A stretch of 64,000 bases of DNA from Umbelopsis ramanniana AG (taxonomy: Eukaryota; Mucoromycota; Umbelopsidomycetes; Umbelopsidales; Umbelopsidaceae): contig NW_026252172.1 of NCBI RefSeq assembly GCF_025399195.1, positions 1-64,000 on the forward strand, written 5' to 3'. Made by a program: the position numbers and the translations under genes. How positions within the stretch are numbered: the first letter of the stretch is position 1; each line of letters opens with the position of its first letter. Shown piece after piece: positions 1 to 64,000 of the stretch. Under the pieces are notes generated by a model. It was given only the letters and a program-made list of their open reading frames with translations, had not been told where the DNA came from and did not search any database.

Positions 1-1506
1 AATTTACCTCGGCCAGTCTCTGCAGGTGGAATATACAATGACAATTTTACGCAGGTTAGCATGCATGTTTCTATTTAATTATTTATGAAAAATGCTAGTA
101 TCATGCAGCTATCTCTAACCTTTGAATTCTGCTAATGTGATCTTTGACTTTGGGTATCCTCTCTCACGCAGCCAATGTCGAAACTCTTCAAAGTTGGTGT
201 CATGTATAACTGCAATTGACAGGATTCAGTCAGCTCATGGAAATTGTACATGATCAGCGGCACTGTCTGTACGCAATAACCTTTCCCGTGATCAAAGTTG
301 TCTTCCTTTGATCCATTGCATTGCCTCAATCGAGCTGTTCGACCTCGGCGATGTGTCATGAACAGATTGGTCTGAGCTGAGAGTAGAGGATTTGATGTGG
401 CTGGAATTGCGGCTGACAGGCTGGTAAGCCGTGACAGGGTTTCACGGGCGATAAAAAAAATTTCAATGCTCCAGGCTTGTGTGGTCATGGGAGCTCAATT
501 TCTGTACGGGTGCCTGGATTTTGTGTTATTTAGACGGGAGGAGCATTTTCCTCTTATCACAGCTTCTAAACGAACATCAAGATCCTGGACATGATGTAAC
601 GTCTAACCGTGTTTGCACAACGGTAATCATATTTCATATCGCTAAGTTCAAGGTCCTTATGTTTTTTAATTTCGTTTGTGCGAAGGTGAAACCCTACGGT
701 CTGGGCTATCGTATACTATTTGTTTGGGAATATTTTTCCGTAAAACAGCCCTATGGCAGACGCTTCATTGCAGATGGTAATTGTTTCCCGCCTTTCAACA
801 CGATGGGAAGGAGTAGAAATCTGCCAGCTGCGACAACAAGCAGTCTGCTAATCTATGGAATCGTGGGGTAAGCCCGAAAGACATGATTAGCATGTTGAAC
901 CCATCGATAACGTGGACGTCAAATGATGCGTCGCGGATGCTCACGCTGCTAGAACGGCTTGTATCATGCCACTTATTTTCCCATACGGAAATCCCTAACC
1001 TTTTTCCACAAAACAGCATGAGTACTAGTAATATTTTATACTGTTGCTGGTCTGTTGATTGATATCGGCCAGTTGCTAGGGTTCGATCGTTTATGCCGGA
1101 GATAGCGCTTCAACCAGAAGTAGGTGTTGGATTCAGCCTCCCTCCCGTCACAAAGCAGGTGATGGTGCCGATCCCCCCGTGTTAAAAGTCCGAAACAGAT
1201 CTTCCAAACACACAAATCGTCACCAAACGAGCCTTGCCACTGGAAAATAAAGACAAAGCCAACAAGCTATTTAATAGACTATAATTGTAATTGTAATAAT
1301 AATCAGTCTAATAGCTATTGACCATATGAGAACTCGTGAAAGGTTGGTGTCGTTCTTATGACAGAATGCCGGTGCTTGTTTCACAATTTTTTTTTTTTTT
1401 TTTAGGCCAAAAAATTTGTCATAAATTGGTTTGCCTATCATTTTTAGCTCTCTTCTTCACTCTTGTTTCGCTCTTCTCTTCATCCTTATACCATATCGTG
1501 ACGGCA
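1..1506. other. No supported gene; upstream region of first gene
   Basis: I see no convincing coding exon here. The open frames on both strands lack family motifs, have poor composition and are not joined by credible splice sites. A T-rich run near 1387-1403 followed by AG, and C/T-rich sequence up to the ATG at 1507, look like promoter or 5' untranslated sequence of the next gene. Confidence 0.5.
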
Positions 1507-2250
1507 ATGTCTGTTAACGTGCTGTCTGCGCCTTCTTCCCTCAGCGCCGTTGGTAACGAATCGCAGTTGGACTCTGCCGTCCATAGTCTTTATAAACTCT
1601 ATCATACGCCACCACCGCCTATGAATCGTCCGCAATCTCGTCATCACCGCAGTGATTCTCGTACGATCATTGCTGAAGACGACTATATGATATCGTATGG
1701 TCGTGAAAACGCTCATAGTATCGCGCAAACGCCAGCTTTGAAGTCCAAATTGAATAAGTTGCCCGCAGTAGCACCGATCTCGTCCGACGCTATGGATGCT
1801 GAGATGGTGGAATTGATACGTAATACGGCAGCTAATGCAAGACTAAGCATGCCATCTTTGTCAGATGTTAGCTTGCGAAGAAAACCTAAAATGAACGATA
1901 GGATTGTGTCATTCAATGAAAGTCCCGAGTACATCACCACGCCATCATCATCAGACTCCGACTCAGTCGATGCTGTGGATGACTCAACAGAACAATTCAT
2001 TCCCGAAACGCCTCCCTCGCCTACCAAGAGGGCGGTGAAGACCCTTCGCAATACTGTTGTTCGCGGAAAATCACCAGAGAGATCAGAACAGGTTTCGAAG
2101 CAATCTCGGTCCAGACCTGTTTCAGCTCCACCGGCTCTTTCATCATCATCATCCGATGCTCAACGACCCAATCACCCATTGAAGACAATTGGGAAATGGT
2201 TGACGGACAAGAACAAGTGGCTTAATGCAGATCGCACTTTTCTCTACTAG
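1507..2250 (+). CDS. Disordered Ser/Pro-rich protein, unknown function
   Basis: A single-exon frame of 247 residues starts at the ATG at 1507. The frame stays open upstream but only with weak, T-rich sequence, so I prefer 1507. I do not recognise a family. The protein has low sequence complexity: a PPPP run near residue 37, many Ser, Arg and Asp, SP/TP sites (ETPPSPTK, GKSPERS) and poly-Ser stretches. That pattern is typical of phosphorylated, intrinsically disordered regulatory proteins. The stretch DRIVSFNES matches the RVxF-type docking consensus for protein phosphatase 1, so a PP1-targeting role is possible, but this is only a motif match. The C-terminus (KTIGKWLTDKNKWLN) is the only part that looks foldable. 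It shares no strand-mate operon logic with neighbours. Confidence 0.65.
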   Translation: MSVNVLSAPSSLSAVGNESQLDSAVHSLYKLYHTPPPPMNRPQSRHHRSDSRTIIAEDDYMISYGRENAHSIAQTPALKSKLNKLPAVAPISSDAMDAEMVELIRNTAANARLSMPSLSDVSLRRKPKMNDRIVSFNESPEYITTPSSSDSDSVDAVDDSTEQFIPETPPSPTKRAVKTLRNTVVRGKSPERSEQVSKQSRSRPVSAPPALSSSSSDAQRPNHPLKTIGKWLTDKNKWLNADRTFLY

Positions 2251-2516
2251 TCTGCATTCTAATTCTTTTCTTATTGTATATAACAAACCACTCTTTTAAT
2301 TTGTCTCACCACCCATCTCATACATGAATTGCATTGTATCATAATTCACACATTTCCATTTATACTTCTGTTTCCATTTATTTTTTCATAACAATCAATA
2401 TAAACGTTTGTCGATGTAGTCACTGAGCTTGCATTTGGACCCTGTCATCGTGGAAAGCGCTGTGACTGGGGACATAGCGAGCGGCAGTCAAAATTTTTAT
2501 TTTTTCGAAATTTTTC

Positions 2517-2588
2517 ATGGTGAGTGAGTCTCAACCTAGTGTGCACACCCATTCAGTTCCGTCAAATGCCAGCACAAAGCAAACTTGA
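2517..2588 (+). promoter_or_regulatory. Upstream ORF overlapping the SET gene start
   Basis: An ATG at 2517 opens a 23-codon frame ending with TGA at 2586-2588. It is out of frame with, and runs past, the main ATG at 2566. If the transcript starts upstream of 2517, ribosomes initiating there would bypass the methyltransferase start. That would lower its translation. Transcript start is unknown. Confidence 0.4.
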
Positions 2589-4622
2589 TATCCTTTTGAA
2601 GTGGTTCGACGACAATGACATTGAATGGACAAAGGATTTGATCCAAGTCAAAGACGTCAAAAATTCTCTTGGAGTATTTGCAAAGACTAATATCGAGGAA
2701 GGTCTTCCCGGTAGGTTGACACTTTAGGAATCAACAGCATCACATTAATGACAGTCATTGACATTGCTCTTATAGTTGTAAAAATACCCAAACTGTGCGT
2801 TTTATCACCCAAGACAACAGGCATAGCGAATGTTTTTGAAGACGAACACATTGAAGGTGGTTGCTCGTTGGCCCTTGCTGTCATGTATGAGATCGCTCAA
2901 GGCGAGGACAGTCCATGGTACGGTTACCTTCAAGCTTTGCCATTCAAGGAGGATTTGCCAGTGTTCTGGTCCGAAGATGAACAAGCTCTCCTCCAGGGAA
3001 CTGAAATGGAAGAAGCTTTGAAGCATGACAAGGTGTGTATGAATGGCTGATGTTGCTCGTCTTGCCCTGCCCCGAAAGGTTATTAATTTTGATGAGTAGG
3101 ATGATCTCCGGGACGACTATGATAATATTGTAAAGCCCTTGTTTGAAAAGTACCCCTACATCTTTCCCAAAGATCACGTAGAGAAACATTACGACTTTGA
3201 TTCATTCTGCAAGATATCCACATTAGTATCATCACGTGCATTCGAAGTCGACGCATACCATGAAAATGCTATGGTACCATTTGCCGACATCTTTAATCAT
3301 AGAAGCGGCGACGAGCACGTTCATTTTGAAACCGATTTCGACGTTTGCGATGCTTGTGGTGCCTTGGAATACTGTGAACATCGTTTCCTCAACGGTGATG
3401 AATCGGATGATGAAGACGATGGTTGGGATGATGTAGATGAAGATGCTGAAGAGGATATTGAAGAAAGCGAAGGAGAGGAGGACGAAGAAGAAGAGGAAGA
3501 TGATGATGGTGAAGAGTCCGACCAGGAATTACAAGATTTAGAAACTCTGGAGAAAGAAGGCGTTGACTTTTATTCAGACGACAATGAAGAACCTGAAAAA
3601 GACACTTGCGACTTGGTTATGGACCGATCTGCCAAGAAGGGAGAAGAACTTTTTAACACATACGGCGAACATCCCAACGTCGTTCTGCTCAGCAAGTATG
3701 GCTTTTGTGAAGAAAACAATGCCAATGACTTTGTCACAGTCGATGAAGATATGGTGATAGATAACTGCGTCGACCTTTTGACCAAGGTGTTGAAGGAGAA
3801 GGGAATCAAAGCCACTGAAGAAGAAGTCATCAACTACGTTCGTATGCGCTGGGAGTTTTTCATCATGAACGAGAGCACTTTTATTCCTGATGAAGACAGC
3901 GAAGATATGCCTGAAGACGGCCACGAAGGAGATGGATGTGGATGCGGCCACGACCACGGTAGTGGCGACGAACATGGAGAAAGTCACGACCATGGACACA
4001 GTCATGGACACGATCATGGACACGATCATGGACATGATCATGAACACGACCATGAACACGAAGGAGGAGAAGGATGTTGCGATCATGATCATGGTGACGA
4101 AGAAGAAGAAGAAGACGACGAAGAAGAAGAGCCATATCGCCCACGCCCTTATCGCCTGCTTCATGACGGCACATTTGAGGACAGTCTCAAACTTTTACTA
4201 CACATTGTATTCGTGGATGAACAAATGTTCTCCAAGTTTTTAGAAAACATCGAGATGGCTATGGGATACTTTGCCGAATTAGCGGACAGCGAACAGAAGC
4301 CAAAATCACCAGCCAAGAAAAATAAGAAGTCCAACAAGAAGAAGCCTGTTGATATCTTTGCCAACGTTAAACGCAATGTCAACCAAGTTCTACAACAGCT
4401 CGTACTTAGCCGACAAAAGGCATACAGTGAGCCCAAGGCTGACGGTGACGTAAAGAAGCTCAAAGCCGAGGTAAGACGATAGATTTTCTTTGCACACGTG
4501 AGCTTTGCTTGTAATTAATTCCAACTTCACATCAGACCAACCAACGCAAACGATATGCATTGATGTGTCGAATCAGTGAGAAACAAATCCTCGAGCGTGG
4601 TCTTGTCAGCTATTCATCATAA
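2566..4622 (+). CDS. SET-domain protein lysine methyltransferase, SETD6/Rkm4 type, with acidic and His-rich inserts
   Basis: Four exons: 2566-2710, 2776-3032, 3100-4470 and 4536-4622, giving 619 residues. The split SET fold is clear. An N-terminal SET part (NSLGVFAKTNIEEG) is followed by the family block FWSEDEQALLQGT, the FNH motif near residue 199, then GEELFNTYGEHPN and LLSKYGF near 316-337. The last exon ends with a C-terminal helix typical of the Rubisco-LSMT substrate-binding domain. Family members methylate lysines of ribosomal proteins or, for human SETD6, RelA. Two insertions are unusual: an Asp/Glu block at about residues 233-285, and a His/Asp/Glu block at about 412-479 rich in HGHDHGHDH repeats with CGCG and CC, a likely metal-binding segment. 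Assignment to the family is firm; the substrate is not known. Confidence 0.88.
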
Positions 4623-4786
4623 TACGTTCTTTAATTCTTTTCACTTATTACATAAACTTCTTGTGTCATCCTTTGAACATGACTTCACATGTCAAACACA
4701 TAACCGGACCTTGAAATTTTCGACGCTTTTGTCTCCATGTGATAGCGTTGGCCTGTCTATTCTTTTGCTCCTCGATCGCACCACCC

Positions 4787-7500
4787 ATGCAGACCTTTTC
4801 AAAGCCTTTACAAGAGTCAGTGGCGTCCCTTCTAGCTCAAAGAAAGGCGCAAGTTGTTGGAGCAGCTGCTTTGTCATTCGCAGCAACTCTACTCATCACT
4901 AGTCGGAAACCAAAGACCAGCAAAGACCATCACCTCCATTCCAAGAATCAAGCACTAGAGCGTGTACTTATACCATTCTCTCAGCAATCACTTCAGAAGC
5001 CTCCAAAAGCTTTGTTGGCTCAAACTACGCTCGAAACGATCCGCCAACATAAGCAATTTTTCAAACCAGTGGAAAATGTTCAAAAGGTTGGCGTCAATAA
5101 CGAGTTCCTGCGTCAGCTCAAAGCCATTTTCAAGATCATTTTGCCTACATTCCGCACCAAAGAAGCATTGCTCATTATCCTGCACTCCATATTCTTGGTT
5201 CTTCGTACGTGGTTGAGTGTCGTGGTAGCTCGTCTTGATGGTCGCATCGTGAAAAATTTAGTCGCCGCCAACGGTCGCGCCTTTGCCTTGAGTCTGGTGG
5301 AGTGGTTCGCCATTGCCATTCCAGCTACTTACACAAATAGCATGGTAAGTAGCGGCGGCGAACTAAGCAGCTCAATATTTCTAAATGAGCCATGTTCATG
5401 TGATCTAAGTATTGTCCCTAGATTCGTTACCTGCAATCAAAACTGTCCATTGGATTTAGAACTCGCTTGACAAGATATGTCCATGATCTTTACTTGGACG
5501 ATAAGAATGCATTTTATAGAATCATCAACTTGGATAACAGAATACAGGGTGCTGATCAGTAAGTTGTGTTCGACTGTCACACATTGGCACCCAATAACAA
5601 CGCCATTTACTCAACTCATTTTTTCTCTTCCAGGTTCATCACAACCGATATCGCAAAGTTCTGTGACACCTTGGCATCTCTTTATTCTAATCTTGCCAAA
5701 CCTATGTTAGATACTGTTATATTTAATTACCAGCTTACCAAATCCATTGGTGCAGCTGGTATGGTGGGTCTATTTGTCAATTACATCATTACCGCCCGCC
5801 TGCTTCGCGCTGTCACTCCTTCTTTCGGAAAGTTGGCCGCCATAGAAGCCAAGCTTGAGGGTGACTTCAGAGGAGCACATACCAGATTGATTACCAACGC
5901 AGAAGAAATCGCCTTTTATAATGGAGCAGAGCTCGAACATTCTATATTGAATCGCACGTATTTACGCCTCATAAGCCATATCAATTCTATTTACAAGATC
6001 AGAATCACATACAATATGTTTGAGGATTTCTTGATCAAGTATGTGTGGAGTGCCTTCGGTCTTGGTATGTGCGCTATACCTGTCTTCCTTCCTGAATGGG
6101 CTGGCGCGGTTGTTCCCTTGAAGGATGGCGATAGCCCTGAGAGTGGACGAACGAAGGGATTCATTACCAACAAAAGGTTAGGTTAAAATAGTGCACTGAA
6201 TGGAGTCGAAAAGTCAAAACTCACATCTCTCGATTTCTGTTGTTAGACTGATGATTTCGCTCTCTGATGCCGGAGGTCGCATGATGTATTCATACAAGGA
6301 ACTCGCTGAACTTGCTGGTTACACTTCTCGTGTCTACAACCTACTCTCCGTTCTTCATTCACTGCACAGCGATGAGTTCCAATCTGCCAAGGACGCTGAA
6401 GGTGAATATACTTTGGATAAGATCAAGGGCAAGATCAACGAAGACTACAATGGTATCAAGTTTGAGCATGCTCCTATCGTCACACCTGCTCCAGGAAGTG
6501 ACCGTGGTGGTGAACTTCTTGTAAAGGACCTTAACATTACAGTTAAGCCCGGAGAACATTTGCTAATCACTGGCCCTAACGGTGTTGGCAAGACAGCCAT
6601 TGCTCGTGTCATTGCTGGCTTATGGCCATTGTTCTGTAAGTTTTTATACCACTTATCCATCGCCTGTTGTTTGTGTCTGAACAGTACGTTGCAGCTGGTT
6701 CTCTCTCTAAACCCGACATAGAAGATATCTTTTATATCCCTCAAAGACCATACCTCAGTCTTGGTACTCTTCGTGACCAGTAAGTGTAGCAGCCTCTACC
6801 TACGTACAAATATGTACCTCCTCACTTTATTCACTGTTGTTGTTACAGAGTCATCTATCCTCATTCGCATGAAGACATGCTTCGCGAAGGACGCACGGAC
6901 AAAGAACTTTTTGAGATTCTAGAAGTTGTTCACCTGGCATACATTCCAGATCGCGAAGGCGGATGGGAAACTAAGAAAGAATGGAAGGATGTCTTTTCTG
7001 GAGGCGAAAAACAGAGGGTAAGTAGCAGTGAGCGTGTAGGGAAAGAGAAAAATGATATTTAACTCTCACTTTATAGATGGGTATGGCTCGCATGTTCTAC
7101 CATCAACCCAAGTTTGCGGTTTTGGACGAATGTACTAGTGCTGTGTCTACTGATGTGGAAGGTCTCATGTACTCTCATGCAAAGGATACTGGTATCAGTA
7201 AGTACTGGAGATATCCACAAGCGATACGTAGCCTGCCTCGGACAAATTCATGAATACTAACCTGCATTCTTCTTAGCTTTGATCACCATTTCCCATCGTC
7301 CTGCGCTATTTAAATACCACCGACATTTGCTCCGTTTGAATGGGGAAAAAGGAACCTGGGAAACAGAGACCATTGGTACCAAGGAGCAGCAAATGTCTCT
7401 GGACAAGGAAATCCAAGCTTTGCAAAGCCAGTTGAAGGAGGTCGAGACAATGAGGACCCGCCTTCAAGCCATCGATACCGAACTCAGTTTGAAAGTGTAA
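4787..7500 (+). CDS. Peroxisomal ABC half-transporter, subfamily D (Pxa/ABCD type)
   Basis: Eight exons: 4787-5344, 5422-5558, 5634-6176, 6247-6635, 6695-6779, 6849-7017, 7077-7197 and 7277-7500; 741 residues, the normal half-transporter length. One membrane domain is followed by one nucleotide-binding domain. The EAA-like loop of the D subfamily is visible ([16 protein letters not shown]). The ATPase has Walker A GPNGVGKT at about 522-529, a Q-loop block ([15 protein letters not shown]), signature FSGGEKQR near 620, Walker [11 protein letters not shown] near 640-648 and the H-loop ISHR near 672. Family members import fatty acyl-CoAs (very-long-chain or branched) into peroxisomes for beta-oxidation and work as homo- or heterodimers. 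The start was chosen because the N-terminus ([11 protein letters not shown]) leads directly into a hydrophobic segment. Which paralogue (Pxa1, Pxa2 or PMP70-like) is uncertain. Confidence 0.92.
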
Positions 7501-7781
7501 CTCCCCTTCCTTATATGCCCAAGCTGTTAGACATCCAATCGAAAATATAAACCTGATAATATATGTAATCCATTCTATAAGCCTTTGACTCTTTTTCTTC
7601 TGTCGTTCATACCACTACATGTACAGACTATAAATAATTGCTTTATATTGGATGGATGATATGCAAGATATACGTTGCAATCTGTAAAAGTACAAAAGAA
7701 CAGTTCTACCTACTAGTGCAAATCACTCTGTCAATGCGAACGTTTAAGATATAGAGTATATGTCTATGGCAGTACTGGTGG

Positions 7782-10254
<2,473 letters not shown>

Positions 10255-11346
10255 GGTGAAGATGATTGATTGTGATTTGCAATGCTCAAGGATTGAATGC
10301 TTCAAATAGAGAAGCGACCCGGGGATAGAGGATGGGCCAATCACATACACTTGAAGAGGCGCTAAAATTTGAACCCTTGAATTTGGGCGATTTTCTTATC
10401 AACTTTGATGATAGGAAGCGATTATATGGTATTGGAGATCAATACGAATGAATCATTTGAAGGAAAGCATTATATTCTAGAGTAGCTTAGATTTGCAGCC
10501 ATTAAAGTCCCTTTCCTTCGGGAGACTGACAATAGGTGCCCTGATTGCTTTGGTAATAATATCAAAAATTTATTTACATGCTCTCTATGATAATAGGTAT
10601 GAAGTAATTTGAAATAGAATGTCCTATTTCGAAACTCGAGAATGGCCGCTTCATCCAAAATGCGCTCACAAAAGTTATTCTAGTAACAACGTCATAGAAT
10701 ATGCACTTCATATTGATTACGCGACTTAAAAGGCTCAGAAGTAGAGACTGCGCCATGTTGGCGGTGTGGCTGGAATACGTGACCCGCAAGTACAGTTGTT
10801 TGACGTGGATGGTATACAACGAGGATTATGCTAACGGAACGCAAGTTTGACATAAACTATTGTCACCATCCATACCATTGGTGTACTTCTTCCTAACTAA
10901 TTCACTCTTCGAAATCCAGTCAGTACACACTTGATTTTAGGTACTGAGAGTAATCAAACGCTTATCAAATAGGAGAGTCAGCGATCATCCTCTCGTACAA
11001 TCCACTGCGGGATTCCGAAGTTTGTTTCTATGGCGCAGTCTTCCATTCCAAAATGATCGCTCCGTCTGTACTGCGCTGCTCATCCTCTGTACATGAAAAA
11101 AAAAGCTGGCTCGGAGCACATGATAGCAAATGGTACCTTGCATGAAATAGAAGACGGAAATACGTATTGACGACAGCATTCGCTCGCTTGATGATGTAAA
11201 AGTTGTTTGTATGAGCCTCAGTATTACCAGATTTGGCATGTTTTGAGATGGCTAAATATGGTAATTATAGAAAACGCACTCATTTATTTTCATGGGCCCA
11301 AGCTAATCAGGAGCAGAACAACCCCTTTTTTTCTTATTCACGTACT
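10255..11346. other. Divergent intergenic region, no supported gene
   Basis: This separates the mannosidase (minus) from the CRIB gene (plus) and should hold both promoters. Short open frames occur on both strands, but none has recognisable motifs or splice continuity. Confidence 0.5.
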
Positions 11347-12739
11347 ATGGGCTCCTCATTATCAAAGTCCAAGAACTCTTTCTTCAAGCCCATCAAAGAC
11401 CTTCGCAGCAAAGGTGTGCGTAGTCGAGATGCTCCAGTCCTCGTCAAACCAAACTCGGCGAAACCAAACAACTTTTTTGCGCAAAAAGAAACTCCAAGCA
11501 TAGCTAAAAGGAACCGACGACGAAACAACAAGAATGCCTCGGTAGCCATCAAGAAGAAGAAGAAGGTCACCAAAAGCTTGATTGGACGGCCCACTAACTT
11601 CCAGCATACAACGCATATCGGTGCTGGAGAAGTACGAAGTGGCCAGTTGGATGTGAGTATTTCTTGTAATTGTACCTGCTTCACTCAATACACATGACTG
11701 ACTCGGCATCAGGCCGAGCAATTCAAATCTCAAATGCTAGATATTGCGGCTGCCATCAACTATTCGGAAGAAAAGACAACTGCAACTGACATACCAAGGT
11801 TTTATGCCGAAGATGCCATGAAGGATTTCCAGTTAGGAGACAAGAACTGGGAAAACTTGATTGAGAAAGCAAAGAATCAACCATCACTTCGAAAAATGAA
11901 ACAAGCCAGTATGCAACGAGGTCTAATGGAAGCGAACCATAGGAAGCACCGCGAAATGGCCAAATCATCACTTAATGCAAAGAAATCAAAGATGAGCGAG
12001 CCACGACATACACCCAGTGAACCTAAAAGTCCTAGGTTTACCACGGCCGATTACGTAGTGCCTCCCGGTATGGCTATTCCACGGAAACCCGCTTCGATGG
12101 AGCAAAAGATCACAATTGCACCAAAGAAGGCAGAAGATATTCTCTGGAGCCCAAACAAGCTGGAACAATCCCAAGACTATTATACCAGTGTATCTGTAAG
12201 TATAATAAGCGGTAATGTGGTAAATGCAGATTGTACATTAACGCTTACGCTATGGCTTAGTCTAGGGGAAGCTCATACATATCCTTGCCGCCAACTCCAC
12301 TAAGCATGGTTGACAGTTCAGACATTGTTGGGTTAAATGGTCGTGACACATATTCAAAGCAAGGGAAAAGCGAGGTATGATACGCTGAGATGATACAAAT
12401 TGGAAAATTGGATTTATTACTAAATAGCTGTAACAGTTTGAGCCGGTCTCAAAGTCTAATGTTGATGACTGGGCGAGTGAGCGAAAAATGCGAAGGCAGT
12501 CCTATGCGAACATTTCTGCCGCTGAAAAGTATAGTCGACGACAAAGTTCATCAAGTTATACTTCCAATCAGCCTGAGCTCGATTCTCCCATGGTGAGCTT
12601 TCAACATGATGCAAAAAGAGCTTTGGCAATGGCCAAGATGACTAATACGTGTGATTCATCGCAGCCGGAACGATATAGGCATTCTCGTATGATGAGCTCT
12701 CGCTCCATCATAGCAAACCGTATGTATAAAGAGGAATAG
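11347..12739 (+). CDS. N-myristoylated CRIB-domain protein, putative Cdc42/Rac effector
   Basis: Four exons: 11347-11652, 11713-12195, 12261-12374 and 12437-12739; 401 residues. The ATG at 11347 gives the N-terminus MGSSLSKSK, a good N-myristoylation signal followed by basic residues, which suggests plasma-membrane attachment and supports this start. Residues about 79-95 read IGRPTNFQHTTHIGAGE. This fits the CRIB consensus (I-S-x-P-x(2,4)-F-x-H-x(2)-H-V/I-G) that binds GTP-loaded Cdc42 or Rac. The rest is basic, Ser- and Lys-rich and largely disordered, with no kinase domain, so this is not a PAK. It resembles adaptor-type effectors (the Gic proteins of yeast) in logic, not in overall sequence. 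Exon 4 ends with a Ser/Arg-rich tail. Partner and process (polar growth, septation) are inferred. Confidence 0.82.
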
Positions 12740-12938
12740 TTTTATTATATGTAAAATGAATTGTGCTAACATTAAGATTTGATATTTTACAGAATAATAG
12801 CTGTACTTTTTTGCATATGAACATTGGTAAATTACATGACACAATAACTTGCATTAATAAAATGGTGTCTGGATGGCACTGGTGTACAATAAATCCCCTT
12901 CCAACTGAAAACAACAGACTGTTCCCATTGAAATTCTT

Positions 12939-13803
12939 CTAAAAAGCCATGTGTGCTGGTACACAGGCTATTTCTTGAGCAGTCATGTCCCATGGTACCG
13001 TGACGCTAAGCGAAACACTAGTACTCGTAACTTCATGCCAAAATCTGTGATAGTGTCTTTAGCACTCAGCTTAATCATGTTTAACAGTTTTTCATTGTTT
13101 CTTACCCTGGTGGTGTATATAACAGATCACCCGGTTGCAAATCCACAAGCCAAGGGTCGGTATCTCGCAGTTTAGGCCATTGCTGCAAGATGGTACTGGG
13201 CTGTGTATCTAGATGCCGTCCAATATACCGAGCTCGTGAGGCATGGGTCGGCCCATTGAGCCCATCACACGGATATAACTGACGAGTATCGTCACCAGAG
13301 AATATAACAAACCGCTTTGTTCCTGCTAACTGGAGTAATGTACCGTGACATCGATCATAGTGAAGAGGTGTAATACAGCCTGCCGACGACAACCATAGTC
13401 GCATCAAGTCGTCTTTGAAAGAACCGACATTGGCGATTTCCTGTAAAAGAGGGAGACCTAGTCCATCCTTTACATCTTCTGGAACGATGCTTCGAAGGTA
13501 TAATCTTTGCTTTGAGCTCGCCTGAGCTATATCTGCTACGGTAATGTCTTCAGCGGAGCGCTTGGAGACGTATTTGTCATTGTCGATGAAATTGGCATTG
13601 TCATGCGCAATCATGACAGTTGGTGTCTTCAGTTTCTTGATGATGTCTTCCTGTTTGAACCATAAGTCGCTAGGTACGATACCGCGAATGACAACAGGTT
13701 TTCTGGAACGATACTTTAATCGGAATGTGGATTCTGATAAATTTTTAGCCTCTACAATCGGTACAGGTGTATATGTTATAGGAGCCGGTACAGGGACAGG
13801 CAT
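12939..13803 (-). CDS. Small JmjC/cupin-type 2-oxoglutarate oxygenase
   Basis: Two exons, 13803-13106 and 13044-12939; 267 residues. The jelly-roll iron site is complete: HYD (His148, Asp150) in ITPLHYDRCHGTLLQLAG and the second His in GFWHEVTSTSVSLSV (about 236). LAGTKRFVIFSG is a typical core strand of JmjC hydroxylases of the cupin_8 group, which includes JMJD5, FIH and TYW5. Family members hydroxylate proteins or the wybutosine base of tRNA; which applies here is unclear. The N-terminus is short and Pro-rich (MPVPVPAP) and there are no PHD or other chromatin modules, so a protein or tRNA hydroxylase is more likely than a histone demethylase. The gene converges on the CRIB gene, with only 199 bp between stops. 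Confidence 0.85.
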
Positions 13804-15003
13804 TCCAATGAAATGATAGAAAAAAGAAGTCTGCGGTAAGAGGAGGAAAAAGAAAAAGTGGGGGATGATATATCAGCAAAAAGGTAGTTTATTTAAACAG
13901 CCGGCAACAGCCGTTGACTCTTACGACCCAATACGAGATTGGTGGCGCACAATTATCTTAAAGCTTGACGAATGAAGCGGAGGACGGGTAATAGCTCTCT
14001 GAACCTCGCTTTTATTGGCTGAAAAAAATATATAAATGAAAATCTATGGTATGGGTTCTCTAGTTCTTCTAAGCTAAGCATTGATATTTAATTTTTGGCT
14101 TTTACTTTGTTCGAAATTATCAACGCATGGCGATGAAATTTGCAAGCAGAAAGAGAGAAGCGCGAATCCATATACGTCAGAGAGCTACGAGCAATCATTT
14201 TCACTACCTTGGCGCCATTCCTTAATCCATGTGTCTATTGTTGGTTATTTTATGGATGTCAACTCACTTCTTGCTTCCATCCGTCTTCATCCTCCGCTGC
14301 CATATAGCAATGCGTAAATCGAGCTCTTTATCAATCCAGTAGTACAGATGCCACAGATAACGAAGCATCAGCTTCAAATTGTGTAAATCCATTCTTTAAT
14401 CGAGTCAACTTGACTGCAATATCAATGGCCTTTCGTACCTGTTTGCTTACCTTGAAGACACGAACGTTTTGCCTTCAAGTTCCTGCAGTCCTCTCTTTCT
14501 GGCGGAGAGAAAGCTGAAATTTGTACACCGGTGCGCCTTATTTGAGCGCATGCATGGAAAGACCGTAGAGCAGCAATATAGCACTTAATTTCAACTACAC
14601 TTATTTCCTCTATTCTATTTTTTATACAATCGTCTTCAGCGTTGCGCTGATCATTTCACCCACGTTTCCTGGCTTTTACTTGAAAGGGTTGCACCAGACT
14701 GAGCTTAAAACGGCCATGGAAATATTATGACAAGCGAAGAGCATACAAATACGGCGAGTGATCTACAAACTATGATTGGTGGACTTGAATGAAGTCTTCA
14801 ACTCACATACAGGCATCAGGCTGAGGAATTTAACATTGTTATTGAGCTGAACAGTGGTAATGAAAGTTTATTTTGTGTGATTACAAGGATGAGCGGCAAT
14901 TGAATGTTGGAGTCCAAAAAGTTTTATCTGTAGACGACCTCGTAGACATCTTTCGAGTCAAGCATGAGCACCACCCCGCAAAAGATTTCAGCCAGTCTAT
15001 AGT
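13804..15003. other. Intergenic, no supported gene
   Basis: AT-rich sequence between the JmjC gene start and the stop of the first GH45 gene. I found no family motif, no tRNA-like fold and no credible exon chain on either strand. Confidence 0.5.
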
Positions 15004-16420
15004 TTACTTCCGGGCACAGCCAGTTTTAGCAACAAGCTCAGCAGGACACACAACTTGCTCAAAGGAGACAGACGGATTATCTGCACCCTCGAACCAACCA
15101 AATCTACATGTGTCCTAGTCAGTAACAGAGATATATGCTCGCTTAGATGTAAGCGGTACTCAACTCACCTGAATTTACAACCGGGTTGCAAAGCACTGGG
15201 AAGGCTTGAGCAGTCAGAAAGAGATGATACACCTCCGTATTGAGCTCCCCAGCCTTGACTAGGAGCGTTCCATTGTGATTGACATCCGTTGAAGATACCA
15301 ACACCACCTCCAGGAAGCTGCAAATCGAACTGGTTACTACCCAAATCACCACCAGTGTTGGTGACCTGAACAACCAAAGTCTTTCCAGCAATGGATGTGG
15401 AAGTGAACTTCAGAGCGTAACATGTGCAGCACCAGTCCTGCTCGGTGAGACCAGCAATGGTAGCCGCAGCGAAACCGTATGCGAGGTTGTCGTTGATTGC
15501 CCAAGGCTGTTGATCATTGCACATGTAAGCACCTAGATGGGATAATTTAGTCGTTGCATTTTGTTATATGGGATGCCATGAATTAATGTGGATACGTACT
15601 GCCGCCGTTGCAACCACTTGTGACATCAGGGCCCAATACAGATACTCCGTTGGCAGCACAGCTGTTCACTGGAGCAGTAACGCTTCCTTTACCAGACCAA
15701 CTACAACTGGCTTTGCAGCAATCCCTACGAGCCAAAAAGAGTTAGTATTGAGTTTGGATTTTAGCTACTTGATGGACATCATTGTAAACTTACCAATAGC
15801 GCGTGGTGGTGCCAGTTCCAGACTTTCCTGTTAATATTTAACATCAAGAGTTAGATAGTTTATGATATAAACAAAGATAAAATATGTGTCCCTACCTCCA
15901 GAGACAGGAGTCAAGGATGAAGATGCCTTGGCGGCGGATGTAGCAGTAGCCTTTTTGGAGGAGGTGGTTGTCTTCTTTGTGGTGGTTGACTTCTTTGTAG
16001 TAACGGCCTTTTTTGAAGTAGTAGTAGACTTCTTAGTGGTCTTTTTCGTAGTGGTAGATGCCTTGTGGGTGGATTTCTTGGTGGTAGTAGTAGTCTTATG
16101 CTTAGTTGTAGTCTTAGCAGCATCCTGGTTACCGCTAGACTTGGGAAGGCACTGAGAGTAATATACATTACCGGCCTGAGCTATGCATGAGCTTCCAGAA
16201 GCACAGCATGTAGGGCCGGTCCATCCTTTGCCTAACAGAACATGACAAAAATCATCAATATATCGTAAAAGAGAGAGCCCGAGTGGTGGCGCGTTTACAC
16301 CAATATCTAATATTCTTGTGAGCTCATACCTCCACATTGACCATACACTGACGAACAGGTTTTAGCTGTAGCGCTGGTGGCAAGGAAAGCCAAAGCCAGT
16401 GCAAATAATGATGCTTTCAT
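15004..16420 (-). CDS. Secreted endoglucanase, CBM1 + Lys/Thr linker + GH45 (copy 1)
   Basis: Six exons: 16420-16330, 16231-15896, 15827-15794, 15724-15600, 15532-15169 and 15103-15004; 349 residues. A signal peptide ([19 protein letters not shown]) leads into a family 1 cellulose-binding module ([19 protein letters not shown]). A Thr/Lys/Ser linker of about 80 residues follows, then the GH45 domain. The catalytic base is in TRYWDCCK and the general acid in [16 protein letters not shown], where Gln replaces the His of the common HFD motif. The end ([18 protein letters not shown]) matches the family. It hydrolyses internal beta-1,4-glucan bonds outside the cell with inversion. The linker is unusually lysine-rich ([17 protein letters not shown]). 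It is the downstream member of a tandem pair with the gene at 17214-18555; four introns coincide and the fifth does not. Confidence 0.95.
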
Positions 16421-16464
16421 GGGTGTGTAGTAGAATGCCCTACAATCGAGTAAGTTCCCACTAC

Positions 16465-16472
16465 TTTATATC
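16465..16472 (-). promoter_or_regulatory. Putative TATA box of GH45 copy 1
   Basis: On the minus strand the sequence reads GATATAAA about 45 bp upstream of the ATG at 16420. Position and sequence suit a TATA element. Confidence 0.45.
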
Positions 16473-17213
16473 ATAAAAGCCTGTGCAACTGCTAATATAA
16501 TCTGAGTTACTCTGCCATCATGGGCCACAAAACTTCCTTACGCCTCTAAATTTTCCGTTTGGACAATGCGCAATGAAGGACAAGCTAAATTATATGTCGA
16601 TCCGATGCACATGGTTGCTATGATGCATGTTCAAATAGATACGTACGTTCGTTGCATTGTGTTGATTAATTTGATAGGTGTCCGTGGAACACCGTTAAAT
16701 GCATTGCCTTCCGCGGAATCCGATGCACTAGCTTTGCAAGCAAAGCCTGAAAAGACACGAGAGAACTTTTTATGACAGACTAATCCTGCTATTATCAACG
16801 CATAAGCTGATAGTAGTAGCCTTGCTCGGTAAAGCAGGATGCAGTATAGTACCCTTCACACGTGGTGTGGAATAGGCGGTTCCCAGTTGCTGGCAACGGA
16901 TCTGGACCGACTTAACTTCATCTCAGAACAGACGATAATTGAAAGTCAGTGGACAGATCCCAGGTCCTCAGGCCACACACTTCATTGACAGATTAGGTCA
17001 TGTAACATCCTCCAAACGATTATTATTTTAAAATTAATGGCGCCACACACCATGGAAACACTTAAATTACGTAACGAAAGCTAGAGCCTTCATGGACTGA
17101 GACCAAATCGCTTATCAGATAAAGATATTGTTGCGCATAGTTCATTTATTATCTCAAAGCAAGAAAAAGTTGAGCCTGTTAAATTTTATACTATGGACAT
17201 GGACGTACAGCAT
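16473..17213. other. Spacer between the two GH45 genes
   Basis: No supported coding sequence. It contains the promoter of copy 1 and the 3' flank of copy 2. Open frames here lack motifs. Confidence 0.5.
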
Positions 17214-18555
17214 TTAGTCGGTTCGGGAGCATCCTGTAATGGCTGTCAATGCAGAGGGGCATTGAACTTGCTGGAAGGTAACACTTGGGTTATCGGCATT
17301 TTGGAACCAGTTGAATCTCCACAGGCATCCTGCTTGGAGCGCTGAGGGTAGAGTTGAGCAGTCAGCTGCTGAAGACACTCCACCATATCGGTCACCCCAG
17401 CCGTTGGAAGGTGCATTCCATTGGGCAGAGCATCCATTGAAAATGCCAACGCCACCACCTATGTATCGCAATGTAATCGAATAAGTATCTCACGATCTGT
17501 CCATGGACTACGCACCCGCTACATACCAGGTATTTCTATATCGAATTGATTGCCGCTAAGATCACCGCCAGTGTTGGTAATTTGCACAACATGGGTTTTG
17601 CCAGCAACAGGTCCAGAGGTAAAAGTCAATGCGTAACATGTGCAGCACCAGTCTGTTTCTGTCAAACCAGCAATGTTAGCAGCAGCAAAACCGTACGAGA
17701 GGTTATCGTTAATAGCCCAGGGTTGTTGGTTGCTGCACATATATGCCGCTTTAATACATTAGTTAGCCACTGGTTTATCATGATGTCCAAATTGTTCAAT
17801 TTTTTGCTTACTGCCTCCATCGCAACCACTTTTAGCAGCGTTGCTTAGTACGGATACACCATCTGCAGCACAGCTATTGACGGGAGCTGTAACGCTACCC
17901 TTTCCAGTCCAAGCACAGCTTGGCTTGCAGCAATCCCTGTAATGAAAATAAAGAAAAAAAATAAGATATGAGTTCAATTATTGTTTTCTAATTAAAATGT
18001 ACGTACCAGTATCTAGTTGTGGAACCACTTCCACTATGACCTATCCAAGATGATGTTAAATTTCAAACTCAAATTTATGAATGATCTGCAGTTAATATAT
18101 ACCTCCTGGAAGTGGAGTGATGGAGGGTCCAGAGGCAGTGGTTGTGGTTGTAGTGGTGGTCGACGAATTGGTAGTAGTTGGACTTGACGATGTAGTGGTG
18201 GTTGTAGTGGTGGTCGACGACTTGGTAGTAGTTGAACTTGACGATGTAGTAGTTGCCTTGGTAGTTGTTGAAGTAGAGGAGCTGGCAGTTCCAGGTAGAC
18301 ATTGAGAGTAGTAAGGGTTTCCAGATTGAGCGACACAAGTACTTCCTGAAGCACAGCATGTAGGTCCTGTCCAACCAATACCTACAAAAAAGAAAATATC
18401 ACTTTAAAAAACTGATCGAGGAATACCTTTATACAAAGAGTACTTCAATCTGGCAAGGTTTTACCTCCACATTGTCCCCAAGCAGACGCGCAGGTATCAG
18501 CGGCAGCGAAAGCCACAAGGGCGCTCAAGGATACAGTAACAATTGCTAGCTTCAT
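17214..18555 (-). CDS. Secreted endoglucanase, CBM1 + Ser/Thr linker + GH45 (copy 2)
   Basis: Six exons: 18555-18465, 18381-18103, 18040-18007, 17936-17812, 17748-17527 and 17458-17214; 331 residues. The architecture is that of copy 1: signal peptide ([19 protein letters not shown]), CBM1 ([19 protein letters not shown]), a Ser/Thr linker of about 60 residues, and GH45 with [13 protein letters not shown] and [15 protein letters not shown]. The C-terminus is [19 protein letters not shown]. Exons 1, 3 and 4 have exactly the same length as in copy 1 (91, 34 and 125 nt), which shows recent common descent by tandem duplication. The last intron lies before GGVGIF here but before GWFEGAD in copy 1. 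The linker has almost no lysine, unlike copy 1. Likely co-induced with copy 1 for plant cell-wall degradation. Confidence 0.95.
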
Positions 18556-18601
18556 AGTGAGTTTTCTGATTCAGAAAGCGAACTTCGGCTTACATGCGAC
18601 G

Positions 18602-18609
18602 TTATATAA
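18602..18609 (-). promoter_or_regulatory. Putative TATA box of GH45 copy 2
   Basis: TTATATAA lies about 50 bp upstream of the ATG at 18555, the same spacing as in copy 1. Confidence 0.45.
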
Positions 18610-19933
18610 TAATGAAAATTAGCTAGTGTAACTGTTCCAATGTGAGGGTATCCAAATGGGCATAATTTCCGGTGCGAGCGTGTACAACATAAAGGTGTAT
18701 GCTGATCTCGATGTGGAAATTGAGGACTCATAACGCTCCCAAATATTGTACAATAGGGCGTGAACCCACATGGGTATTGTGCTTGTGAAATATGGTTTTT
18801 TTTTCCTTGTTCACCGGTGTGCGGTAAATACCATTCATGGAACTTTGCAGCCGTAGTACCAGTCGGGAAGATGTGGGGTAGCTGTGACGATACGAGACCA
18901 AAGAGGTTTAAATGACTGAAAATGATCGCGTGGTGTGAGAGTGGGCTGACCTCAGTACTGGTATCAGACTATCCATTTTGACGATGCTTGCTGTGCAAAA
19001 GAAAAAATTTGTGTTTTTGAGTACCCAACGGTCAAAATTTCAATTTGGCTTATATGGCTTGGCTTGTGACGACAGTAAACAACTCCTTCGCGACACACTA
19101 GCGAAAATGCTAGTGTATTATGATGAATACTGATTCTAAAATGCTTTGTATATCTTTTCAAATGGACCTTTTCATAAGCATACTGGCATAAGATTTGCGT
19201 AACCGACGCATCAGCTGGACTAGAATATGTTGGGTCCGGTACGGTGTTTCTGTGGCCCTACATCAGCGGTGGTCGTTCAGGAGTACTAGTGACCACGACT
19301 TCATTTTGATGAACCAATAGATATCGTTTAAATGGTAGGATGGCAAAATTTTACGCTTATTTTCGGTTTTATAGGGGCATTGGTAATAAAACTTGTAAAC
19401 AAGAGAGAAGGCGAAAGAAAAATCAAAGCAATCAAATCTGCCGGTCCGCAAAATAATATGCTGCAATCACCACCCATCATCCCAAACAAAACTTTAAGCT
19501 AATCAAATCACATACAACCGTTTCTGAGGTCAAGCAGAAGTAATGGACGTGTTTCTTCTCGCGATCTACCAACTGATATACAGCCTTGAGCTATTTTAAA
19601 AAATGGGCTTTTTTAGCCTTCAACTTCAACTGTAGCTCCCATTTATTATTTCCAACACTACTGAACCCAGCTGAAGTGGTGGGTTTAATGGCGAAAAAGA
19701 TGGAGGTTTGGCAAGTCGCAATTCCTCTATCATTGCAATATGGCCCCATAAGTCCTCCCTTTCGGACGATTCGGACCACGGGATTAGTCGGACGTGTCAA
19801 TGTTAGGAGTTGAAAGAAAATCAAATCCCTAGTCGCAGATGATACTTGGTCCTATATGAAATGACACTTTACAGACTTATAATAAGCAAGCAAGAGAAGC
19901 GCATCCAAAACGTATCCCCTCAGTGTTTACAGA
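18610..19933. other. Divergent intergenic region, no supported gene
   Basis: Between GH45 copy 2 (minus) and the bZIP gene (plus). I see no exon chain or RNA gene. It should contain the upstream regulatory sequences of both neighbours. Confidence 0.5.
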
Positions 19934-20518
19934 ATGACCATTCCAATGCTCCATATGTCTCAGTCTTTGGAAGCTGACTCCAAGTATATGTCTGCTCATA
20001 AGCCAATGGCAATTTCTTCCATTACATCTCCACCTTTTCCAAATATCTCGTTACCTCGGGCCAAGCACTCTGCATTTCGGCCCACTCATTCTTTGCTAGA
20101 TAGGTCTCCACCGCCACTTTTGAGTGCCTCCTCTCCTGAAAGCATGTCTTCTTCCGTGTGCTCTTCGCCCCCGCTGTCATTGCAAGAGAGACGACAAAGG
20201 AATAAAGCTGCATCTGCTAAATACCGACAGAAGAAAAATCAGCAGCATGGAGACATGAGAAATATTATATCGCATCTCACAGAAGAGAATGCATTGCTTA
20301 ATAGAAAAGTCGACGAACTTCGACGAGACAACGAAATGATGCGAGCTACGTGTGATCAATTGAGAGGAAGAATTGTAGCTAGTAAAATGCTCAAGCGGAT
20401 GATGAAGACAGAAGGTGCCGATACTTCACGAACAAAAAGGCGAAGAGTGAGTGGTCATGGAGCGCAAGATCATTCTAGCCATGATGGCCAAAGCGAAGAA
20501 AACGATGACGATCTCTAA
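19934..20518 (+). CDS. bZIP transcription factor, Cys-3/Met28/ATF4-like
   Basis: A single-exon gene of 194 residues from the ATG at 19934. The basic region ERRQRNKAASAKYRQKK (about 85-101) carries the bZIP core N-x2-A-A-x3-R form. It is followed by a zipper with perfect heptad spacing: Leu115, Leu122, Leu129, Met136 and Leu143. The RNKAASAKYR core is typical of fungal regulators of the Cys-3/Met28 and ATF4 type, which control sulphur or amino-acid metabolism. The N-terminal half is Ser/Pro-rich and probably regulatory. A KRRR nuclear signal lies near residue 170, and the tail is acidic (EENDDDL). Target genes are not known; the family is certain. Confidence 0.9.
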   Translation: MTIPMLHMSQSLEADSKYMSAHKPMAISSITSPPFPNISLPRAKHSAFRPTHSLLDRSPPPLLSASSPESMSSSVCSSPPLSLQERRQRNKAASAKYRQKKNQQHGDMRNIISHLTEENALLNRKVDELRRDNEMMRATCDQLRGRIVASKMLKRMMKTEGADTSRTKRRRVSGHGAQDHSSHDGQSEENDDDL

Positions 20519-20761
20519 ACCATTGTTCAAGTAATAATTCATTTCTGGCTCTGTTTGTGGTTTTTTATCTTTTTATTCCTTGGATCCTCATCTTACGGCT
20601 AGGATCCCTCCCAAACTACGTTCAACATATACCCAATTACTACGTGTACACATTCGATTTCTATGCAGTAAACCCCACGCACATCATGGTCTTCACAACA
20701 TACATTCTTTTCCTCATCCTATTCATCCCTTGCTTCCAAATTATCCTCACTCCCGTCGTTG

Positions 20762-21564
20762 CTATTTTCGTTCAATAAATTGATGATTCTTCTTGTGCCA
20801 ATCCTCTAAAGAAGTATTGGGGTACTCAGAGAAGTTGCGCTTATTGTCGACAGGAGGTGTGTCGGCCCAGTTGCATTTGCTCTTCTTGTTTAACATAAGG
20901 CGATGGATATCCTCAGGTTTAGGAACGGGTAGGTCGGTGTCAATAGCACTGGCGTAAGGATAACACCACTCTGCCCATTGTTTATCATAAGCAAATAGAT
21001 GAGAACCGCATTCACCGCAAAAGTAGCGAATGTTGCCACTACGTAGTTGGAAATAAAATTGTTCAGGTCGGGTCAAGTTCTTGTCACACATATCAATTAA
21101 TAATCGGGTCTATCCATTACCATAATTCTTGCTGCTCGACAGGAACGCTCTTATCGAGTACAGCTTGGTACGTCTTCATGTATTCCTCTCCATGGAGTTT
21201 CAGTGTTTTATACTGTGAAGTCACAAAAATAGTCAGACGAAAACCAAAGGTTTAACTCCGGATGAAATGATGTTGAGTACGCACCAGCCCCATAATGTTG
21301 ACAACATATCCTCCACCACCTTGGCATTTTCGACAGATAGAACTAATTCATATTATCAGTAAGCGATGTTTGAAGCAGGTCATCATCCAACGCATTAGTT
21401 ACCAGTAGCAATGCATAAACTGGAGAGGTTGTATCATTATTAATCAGAGTCTTTGTTCGATATCACGATCCACTGTACGTGTATTTATCACTTACGGGTA
21501 CAGGTGTCTGAGATATCACGTCAAACGAAGTCTTTCCACAGTGGCAAGAACCATGTAACTCCAT
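20762..21564 (-). CDS. GFA/CENP-V domain zinc protein
   Basis: Five exons: 21564-21496, 21419-21403, 21342-21285, 21212-21121 and 21038-20762; 170 residues. The zinc ligands of the GFA (glutathione-dependent formaldehyde-activating) fold are present: GSCHCGKTSF at the N-terminus, CYCSICRKCQGGGGY in the middle, and RYFCGECGSHLF later. Proteins of this family are named for S-hydroxymethylglutathione formation, but most members, especially fungal ones, have no proved substrate. Exon 2 is only 17 nt. The boundary of intron 4 is the least certain part: I use the acceptor before 21038, because the nearer AG sites create an in-frame stop. The gene is tail-to-tail with the bZIP gene, 243 bp apart. 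Confidence 0.82.
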
Positions 21565-21914
21565 ATTTGTCAAGAAATAAAGCAAGGAAGGAGAAGAGGT
21601 AAGGAGCCGTCAAAAATTTAGCGCTGCATCTATCTTTTCCATGGCGCACTAGTGACGCAAAAATTTGAGTTTCGTGAGACATGATGTTATCACCTTCTGC
21701 CGAAGTTGCCCTCCAACATGCAAGCGCAACCAGCCATTGGCTCCACGCAGGAAATGCACTTTTTACGAAAATCGGGACAAAGTGATGTATTTTTTTTTTA
21801 TTCTTATCTTTATAATTCAATACAAACTAGAAAATAAAGGCAGCCCATATTTCAATGCTTTTTTTGTTGGACCTGCAATTACGTTCAATGCCAATTTGTT
21901 GCAAAAATGTAAGT

Positions 21915-24765
21915 TTACTCTTTGGCTTCTGGGGCATCCTTGGGTTCAGTCTCAGGCTCAGTGGAAGCAGCAGCAGGAGGGGCAGCAGATTCATAACCGG
22001 GATATTGAGAGTAATACTGCTGTTGATAATACTGTTGATAGTATTGATTGTCCTGGGGTTGGCCGGGTTGCCCATAGTACTGAGCATAGTATGCAGCAGC
22101 AGCAGCTTGATCATCTGCTTGACCTTCGCCTTTGCTAGTGTCAGCTTGATCGCCACCCTCCCCAGCTGGTTTGGGTGCATCCTTATCAGGATTGCTTGAA
22201 TCTTCTGTGGTTTGAGCGGGTGGATATTGGGAATAGCTGCCATAAGGATATTGATATCCTTGGTAGTATTGTGCTAGTCGTTGGTGTCAGTCATTGTGTT
22301 TCATCGATTTTCACAGTAGAGTATCTTACCATATGCTGCAGCATCTTTGCCATTCTCTCCTGCTTCCCCTGAGCCTTGGTTGTAGTAGCCACCGCCGCCA
22401 TAGTACTGTGAATAGTCATAACCTGCACCTGAAGTACCTGAACTGGCTGCAGCATCGGCACCGTATCCAGATTGTCCACCGTAGCCTCTGTCGTACCCGC
22501 GGTTGTTGTAGCCACTATAAGAGGAGAAGGAAATAATGATGAGTGAGTGGCTAGAGCATTCATGGGAAAAAAAAATTATTTAGTACACTTACCCGCCACC
22601 ACCACCATAGCGACCATGACCACCATCACGCTAAACAAGTGAAGCAAAGTTTTTGGCAAGGTACAAACGAATGGCAACATGCAATCAACAAGTCATAAAG
22701 CAAAATTGTGGAAACCAGATATATGTGCGACGAGAAATGCAAAGTTAGTATAACTAGGCCCATTTGTCACCCAAACCTCCGAATAATGCTGGATCGCCGT
22801 AAGATGCTGCGAACTTGTAGAAACCATGTTGAAGATACAACAAAAGCGAAATCGACTTTCTTCTGTTTCTGTTTCATTTCGCCATACTTCACGGCGGCGA
22901 CATCATCTTTGACCAAAAACCACACATAATCATAACCAACACAAAGCAAACGACGATAATGTACATTTCCTGCAACCTTGTCCTGAATAAGCTGTTTGGC
23001 GAGAGCAATAGCATCGGGGGAACCTAATCATGTGCGACAATGCAATGGGGCGAAGGCAAAGAGAAAGAAAAAAAAAAGTTCATGCCTCGAATGCGTTGAC
23101 AGTAGATCATATCGTATCAAATTGCGCAACATTATCTATACTGCTGCCCATATGATTGACCAGAGGGCAGGCAGTATATAAAAATTTGCAGCAACCGTGT
23201 TTTGTTAACTTACCAAACAGAAGAACCTTTCTTTCTTCTGCGCTGCTTGTTGCTTGATCAACCTTAATTCTTGCTCCAGATTCTTGTTCCAATCCTCGAA
23301 TGGTTTCACCGCCTGATGTATTCAATACGTTAACGATAGACTCCAGTCAACATGAGCAGCAGAACATATTTAAACCTTTTCCAATAATTAATCCAACTGC
23401 CGATTGAGGTACGTCAATGGAATCATTTTCGTCACCAGGTTGGCCACGGAAACCGCCGGGTCCGCGATAACCTCCACCTCGAGAGTCGTTTTGTGATCCA
23501 TATGCATTGGCGCCTGTGCGATAAGGACGCTGGTAGTCATCATAACCACCACCACCTTGGCGAGGTTGACCGCCGTACTCTCGATCCCCACCCTGTATGG
23601 AACATAATTGGTTTAACAGTAGGTATAAAGCGAATTAGACACATCATGAAATCTTACCCTAAATCCGCCACTGGGGTTCACAACATCATCAATAAGAGCC
23701 TTCGCACGGGCAATGGCATCCTCATTTCCTGTAATGTTGATGGTACGTTCATAGGATCGTTCGCCAGGGTTTTCCTGAGTAATGGCAATCTTGGCCCCAC
23801 TTTGGCTTTCAAGGGAACGAATGGTTTCACCACCGCTACCAATAACGAGACCAACTTTGTTTCCAGGAATGGTCACAGTGACTGTATTACCGCCAGAGCC
23901 GTAGGCAGAATGTGCTCCACCACCACCACCACCGCCGCCTCGTCTTGCATCCGTGGCAGATGCATCGGTAACGACCTGCATGACCATATCTCTTGCGACT
24001 TGGATTTGATCGTCTTCGCCGGAAATGTTGCAACGTCTTTCGGATTCACCCTCATCTAAGAAGGAAAGTAGTGTATTAGTTGGTGTCGGCTTTGCGAAAG
24101 TACTGCAATGTTACAAGAGAGGAGAATGACTCTACCTGGGCCGAACTGAATTCTTGCTCCAGAAGCTGCTTCTATCCTCTTGAGATTCTCGCCACCCTTT
24201 CCGATGACAAGACCAACAACGTTGTTAGGGACACCGAATTCTTCTTTGCGCACGTGTTGAGAAGTAGGAGGACCATAGGAAGAGTGTTTTCGTTCGTCAC
24301 TACCAAGTCCGTATCGTTCTCTACCACTGCTATGACTATCGTCTGTATGATATAGGTTAAGCATTGGAAAAAAAGGATTTAGTCGTATACAAGGAGGATC
24401 CTTACAGGATTGTGATTTGTCGTATGTACCACGCTTGCTCTCTCGGTCATAGTGGTAGTCATTGTCTCGTGAGCTGCGTCTGTCGTAGCCACCGCTGCCA
24501 CCACTATGATAAGAATCTTCGTATCCTCTCTTTTGGCCAGCTAACGAATAAAGGTTTTATGAGTTGAGTGATTAATCAGCCTTTCAAGATAGCCATGTTA
24601 CTTACTAGTTGGTGAGCTAGCTGAGGGTGATGAATCCTTATTTTGCTTCAATTTCTCGGCAATTGCACGCGCCTTCGACAATGCATCACTAAAATTGATG
24701 TTGGGATTGCCTGCATTTAGCGATGGGGGAGGAGGTACCGCCGAATAATCGTCAGAATCAGCCAT
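21915..24765 (-). CDS. Triple-KH RNA/ssDNA-binding protein, FUBP/KSRP-like
   Basis: Ten exons: 24765-24606, 24540-24406, 24342-24136, 24055-23658, 23592-23376, 23312-23214, 23023-22965, 22630-22593, 22514-22330 and 22273-21915; 618 residues. Three KH domains are clear from their GxxG loops: VVGLVIGKGGENLKRIE, VGLVIGSGGETIRSLE and VGLIIGKGGETIRGLE, each followed by the SGA(R/K)I helix block. They are separated by Gly-rich linkers. The tail is rich in Gly, Gln and Tyr with QYY repeats, as in animal far-upstream-element-binding proteins. Such proteins bind single-stranded nucleic acid in mRNA decay, splicing or transcription. The N-terminal region has an ALSKARAIAEKLKQ helix. The intron between 22964 and 22631 (334 nt) is the longest in the gene and contains an open frame, so an alternative exon is possible there. 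Confidence 0.9.
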
Positions 24766-25156
24766 AATCTCAAGTTAAGAGTAAGTTGCGCTTCCTACTG
24801 GAGCTGGTCTCCCAAGAAATTTTTACCCAGTTCGCTCTTGTGACTGCTGGAGTAGTACAGTAAGACTTATCCTACTGTCGATCAAAGGCACCAAAGGGAT
24901 CTCAAGCTTTATAGGACTGTAGCCGGTATGTAGTGCGTTAATTGTTTAAAGGATGCATACATTGTAAACGTCGTTTTACTACAGGATTCTAACGATATTA
25001 GGTGGGTTTACACTGTACGACTGGAGAAAGGTCCAGCTCAACGCCATAACCATGTTCATTAAATTGAATGCCAATGAATCAATCATATATTCTGTAATTT
25101 TATTTTCTTAGAATGATAGAGGTATATACTGTACACACACTATGCTAAGCTATGCT
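24766..25156. other. Intergenic, no supported gene
   Basis: Upstream of the KH gene and 3' of cytochrome c peroxidase, both on the minus strand. I see nothing coding. Confidence 0.5.
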
Positions 25157-26601
25157 TTAAGCAGTAGTGGCCTTGAAGTGATAAACTCTCTCATCACCTT
25201 TGAATGGAACACCCAATTCCAAAAGCTTGTTGAAGACCTTTGAAAAGTCAGTAAAGAATTTTTCTTCGCTGTCAGCATATTCGTTGAAGAACTTCTTGAA
25301 AGCCTTGTCATTGTACATGGCGATTTCAGCGGGAAGCATCATAACATCAGGGTTCTTCTTGTCAACCCATTGTTGTGCACCACTGGCCTTGACAGTCTTC
25401 TTTACCCACTTGCGGTCACGAAGAGCCTTGTAGTATTCGTTAGTGAAGACAGTGGGGGCCTCTTGCCAAGGACCTTCGAATCCGGAGCGGTCAGGGTGGC
25501 AACGGCCGAGAGAGTGGGCACCAGCCAAAGCAACAATCTCTTGGTCATCGAAGCCCATACGGTAGAAGATGTCACGGATGTGACGTTCACCTTGTCCAGC
25601 ATCGGGCAAGCGACCATCAGGGGTGCAGGACTTGCCGTCATCAACATCTTGACGACCGGGTCTCCAAGGGATAGTAGGTCCACCCTGCATTGCATCACAT
25701 CAGTGAACAAAGTCGTGATCACATGTTAGTTGGTTGGTGTTGGTAAGAAGTCTGCTAAAGTTGTCAGGGTCACTTACCAATTCTTGGACAGCACAAACAC
25801 CAGCAAGAGTCCACAAGTCACCATATGAAATTTCAGGGAACTTCTTCTTGATGGGTTCCAAACGGTCACGAGCAATAGCAAGGCCGTTGTTGGCAGCGTG
25901 GAGGGCTTCGGGTTCGAATCCTTTGTGACACAATAAATTACATTTAAAACCAAGCTAAAAGGCTTTTGTAAGCGACAAAAAGTTCAAAGCAAACTTACTC
26001 ATAGTAGCACCATTGCTTCCACCAGTCTTGGTTTCAACATCGTAGGTGCCACTTGCGTGCCAAGCGAGACGGACAAAGACGGGACCGAGAGAACCATCAT
26101 CGTAGCTATGCAACTAAGTTAAATACTGTGGGACACAAATATTGTACACCCGGACCTGCGCATGTTTGATACACTTACTCGTTATCTTCCAAGATATCAG
26201 CAATAGCCTGATACACTTCCTCATAGTCAAGGGGCTTGGTGTCCAAAGACTTGGTCTCCTTGGCAGCAGCAGGCTTGGTCTTGACATCTTGGGTAGTGCT
26301 GTAGTAGTAATAACCTCCAGCGGCACCGAGAGCAGCGAGACCTAATGGGGACAAATTCGTTAGTCGGACCATTATTTGGCTTTCGGTGTTTTCCAATTTA
26401 CCCCGGACAACAAACCCACTACCCCTACTTACCTAGGAAAAGACCTCCAGATCCGCCCTTCTTTTGTTCGCCAGTGGCATAACCACGAGCAAATTGTGGG
26501 GCAATACGTGCGCGAGGAGCAGCGGCGACGCTAGCAGTGGCGACGAGGAGAGTGGATCTTCTAGCAGCAGTGGTACGAGCGGCGCGTAAGAATGAGGCCA
26601 T
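25157..26601 (-). CDS. CCP1: Mitochondrial cytochrome c peroxidase
   Basis: Five exons: 26601-26433, 26341-26179, 26105-25999, 25920-25778 and 25684-25157; 369 residues. The N-terminus ([16 protein letters not shown]) is a mitochondrial targeting peptide. A hydrophobic segment ([13 protein letters not shown]) follows, as in yeast Ccp1, where it is cleaved during sorting to the intermembrane space. The class I peroxidase fold shows distal Arg123-Trp126-His127 in [10 protein letters not shown], the proximal haem ligand His251 in [11 protein letters not shown], and Trp267 in FEGPWQEAP, matching the radical-forming Trp191 of yeast. The tryptophans at 126 and 267 favour cytochrome c peroxidase over ascorbate peroxidase. 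It reduces hydrogen peroxide using ferrocytochrome c. Confidence 0.93.
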
Positions 26602-27803
26602 CTAATAGGCGATAAGGAGATTAGTATTCAAAGTCTCTTCAAGTAGTTCGCGTATCGTCTATGTTTATTTTTGACACTCACAGTGAGAAGAAAGAGAGTA
26701 GGGAGAAATGCAGCAGCAGTTCGAAAATTGACGCATGTGCGCCCGCTTTATATACCAAGCCCGCCCATCACGCTCAGTACTCTAGTTCCCACTGTCGTCT
26801 CAAAATCACGGTCTCACAATGATCATCCGCCAATCAGAGCAAAGAATGCATAAGTCTTCACTGGAGGTCGTCAACCTCCTTACTCCCTAGAGCATTTCCT
26901 ACACTTTTTCATGAAATTCTGTTTTAATTTTATGAAAGAGAGCATTGAACAACTTTAGGAACATGTCATTCCCAATCGGTTCCTTGATAAGAAACACAAG
27001 GATGTCAGTTTTCAGAAGGACATCACATGATGACTAATAAAGTTTGCTGTGCGGGAGTTCAATTGCTTACCAACTGTTACCGAAGTCAGTTCAGCCTGTC
27101 AGCGTTCGTTGTCCTTAGAAGCAACCAGCCAATAAGACAGCCGACTTATAGCATACATTGTCCAATGATATTGTGAGAAATGATTTGGCACCGTCCGCTC
27201 AGTCGCGTATTGTATTTTAAATGCAGCGTACTGCTACCTTTTTATGCCTTTCCAAAAAAAAAAAGAAGATATAACTAATGATGGTTTCCAGCTTATGGAA
27301 AAAGATGTCATGCATAGTGGTAAAACCATGATAATTAAAAGCTTTTGACGCTTGTTCGTGGATACCGTAGCAAGTAGTACCATTATCCAAATCCTGTTTT
27401 CCACTGCCGGAAAAGCCCTGACCACACAAGCCACGTCTCCTTACGTCAAAGACGTGGCTGTACCAAAAGTCCGATCCGACTGCATGTCCATTATATCCAC
27501 GGTACCTTTCATCATTGTCGTGGTCATTGCAGGCACTAAAACTTCTTTCTCACATATGATGTATTTTTGGTTTATGCTGGTTGGTTTATTAATAACTGTG
27601 GAATATTCCAAGTTACGTTCAAAAAAGATGCTTGTATGTTGAGCTAGAATGAGAGGGGGTGTCTATATTTAAAACGACGAACAATTATACAGTGTTTATC
27701 TATGTGCAAATGGAAGGAGGGTAGAAAGGTAATAAAATGGAACTATAGTACATGTTAGACGGCTGGCTATTTAGTAGTAACCAATTAAATTGATAGAAGC
27801 CTC
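26602..27803. other. Intergenic; CCP promoter region
   Basis: No supported gene. CCAAT motifs occur at 26830-26834, near 27130 and near 27161, upstream of the peroxidase, compatible with HAP/NF-Y control. A minus-strand open stretch at about 27217-27550 is not supported as a gene (see rejected). Confidence 0.45.
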
Positions 27804-28016
27804 TCATTCAATAATGCGAGCGATTGTGAAGCGGTAGCCATTGCTTGCGCATACATAGCATGCTGGCGCATTGACGTAGACTTGACCGCCGAATGCTCTT
27901 ACATGGACCCAACCAGCGGCACCAACGTAGAACAGTTTTTCAATCGCTTGGCTTGTAGACCGGTCGAAATTGACCCAATGCGAACCAGAAGCGTACACCC
28001 ATCGTGTATTGGCCAT
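27804..28016 (-). CDS. Small free-standing WWE-like protein
   Basis: A 70-residue single-exon frame starting at the ATG at 28016. It begins TRWVYASGSHWVNFDRST and continues SQAIEKLF, GWVHVRAFGGQVYVNA and a final YRFTIARII. Two Trp, an aromatic/Asp block, then an S-x-x-IE helix and beta-strands ending in an (I/V)xR-type strand, is the order of elements in a WWE domain. WWE domains bind ADP-ribose units or pair ubiquitin and ADP-ribosylation proteins. The whole protein would be one minimal domain with nothing else attached. There is no signal peptide or membrane segment. The WWE match is by pattern only and needs a profile search. A TATA-like element lies about 125 bp upstream. Confidence 0.6.
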   Translation of the reverse strand: MANTRWVYASGSHWVNFDRSTSQAIEKLFYVGAAGWVHVRAFGGQVYVNAPACYVCASNGYRFTIARIIE

Positions 28017-28140
28017 TGTGAATAATAAGTTTGTTTTGAAGTGTTTTTTTAGATTGTTGTATCGAAAGTCTTGTTAGCTTTCCAAAGGAATATAACGTTC
28101 AAAGTTGATGGAGTGAAAACCAACTCGGTTTCAGCCTGGT

Positions 28141-28150
28141 TTTTATATAA
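28141..28150 (-). promoter_or_regulatory. Putative TATA box of the WWE-like gene
   Basis: The minus strand reads TTATATAAAA about 125 bp upstream of the ATG at 28016, leaving room for a leader. Confidence 0.4.
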
Positions 28151-28602
28151 AATGAAGAGCAGGATGCTGCGGAAATGAGAGCTGCTTGGTTGCCAGGCAG
28201 TGTGGCGCGTGCTCGCCACTACCTAATTAATGCCAGCTGTGGCTCGCCATTTGTAACTATTTTTACATGAGCAAAACTGAGCATTCCTATCGAGCGGTGG
28301 CCGAGTCAAATGACTCACTATGAAATCTTCAGCTTTCCTTCCTTTCGGTGCCATTTAAAGAAAATGTAAGCGAAGTACTGGTAGGCTCATTATTTGCAGA
28401 ATAGCTAATATTTGCATGTTTTTGAGTCAATGGATAGGGGGGGACACTTTGTTTCCGGCGGAGGTGGAAAAGAACAGCATGGCATCACATTTTTGTAGGC
28501 GTGTTTCAGGGTGATTTTTTTTTTTTATTTCACCACCTTCCTCACATTGCATTGCAAAGGGATTGTCTTTTCTGCCCATTGTAGTGTCATACGCAAGTCA
28601 AA
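28151..28602. other. Divergent promoter region between WWE-like and ferritin genes
   Basis: No coding sequence is supported. A T-rich run at about 28517-28527 lies upstream of the ferritin start. I did not find a hairpin with a CAGTG loop that would suggest an animal-type iron-responsive element. Confidence 0.4.
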
Positions 28603-29528
28603 ATGAACAGCTTAGCAAAGCAAAACTTTACTACATTAGCCGAAGATGGCATCAACAGTGTAAGTCAATCGCTCAGCACTTTGGTCGCTAAGCAAAATAC
28701 TGCGTAACATAACGTGTCGTATTCTGTCTAAAATTCGTTTCTAGCAAATTCAAATAGAACAAACCGCAAGTCAGGTGTATTTGGCCGCAGCTGCGTATTT
28801 TGCTAGAGATAATGTCGCACTCCCTGTAGGCGTAGTCAATTTTATGCATGCCACGGCTACCCATGATCACATTTTGACACTGTCTTCTGAATAGGGCCTT
28901 GAACGTTTTTTCAGAGAGCAAGCCCACGAAAACCAAGAAAGTGCACAGTACTTAATTGATTATCAAAATACTCGTGGTGGTCGCGTTGAGATCAAACAGA
29001 TTCCAGAACCTAACGTAAGTCGAGTCCCTAAGGGACAAAATGAACTTTTAAATCTCTCATTGACCTATCGGCTGACAAGTTTACCCCACACTTCTTCAGA
29101 CGGAGTGGACCTCGGCTATGAATGCTATCGGTATTTGATCTCTATCTATCTTGAGCACTACGTAGTAACTTTCTAATGCTCGACCTTTTTGCAGAATCAA
29201 GTTTGTCTTTGGAAAAGGATGTGAATAAGGCTTCGCTGAATTTGACAACTCTTGCTATTGATCAAGCGGATCCCCATTTTTTCCACATTTTAAAGTAGGA
29301 AAATCATATTTCAGCCCTTTCGAAAATTGATGATTTAACCATCACTATGTTTTAATTAGGAAACATTCTTTGAAGCATCGTGTCCAATCTATTGAAGAGC
29401 TTGCCAAGGCCATAACTCAGATGCAGCGAGCAGGTGGTGACGGTCTTGGCTTGTACCTCGTCGATCAGGACATCTGGAAGCATGGTCATTTCTCCGTAGG
29501 AAGGCTTGGCCTAGGTGGCGAAGATTAG
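28603..29528 (+). CDS. Ferritin with incomplete ferroxidase centre
   Basis: Six exons: 28603-28659, 28745-28825, 28895-29014, 29100-29130, 29195-29294 and 29360-29528; 185 residues, the usual subunit length. The four-helix ferritin pattern is plain: QIEQTASQVYLAAAAYF, DNVALPGLERFFREQAHENQ, YQNTRGGRVEIKQIPEP, NAIESSLSLEKDVN and the ADPHF turn. The 24-mer cage stores iron in the cytosol. Compared with human H ferritin, Glu27, Tyr34, Glu61 and Glu107 have counterparts (Glu24, Tyr31, Glu58, Glu97). Glu62 is Asn59, His65 is Ser62 and Gln141 is Arg137. The di-iron oxidation site therefore looks impaired, as in L-type chains. There is no transit or signal peptide. Ferritins are absent from most Dikarya and known from early-diverging fungi. 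Confidence 0.93.
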
Positions 29529-30038
29529 ATCCGGAAGGAAAGCTTTGCAAACATGGCGCAGGCTCTCACATTACATTGCCACACTGTAATTCTCTCATCC
29601 ACATCCGTATTCACCCCCCGAGTAACTTGTTTCTTTCAAATCATTGTGATTTTACGCCTTACGTCCCATAATTTGTATGATACCATTTCTTGAAATTATA
29701 AAAAGTAGCATGGGTATCGTTTTGTTTTCAAATTAACCAAAAGCAAGAGCGCAATTGCATTCCCTTTGTCCATGACGCATTTGGTCACCGTGCCTCACGT
29801 GGTCACACATATCGGAAAGATGCAATATGTCGTTGATCATATAATTGCTTTTAAAACACATTCCACGTTGCACCTTCACTCCACACTGTGGACTGAATTG
29901 TATAGCCATCGATAAATGAGTCCACGTAGTAAAAACAAATTAGATTACGTTTAATAATGGGGCGATGAAAATTATTAATTGGAAAAGGTGCAGTAAGAAA
30001 AGAGACAAGAAAGTCATTATTTGCACAGCAGAAAAACG
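29529..30038. other. 3' intergenic region, no gene
   Basis: Between the convergent ferritin and UNC93-like genes. It is AT-rich, and I see no exon or RNA gene. Confidence 0.5.
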
Positions 30039-32086
30039 CTAAGCCTGTGACTCGGCGTCCGCCTTATTTGCGTGCTCTACCTCCTTGACATCATCAATTT
30101 TCTTGTCCTCATCGGCTGTATTGGCTTCACCGGCGGCCGTGACCTCGTCGTTGCCAAGCTTGTCATGCTCAATACGATCCTGCTGATCTTGCTCAATTTC
30201 CTCGCTGTAACCCGTGGTTTCCTTGGTGGTAAAAGCAACCCAGTAGGCGCCAGGGAAAGAGATGAAGATGAGGACCCAGCAGGCAATCAAAAAGTGGAGG
30301 TATGGAACATGAGAAGCATCGACCTTCCAGCCTGATGCGGCGCCGGCGTTTTGAAAAGCTTTGAAAAAGCCGGTATACACACCCAAGGTCGCAGGTTCGT
30401 TGGAAAGTGTTCCAAGGACCCAATATATAAATGTTTGCCTGTTGAAAAGAATAAATAATTGGCACTCTAAATTTTGTCGACTACAACGCGTATACATACC
30501 ACATGCTATCAGCTAGACCAAAGCAAATATACAAGACAAGCTCGCCACCATAGTGAGGTCCACTGGTTAAATCCAAACGATCTTCAGCTGGAAGCTGTTC
30601 AGGATATTGACACATAATAAGTACAAGCTGCGATGTGTATGCATTAATCAAATATGAGAGGCTAGGAACTTACGCCAGTGCTGTATATTCCATACTGTAA
30701 CTGAGATATCAATGCACCAATCCAGACAATGTTGAAGAAAACAAACAAAGTAGAAACACCAGCAATGGCTCTTGTGCGGCGGGAAAGTCTCTTCGAATCC
30801 AAAAGACGAGAAAAGATGACGGACCCTAACATCTGACTGCCCCAGTAGAGAGCTCCGTTCAAACCTCTAGTGCGCACATTGAAAAGTGCTCCGTTGACCT
30901 GACAGCGTCATTAGAACATGACCTTAGTTACGTTTCATGTAGATGAGTGAACACTTACTGCGTCGAACTGGTATGAATACACAAAGTTACTGGAATAGAA
31001 AAATGGGATCAAGGCAAGCAATTTTGGGTTGGCAAATCCGGCTTTGAAAATAGCGAGAGCGTCCACGAACAAGCTTTTGAGAGAAATGTTTTTTTCGTCC
31101 TTGTGAACAATCGCAACACGACTTCCATCCTTTCGTACAACCTTGTGCCTAGGTAGCATGAGAAGAGCAAAGCATGCACCGACAATCATTAAAATAGTGA
31201 AGGCGATGTAGGTTGAGTCTGCCAAATTGGGTTGATTGTCAGAAAAGGGTCTCCGACTGTAGTTATTTTACAGGTCCACTTACCGCTCACTTTCCCAGCA
31301 GTAGAGTTGAAATTGATCCCGAAACTAATGATACTTCCCAGGAATCCTCCAAGATTGCTTTTGAAGTATGTGTTACAATTCGTTATTCCATGACCGCTCA
31401 TAAGAATTGAAAGGTGTTTTCACTCACAAGATGACCCAAAAAATGGCAATGGCTTTTCCCTTTTCTGCCTCTACAGGATAGGAAATCATGATAGAGCCTT
31501 GGCAAATCCAGAACATTTGGGCACCAATACCTAATAGTGCACCAGCAGCAATACAGAAGCCTCTGGATTGAATGTGCTAAAGGGGTGGGGAAAATCAGCT
31601 GGTGTGTGTGACATCACATGAATCAAAGCATAGCGACAAACAACATACACCGTATGCCCAAAGCGAGCCCATATACAAGGGATAAGTCAGTCCACCCACA
31701 AACATGGAGTAGTTTCCAAGGTATTTGAAAGTGAGCGGGGCAATAAACAGGGAACTAAAGATACCCGCGACATAGAGCGCGACGTTGGCATTGGCAGCAA
31801 CCGATGGATCAACCATACCTTCCAAGTAAAGTGTTTGTTAAAAATTTATGTACTGAATATTTTAGTTGTGTATGCATCGTTTATCAAAGGCACGGCCATA
31901 CCTGCTGCACCCATTCCCTGGTAAAAACCCAAGTTGTCAGTTTGCATGTTTTACAATTTGCAACATATAAAATGAGCCGCCACATACCGTGATGGTGTTG
32001 TATAAACCTGGCAAGCAAAAAGCCACGAAGCCGACCATGGCAACTTGTGTCATCGGCCGGCTGTACACCTTCATGAATCGATTCAT
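30039..32086 (-). CDS. UNC93-like major-facilitator membrane protein
   Basis: Nine exons: 32086-31988, 31917-31902, 31818-31649, 31576-31428, 31357-31284, 31218-30959, 30898-30674, 30627-30500 and 30438-30039; 506 residues. About eleven to twelve hydrophobic segments are visible. The N-terminus (YSRPMTQVAMVGFVAFCLPG), the loop SYPVEAEKGKAIAIFWVIF and NLGGFLGSIISFGINF match the UNC93/DUF895 group of the major facilitator superfamily common in fungi. The C-terminal tail is long, charged and Asp/Glu/Lys-rich, so probably cytosolic. Exon 2 is only 16 nt. Fungal members have no established substrate; animal UNC93 proteins regulate channels or Toll-like receptor trafficking. Function here is unknown beyond being a multispanning membrane protein. 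Confidence 0.88.
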
Positions 32087-32390
32087 TCTGTGACTTTTGC
32101 AATATCAAGGTCCAGAAAGAAAGTACAATCCTTAAACCCAATTTATTTGCTACTTCCGCTTTATACCAACTGAGTATTTTATTTTTTTAAGTTAGGTCTA
32201 TTCCCGGTGAATGATATGAGAGCCGACTGATCGGTCAACAAGGTTTCAAACGCCTGAACATGGACAAATCAGAGCCCTTTTGGGGTGCCAATTGGTATGC
32301 TATCATGACTCCATTTCATTCTCAATATTGGATGGCTTTAGGTAATGGATTCATTGAACTATATATGGATGGTTTATTGTATGTTAAAAA
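32087..32390. other. Short spacer, no gene
   Basis: AT-rich spacer between the UNC93-like start and the stop of the MurQ-kinase fusion gene; it should hold the UNC93-like promoter. Confidence 0.5.
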
Positions 32391-34307
32391 TTAAAGTAAA
32401 GAAAGCGCTGCAGACATGGCAGCATTATCCACCACCACCAGCTTATCTAATGAAATTCCTTCTTTGGTCAGGGTCTGTATAACACTCTCCTGGTAAAACG
32501 AAGAGCCAGTCAAAAGCCCCCCGCCGAGAACTAGTGTATCTCCTTGCTGTATGACATATTGGGCAATTCTTGATAAGTTTGTCGCAGCGTGTGTCAATAT
32601 CTCCAATGACGTTGTACAACCGCCTTCTTGAGCACATGCTAGTACAATTTGAGCGAGTTTGACTATGCGAGCCTTGCGACTTGATTCATCTCCATCATAA
32701 ATCGATTTGATAAACTGAACTCGGTCAGTACATCCAAGTTCACTTAAAACTCGCTTGCTGAGTTCAGTTGGAGAGCATCGCTCATCGATGACACTACCAG
32801 TGTGCTGAATTGCGGCTCGGCCAATGTCCCAGCCACTTCCTTCGTCGCCGACAAGATAGCCCAGTCCTCCGCTCCGTCTGATTCGTTCTCCTGAATCAGC
32901 ATATCGAATGGCGATGGAGCCTGTGCCAGCAATGAGAACAGCACCTTCTTTGCCACCAAGGCCAGAAGCTAAGAGGTCGACATCATTTGTCACTCTGATT
33001 TTGGAGTCATCAATGACGCTAAATAGCTTTGCCAATTCTTGTTTGAGATGGTTTTGAGATTCAATGGCATCACAACCGGCAGATCCTATCCAGATAGCTT
33101 CAAAATTGGGAAGGCTACCAACTGAATTGCAGGCCAGACGGGTGACCTTCTCGATATTAGAAATAAACACAGATAATGGTGTAGTAGCAAAATTGGTGGA
33201 AGGAATATTGCTTTGTCCAACCACGTTTCCACTTTCATCCAGGCTGACAGCTGCCATCTTTGTGCCCCCGCAATCGATTGCAATATACCGGGCTTTGGAT
33301 TCCAATGGCTTCTCCTCTTCTGTACCATTCGCAGTGGATACTTGCAATTGCTTCTGCTCTTGCAACGCAGACCTTAGAACGCCATTATTTCTCTCGAGTA
33401 ACAGAATGGCATCTGCAACACTGAGTCCTGTCATACAGACGAGAATGGATAATTTAACTTGGCCATTGCATGCTTGCATCAGCTGATCGATTTTGGCATC
33501 ATCCATGACGATGATATCCTGGCTGCCCGGAAGATGACCCTCAGAGCCAACGGCCATTTTCACTATTCTTCTCGATCTTGCGATGAGTTTTTCATTTGAG
33601 GCTTTGACATCCACCATAAGATTACCCAATGTTTTCCCCAATCTAATCATAACGCCAGTTGACAGCATATTAAGTACTAGTTTCGTGGCTGTACCTGCTT
33701 TCATTCTGGTCGATCCAGTTACAACCTCAGGGCCGCATACAGGGGAAATCATAATATCCACAGCTTCTTCTAGTGCAATACCTTTGTTGAATGAAATTCC
33801 AACCGTCAGGGCATGGCGCTTCTTAGCATGCGCAACGGATCCAAGAACATATGGTGTTCTTCCCGATGCTGCAATACCAACCAGAGTGTCATTTTCGGTG
33901 AGAGAGAATTGCTCCATGTCATAGTCTCCTTTCTCGAACGAATCTTCTACACCTTCAGCAGCTTTACGAATAGCAGCATCGCCTCCTGCCATCCAGCCGA
34001 TAACTTGATCTGGGTCAGTGCTGTAAGTTGGTGGGCATTCTGAGGCATCCACTACTCCGAGGCGTCCACTGGTACCACAGCCTACATAGATGAGCCTTCC
34101 GCCTGCTAGCATGCGTGGATATATTTGATCAATGGCCTTTGAAATAGAATTGAGTTCCTTCCTGACAGCAACAGGGACATACGCATCTTCGTCATTTATG
34201 ATCTCAAGCAATTCGCGAGTTGAAATGCTGTCAATGTTGGCAGACTTGGGGTTGGCCTGCTCTGTTGAAAGAACAGTGAGAAGCTTGGCTAGAGAATCGG
34301 AAGACAT
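32391..34307 (-). CDS. MurQ-kinase fusion: N-acetylmuramate 6-phosphate etherase + BadF/NAGK-type sugar kinase
   Basis: A single uninterrupted exon, ATG at 34307, 638 residues. Residues 1 to about 305 are a MurQ etherase: VGCGTSGRLGVVDASECPPT with the catalytic Glu at about 90, AAEGVEDS with the second Glu at about 118, GIAASGRTPYVLG, and CGPEVVTGSTRMKAGTATK. Residues about 340-638 are an ASKHA kinase: YIAIDCGGTKMAAV (phosphate 1), NDVDLLASG, LIAGTGSIAIRY (phosphate 2), GGLGYLVGDEGSGWDIGRAA, and the adenosine block LVLGGGLLTGSSF. In bacteria, MurQ converts MurNAc-6-phosphate to GlcNAc-6-phosphate and lactate. BadF/NAGK-type kinases such as clostridial MurK phosphorylate MurNAc and GlcNAc. The fusion could thus do both steps of peptidoglycan-sugar salvage in the cytosol. 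No introns among intron-rich neighbours suggests transfer from bacteria. Confidence 0.93.
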   Translation of the reverse strand: MSSDSLAKLLTVLSTEQANPKSANIDSISTRELLEIINDEDAYVPVAVRKELNSISKAIDQIYPRMLAGGRLIYVGCGTSGRLGVVDASECPPTYSTDPDQVIGWMAGGDAAIRKAAEGVEDSFEKGDYDMEQFSLTENDTLVGIAASGRTPYVLGSVAHAKKRHALTVGISFNKGIALEEAVDIMISPVCGPEVVTGSTRMKAGTATKLVLNMLSTGVMIRLGKTLGNLMVDVKASNEKLIARSRRIVKMAVGSEGHLPGSQDIIVMDDAKIDQLMQACNGQVKLSILVCMTGLSVADAILLLERNNGVLRSALQEQKQLQVSTANGTEEEKPLESKARYIAIDCGGTKMAAVSLDESGNVVGQSNIPSTNFATTPLSVFISNIEKVTRLACNSVGSLPNFEAIWIGSAGCDAIESQNHLKQELAKLFSVIDDSKIRVTNDVDLLASGLGGKEGAVLIAGTGSIAIRYADSGERIRRSGGLGYLVGDEGSGWDIGRAAIQHTGSVIDERCSPTELSKRVLSELGCTDRVQFIKSIYDGDESSRKARIVKLAQIVLACAQEGGCTTSLEILTHAATNLSRIAQYVIQQGDTLVLGGGLLTGSSFYQESVIQTLTKEGISLDKLVVVDNAAMSAALSLL

Positions 34308-34857
34308 AACAGCTAGAAGAACAAAAATACACCTACCTTTAACCGGACCTTGATCAAATTGTATCACAAAACATCACGGCCAAGTGCGAAACCTTAGATT
34401 TTGGACCCTGAAGCGCAATAGGTTGCCTTCCATTGTCCGCCAAAGACCTAATTTATTGCTGAACCGCGCTTTCAATCTCGCTGATATGTCGTACGAGTAA
34501 CTGAACATGGTTTACAGTTCTCCCAAGGACTGGTTTATTACGAACGCGCCTTTGTTCAGTATACGCTTTTCGTCGCCAGTCGAGCCACTGACGGACAAAG
34601 GCACTTTTTTGCCGTCTTTTATCCCTTCTTCATTTGATTACTTTTATTCGCTTTCATTTGATAATCTACATGAAACTTCTACAATCTGAGTTTCCAATGG
34701 GTTAAGCTCTTTTTTTTTTTCTTTCTGATTTTTGGACAAATTGACTTTGGAGAAGGAGCGTACTGGAGGAGTGACATACAGTACAGTTTAATTATCTTAC
34801 AGAGGATCCAACTTGAAAATATCAAACAATGTCAATAGAAAATAACTGTAACTCGTT
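34308..34857. other. Intergenic, no supported gene
   Basis: Between the fusion gene (minus, its promoter side) and the 3' end of the RING-CH gene. I see nothing coding that can be supported. Confidence 0.5.
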
Positions 34858-36524
34858 CTATCGATATTCTTGGATTCGTCGCGATTGCTTTTGTCGCACT
34901 TTTTCATATCGGTACATCAGATTTGCAATATCCTGTTCGCAACACAAACATGAACAACGTGATTATGCATATTTCCACCCAAAGAAATGGCGATGTGACT
35001 AACCTTAGCAATAACAAAGAGGCAGCCTCCAAGTACATTTCGATGAAAAGGTTCAGGGAATATTCGACGCACTACCTTCATGTGATAAAGGCAACTGCAA
35101 GCAGAGCAAAGCATATATAAATTCATCAGGTCACACATGGAAAGCGCACACCACAATGTACGCACCTGCCAATCATACTACCTATTGCTGGCCAAAGCAA
35201 AGCGCCAACAACAGTTATTCCAACATCGCGAGTGTCTCGGCCGATCAACATATCAGGTTCAATATCATCGTATGGTTCGTGGCCACTCTCCTCTGACTCA
35301 AATGAGCTCCGTCGTCTTGGTCTGCCGTGGATTTGCTCCAAGGTTCTGGCTCTGGATCCATCTCTGGATCGGACGAGTTTGCGAGAAAGATATTGGCGGG
35401 CAATGGAGAAAATGTTATTGTACAACAGCCTAATGTTGGAATCGATAGGGAGTGAGGAAAAATTAGCGTAAATAGAAAATAATTATCTTGGTTCAATGCT
35501 GATTTGTTTTTTTTTTCCTTGGTGTGGGAGAAAACGGGGGGGGGGGGGGGGGGACTGGAATGGTTAACTAAAACCAAGGCAAAAACCCAACTGTTACAGC
35601 TGGACTAGGTGGCCAGCCGATACGCATCTGCTGTGGACCGCCCGATGCTCTTACCATCAGCACTGCAACAAAAGGTAGAATACCGTCGGCCCACCGAGAT
35701 CTGGAGGCAATCAAAACAACTGGGATCATTGGGAGACCCACCCAGGTTTTCCATGTCCATACGCCTGGCTGACCTAAAAGCCGTTCACCCTGTTTTGGCC
35801 CAAACAGAGTTAGCACGGCATATGCTCCATACGTTGTTGAAGAGATTAATACGGAGCATGTCAGGCCAAGGACGGTAATGTAAGGTGCAGCAATATGCAC
35901 TGCGGCGTCTGCTTTCGATAGTATATACAATGGTATACTGACTCTCTCTACCAACTGATAGGGAGTCGCACATTGTGGACAGAGGACCTATTGAACGTGC
36001 TATTAGAGGATGTGTATATTTTTTGACTCGGGTGATGATTATTTTTGTCAGCGGTACGTTACCCTACGGAAAGGCTGTCCCTTTTGATTTTCAGAGATCC
36101 AGTTCAAAAGACATTCCTCGTGACAAATTAGAGAGCATTTGCATGGCTTCACCCACTTGCCCTCAGAATCTTCCTCTTCGCCAAAGCATATCCAGCAACG
36201 CTTTTCTTCCTCTTCGTCCTGTTGAGGTGTGGTGATTACGGGTTGTGGCAGAGACAGGACTTCCTCCTGTACAACCTGAGTTGCGTTAGTTGCTTCGGTA
36301 TAGGTAGATGGCCTAGGAGCCAGTATGGTGGACGATGAAGATGAAGTGGTGGATGAGGTTGATGCGTTAGAACACACAGAATCAGCCAAATTATTTTCGG
36401 CTTTGTTGATCCTCCATTGAACAGTTCTATTGACAATATCGTCTTCGGGGTCTTCTGTTGTTATGATTGTATATGTACTGGATGATTCGCGGTTATTTCT
36501 TGAACGCTGCTCTCTTTGTGACAT
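34858..36524 (-). CDS. RING-CH (MARCH5-like) membrane E3 ubiquitin ligase
   Basis: Five exons: 36524-36063, 35987-35575, 35429-35166, 35094-35004 and 34932-34858; 434 residues. A disordered N-terminus with poly-Ser is followed by the RING-CH finger: CWICFGEEEDSEGKWVKPC, CKCSLICHEECLLNW, then VLCPQCATPYQL across intron 1. Several membrane segments follow (ILSKADAAVHIAAPYITVLG, GITVVGALLWPAIGSMIG). The C-terminus has KVVRRIFPEPFHRNVLGGCL and a basic tail (YEKVRQKQSRRIQEY). This order matches MARCH5-type ligases of the mitochondrial or ER membrane, which ubiquitinate organelle-shaping proteins. Intron 2 starts with GTTTTA, a weak donor, and contains an 18-nt homopolymer, so splicing there may be inefficient. 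Location is inferred from the family. Confidence 0.85.
35536..35553. repeat. 18-nt G homopolymer inside an intron
   Basis: Eighteen consecutive G on the plus strand, C on the sense strand of the RING-CH gene, within intron 2. It reads as an extended polypyrimidine run in the transcript. Exact length is prone to sequencing and replication error. Confidence 0.8.
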
Positions 36525-37319
36525 GTTGGCATGTAGATTTGACAGTGACGAAGTATCCCAGTGATAAAGCTGAAAAGCTCGTGGGGGGAAATCAGCGCAT
36601 TGGCATAATTTGAATCTCCGACGCCATACAATACCCACATGCTGTCCATCAACTCTTTCACAACTTGTGTAGCGAGACAGGAGGAAGTTAATAATTTAAC
36701 GTCACCTTAATTATTCCGATTCGTACATCACATTTCTGTATAAATAAATCCTCATTCTTGTGGGTCATCACTGACCGGCCGGTGTAACTCTCAAGCGGTC
36801 ACTCACGGGACATCATGGGTGGTGTGTTCATGGGGTTAGCTCTAGCAAACAAGGCAAGTTGGAGGTCTGGAACATGGGTCAGTTTCTATACCTTCGTTCT
36901 ATCATTGCTTTTGCTTGTTTATATCGACATGGTTCATACCTAAACAAATTCATCGCCGTTCCACCAGTCGGATTGCTTGCACCTGCGTGGGCAAACATCC
37001 CCGATGCACCGTGGCCACCCAGTCAGCTCGACCTTGAACAAATTTTTCCTTGCTGAATTTTGGGGAAGGCTTTGTGTTCAGGTCATTCGTTTGCACCTAG
37101 TATACCTCTGCGCGTAGTACCTGAAAAAGCAAAAAGAGAACTTTTTTTTTCCTTACGTCAAATAAAGCCATTGTCCCAAGCGTGCATCTTACATGTACTG
37201 ACCCAATATTTGTATCCCTTCGCAGAGTATATAAATACAATTCTACTATCCCACGATTCCCCTTCCATACTTTCTCTTACACTTTCTTTCACTTCAACTT
37301 CTTTTTTCTATTCAGTTCA
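36525..37319. other. Divergent promoter region
   Basis: Between the RING-CH ligase (minus) and the Ran1-like kinase (plus). No gene is supported. The last 150 bp are C/T-rich, as in fungal leaders. Confidence 0.5.
37228..37237 (+). promoter_or_regulatory. Putative TATA box of the Ran1-like kinase
   Basis: TATATAAATA lies 83 bp before the ATG at 37320 and is followed by a C/T-rich leader. Confidence 0.5.
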
Positions 37320-38730
37320 ATGGGTCTTGATCGCTTCGAATCAACGTATGCAGACTACTATGATACAATTGTCGGTCAATACAGAATCAAAGAACCCATC
37401 GGCTCAGGAGCATATGGCTGTGTCTTTAAAGCTGTTCACGTATTCTATGGTACATGGCACGCTCTCAAGTGTATACCAAAAGAAAGAGAAACAAGATATC
37501 AACATATAAAAGAAGTGAACTTCCACACCAGACTGTCTCGACATCCTCATATTGTAACTTTGGAGAAGGTCATCGAAACAGCAACCGAAATATGGTTAGC
37601 TTTGGAACTTGGACAGTGCGATTTGTTTTCATGGATAACCGACAAGCACTCTTTTACTCTCAGCGAGCAATGCATAAGGACAATGTTCCTACAAATAATA
37701 GATGCTGTTTCTTATTGTCATAGCCAAGGTATCGCGCATAGAGACATCAAACCTGAGAATATCTTAATATATGACAACGGAACCACTTGCAAGCTGGCCG
37801 ATTTTGGCTTGGCCACCTCGGAGGAGCAAACCGATGAATTTGGCTGTGGTAGCAGTTTTTACCTTTCGCCAGGTAAAGTGTCATTTTTATTTTTTGAGAT
37901 TTAATCGTATGATCATCTATCAATCTCACTCACTTTCATTGAACCGTTTCTTTTGCCGATGTTTAGAGTGTCAAGGCTCGTTTGATACGAAGTCGTATGC
38001 TACTAAGCCTAACGATATATGGTCTCTTGGAATTATTCTCATAAACCTCATTGTAGGAAGAAACCCTTGGAAGCAGGCAAATGCTCGAGATCAAACATTT
38101 GTAGCTTTCCTCAAGAAGCCGGACTTCTTGAAAACAGTTTTGCCTATATCCGATGAAGTCAACGATATTCTCTTAGGCATATTCAAATTAGACCCAACTC
38201 TTCGTCTAAATATACAAGAGCTACGGAGCAAAATCATTGGTTGTAGTCAGTTCAAGCGTCCAGCTTCTCAGTTTTCCAAGAAAGCTGCGTCAGCTCGTCC
38301 GTCTATTGCTACAGTGGCTAATTTTGATCAGTCCGTGTCAGCTACTCGTTGCAGTAGTATTCGATCAGATGACAGCTGGAGCTCCTGTTACTCCGATTTC
38401 AGTGGACATATAGACGAATCTCCTTCTGACCTTGCCAACAACGGCAAGCTGGTTGATGCCGATCCAAACGTGACCTACCGCTCTACTAACGACTCGTCAC
38501 TGGTTGACGGCCCTTCCCGCAAAGACTCTTTAGGACCGTCTTTAAATACTGTATGCTCGGTGGCGTCCAGTGCCAGTGACGGTTCAGAATGTTGCACTCC
38601 TGAGACCCAGCTTAAATCTTTGTTATGGAGTCATACCACCATACAGAAATATGAAGACACCGTCCCTGACGATGAACGCCTGAAAGACATATACACCGAT
38701 ACCACCAGTGCTTACTGCTGTCCGCCATGA
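37320..38730 (+). CDS. Ser/Thr protein kinase, Ran1/Sks1/Vhs1-like
   Basis: Two exons, 37320-37872 and 37967-38730; 438 residues. The kinase domain occupies about residues 20-315: glycine loop IGSGAYGCVFKA, ALKCIPK for the ATP lysine, HRDIKPENILIYDNG, DFGLATSEE, and DIWSLGIILINLIVGRNPW. The FGCGSSFYLSPE activation segment and the block preceding NPW are typical of the fungal Ran1 (Pat1), Sks1 and Vhs1 group. Members respond to nutrients and control meiotic entry or glucose adaptation. The C-terminal 120 residues are Ser-rich and disordered. The ATG at 37320 lies just after a C/T-rich leader. Specific pathway is inferred only from the family. Confidence 0.9.
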
Positions 38731-39038
38731 TACCCTTCTTGATTTTTCACATAATGCATATAGTTACCGTTAGCTAACAGATCACACATCCATCCATTAA
38801 ATAATTCATCAAAATAAAATAAAAATTACAGAGGTTTATGACTGAATACTTGAGGGCAAAGGAAAGGCATGGCCCTATCTGATTGGATGCTGACCAGATG
38901 GAGATTTCGCTCAGGCAGGGCCGCCATTTCCAATTTTGGTCCGCCCGTAATGAAAGCCGAAGGAAGACAAAAGCTTGAAAACCGAGCTGCCACCTTTACA
39001 TCAGCCCTACCCATTCCTTTCACAAGTTCATCCAGCCA
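38731..39038. other. Spacer, no gene
   Basis: 3' flank of the kinase and promoter of the SLC35B4-type gene. No credible exon is seen. Confidence 0.5.
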
Positions 39039-40624
39039 ATGTCCGTAGAAACGACAAAATCTCTACAGCCGTCCTTCATCAAGTCGCTACTACAAGTCTT
39101 TGCCAATGAATACATACTGATCTTGTCGTTGATCTTTGGAGGTTGCTGCAGTAATGTGTTTGCGCTGGAAATCCTGGTTGGGTAACTTACATTTCCTTTA
39201 AACTTCGTTCAACGATATATCTTCTACACTATTTGATATGCTGATTTGATCCTTTCTATAGTGATGCGCCAAAAAGTGGTATGTTCCTGAGCAATATCGT
39301 CACAGAGACAATATGAATGCTCAATTTGGCATGCCTTGAAATTAGCGTCTGTGCAACGTCTTGTTCTAACTGCTAATATTACTACAGGTCAATTAATCAC
39401 TCTCGGTCAGTTTATCTTTGTTGCTTTCGAAGGCTTGTTTCATCATGTGCAATGGCCAAGCGCGTCTGGATGCTGGTGGTGGCCAACTTTTCTACCATCA
39501 TTAAAACCTCGCGCTGTACCCATACAGCGATGGTTCATCTTGGTCGTTATATTTTACGTCGTCTCGGCTTTGAACAATATTGCTCTCGGCTACAATATAT
39601 CAATGCCGTTGCATATCATCTTCCGGAGCGGTGGCCTCATTGTAAACATGTTTTTGGGCTGGTTATTGCTTGGCAAAAGGTATGTCGTGTTTCATCTCGT
39701 TTGAAAGTCGCAAGCGGATTTACCACTTCTGCTGACGGATATTCAGATATTCAACCGGACAGGTGACGGCAGTCATCTTGGTTACAATAGGAGTTGTTTG
39801 GGCAACCATCGCTTCAACTAAGTCTGACAGCAAGGTAAGCATCCTTCCATAGTTCTACAGTATACAAATCAACGAGCCAACAAATTTTGCAGAAAGAGTC
39901 AGGGCCGTCGTCGAATTTTGCTTTGGGAATATTGATTTTGTCGATTGCAATGGTGCTTTCTGCTGGCTTGGGTCTTCTGCAAGAGATTACTTATCGCAAA
40001 TACGGAAAGGCTTGGAGGGAGGGTCTATTTTACACTGTAAGTATTGAAGATGGATGTCAGAAATAAGGGGACCGTGCAACTGGAGATATGTTTCTCATTC
40101 TGGCATATTTCCTTTAGCATGGACTATCACTTCCGATCTTTTTGTTTTTTTACAAGGACATCTGGAATCAAGTTCAGATTTACAATCAATCACCTTTGGT
40201 TTCCCCGCTACAGGTGGTTGAGAAACTGCCTTTCGCCAATGACTTGATCTCAATCATACCTACAAGCATTTTGGCTTCGTTGCAGATGCCAAAACTATGG
40301 TATTATCTCATAATGGACGTTTTGACCCAGTAAGTTACCATGGAAATGATGAAAGTTTTGTCAAAAATATATAATAATGGAGACATTGTCCACAGATACG
40401 TTTGCATTTCAGGGGTTAATCGAATGACAGCCATATCCACCTCACTGACGCTAAATTTAGTGCTTAATTTGCGAAAGTTTACATCGTTGGTGATATCTAT
40501 CGTGTATTTTAACAATGCATTTGATATGGGAGCCGTTTTTGGTTCAATTCTGGTATTCATTGGTACAATTCTGTATACCCAATCTGCATCCAGACCGGCA
40601 GCACCGGCTAAAAAGTCGCAGTAA
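39039..40624 (+). CDS. Nucleotide-sugar transporter, SLC35B4/Yea4 type
   Basis: Seven exons: 39039-39181, 39262-39278, 39388-39679, 39747-39834, 39893-40036, 40118-40329 and 40396-40624; 374 residues. About ten membrane segments are seen, starting with LILSLIFGGCCSNVFALEIL. The family blocks MPLHIIFRSGGLIVNMFLGW, GLGLLQEITYRKYGKAWREG and SGVNRMTAISTSLTLNLVLN fit the SLC35B/UAA group. Members carry UDP-GlcNAc or UDP-xylose into the ER or Golgi; yeast Yea4 supplies UDP-GlcNAc for chitin. The C-terminus is Lys-containing (APAKKSQ), compatible with ER retrieval. Exon 2 is 17 nt, which automated gene finders may miss. Confidence 0.9.
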
Positions 40625-40894
40625 TGAGTCAAATAGAGAGATATTAACAATAATCAAACTCAATCAATATACATTATAATCTTATTTCATATCTTCAATT
40701 TTTTTTTACGGTTATCTTGTTACCGAAACTATCTCCTCGGGCTCAATCCTGATGATGATATCGGCTTGGTCGAGACTACTGCTGTGGAGGTTGAAGGTCC
40801 GACCAACGAAAATCACAGCAATGCGGTCACCAGCTTTTCCGCTTCAGGCTCCTCTGATAACTGCTTTTCAACACTCACCTTTCCCTCAGTGCCG

Positions 40895-42358
40895 ATGTCA
40901 GAACAACAAGCTCAAGAATACATACAGCAAGCTGAAAAGAAGTTGAACGGATGGGGCTGGTTTGGAGGGGGTAACAAATACGAAGACGCTGCCGAGCTTT
41001 ATGCCAAAGCCGGAAACACATTCAAACTTGCAAAGAGATGTAAGTAAACCATTTACTGTTAATTGGGAGCCTCTCCGGCAAGGGTGTGATTTCGATGCCA
41101 TTGTCCAAACCTCAACTCGCCAATCGACTGTTTCTGTATTGTCCGATTACTTTTCTGCCGGGTATTGTGCAGTGTCATTGAACGACTTCGGAGACTAAGA
41201 TCGCAATCGGCTGTTAGTCCCTTCAAGGGAGCCTTGACAACTGAAGTTTATACTATATCCAACCAACTGTACGAATGCAGAAAGGACAAAAGATAATAAC
41301 TAGAATGATATATCTCTAACACTGATTCTATGGCGTTTCAGGGATTGATGCAGGTGATACTTTCATGAAGGCGGCAGAACTCCATAAAAAAGTCGCAGAT
41401 TCACGTTTTGAAGCTTCTCGCGATTACGAAAACGCTTCAAAGTGCTATAAGAAGTCAAAGCCAGAAGGTATGATGAGAGGAAGAAAGAAGGGTTACTCTT
41501 TTCTAGCAACTTGTGTGTGGTCCAACTTACCAACCTGAAATCTTCATATATAGCTGCCGTGGGAGCTTTACTGGAGGCTATAAACATCGATAAAGAAATG
41601 GCAAATTTCAGAATCGCTGCTAAACATCATAGTGAAGTAGCAGAGATTTACGAAAATGATCTTGTCGACTTACCTGCTGCTCTCGATAACTGGGATAATG
41701 CCGCTCAACTGTATCTTGCAGATGATTCACCAGCGTATGTGTAGCCTTCCAGGTTATCTTTCAAAAATTACGTGGCCTAATATTTGTTTATTATTGTTTT
41801 ACCTCTACAGAATGGTCAGCAAGTGTACTCTCAAGGCTGCACACCTCGCTGCTGTACTTGGACAGTATGATAATGCTATTGAGAAGTTTGAAAGCGTTGC
41901 AGCTGCTTCAGTGGACAACCAGTTGACGAAGTGGTCAGTTAAGGAATACTTCTTGAAGGCTGGTCTTTGCCAACTTTGTACAGGGGTACGTTTTTTTGAT
42001 TATCAATGTCAGTTTGTATGTTTATGGATGTGGTCTAACAGATAATAGGATACTGTTCGAGTTCAACAAGCGTTGGAGAAATATTGCAATATGGATGTAT
42101 CTTTTGAAAGCACTCGAGAATACGAGTTTTTGCAGGTATTTATATCAGCACTGTTTTGCAATAGTTTGGATATCGGAAAGGCCCATAGTTAATAATACTA
42201 TTTAATAGGACATTCTTGAATGTGTCGAAAACGATGAGGTCGATCTGTTCACACAAAAAGTGTATGCTTTTGATGAAAAGACTAAACTGGACAATTGGAA
42301 AACCAGTATTCTTCTCAAGATTAAGAAGAGTATGGCAGAGGAGCCTTCTCTAATGTAA
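40895..42358 (+). CDS. SEC17: Alpha-SNAP (Sec17), SNARE disassembly adaptor
   Basis: Six exons: 40895-41039, 41342-41467, 41554-41734, 41811-41985, 42049-42135 and 42209-42358; 287 residues, the usual length. The TPR-like alpha-solenoid starts [20 protein letters not shown], which includes the membrane-contacting loop, and continues [33 protein letters not shown] and [19 protein letters not shown]. The C-terminus ([19 protein letters not shown]) with conserved acidic residues activates the NSF ATPase. The protein links SNARE complexes to NSF/Sec18 in all vesicle fusion steps. The first intron (302 nt) is long for this window. The gene converges on malonyl-CoA decarboxylase. Confidence 0.94.
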
Positions 42359-42614
42359 TGGAACTTCCCCAAATGACATGTATCATATTATTATCTACAC
42401 CAGAAACTCGTTCAGTTCTGTTGCTTCGCTTTCGTTACCTCTATGCCAAATATTAGTTGAAATATTTTACAGTAACAATGTTTCCAACTTCTATAAACAA
42501 GCAGATTCACACACGTAATCATATAATGAATAGTGTCAATTTATGAAAAGGCATAGGTATATTTGCCAACTGTGTTTCTACAAGTACACTCTAATTAAGG
42601 ATATCGGCCGTTCA

Positions 42615-44844
42615 CTAGTTCTCCACGGCGACCAGTCGAACATTATCGCTAACACGCTCCCTAAGCCATTGGTTATCATCTCCATTACCAGCATTGCTCA
42701 CGGTGATGATGCCTTTGGCAAGATATTCTTCATTATTTTCTTCTATGTGATCCAGCAAGTAGTTGTAGTTGACCATGATGGAGAATGATTCGGCAATACC
42801 TTTGTCTGAAAATATTTTGGGATTACTTTTGCTGTGACCGACATGGAAATATGATGTATCGTTCGGCTATATATTACCTGAGGTATCTGCCATCCAATTC
42901 AACTGGTGAGCGCACGCTCCGTTTCGCAAGTGAAAGTTTGCTAGAAACGAATAGAAAGTAAAGGTCAACAGGGACGAACTCTTCAACTGTACGTGACAGT
43001 GTTTTGTTGGCATATTAACGTACCAACTGGATCCAAAGCAAAATTGCCGCGTCTCTCAGAAAGCAAGTACTCTGCACACAGGCGCATTAAAACCGGCTTA
43101 ATCGCTGATGACTTTGCATTATCGTGAATCCAATCGTTAGTGTCAACAATTTCCTTTTTGCCAAAGTGGAGTATTCACGGTTAGTCAAATCAAAAAATTT
43201 CTTTAGAAAGATCTGTAACCTCATCCTACGTACCTGGATAGATCCGACTGTAGATATGCTTTCAAGCTCTTTTCTGATGTGTTCATTGACTTGAACTTGG
43301 TGTCGTAGCCATCCACGGAAGCCTGGTATTGGGCTAAGCGTAGCGAAGGTTTTAATCTGTGGAAATTCCTTTTTTAAGTCGCGCACTACTCGCTTGATTA
43401 GAAAGTTCCCCAGATTGATTCCACTCAGACCACGCTGAGTTGTAATAGAGTAAAACGTCGCACATGAAATTTTTTGAGCGTCTTGATGTATAGATAGGTC
43501 TTCCTCCGTAAGAATGCGCTGGATGGATGTTGATATGGAATCCACTAGTGCAACTTGTACAAAAACGAGAGGCTCTGTTGGCATATTGTTGAAGAAAAAT
43601 CCAAAAACTCGTCTTCTTGGGCCAACTCGTCTACCATCCACAATAGGAAAGTACCAGTCATTACACGTGTGAAGACAATCGAATATGGGGGGCTGAACTT
43701 TAGGCTTACCTCTTCATGTCTTGCCAATCTTTGACCGCATGTACCGCCTCATATTGTCCAATCTTTTCTAGCACTACAGCAGGGCTCTGCCATGTAATCC
43801 GCTCAAGCTTCAAGAACCCAAATAGCCAATTCTGTAGTTTGGCTTTGATACTAGCATCTAAAGCCATCAAATGTCCAATGGCATCTTGTTTATGTTTGAA
43901 AGAACCTATCGTTTGCTACAAATGTAATTTAATTAGCTTATTCGCACGTTTTGCATTTATCAAGGCCATACTCACCAATAAATCTGCACGCATGTCTATA
44001 AGAAATTTCATTCCTCCCGGTAACTGATTGACTCTATCAAAGAATGTACTGTGAAGCGGATCTAGGCTATGTTTTAAAGCCAATTCCGTCCTCCATAGCT
44101 GGGACTAGAGTTAGAACAAATTAGTAAGTTGTACAATTAGTTTGGGGTAGTGCATCTAAGGATAACACGTTACTTCAGATGCTTTTGCGGAGGATGCTAG
44201 TTTCAGGTAGTTTTCGGACGCTGCGACCGTCTGTTTTCGATCAACACCTGTATAATATTATCCCATCATTGAATATCAGTTTACCAAACATTGCGTGAAT
44301 TCTATAAAGGCTTACCAAAATCACGGACAAGGATTTCAAAAAACTTGATTTTCTCTTCCTATTCAACGCCCTTAGTAATTTGACACGATCAAGAAATCCT
44401 AACCATCCAGCAACCTACTTGATCCAGTCCTTCATAGAGTTCACAGCAGGCTTTTACAACAACGCTTGGCATAAGGTCTCCTTTCACCGGTGAAGACGTA
44501 TCTTCGGAGATCACCGTACTAAGTAGCTTTTGCATAAATGCTGTGTCGCGTATGGCCAGCTTGGAAGTAGTAGAGCTGAAAGAAAAGAAGCCTAGTAGAA
44601 AAAACTTGTGAGTTACAATATATGGTGCATTTTGTGGTTACGTTGGGTGAGTGCGTGCCACTTTACCAGGTTCTCGCACATAGTTGGATATAATATCCCA
44701 GTAGTCTTCCACAAAGCGTAAAACGTTGTTGGGCGGAGGAGGTTCCCGAGCGCTAGACCAGTAGCGAACTGTCGCTGGCATTCTATTCCGTACAGCTGTT
44801 TGTCTAACGAGACGTGCAATGGAGTACATCTGCCGGTGAGTCAT
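42615..44844 (-). CDS. Malonyl-CoA decarboxylase
   Basis: Ten exons: 44844-44667, 44591-44419, 44358-44316, 44247-44174, 44098-43976, 43915-43710, 43630-43234, 43153-43024, 42940-42878 and 42805-42615; 525 residues. The N-terminus (MTHRQMYSIARLVRQTAVRN) looks like a mitochondrial presequence. Family blocks include MKFLIDMRADLL, FLKLERITWQSPAVVLEKI, EPLVFVQVALV, FYSITTQRGLSGINLGNFLI and TLSPIPGFRGWL with the active Ser at about 365. NFHLRNGACAHQLNWMADTS supplies the catalytic His at about 445. It converts malonyl-CoA to acetyl-CoA and CO2, clearing an inhibitor of fatty-acid oxidation. The C-terminus is VEN, so the peroxisomal SKL signal of the animal enzyme is absent. For intron 7 I use a distal acceptor preceded by a TTGACTAAC branch site, which restores the frame. 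Confidence 0.92.
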
Positions 44845-44977
44845 GGTCCCCAGTCAGCGTGGGAGAAGGAAGGGAGTTAGCCGTACAGAAATTTCACAGT
44901 ACCAAAATCAAAAATCATCATGTAGGGAAACTCAAGCAGCGCTATTTCAGCCTTCCTCCGCAATCCTTTGATTCAAT

Positions 44978-47842
<2,865 letters not shown>

Positions 47843-47971
47843 TTTACATACCCTGTGAAATTTTTGTTACGGTTGCAGTTCTGGACAATTAAAAAAAAAA
47901 AAGTTTAAAAAATTGAACTTTCCTTTGAGTCATTCTTTCGCATTCGAAATTCACCAGCAACTTGATTTAGC

Positions 47972-50900
47972 ATGGCGGATAGTTTGCAAAGCCTTTTGGA
48001 AGTAAGCAATTCAATATGACCTGAGTGTCTTGTAGTTTAAAGTCATTAAAAAATATTGACGCCAATGTAGACGTTGCAACCGTCGTTGTTAGTCCTTCAA
48101 AATCCAAATTCAATAGACCGAACAGCTAAGCGCCTTGCCATTGGTAATTTACGAGAATGCGGAATGGGAAAACTCAAGGATCCTGAGACTGCTCGAGACT
48201 TCCTTCAAAATACGCACACTATATTATTGAACTGCATATGTCAGGACCGCGTCGAAAAATGCCGAGAACAATGTCTGGAGTTCACATATGACGCTTTTTC
48301 ATATTCGTCTGATACAAGCTTTGCTCTTGCAGCCACTCTAGAGTTGTGCAAAAAGAGAGTTCTTATTGCTCCGAAAATGAGAGAGCCTGAAGAAGAATCA
48401 GAGGAAATTCGGCTAGGAATTGTGAGGCTATTGAACCTTCTTTTATCTAAATGTTCAGCGCAAGCTATAAAACCGGCTATAGCGGATGATATAGTACAAG
48501 TTGTTCAAGGTTGTATCAAGGACAAGTTTCCCGATGTACAAAAGGAAGCATGCTGCGTGCTACTGACGATAACGGAGAGAAAGTCAAGCTATATTGGATA
48601 CTTTGGTGACAAGATCACGAAAGCAGTAACCCCCATTTTACGACATAAACATGCTATCCTTCGCACCTTGGGTATCCAGGTAAGAAATAAAAATCAGTCA
48701 ATGCAATTTTTTAAATTTAAATCTGATGATTTAGTTTATTCACTATTCAAGGTCGTGGAACGTTTGGTGGTGACCAACTTCGTTGGTCTAAAACCGTTGG
48801 TGGAAGTGACCGAGGACCACGATAAATCCATAATGGAGACCTTATCCTATGACAATTCTCCCGTCGTGAGAGAAGCATTGGCGCGCTGCAATACCACATG
48901 GCTCACCACTTGTTCGCCAATAGATCGATACAAGTTCGCGGATGCACTTCTTCCGCTATTACTGACAGCAGCTGTTGATGACATTCCGACAGTACGGCAG
49001 TGTGGTGAGAAAGGGCTTGGCGACGTTGATCATGTATGTATCAAAGATATGCAAGATGCTGGCATTTTAGCAGCCACGAGTAACATAAATGAGACTACCT
49101 CAGTTGGTAAGATACAGCTTATTTCTTGTTCTATACATTATTGCGTACATTATCTCATTTTCAAGTTTTCAATAGGCCTCACAAATCTTATACATCATAC
49201 CTTCAAGAGATCCCTTCATTCCATTTCACACGTCTTGTGTATTCCCTTCAATCAACAGCGAACACTTTCATTAAGTGCTCTACAAATTTTGCTAAAGTTT
49301 CCTTTGCAAGAGGACATAATAATGCAATTGAAGTTTATTGTTTCAACGCTTGCGACCGTGCGGGAGCTCGAAGTTCATTCGAAAGGAATACTGAATCAAG
49401 TATGTATACTAAAGATTAGAAGAAAAGCTTTAAATGAACATTATTGGCGACTAATGATGCATTCCTTGTCAGCTCGCAGATGCAATTGATGTTACTTCAA
49501 AAAAGATTCCAAAGTCATCTTTCTATCTCGACATATTAATTCCACAGATTTCGAACACACTCGAAGCTGATACACGTATGAATCCTTCCACTGCTATATG
49601 GCTGCTAGACCGATTTATAGACTGCGCAGCGAGAGATGCAATAAGCTTACATGAATTATCAAGAATTCTGGATCTTTTGAAAAGCCCAACGTTGTCAAAG
49701 ATACTGCTGAATGAAGAACGGTACATGGAAAGTGCTGCCAATATATTGGACTGTGCAATACTTCACTGTATAGAGACAACGCATGAGCCATTAAGCGAGG
49801 AAAACCGGTACAAAATTGTTTTGGTAGCTTTACAGCTGATGGCATTATGCTCCATGTCAGGAAAAGACATAGCGATGGGTGTTCAGCAAGACAAGGTGAC
49901 TATTATTGATTCCGTCAATACGAAGGAAAAATTAGTCAAAACTGTCATGATGCTTCACGGTACATCTCAGAAACCAGAGGATGTTTTTGTCCAGTACCTG
50001 CCATACTTTCTCGAAACCATTGCCAAACCTCGTGGAAACGCACCTGAAAAATGGAATGACGAATCCATATCTTTGCGAATGCTGGAAGTTATTATTATGG
50101 AAAGCAGACACAAAGTCATTGAAAGCAGCGATACTGTGAATAAAATAGTCAACGTACTCGTCAAATGCGGATCTCAACAACCTGATGGTAAAAATGGACG
50201 AGATACTGACAGCTCTGTCATAGGCGCAAGATTAAGGTATTTTTGGTTGCTCGCTCTATTTAATGAATACAATTCTAAAGCCTGATTTATAGATGTTTGG
50301 CCGTTATGACTTGGCTGTACAATATGGATAAAGACACGTTATATATCAAAGAACAGTCGTGTATCATTTTAAAGGAAATGATAGCATTGTGCATTGTTTC
50401 ATCAGAGCCGCAGAATGGCTCCTGCGCTCTCAACATTCAACATCAATTGAGGAGGCAAGCGATTGTCTGTCTGACGACTGCTCTGGAAACGCAAAGTATA
50501 ACGCCAGGTGACGATCAACAAGGTTTTATCCTGGATATTATAACCAAATGTCTTCAAGACGAAGATGAACAGACCAGGGTATTATCAGTTTCGGCAATGA
50601 CAGCATTCATAAAGCAACACAACAAAATGGATGGCAAGTTTAGCGCCGAACTTGAAAAGCATTGCCTTCACAACCTATTATCGCGATTGAAGGACCAAAA
50701 ACAAACTGTGTGCCTTTCACTTTACAATCAGCTGTCAGCAATATTCAACACTATTTCCAATGAAGGAATTTATGTAATAATCGATGCTTTAGTATCCCAA
50801 ATAGAATATGTAGATGAGTCTTCTGACAGGCAATTGAAGGTAATATTTTGTTCTCTTTTCTACTGCACTCGGTGCTATTACTTATCAAACTTGAAATATC

Positions 50901-51040
50901 AGACTGCTTTTATAGATTGTCTGGACGCTCTTTATAGTCTAAATTCAACAAGGCTAATGGAGGCGATCAGAGACGCTCAGCAAGTCAGTACTGAACCTGA
51001 CGCATATCAAATGCACATTGATAGATTGGCATCACTATGA
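47972..51040 (+). CDS. HEAT-repeat protein resembling DNAAF5/HEATR2 (dynein arm assembly factor)
   Basis: Seven exons: 47972-48001, 48071-48679, 48752-49106, 49176-49399, 49473-50236, 50293-50839 and 50903-51040; 888 residues. It is helical HEAT/ARM solenoid throughout, without other domains. Blocks such as DRVEKCREQCLEF, EEIRLGIVRLLNLLL, DVQKEACCVLLTI, YFGDKITKAVTPILRHKHA and RYKFADALLPLLLTAAVDDI followed by TVRQ match the order and character of repeats in DNAAF5. That cytoplasmic factor pre-assembles axonemal dynein arms and is about 855 residues in humans. I judge this by eye; other large HEAT proteins are possible. In a fungus without flagella the gene would be unexpected. The tiny first exon (MADSLQSLLE) fits the downstream frame. 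No targeting signal. Confidence 0.6.
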
Positions 51041-51396
51041 TAAAATTTATGATATTTGTAAATTTTGCTTGTAGACGCGGCAGGATATACCCTTGAGACT
51101 TTCCAGTCTATTGACAATTAAAGAACATGTGGATTTTCCAATACGGCATTTGAGTCACCGAAGCTTAAGAAAAACTATCATAATATATACACGCAAAGTA
51201 TCTCCTTTATATTCACTCATCATGTTTGAGATATGTTTTGGGTATGTTCAAATGTGGACTTCATGAGTGACGTCGGACTTTGACATTGGGAGTCGGGAGA
51301 GCCAAGTTCAGGTGCTTTGCCAAACTCAGAGCTCGGGTTTTGCTTGATCGCACGATCAGGAATCAACCATCTTCAACTAAACTGTCAACTTGACAT
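51041..51396. other. Spacer, no gene
   Basis: Between the HEAT gene and striatin; 3' flank and promoter. No coding signal is seen. Confidence 0.5.
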
Positions 51397-54300
51397 ATGA
51401 TGCAACAAACGCCACAATCGAGTCAGCAGCGATTACTGAATGGGAGGGACAACGTTATGAAAGATGCCAATATTCCCTCCAACTTTTCGTTGGCAATTCA
51501 GTCACCAGAATATACTTTGCCAGGTGTTTTACATTTTCTACAACAAGAATGGAGACGATTCGAACGTGAAAGAAACGAATGGGAAATAGAAAAAGCAGAA
51601 TATAAGGTGAGTTATCTGGCTATTAGATTTTATATCAAACGATGTGGGTACCACTAGTGAAGTCGATGATTATGCAGAGACGTGCCTCTCATAATTATAG
51701 CAAATCGGCGACTCAAGCGACCATAAAGAAAGCAGTATTATACTTAACCTATATATCACTCTTGAACGATTGGTATAGGCTCGAATTGCATTACTTGAAG
51801 GTGAAAGACGAGGTTTTGCTAACCTCAAGCTGGATCTGATGAAACGAGTGAAAATGTTGGAATATGCGCTACGACAGGAAAGGTACGCAAACCTAACTAA
51901 TTCGTTGGTATACCATTTTCCTCCGTTAACCAAGATATATAGGAAGAAGTATATGAACAATCCTAAGGCTCGTACTATACAACAGCAAGAAGAGTTTACA
52001 CGTACAGTTGATTCACCAAACCCGCGTACGTAGTATAAGGATGAATGAGTGTGCTACTTGAACATGTTACTGAGCATTATTTGCTAGCATCGTCTCCCAA
52101 TCTTTCTTCTTTAAGGGACTCACAAGATGCAAGTGTTAAATTGGAATCGCAAGACAAATTACCTGCTGCATTCGTCGCTTCGCAAATAGATGATAAGGCC
52201 AAAACTCGTAGCAGAGAGTTATTGAAATCGTAAGTCACCGAGAGGGATATTCACTATGTTCAGAAGAGTGAGCTGACACTAATTCATTTCACAAAGCTGC
52301 CTAAAGGAGATCAATCAGTTAGCTTTGTCAACCTCCAAGCTACCATACACAACAGCATTTACGTCAGGCTTGCAGAACCAATATTCGAAAATTACCTCTC
52401 AAGCCTCCCAAGATGTGCAACACGACACAGAATCCATCTCTACATTGAAAGATCCAAGTGAGGAAAACAAAGCGGCAGCTAGACGACAGACCCCAAAACA
52501 ACCAGACGACAGTATGTCAACGTTTATACCCCAACATAACACTTCCTTACTACAAGATGGGAAGATCGAGAGTGGGCAACAGCAAAAAGTAGATAAAGAC
52601 AATGACATTCCTTCAACTATCTCTGATGTAGAGGTTCCAGACAACGTTGATGAAGTTGCTATGATAAACAATGTAATCAACATTGCAAAGGAACGAAAAC
52701 AGCGTGATCAATCCAACCCAGGCAGCGGATCACGAAAGGGACTATCTGAAGAAGAGCAATTGGTAGGTATTTTGCGTATTTGAATGTAGGGTATTAGAAA
52801 GGTACTGATGGAAGTAATAGACGAAGGATGTGCAAGAAAAGTATAGTTTGAGTGCAGACAAAGTTCGAAAACTGCTCAAAAATGCAGAAAGATTAATCCA
52901 CCGTAAGTGGTATCCTGATTATGTTCTAACACATATAATTCTAATACTTTCTTTCGCAGAAGAGAACAATATACCAATGTCTTCAAAAGACAGTCTTCTT
53001 GGAAAAGTGGACAATCTCAAGCTACCAAGCGAGGCTGAGGTTGAAGTAAGTTGTTTGCATAAATATTTGCTGAGTTTATTACTCTAACACGTCCATGGAT
53101 CAGGTTGAGGATGCAGATTCTGAGAGTAGACCAAAAATGTGGAGAGCTAAACACAACCTCCGTGGGTAAGTACCACATGAGACCGTTTTACTCGCTTAAA
53201 TGTACTTTAAGGCTGACAGTCGTGCGACGCGACAGACATCTTGATTGTGTTCGATCCGTTAGCTTCCATGCCAATGAACTCTTGATTGCTTCAGGCTCTG
53301 ATGACGGTACCATAAAAATATGGGACCTTAAAAACTCCATTGTAAAAGACTCAGTTATGCAGAAAAAGTAAGTGCTTAGCCTTCATATTTTGGGTCTTTT
53401 GGCCTATAATTCCAACTGACGAGATTGGCTAGAAGTTCGCATGAGGAGATGGATCCTATAATAACTTATCGCGGCCATACCATGGGCGTAACCAAAGTTG
53501 AGATCTCAGCAGAACAAGGGCGTCTGTACTCTTCTAGTTTGGATTCCACCATCAGAGTTTGGCAACTTCCTCCCGCAGATAAATCCCCATATTCTCCATA
53601 TGGTAAGATTCTTGTTTCTGAAGAATATAACGCAGCGGCTATGTTTGATATCTGTCTTCAATTTTGTAGACTCTGCTTTAAATATAGCACCATACATTGG
53701 TCACACTGATGCTATCTGGGACTTCAAGTTGTTTCCCACCGCCATTGCTGACTACCTGCCACTGGCATCCGCATCCGCTGATGGAACCGTTAAGATATGG
53801 GACACTAGTGCGAGTGGAAACCTTCTCAAGAGTTCATGGTCATATAACGGTGTGATTGATGAACATCAGGATGAGCAAAGTAAGTTCAAATTACTATATA
53901 TGACTACATGAAGTAGATACTAACAAATTATACAGGAAATCTTCCGGTCCCGACGTCCCTTGACATCTGCCATACTAACTTGCGACAGCTTGCTGTGGCT
54001 TACAGAAACACGGAGGTCAAGGTGTTTGATGTTGAAACTGGTCAAATTGTCCTTACAATACCAGCCGATCCATCGGCAGGCACGTATTTGTATGATTGAA
54101 GGCGTATAAGACAACTTACTTACCCTTTGAAAACAGATAATTCTTGCCTCACACAGATAAACAAAATAGTTTCGCACCCTACATTGCCGCTTCTAATAAC
54201 TGGACACGAAAATAAGCTGATCAAGTTTTATGACATTAATACAGGTATAGTATGAGTTGAGAACAGCAGCCATATCTTAGCATTTTAGCAGATTAGTTGA

Positions 54301-54588
54301 CGCAATCAAATCGCAGGAAATTCGGTATTCACAATGTCTGCCCATTTGGATGGAGTAACTGCGCTTGATATCGACCCCAGCGGTATCACTTTAGTGTCTG
54401 GCGGCCATGATGGATCAATCAGATTATGGGACATTTCAAGTACTTCCAGATCATGCGTACAGGAATACACTGCGCATCGTCGAAAAGCAGATGAAGGTGT
54501 CTTAAGTGTCCAGTTCCACAAGGAATTGCCATGGCTTGTTAGCGGTGGAGCTGACGGCATCGTCAAGGCTTATCATCATAGCATATAA
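51397..54588 (+). CDS. Striatin-family WD40 scaffold of the STRIPAK complex
   Basis: Fourteen exons: 51397-51606, 51779-51882, 51943-52025, 52088-52229, 52297-52762, 52821-52902, 52960-53045, 53104-53165, 53236-53367, 53433-53602, 53670-53879, 53936-54079, 54137-54244 and 54317-54588; 756 residues. The N-terminal striatin block is clear: [20 protein letters not shown] then a coiled coil ending [20 protein letters not shown] and EYALRQER. A long disordered middle leads to C-terminal WD40 repeats ([61 protein letters not shown]). Striatin is the PP2A-binding scaffold of STRIPAK, which controls cell fusion, hyphal growth and development in fungi. Intron 12 appears to be GC-AG (donor at 54080). 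The split between exons 8 and 9 is set by the GHLDCVR block. Confidence 0.92.
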
Positions 54589-55277
54589 TTTCGCAACCAT
54601 CGATGAGACTTTACGTAGAGCCATTGTACAAATTGTCATTTCCTCTGCCATTGGCATCCTTGGTGCCAGATCATTATATAATATTGATAATAGTTACTTT
54701 AATTCGCGTTGAATTGATTGGAAAACTGATATGGATGCTACGCCTGCAAGCATCGTTGTCATGTACAAGAGGCATTAGTGTGGATTATCCTCGAAACTGT
54801 TGCAGTGTTTGCTACAGAGCAAGCATTAGTTTGCAGTGGTGACAGAAGGATTACTGTTAAAATTGCTACTGTACCTCTACAGCTTTTTGGAGGTGATGTG
54901 ATTGCATTAGTTTCCCTTTGGTTTGCATTACTTCCGCGTCGGCTTCACGCGCCAGTCGCTGCAAGAAGAGAAGATAGTCCAAGTAAATCTGTAAAGGTTT
55001 ATTTAATAAGGTACCATGCGGTAAATGGTATATTAAAATCAGTTACCATGACATCCACGCTTTTACTTAAGGATGAGCGTGGATTGTGGGCTTTGATTAT
55101 CTTCTTTACTGTACTTCGCGAGTATAAGCGTGCCATATCAAAGATCTTCAAAAAGTCCGACCGCACAGAAAGCACTATGAAAGTCAATGCACGTGATTTT
55201 TTACGATGTCATCAAAATTTAGGGATCGTATGGCAAACAACTTGGAGTTGCTTCAAAGCTTCAGTCACCAGCCTCTA
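54589..55277. other. Intergenic, no supported gene
   Basis: A 166-codon open frame crosses this stretch (54778-55278, plus) but has no motif, no proper start and runs into the NDUFA13 start. I treat the region as the 3' flank of striatin and the promoter of NDUFA13. Confidence 0.45.
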
Positions 55278-55805
55278 ATGTCTACACCAGCGACACAGGA
55301 TCTCCCACCTCCTGGTGGATACTCAGAAGTCAAGTATCGACGATACCTTCCAAAGAGAGGACCTTCTGGATTAGTCATTTTCGCCGGCATCACTGCAGTT
55401 TGCGCATTCGGGTTCTATAGAGTTGCTCAAGGAAACTTGGAAAGAAGGTAACAACATCAAATAATTGCTTCAACCGCGTAGCTTCTAATTAACTTAATGC
55501 CGTGTCAACATATTGTTTCTAACACTGTTTACTCTCACTCATCTACAACCATCTTTCACCACTATTACGAAATCCTTTGCAGAGAACTCAAGCGTGAAAA
55601 CCTTTGGTCCAGAATTCACCTCATACCATTGCTTACAGCTGAATCAGATCGAGATGCTTTTCGACGACAACAAGCAGCACTCAACCGTGAGGCTGAAATT
55701 ATGAAGGACGTCAAGGACTGGAAGGTCGGCGAGTCAGTCTACAATAACACCAAATACTACACACGACCTTCAGTCGTAGTAGTTCCGGAGGATGCTAGAC
55801 AATAG
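55278..55805 (+). CDS. Complex I accessory subunit NDUFA13/GRIM-19
   Basis: Two exons, 55278-55447 and 55583-55805; 130 residues, close to the family norm. The diagnostic start block QDLPPPGGYSEVKYRRYLPK is followed by RGPSGLV, then one membrane helix (LVIFAGITAVCAFGFYRVA), then a charged matrix part with ELKRENLWSRIHLIPLLTAE and SDRDAFRRQQ, and VYNNTKYYTRPS. It is a supernumerary subunit of the membrane arm of mitochondrial NADH dehydrogenase. I start at 55278 (MSTPATQDLPPP) because the family begins just before this block. An in-frame upstream ATG at 55206 would add 24 residues of unusual sequence. Confidence 0.92.
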
Positions 55806-56429
55806 ATAAAAAAAAGAATTACCGCAATAAATCACACGAATTTGACGTTTAGATTAGTAATGTTAAGGGATTATGCAGAAAAGTCGGACTGAGCTTGTCA
55901 AAGCATGTTTTGGAGTGTCATTCTAGGATTATCTTCAAAAACTGAAGTTTTCAAGATTCAATGTATGAGGTATCGTAACATGTGCCATGATGAGTTGGTA
56001 ATTTATGGAATGCTGCAATATGATCAATTTACAAGTAATCCATACAGTATTTGGAAGAAAGCGGATATAGCGACTGCAGAGATCGCGAGTCTATTGTACC
56101 TATTATAAAAATTACTAGGCCGGGCACTGATACTGTAATATGATCTTATAGAAGCAAGTACAACTATGCATTTATGCATACATTATAAAGAAATGAGTCT
56201 CATAAATGATATGCACACTGTTGCTAAAAGTCAACACCTATGATTGATGTCTTCTATTGGCTTCTTCAAGTGGATGCTCGCTGAGAGGTTTGGAAAATCG
56301 GAGTTTCCTCAGCCTTGCCACAGAAGGCATAATCTCACTCTCACCCATCTCTCCCATCGGTTTCGTTGAGCCGAATAATTGCAGGATTTTAGGGTGAGAA
56401 ACCTTCTAAATCTCGGTAAAGAATTCACA
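55806..56429. other. Intergenic, possible upstream exon of the next gene
   Basis: No independent gene is supported. A candidate acceptor (TTGCAG near 56382) lies just upstream of and in frame with the next coding sequence, so an additional 5' exon here cannot be excluded. Confidence 0.4.
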
Positions 56430-57200
56430 ATGTATCTTTACAAGATTTCGGTGCAAACATCAGATCACTCTGGCGCTACGGCGGACTTGATAGGCAAGCT
56501 GTTGCACAACTGGAGGACTCATCACAAAAACAACATTGCATACAGGACCACGTTAGCTAGAGTCATTCTTTTATGCTTACCTGGTACTTACATGCTAAGC
56601 TCGGTGAACGAGCTAACCGAAATGCTGAAGTACTGCAAAAATGGGTACAGGTCGTCACCCAACGTCTCTGATATTGTCCACAAAATTGGATATACCAGTT
56701 TGCCAGAGGTCGAAAAACTTTCAAAAGCACTCAAACTCGGCAACAAAACTTCACAACAGACGGTTTATGATTTAGCCATTGCAAGTGATGGAAACTACGT
56801 CCTCACTAATGAGTATGCATCATTTGTTATAGGCGCAAGGACTTTGGACGTACATGTTACCGCAATCAACGCCAGTAATAGATTAGCAAAACTGGATCAC
56901 AGGGTGCTCCAAGCTATATTAACCCAAAGTCGAGACAATAATTTAAACAGCAATGGCGTTTCCTACGCTTCCAGAAATAGTAAAGGCACACTGTCTATCC
57001 ATCTTCCTGTACCGGCAGAGACATGCATGGACATGGGTTATGACTTTTACACCGATAAATCCAACGTTTGGGCGGTATACTATGAGCGCTCTGATAGTAG
57101 ATTTAGAATCACGAAAGTTGAACAAAATCGCTTAATCGACACAACCTGTGTAAACCTGCAGAAAGTCACGCTGATCAAACCTGAATTCAAATTGGCATAA
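56430..57200 (+). CDS. Unrecognised protein, 256 residues, possibly lacking 5' exons
   Basis: A single long open frame; ATG at 56430 (MYLYKISVQTSDHSGATADL) to the stop at 57198. I do not recognise a family. Composition is globular, not low-complexity, with mixed alpha/beta character: a helical first 110 residues, then beta-rich sequence (NYVLTNEYASFVIGARTLDV, SKGTLSIHLPVPAETCMDMG, NVWAVYYERSDSRFRITKVE). The frame is open upstream of the ATG to about 56379, next to a possible splice acceptor. The annotated part may therefore be the C-terminal portion of a larger protein. No signal peptide or convincing membrane span is visible. Length and composition make chance unlikely, but expression is unproved. 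Confidence 0.55.
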   Translation: MYLYKISVQTSDHSGATADLIGKLLHNWRTHHKNNIAYRTTLARVILLCLPGTYMLSSVNELTEMLKYCKNGYRSSPNVSDIVHKIGYTSLPEVEKLSKALKLGNKTSQQTVYDLAIASDGNYVLTNEYASFVIGARTLDVHVTAINASNRLAKLDHRVLQAILTQSRDNNLNSNGVSYASRNSKGTLSIHLPVPAETCMDMGYDFYTDKSNVWAVYYERSDSRFRITKVEQNRLIDTTCVNLQKVTLIKPEFKLA

Positions 57201-57609
57201 GAATACCGATAGAGAATTTATAGTTATGTGTATTGTTAACTTTGGGATACATGATAGTCTGAATACTGTATAGAGCTGCATCAATATATTTTTTAATAGT
57301 ATGAAAATAGAGTATGCCACCAGTGTCGAAAGCTCCATTGTACTTGTGGAACATTGGCATGCGAATGCCCAACATATCCAGGTGAGTAACCTCATCCACT
57401 ATAAACTTTCAGAAAATAATCCACTTGTATTGAAGATAGTGTCAATTAAGTCTCAGTCCACGTTTTGACTTCGTTACATTCATTTATTAACATCATTACA
57501 TCATCATCCAGTAGGCAAAAGGGAATGTAGACAAGAGAAGATCAACTTGAGCATTCGCTTTGAAGCAAAGCTTCAACAAATAAAGTACGCGAAAATTATC
57601 TGATATCAT
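57201..57609. other. 3' intergenic region
   Basis: Between the convergent unknown gene and the Thr-rich secreted protein; no coding signal. Confidence 0.5.
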
Positions 57610-57921
57610 CTATGCCTCTCCGTGAGGGGTGCTATGGGTAGTATGGGAAGGTTCGGTTTGAGTAGTGGTATGGGAAGGTTCGGTATGGGTAGTGGTATGG
57701 GAAGGTTCGGTATGAGAAGGTTCAGTATGAGTAGTGGTAGTGGTAGTGGTAGTAGTGGTAGTGGTAGGTTCAGTAGTGGTAGTAGTGGTAGTGGTAGGTT
57801 CAGTAGTGGTAGTAGTGGTAGTAGTGGTAGTGGTAGGTTCAGTAGTGGTAGGTTCGGTAGTGGTAGTAGTGGTAGTATCGGTAGTGGTAGTAGTGGTGGG
57901 AGGGCCGCCAACATCATCGGT

Positions 57922-57953
<32 letters not shown>

Positions 57954-58428
57954 TAGTGTCAGAGGTGGTAGAAGTATCAGAGCTGGAAACATCAGAGCTA
58001 GAAACATCAGAGCTGGAAACATCAGAGCTGGAAAAAGCAGGGCTTGAAACAGCAGAGGAGCTAGCAAAAGAAGAAGAAGGGGATGGAGAAGGGAAAAGTG
58101 AAGGAAGGGCACCGGCAAGAAGACCGTTAAGATTCACTATAGAACCGGTTCCCAAGCAGGGAATGGCTAAGGTGCTAGATCCAATTAAGATGGAAACCAA
58201 ACGGGTAGCACATTCATCGCCGTTGTGGCCACCATTGCCACCTTTTCCATCCTCGTCCTCATCATTATAATCGACGTCACTCTTGTCTTCGGTCCAAAGT
58301 TGTTGAGGTTCTGCAGCCTTGACTATACCTTGCTGAACTTCGGCATTTCCTCCATTTGGAAAGGGTGTGGCGTCGACAGCGCTAAGTGCATACAAGCAGC
58401 AAATTAGAATGGGAATGGCTGAGCGCAT
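57610..58428 (-). CDS. Secreted mucin-like Thr/Ser-rich protein
   Basis: A single exon from the ATG at 58428; 272 residues. A signal peptide (MRSAIPILICCLYALSAVDA) is followed by an acidic Gly/Asp region, then a short hydrophobic stretch flanked by cysteines (DECATRLVSILIGSSTLAIP, then C). A long low-complexity tail follows: SSSDV repeats, runs of Thr up to 13, TTTEP units and finally THTEPSH repeats. Such tails are usually densely O-mannosylated and form extended wall or surface proteins. There is no hydrophobic C-terminus, so no GPI signal; it is probably secreted or wall-trapped. I do not recognise a family. A TATA box lies 61 bp upstream. Copy number of the repeats is likely to vary between strains. 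Confidence 0.8.
57720..57960. repeat. Trinucleotide microsatellite (GGT/AGT, GTC/GTA) within the Thr-rich gene
   Basis: Nearly pure repeats of GTAGTG(GT)-type units on the plus strand encode the Thr runs on the minus strand. Interruptions (AGGTTCAG) recur and encode the EP in TTTEP. Because the unit is a multiple of three, length changes keep the frame. Confidence 0.85.
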
Positions 58429-58488
58429 TTTGAGAGTATCTTGGAGTAATGAAGCGCGTGCTGAAAAAATTTGACATTTAAGATCGAG

Positions 58489-58496
58489 CTTTTATA
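58489..58496 (-). promoter_or_regulatory. Putative TATA box of the Thr-rich secreted protein gene
   Basis: The minus strand reads TATAAAAG 61 bp upstream of the ATG at 58428. Confidence 0.55.
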
Positions 58497-61324
58497 CATA
58501 TGACCTGAAAACAAGGTTGCGTGAAAAATAACTTTAGATTGATGATACTCAAGTATCAAATGATACTCAACATCGATCAAATCTAAGGGTTAAACATGCA
58601 GGTACCTCTTCGATGTCTTCTATTTGGTCGATCATTACTATTTTCCAAGCGTTTTATACCTTCTATGGTAAATAAGAGTAATTATAAGTTAGCTTGGTTT
58701 CATTAAAGTTCAATCTTAACATGCAAAGAATCGATCATATATTTTTTTTTTCAATCGGCCAAGACATCTTCTACTTACCTTTTTTCTCGCTCATCATGGC
58801 AGCGAAAGGTCTAACTCTCGCTTTGACATGAAATGCTATGGCAGATAGCATTAAAGTAAATTCATGGAACCATATTTGATGAATGCATGAGGCAATTAAT
58901 ACATTTTTCCATTTTGGTGCTTCCCACGTATGAAACGAAGAATTATATGGTACTTCATACAATATGATAAAATCTTGCTACTGACAATTTCCTCAATCCT
59001 TGAATAAGGGCTGTTGAACAACCATCTTATCCCTATGGAGGAGGTGTTTGCGAAAATGTCCGTAAACACTGTACCAAAAAAAACCAGTGGCACCTGCTTC
59101 ACGATTATTTTCAAAAGAAAATGCAAGCCTCATTATTTATTTTAGGAGTATACACTGCGAAATGATTGGAACCAATTGGGAGAACACAGTTGCACCAACG
59201 ATAGTTTTTCGCTTCACTGCGATGACTACACTAGCTTGTGCTTTAGATAGGCTGCTAAATATAGGACGACAAGCTAACTCGCCGACGTATAATCCTGATA
59301 GCAATGGCATGAATGCTTCTATGGAAGTACGTACTTATCTCTATGGCGTGTCATAAAAAAATGGGAGTTGATCAAGCAAACCAATGAGATGGAGTATGGG
59401 AATCAAAGCAATTAAGGAAAACAGAGTTAGATTGCATCGTACTGTGCCATATGTACCTAGCTTTTACAAGCATAATTTGCACTATGTTAGACAGTTTGCA
59501 GTGTTGACATACCTACAAGCTAATTGATTGGTATCAATGTGTGATAGAGATTTGCATATAACCTGTTTCATTTACTCGAGTACTAGAACCTGTGATAAAT
59601 TACTGAAGAGTCAACTGTCTCATACTTATCGAAAGTAATCGGGTTTTAAGTGAGCAAAAGGTTTCTTGGTCGTGGCGTATACTCCTTTGCTGTTACAAAA
59701 GAGATCAGAGAGCATACTTTTCTATCAATAAATGGATCAGAAATTGCTTTCATTTGTTCGAGTAAAACTATGAGCTTTCTCCACTCCGGAATGATATTTG
59801 AGTCAATGAACCAATTGACCAACGAACTTCGTTATGAACTTACAGAAAGCGAGAAGAAAGACAATATTTCAACATGAAGTTTGATATATTGATCGAAGCT
59901 AAGATATAATGAATTATAACACAAATTTAGCTATTTAGAGAACATGTAGAGAGCAATCGTTGTGATCTTTCAAACCAATGGAATACATCTATCAGTTCCT
60001 TTAGATTTACAGCGAACAATCTGGATTCATGAACTTGGCAAATGTTAGATATCTCGAAAGGTTATCACGGAATTACATCGTCTGTCCAGTCTTGTTCAAT
60101 TCCTTTTTTTTTGTTCAAAACGCTGTATTTATTGTCAGTTGAATTATATTTTTCTAGCTTAATAAACCCCTTTTATTGTACAGATTGAAAAGAACGTCAG
60201 CTAGTGCAACGTTTTTTTAAGACAAAAGAGAGGAGTGATCAAGCCTCTTGATAAATGAGACCTGGGAGTATTATAAAGGTAAAGAAAAATAAAATATGCA
60301 TCTAAAAGTCTTAAAAGAGGGATCGAAGGAAGAGAAAGCTCATAAGAGAAGAAGGAAAGAGAAACCTGAAGGGAAGCATGTCAATGTGTTATTTAGGGCC
60401 GAATAAGGGGTTCAAACTCAACGTCAATATGGCAAGTGCCAACATGTCCAAAGAGGAGAACGCAATTAGCCATGGCATAACCTCCTTAAAAAAGGGTGAG
60501 GAGGCTGTAGGAATTAGAAAAGCACCAACAATAGAACAACATTTGATCAGTACCATTGGCTTGGAACCAATGCATAAGAACTTTACAGTGATCTTCAAGT
60601 GGCCACGTTTGTTAACATTAATGTTCCAAAAATCTAAAACGAAATAATATTTCGTTTGGGTTGGTTTCCTTATACTACGATGTGCATTGGATTAAACAAT
60701 TATAAGTCTTGTCCGAGGACTTAACAACATCCAGCTATGACTTTCCCTTCCCTTCCCTCCCTTGCGTAGCTCGCATGAATGAAGTACATGTATTTTATTA
60801 TTGATGGGTTTATATAGAAAAATTTACTCTGAATTACGCTAGAAAATAAAAGGAAAAGATGAAAAAGCACTTATAGCTGGAGGCTGTAGTCCGTTGGACT
60901 TAAGACTAATTTTTAGGACCAAAGAGACTAAAAATCCTTTATTGTTACATGTTCTCTGCCTCTAGTACCTTTTTCATTGGCAACAGCATCATACTGCTGC
61001 ATTTCAATTCGGGCTTTAGCCTATTCCACAGATGTGGAACACTACTTATGGATTAGCAGAGCATATGTTCATTTCTTTAAGGTGCTTAATTTTGTGTATA
61101 CTTTAATACTTAGAGGAGAACCCACGACCCAGACAGGCAGACTACATATAGTAGACTTAAATAACAGCCTGATTTTGAAAAGTTACTGAGGCCTCTGGTG
61201 TTATTCTACATGTCACCATCACCTTAATCACTGCATCTTTTTGCATTCTGTCCGTAGGATCAGAGTTGTCGGTGACCACTCAGTCGTTCTCCCTCAGTCA
61301 TCATGTTTGGCATTATATCAGCCC
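58497..61324. other. Gene-poor AT-rich region
   Basis: About 2.8 kb with no supportable gene. Short open frames (for example 59650-59877 and 60378-60647, plus) lack motifs and splice partners. The region may be decayed repeat sequence, since it leads into a broken transposase. Confidence 0.5.
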
Positions 61325-61980
61325 TCACTTTTGAACAAATTCTTCAACAGGATTCAAGAACGGGGAATTGATAGTTAAGCATAGACATTTATGACCTCTA
61401 GCCTGAACTAAATCTCGAACTGCAATTGGAGCATGGATGGGGCATTGTCCGTTATCAGATAATAGCCGTTGGTGTTGTTTTTATTCAACACACCCATAGT
61501 ATTGCACAATATGTTAGTTAGTAATCTGTACGCATGCCAAATCTGCCGTTAACGTCATACATCAACCAACCAGCCACTATCCTCTTATTAGACGATACAA
61601 CAGCCTGTAGCTTTTTTCAATGACATGTCTATGACTCTTGCTTCTGGTGAGGTACCCATTCCAATTTGCTGAAAAATACCATCGTTTTGGCGCTTTGCCT
61701 TTGGGGGAGGGTTTACCTAAATAAGTGCCAAGGTGCCTTTGAATATACAAATTAATCTCTGCTTCATCAATGAAAACGCAGCTCGTAGTGAAATTAAGTC
61801 TGATGTCTCTTTCAACTTTCTACTCTCTCCTTTTGCAATTTTATAAATCGATCAGTAATTCTTGCCAAAGGTAATATTTCCAGCTGCTCAACGTAGGTTT
61901 GCCTTCCCCTCTTGACCAAGTGCTTATGTAATGCTGAGAAGTCCTTATGGTTGATAACAGTGATCAAAGCAACCTGTTCG
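61325..61980 (-). pseudogene. Broken DDE transposase, Tc1/IS630-mariner type
   Basis: Translated in changing minus-strand frames, the stretch keeps the catalytic landmarks in order. Near 61790-61740 it reads CVFIDEAEINLYIQRH (first Asp). Near 61470-61440 it reads GYYLITDNAP (second Asp). Near 61360-61330 it reads SPFLNPVEEFVQ (Glu). Upstream, near 61965-61850, is a helical block (HKHLVKRGRQTYVEQLE) that may belong to the DNA-binding part. Frames switch between blocks and several stops occur, so no intact enzyme is encoded. I did not find clear terminal inverted repeats. It is an inactive remnant and the only mobile element I can identify here. Confidence 0.75.
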
Positions 61981-63014
61981 CAGTCTTACCTTGTTTTCTA
62001 TAATATATGTTGATCTGGTGTAAGGGTAGAGAAAATTCGTGTACAAAGTCGATATTTCATTTACCAATGTTAGCTGACTTATGTAATTTCGATTTTATGT
62101 TTTGGTGTTTACATTTTGCATACTGGACACAATGAGCCAACCTTGAAAATGTTTCTTACATTACTGTCTGTAAATTTGTATTTCTGAACGATAATTCGTC
62201 GAAACCATTGACAATATGAGGTATGTTTCTCTAATTTGCTAGGCGTTGACACTCTTCATAGCGGATATGGTTCTAAGGATAAGTGCCTTCATTTTTCATA
62301 AACGAGCACCTTTAGCCTGTATTTTGAATTTTATTTGTTGTATGCGAGCATAAAGTACAGTATCTCTTTGCAGTCGACATCAAGCAGCTCACTATAGTCC
62401 AATTGCCTTTGAGGAAGATGCCTTTAATGGAAATGAACGTATTTTTGTCATAAAAACAAACGGCATGTACCTCTCTGTACCTATTACACCAAATGCTCAA
62501 ATCGGCAATCCATGGTCACAGCCGTATACTGGAGAGCGCGTAGATGTCGCAGAGCGAGTTTGAGTCTATATAACTTAGGCATTTACAGGAGAAAATGAAC
62601 ATTAATGCTCGCTACTAAGGTCAATTTTATCATCCATACCTGAAAATCAATTTACGTAATCCTGGCGCTCAAATGAGCTATCACTGAGAAGGACAAATAG
62701 ATTGGTTGAGTTGATGCCGCATAGGAGTAGTCGAGTTTAAATCATTTGTATCTGGCGATGCCGATTATGAAATGGTGAGAGAATATGACATAAGAAAGTA
62801 AAATGGTGTAGAAATGGACTGGAGGTGGAAATGAACGGAATGGAGTTGGGTAAAGGTGGATTGTAGAACGACATTCATGGCATTCTCAATGAACCGGAGG
62901 TTCTGATTGATATTTTGAAGCCCGCTGTCGTCAAATTTGCTGGGCCTGATAGCATTTAAGAAAACTTTTAGCGAGAGACATAGCGCGAGAGGGACGTTAG
63001 GATTGAAATGTAAA
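61981..63014. other. Gene-poor region downstream of the transposase remnant
   Basis: No supported gene. It probably includes more of the decayed element; short frames lack motifs. Confidence 0.45.
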
Positions 63015-63300
63015 GATCAACCTCTCCGATCTTGCAATCACAATGCGTGAAGATGCTGTGATTAAGATGGTGGGACATTCTGGAATGCGCGCAGATAGAA
63101 TTCAACGATCAACATCTCCCATATTAGAATCTGAATGCATGAAGATGCTTTGATTAAGATGGAGTCAGATTCTGGAATGCGCGCAGACAAAATTCAAGAA
63201 TGAACCTCTCCGATCTCGCAAGCAGAATGCATGAAGATGCTGTGAATAAGATGGAGAGAGATTCTGGAATGCGCGCAGACAATTCAACGATCAACCTCTC
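63015..63300. repeat. Tandem repeat, unit about 91 bp, three full copies plus a partial
   Basis: Copies begin at about 63015, 63107 and 63198, with a partial copy at 63289. Each has GATCAACCTCTCC at the start, GAATGCATGAAGATGCT(G/T)TG in the middle and TTCTGGAATGCGCGCAGA near the end. Copies differ by scattered substitutions. The array ends seven bases before the ATG at 63307. Confidence 0.85.
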
Positions 63301-63306
63301 CATCTG

Positions 63307-64000
63307 ATGGCAATAGCGATGGCGGACGACAAGTCCCCACTCAAAAAATTCATAAAACGCAAAAAAAAATACCGCGTTCGTGCTTCCCAGCAAGCCCCTA
63401 CTCACTTCCTCGTCGAAAACGAAGATATCACTCTATCCGACGCTAAAGATTTTCATCCCACTCCCAAGTATCGCTATGTTGCCGTTGGTTCCGTTAATGT
63501 CCAGCGCAAGCTCCTAGCCTAAGCAAACAAAAGCAAAGACGTGCCCGTGAAGCCGTCCTTGCGGCTAACCAATCTCTATCCAGCGAAACCGTTTCATCTC
63601 GCTCACCTCTGCGAGAATCCTCAAACCACCAATCCCGTTTTCAAGCTATTGCGTCTGCTGCTCCGAGTCATGAAGAATGGTTTGAACCAGCCATGTCCGT
63701 TTCCTCCTCGTACCCCGTTAATTCGTACCGCTCAGCCGACAATGTCGACCCTGTTGCTGCTAAGTCTTCCAAAGGCAAGGCTAAAGCACAGACAAATCTT
63801 ACGTCCCGCCTTGGCAACATGGTCCGTAACTTTCTAGGCTCTTCTCGCACCAAATCTCATTCCTTTTCAGATTCACAGGTCAGTCTCAAACGGGCTGCTT
63901 CACCCTTTTATTCTGACAATGATCGTGCAGCGTCTGTCCGCAAGGTTTCTCAACGTCCATCCCCTACTGCTGTCGCTCCTACTCCCGTCTCCACCTCAAT
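63307..64000 (+). CDS. Basic Ser-rich protein of unknown function, cut by window end
   Basis: The ATG at 63307 opens a basic N-terminus (KKFIKRKKKYRVRASQQAP). That frame ends at 63522, while a second frame is open from 63498 to the window edge. An intron of 50 nt from 63468 (GTATCG) to 63517 (CTCCTAG) joins the two in frame: exons 63307-63467 and 63518 to beyond 64000. Without splicing this would be a frameshift. The second exon is Ser/Lys-rich and disordered (SSKGKAKAQTNLTSR, LGNMVRNFLGSSRTKSHSFS). Codons often end in C, unlike most genes here, so the gene may differ in origin or expression. No family is recognised. Confidence 0.55.

Follow-up and report, generated by a model that had tools for sequence, protein, structure and literature searches.

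What would a fungus do with an enzyme for MurNAc, the signature sugar of bacterial walls, whose use is not usually ascribed to fungi? The question is raised by a gene of Umbelopsis ramanniana that joins a MurQ etherase domain to a sugar kinase domain, found in the 64,000-nucleotide stretch of DNA analysed here (the window). We consider it likely that the product is a bifunctional enzyme salvaging peptidoglycan sugars, and that fungi acquired the gene early in their history, as a fusion already formed in bacteria, and have since lost it in some lineages. Conserved in several fungal groups, such an enzyme would give work on fungus–bacterium interactions and on soil necromass one specific gene.

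The gene is a single open frame (Table 1), whose translation and coordinates were rechecked. Over positions 32391–34307 its frame has no internal stop, against 16–42 in each of the other five, and it is intronless in the window. Translation and profile matches confirm the first-pass annotation in its description of MurQ joined to an ASKHA kinase in one 638-residue frame. The profile searches that it proposed both scored above cut-off: residues 12–319 gave 347.7 bits with the MurQ equivalog TIGR00274 (cut-off 302) and residues 344–614 gave 74.1 bits with BcrAD_BadFG, PF01869 (cut-off 31.5). Structure prediction gave both domains high confidence, and solved structures of MurQ and of sugar kinases match them; since pTM is 0.59, their placing relative to one another is unsure. 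Conservation was read from an alignment of 121 fusion rows, in which the window's protein stands twice, once at a shorter length. Judged by its sequence, the gene is real, intact and probably active.

Table 1. Features of the MurQ–kinase fusion locus, in window positions
Feature	Positions	Strand	Remarks
MurQ–kinase fusion CDS	32391..34307	minus	single open frame, ATG to stop, 638 aa + stop
MurQ (MurNAc-6-phosphate etherase) domain	33351..34274	minus	residues 12-319
Codon E90, MurQ catalytic Glu	34038..34040	minus	invariant in 121/121 rows; aligned to E in 1nri, 4lzj and 4s12
Codons E118–E121 (E-G-V-E), second catalytic Glu region	33945..33956	minus	E118 and E121 invariant in 121/121 rows; region aligned to solved MurQ
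Linker	33297..33350	minus	residues 320-337; pLDDT 70 in block 321-330, 74 in block 331-340
BadF/NAGK/MurK-type sugar kinase domain	32394..33296	minus	residues 338-638
Codon D442, kinase catalytic Asp (MurK D95)	32982..32984	minus	invariant in 121/121 rows; mapped via human NAGK alignment and the available part of PMC10465942
UNC-93/MFS-type transporter, several exons	30039..32086	minus	43.9 bits to PF05978 after joining exon pieces by hand; far end approximate

The predicted model of residues 12-319 matches the MurQ fold of solved structures. The catalytic glutamates of Escherichia coli MurQ are E83 and E114, and we take E90 to correspond to E83; both catalytic glutamates had been called intact on first reading, and they are. 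Fold, length, catalytic Glu and phosphosugar loops are common to the fusion and to MurQ of Haemophilus influenzae HI0754 (1nri/4lzj) and Yersinia enterocolitica (4s12), with 46% identity of 4lzj and 4s12 to this half, although those proteins are stand-alone and bacterial whereas the Umbelopsis MurQ is kinase-fused and fungal. MurQ is the slower-evolving half of the fusion in a residue and rate comparison of 49 fungal rows (38 named, the window and 10 assigned by tree) with 71 others (six of them named bacteria). A profile search found no second full MurQ match in the 22.8 Mb, 123-contig assembly, where the next-best place scores only 23.5 bits. From these sequence features, MurQ etherase activity (EC 4.2.1.126) of the N-terminal domain is likely.

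The fusion gene is likewise the sole match to PF01869 in the assembly. Its kinase half is a distant match to the NagK_SO3507 equivalog, which it does not reach (91 bits, cut-off 370). The G-T-G-S loop (residues 461–464) is, like D442, unchanged in all 121 rows.

Other fungi and bacteria also carry the fusion, which rules out one unique to the U. ramanniana genome; the gene is old, has bacterial affinity and is spread over several groups of fungi. Homologues were taken as the best 120 of 3217 matches. The fungal fusions among these come from Gongronella and Hesseltinella (Mucorales, as we understand), from Smittium, Furculomyces and Zancudomyces (which we take to be Kickxellomycotina) and from many Ascomycota. 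Fusions with the domain order unchanged occur in Gemmataceae, Limnoglobus and a Chloroflexota metagenome-assembled genome (MAG), six of the best 120 matches being named bacteria at 37–40% identity; these and the domain matches bear out the bacterial affinity proposed at first. Because bacteria have the identical order, invention of the fusion by fungi is not shown. A contig collection scanned with the fusion protein gave one match, in Armatimonadetes, to the kinase part only. The Chloroflexota fusion (P0054, 942 aa), unlike the Umbelopsis protein, has an AnmK domain (PF03702) in addition to MurQ and the BadF-type kinase, possibly making a three-enzyme chain of muramic-acid salvage.

The fungal fusion is thus already in the databases, under misleading names. 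Proteins of Aspergillus, Penicillium, Onygenales and other fungi have the architecture and catalytic residues of the Umbelopsis protein and are called ‘glucokinase regulator family protein’; the kinase half of two Aspergillus rows is only ∼32% identical to that of Umbelopsis. In its available part, PMC9159588 lists a murQ gene, as annotation, in a Monascus chitin pathway. Bacterial-type MurQ is also described in free-living protists, Naegleria and Bodo among them, by PMC7052976, whose available text proposes digestion of bacterial walls, speaks of the etherase and not of a fused kinase, and cites Veiga-da-Cunha 2009. No functional study of a fungal MurQ–kinase fusion was found among the titles and abstracts searched, whose coverage leaves out most subscription journals. 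Veiga-da-Cunha 2009 may discuss fungi.

The history of the fungal gene was read from three trees. The full-length tree holds 40 of the 121 fusions (P0054 cut to 660 residues); the MurQ tree has 66 rows (40 fusions and 26 single MurQ from 120 listed) and the kinase tree 69 (39 fusions, with P0054 omitted for its extra AnmK part, and 30 single kinases from 120 listed). The 20 rows called fungal are 17 named fungi, the window's protein and two (P0007 and P0078) placed by a FastTree of all 121 fusions; that FastTree also gave the labels of the 14 nameless rows among the 20 called bacterial, the remaining six being named bacteria. In the full-length tree all 20 fungal rows lie on one side (97/97) and the bacterial rows, Gemmataceae, Limnoglobus and Chloroflexota included, on the other. 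Mucoromycotina and Ascomycota come together (96/95) and leave Kickxellomycotina outside, in agreement with the species tree; the FastTree has the same division between the fungal side and the other. A recent transfer into Umbelopsis, one way of reading the first-pass annotation, is unsupported by this order, which follows that of the species.

Phylogenies of each domain separately were proposed at the outset. That of the kinase puts the fungal rows into a single clade (99/97), which the fusions P0015 and P0035 and the single kinase P0251 adjoin (99/94). The MurQ tree joins Mucoromycotina and Ascomycota (98/84), including one single MurQ (P0152), and groups Kickxellomycotina with single MurQ (94/86), apart from other fungi; one fungal MurQ clade, imposed as a constraint, is not rejected (AU p 0.203). 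Five kinase-only rows are nested in the fungal kinase clade, one of them from the basidiomycete Flammula alnicola (P0280). Its position and those of P0259 and P0272 suggest that MurQ was lost while the kinase stayed; kinase-only P0320 and P0321 adjoin Talaromyces and could be pieces of fusion proteins.

The simplest account is that a fusion already complete in bacteria entered fungi once and early, and that vertical descent and losses followed. As the tree is unrooted, we infer the direction, from bacterium to fungus, because MurQ is widespread in bacteria. Several independent transfers from bacteria into fungal groups, or transfers between fungi, could instead have produced the distribution. 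We think this unlikely, but it has some appeal: the only named Mucoromycotina among the best 120 of 3217 matches are Umbelopsis, Gongronella and Hesseltinella, and MurQ alone sets Kickxellomycotina apart. Against it stand the species order on the fungal side of the full-length tree, the agreeing split of all 121 fusions, the single kinase clade and the AU test.

The missing introns, which the first-pass annotation took as a sign of horizontal transfer, add little to the case for it. The gene is indeed intronless, but this is mild support only, because the available part of PMC11291939 puts the intronless share in early-diverging fungi at 25% for background genes (more than 50% for xenologs). 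The main text of that survey of transfers into fungi has no occurrence of muram, peptidoglycan, Umbelopsis or etherase, and that of a second, PMC11898892, none of muram, peptidoglycan, etherase or glucokinase.

What the kinase phosphorylates bears on the whole reading. Its residues were mapped onto MurK via human NAGK (NAGK G145 = MurK P134). MurK of Clostridium acetobutylicum (8zo3) and Tannerella forsythia (8oqw, 8ow9) has the ASKHA fold, the catalytic Asp and small lactyl-pocket residues in common with the kinase half, at 26% and 20% identity, respectively; MurK is a separate gene, in T. forsythia part of a murTKQ operon according to the available part of PMC10465942. The same text explains how T. 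forsythia MurK can use MurNAc by its small residues 133–135 together with T94; in its argument MurNAc is disfavoured where Asn replaces T94 or Asp replaces I69. In the fusion the lactyl pocket is G480-G481-L482, which is non-bulky, but human NAGK and the Sulfolobus tokodaii hexokinase are likewise without a bulky residue there. N441 and D413, at the T94 and I69 positions, differ from T. forsythia MurK and equal C. acetobutylicum MurK, which by alignment has Asn-Asp and Ala-Gly-Ala-Asp at the corresponding sites. Since that enzyme, termed MurNAc- and GlcNAc-specific in the accessible portion of PMC10465942, carries Asn and Asp too, the residue rule leaves room for MurNAc. By sequence and fold MurNAc, GlcNAc and a broader range are all candidates. 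MurNAc is favoured as a likely substrate because the domain fused to the kinase, its catalytic residues intact, is of an etherase type whose substrate is MurNAc-6-P.

The genome encodes some of the likely partners of such a reaction. The assembly has two genes for GH25 muramidases, one with a signal peptide evident by eye, and GH24 has one match; in its available part PMC7954357 reports that a GH25 of Umbelopsis westeae, when expressed, was active against Micrococcus peptidoglycan and weakly so against that of Lactobacillus. One large open frame of GH3 type matches the N-acetyl-beta-D glucosaminidase 4zm6 (E 1.5e-297) and NagZ/YbbD 4gyj (E 1.1e-77), and contains K-H-F-P-G-H-G-D-T, which we take to be a NagZ hallmark. 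This frame (contig C12:190569 on, at least 887 aa, intronless) is NagZ-like GH3 with a C-terminal part that by eye resembles an acetyltransferase, and is close to 4zm6, presumably from Rhizomucor miehei. Two main loci carry NagA-like exons, none of which reaches the family cut-off singly, and NagB occurs at four; FAD-oxidase_C proteins, potential D-lactate oxidisers, are on four contigs. Profile searches of the assembly found no NamZ, Amidase_2 or AnmK. The gap in the route is in peptide removal from MurNAc and in MurNAc uptake.

The fusion enzyme, in which no signal peptide is seen by eye at the N-terminus, is probably cytosolic. Its C-terminal kinase would use ATP to phosphorylate MurNAc, and probably GlcNAc too, at O6; the N-terminal MurQ would then cleave the lactyl ether, turning MurNAc-6-P into GlcNAc-6-P and D-lactate. 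The conversion of MurNAc to GlcNAc-6-P by one protein, as first suggested, thus keeps its domains, its catalytic residues and a likely two-step reaction, with MurNAc as no more than the likely kinase substrate. GlcNAc-6-P could be broken down by NagA and NagB, or enter UDP-GlcNAc and from there chitin. The feeding of chitin synthesis that the first reading named is possible, but ordinary catabolism fits equally well given the NagA-like and NagB genes. The fusion also raises a biochemical question: is MurNAc-6-P handed directly from kinase to etherase?

A wider proposal, plausible but put forward tentatively, is that one ancient bacterial donor gave fungi from Kickxellomycotina to Ascomycota a single-chain MurNAc kinase–etherase, and that this enzyme closes a eukaryotic salvage route for peptidoglycan sugars, which would begin with muramidases secreted by the fungus and a glucosaminidase of NagZ type and end at GlcNAc-6-P, with at least one basidiomycete retaining the kinase only. 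If so, bacterial necromass or living bacteria would be a source of carbon, nitrogen and chitin precursors for chitin-walled fungi.

The enzyme might instead be chiefly a kinase of GlcNAc or of hexoses or amino sugars broadly, serving turnover of the fungus's own chitin and not bacterial walls, with MurQ a side activity or sensor. The S. tokodaii broad-specificity hexokinase (2e2n/2e2o) ties with MurK as structural match to the kinase half and is its best match by sequence; it is archaeal and not linked to MurQ, and has His at the position of N441 according to the part of PMC10465942 available. The title of 8zo3 is that of a GlcNAc complex, the residue rule above disfavours MurNAc, and the kinase-only relatives sit inside the fungal kinase clade. 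GlcNAc phosphorylation, however, looks separately covered, because hexokinase-type kinases adjoin NagB at two of its loci (C6:456364-458809 and C35:26081-28890), pairs that presumably resemble the usual fungal GlcNAc-catabolism cassettes. The fully kept catalytic residues and slower evolution of MurQ also argue against this reading, which we find rather improbable.

Far less probable is a GKRP-like protein sensing sugar phosphates without catalysis. The database label points that way, as does GKRP_SIS_N, matched over its cut-off (65 against 27 bits). Vertebrate GKRP, a regulator of glucokinase, has two SIS units and a lid, and its alignment shows matches to both units. In the fusion protein the second SIS (24.2 against 27 bits) and the GKRP lid (21.8 against 27.7 bits) fall below threshold, the second half being the kinase. 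These domain scores and the kept catalytic residues lead us to reject a GKRP-like regulator, and disagree with the GCKR-like protein of lost catalytic residues that the first-pass annotation had named as a counter-reading. A salvage enzyme would make ‘glucokinase regulator’ a name to correct.

Bacterial contamination of the assembly, raised from the start and brought to mind by bacterial-type domains in an intronless gene, has next to no probability and is excluded by composition (GC 0.464 and GC3 0.403, within the 0.408–0.494 and 0.38–0.525 of seven neighbouring exons), by the multi-exon transporter and other eukaryotic-type genes of the same 64-kb stretch, and by proteins of named Umbelopsis isolates, the best named relatives among the best 120 of 3217 matches, at 93%, 84%, 72% and 72% identity.

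Of ten neighbouring open frames scanned, seven could be assigned to families, namely KH, peroxidase, RING-variant, protein kinase, UAA nucleotide-sugar transporter, SNAP and bZIP. The UNC-93/MFS-type transporter follows the fusion in tandem and in the same orientation, its start 305 bp past the stop of the fusion, and by position is a candidate for co-regulation with it. An exon of the UAA family (PF08449, 39291-39704, plus strand), possibly of UDP-GlcNAc type by eye, lies ∼5 kb from the fusion.
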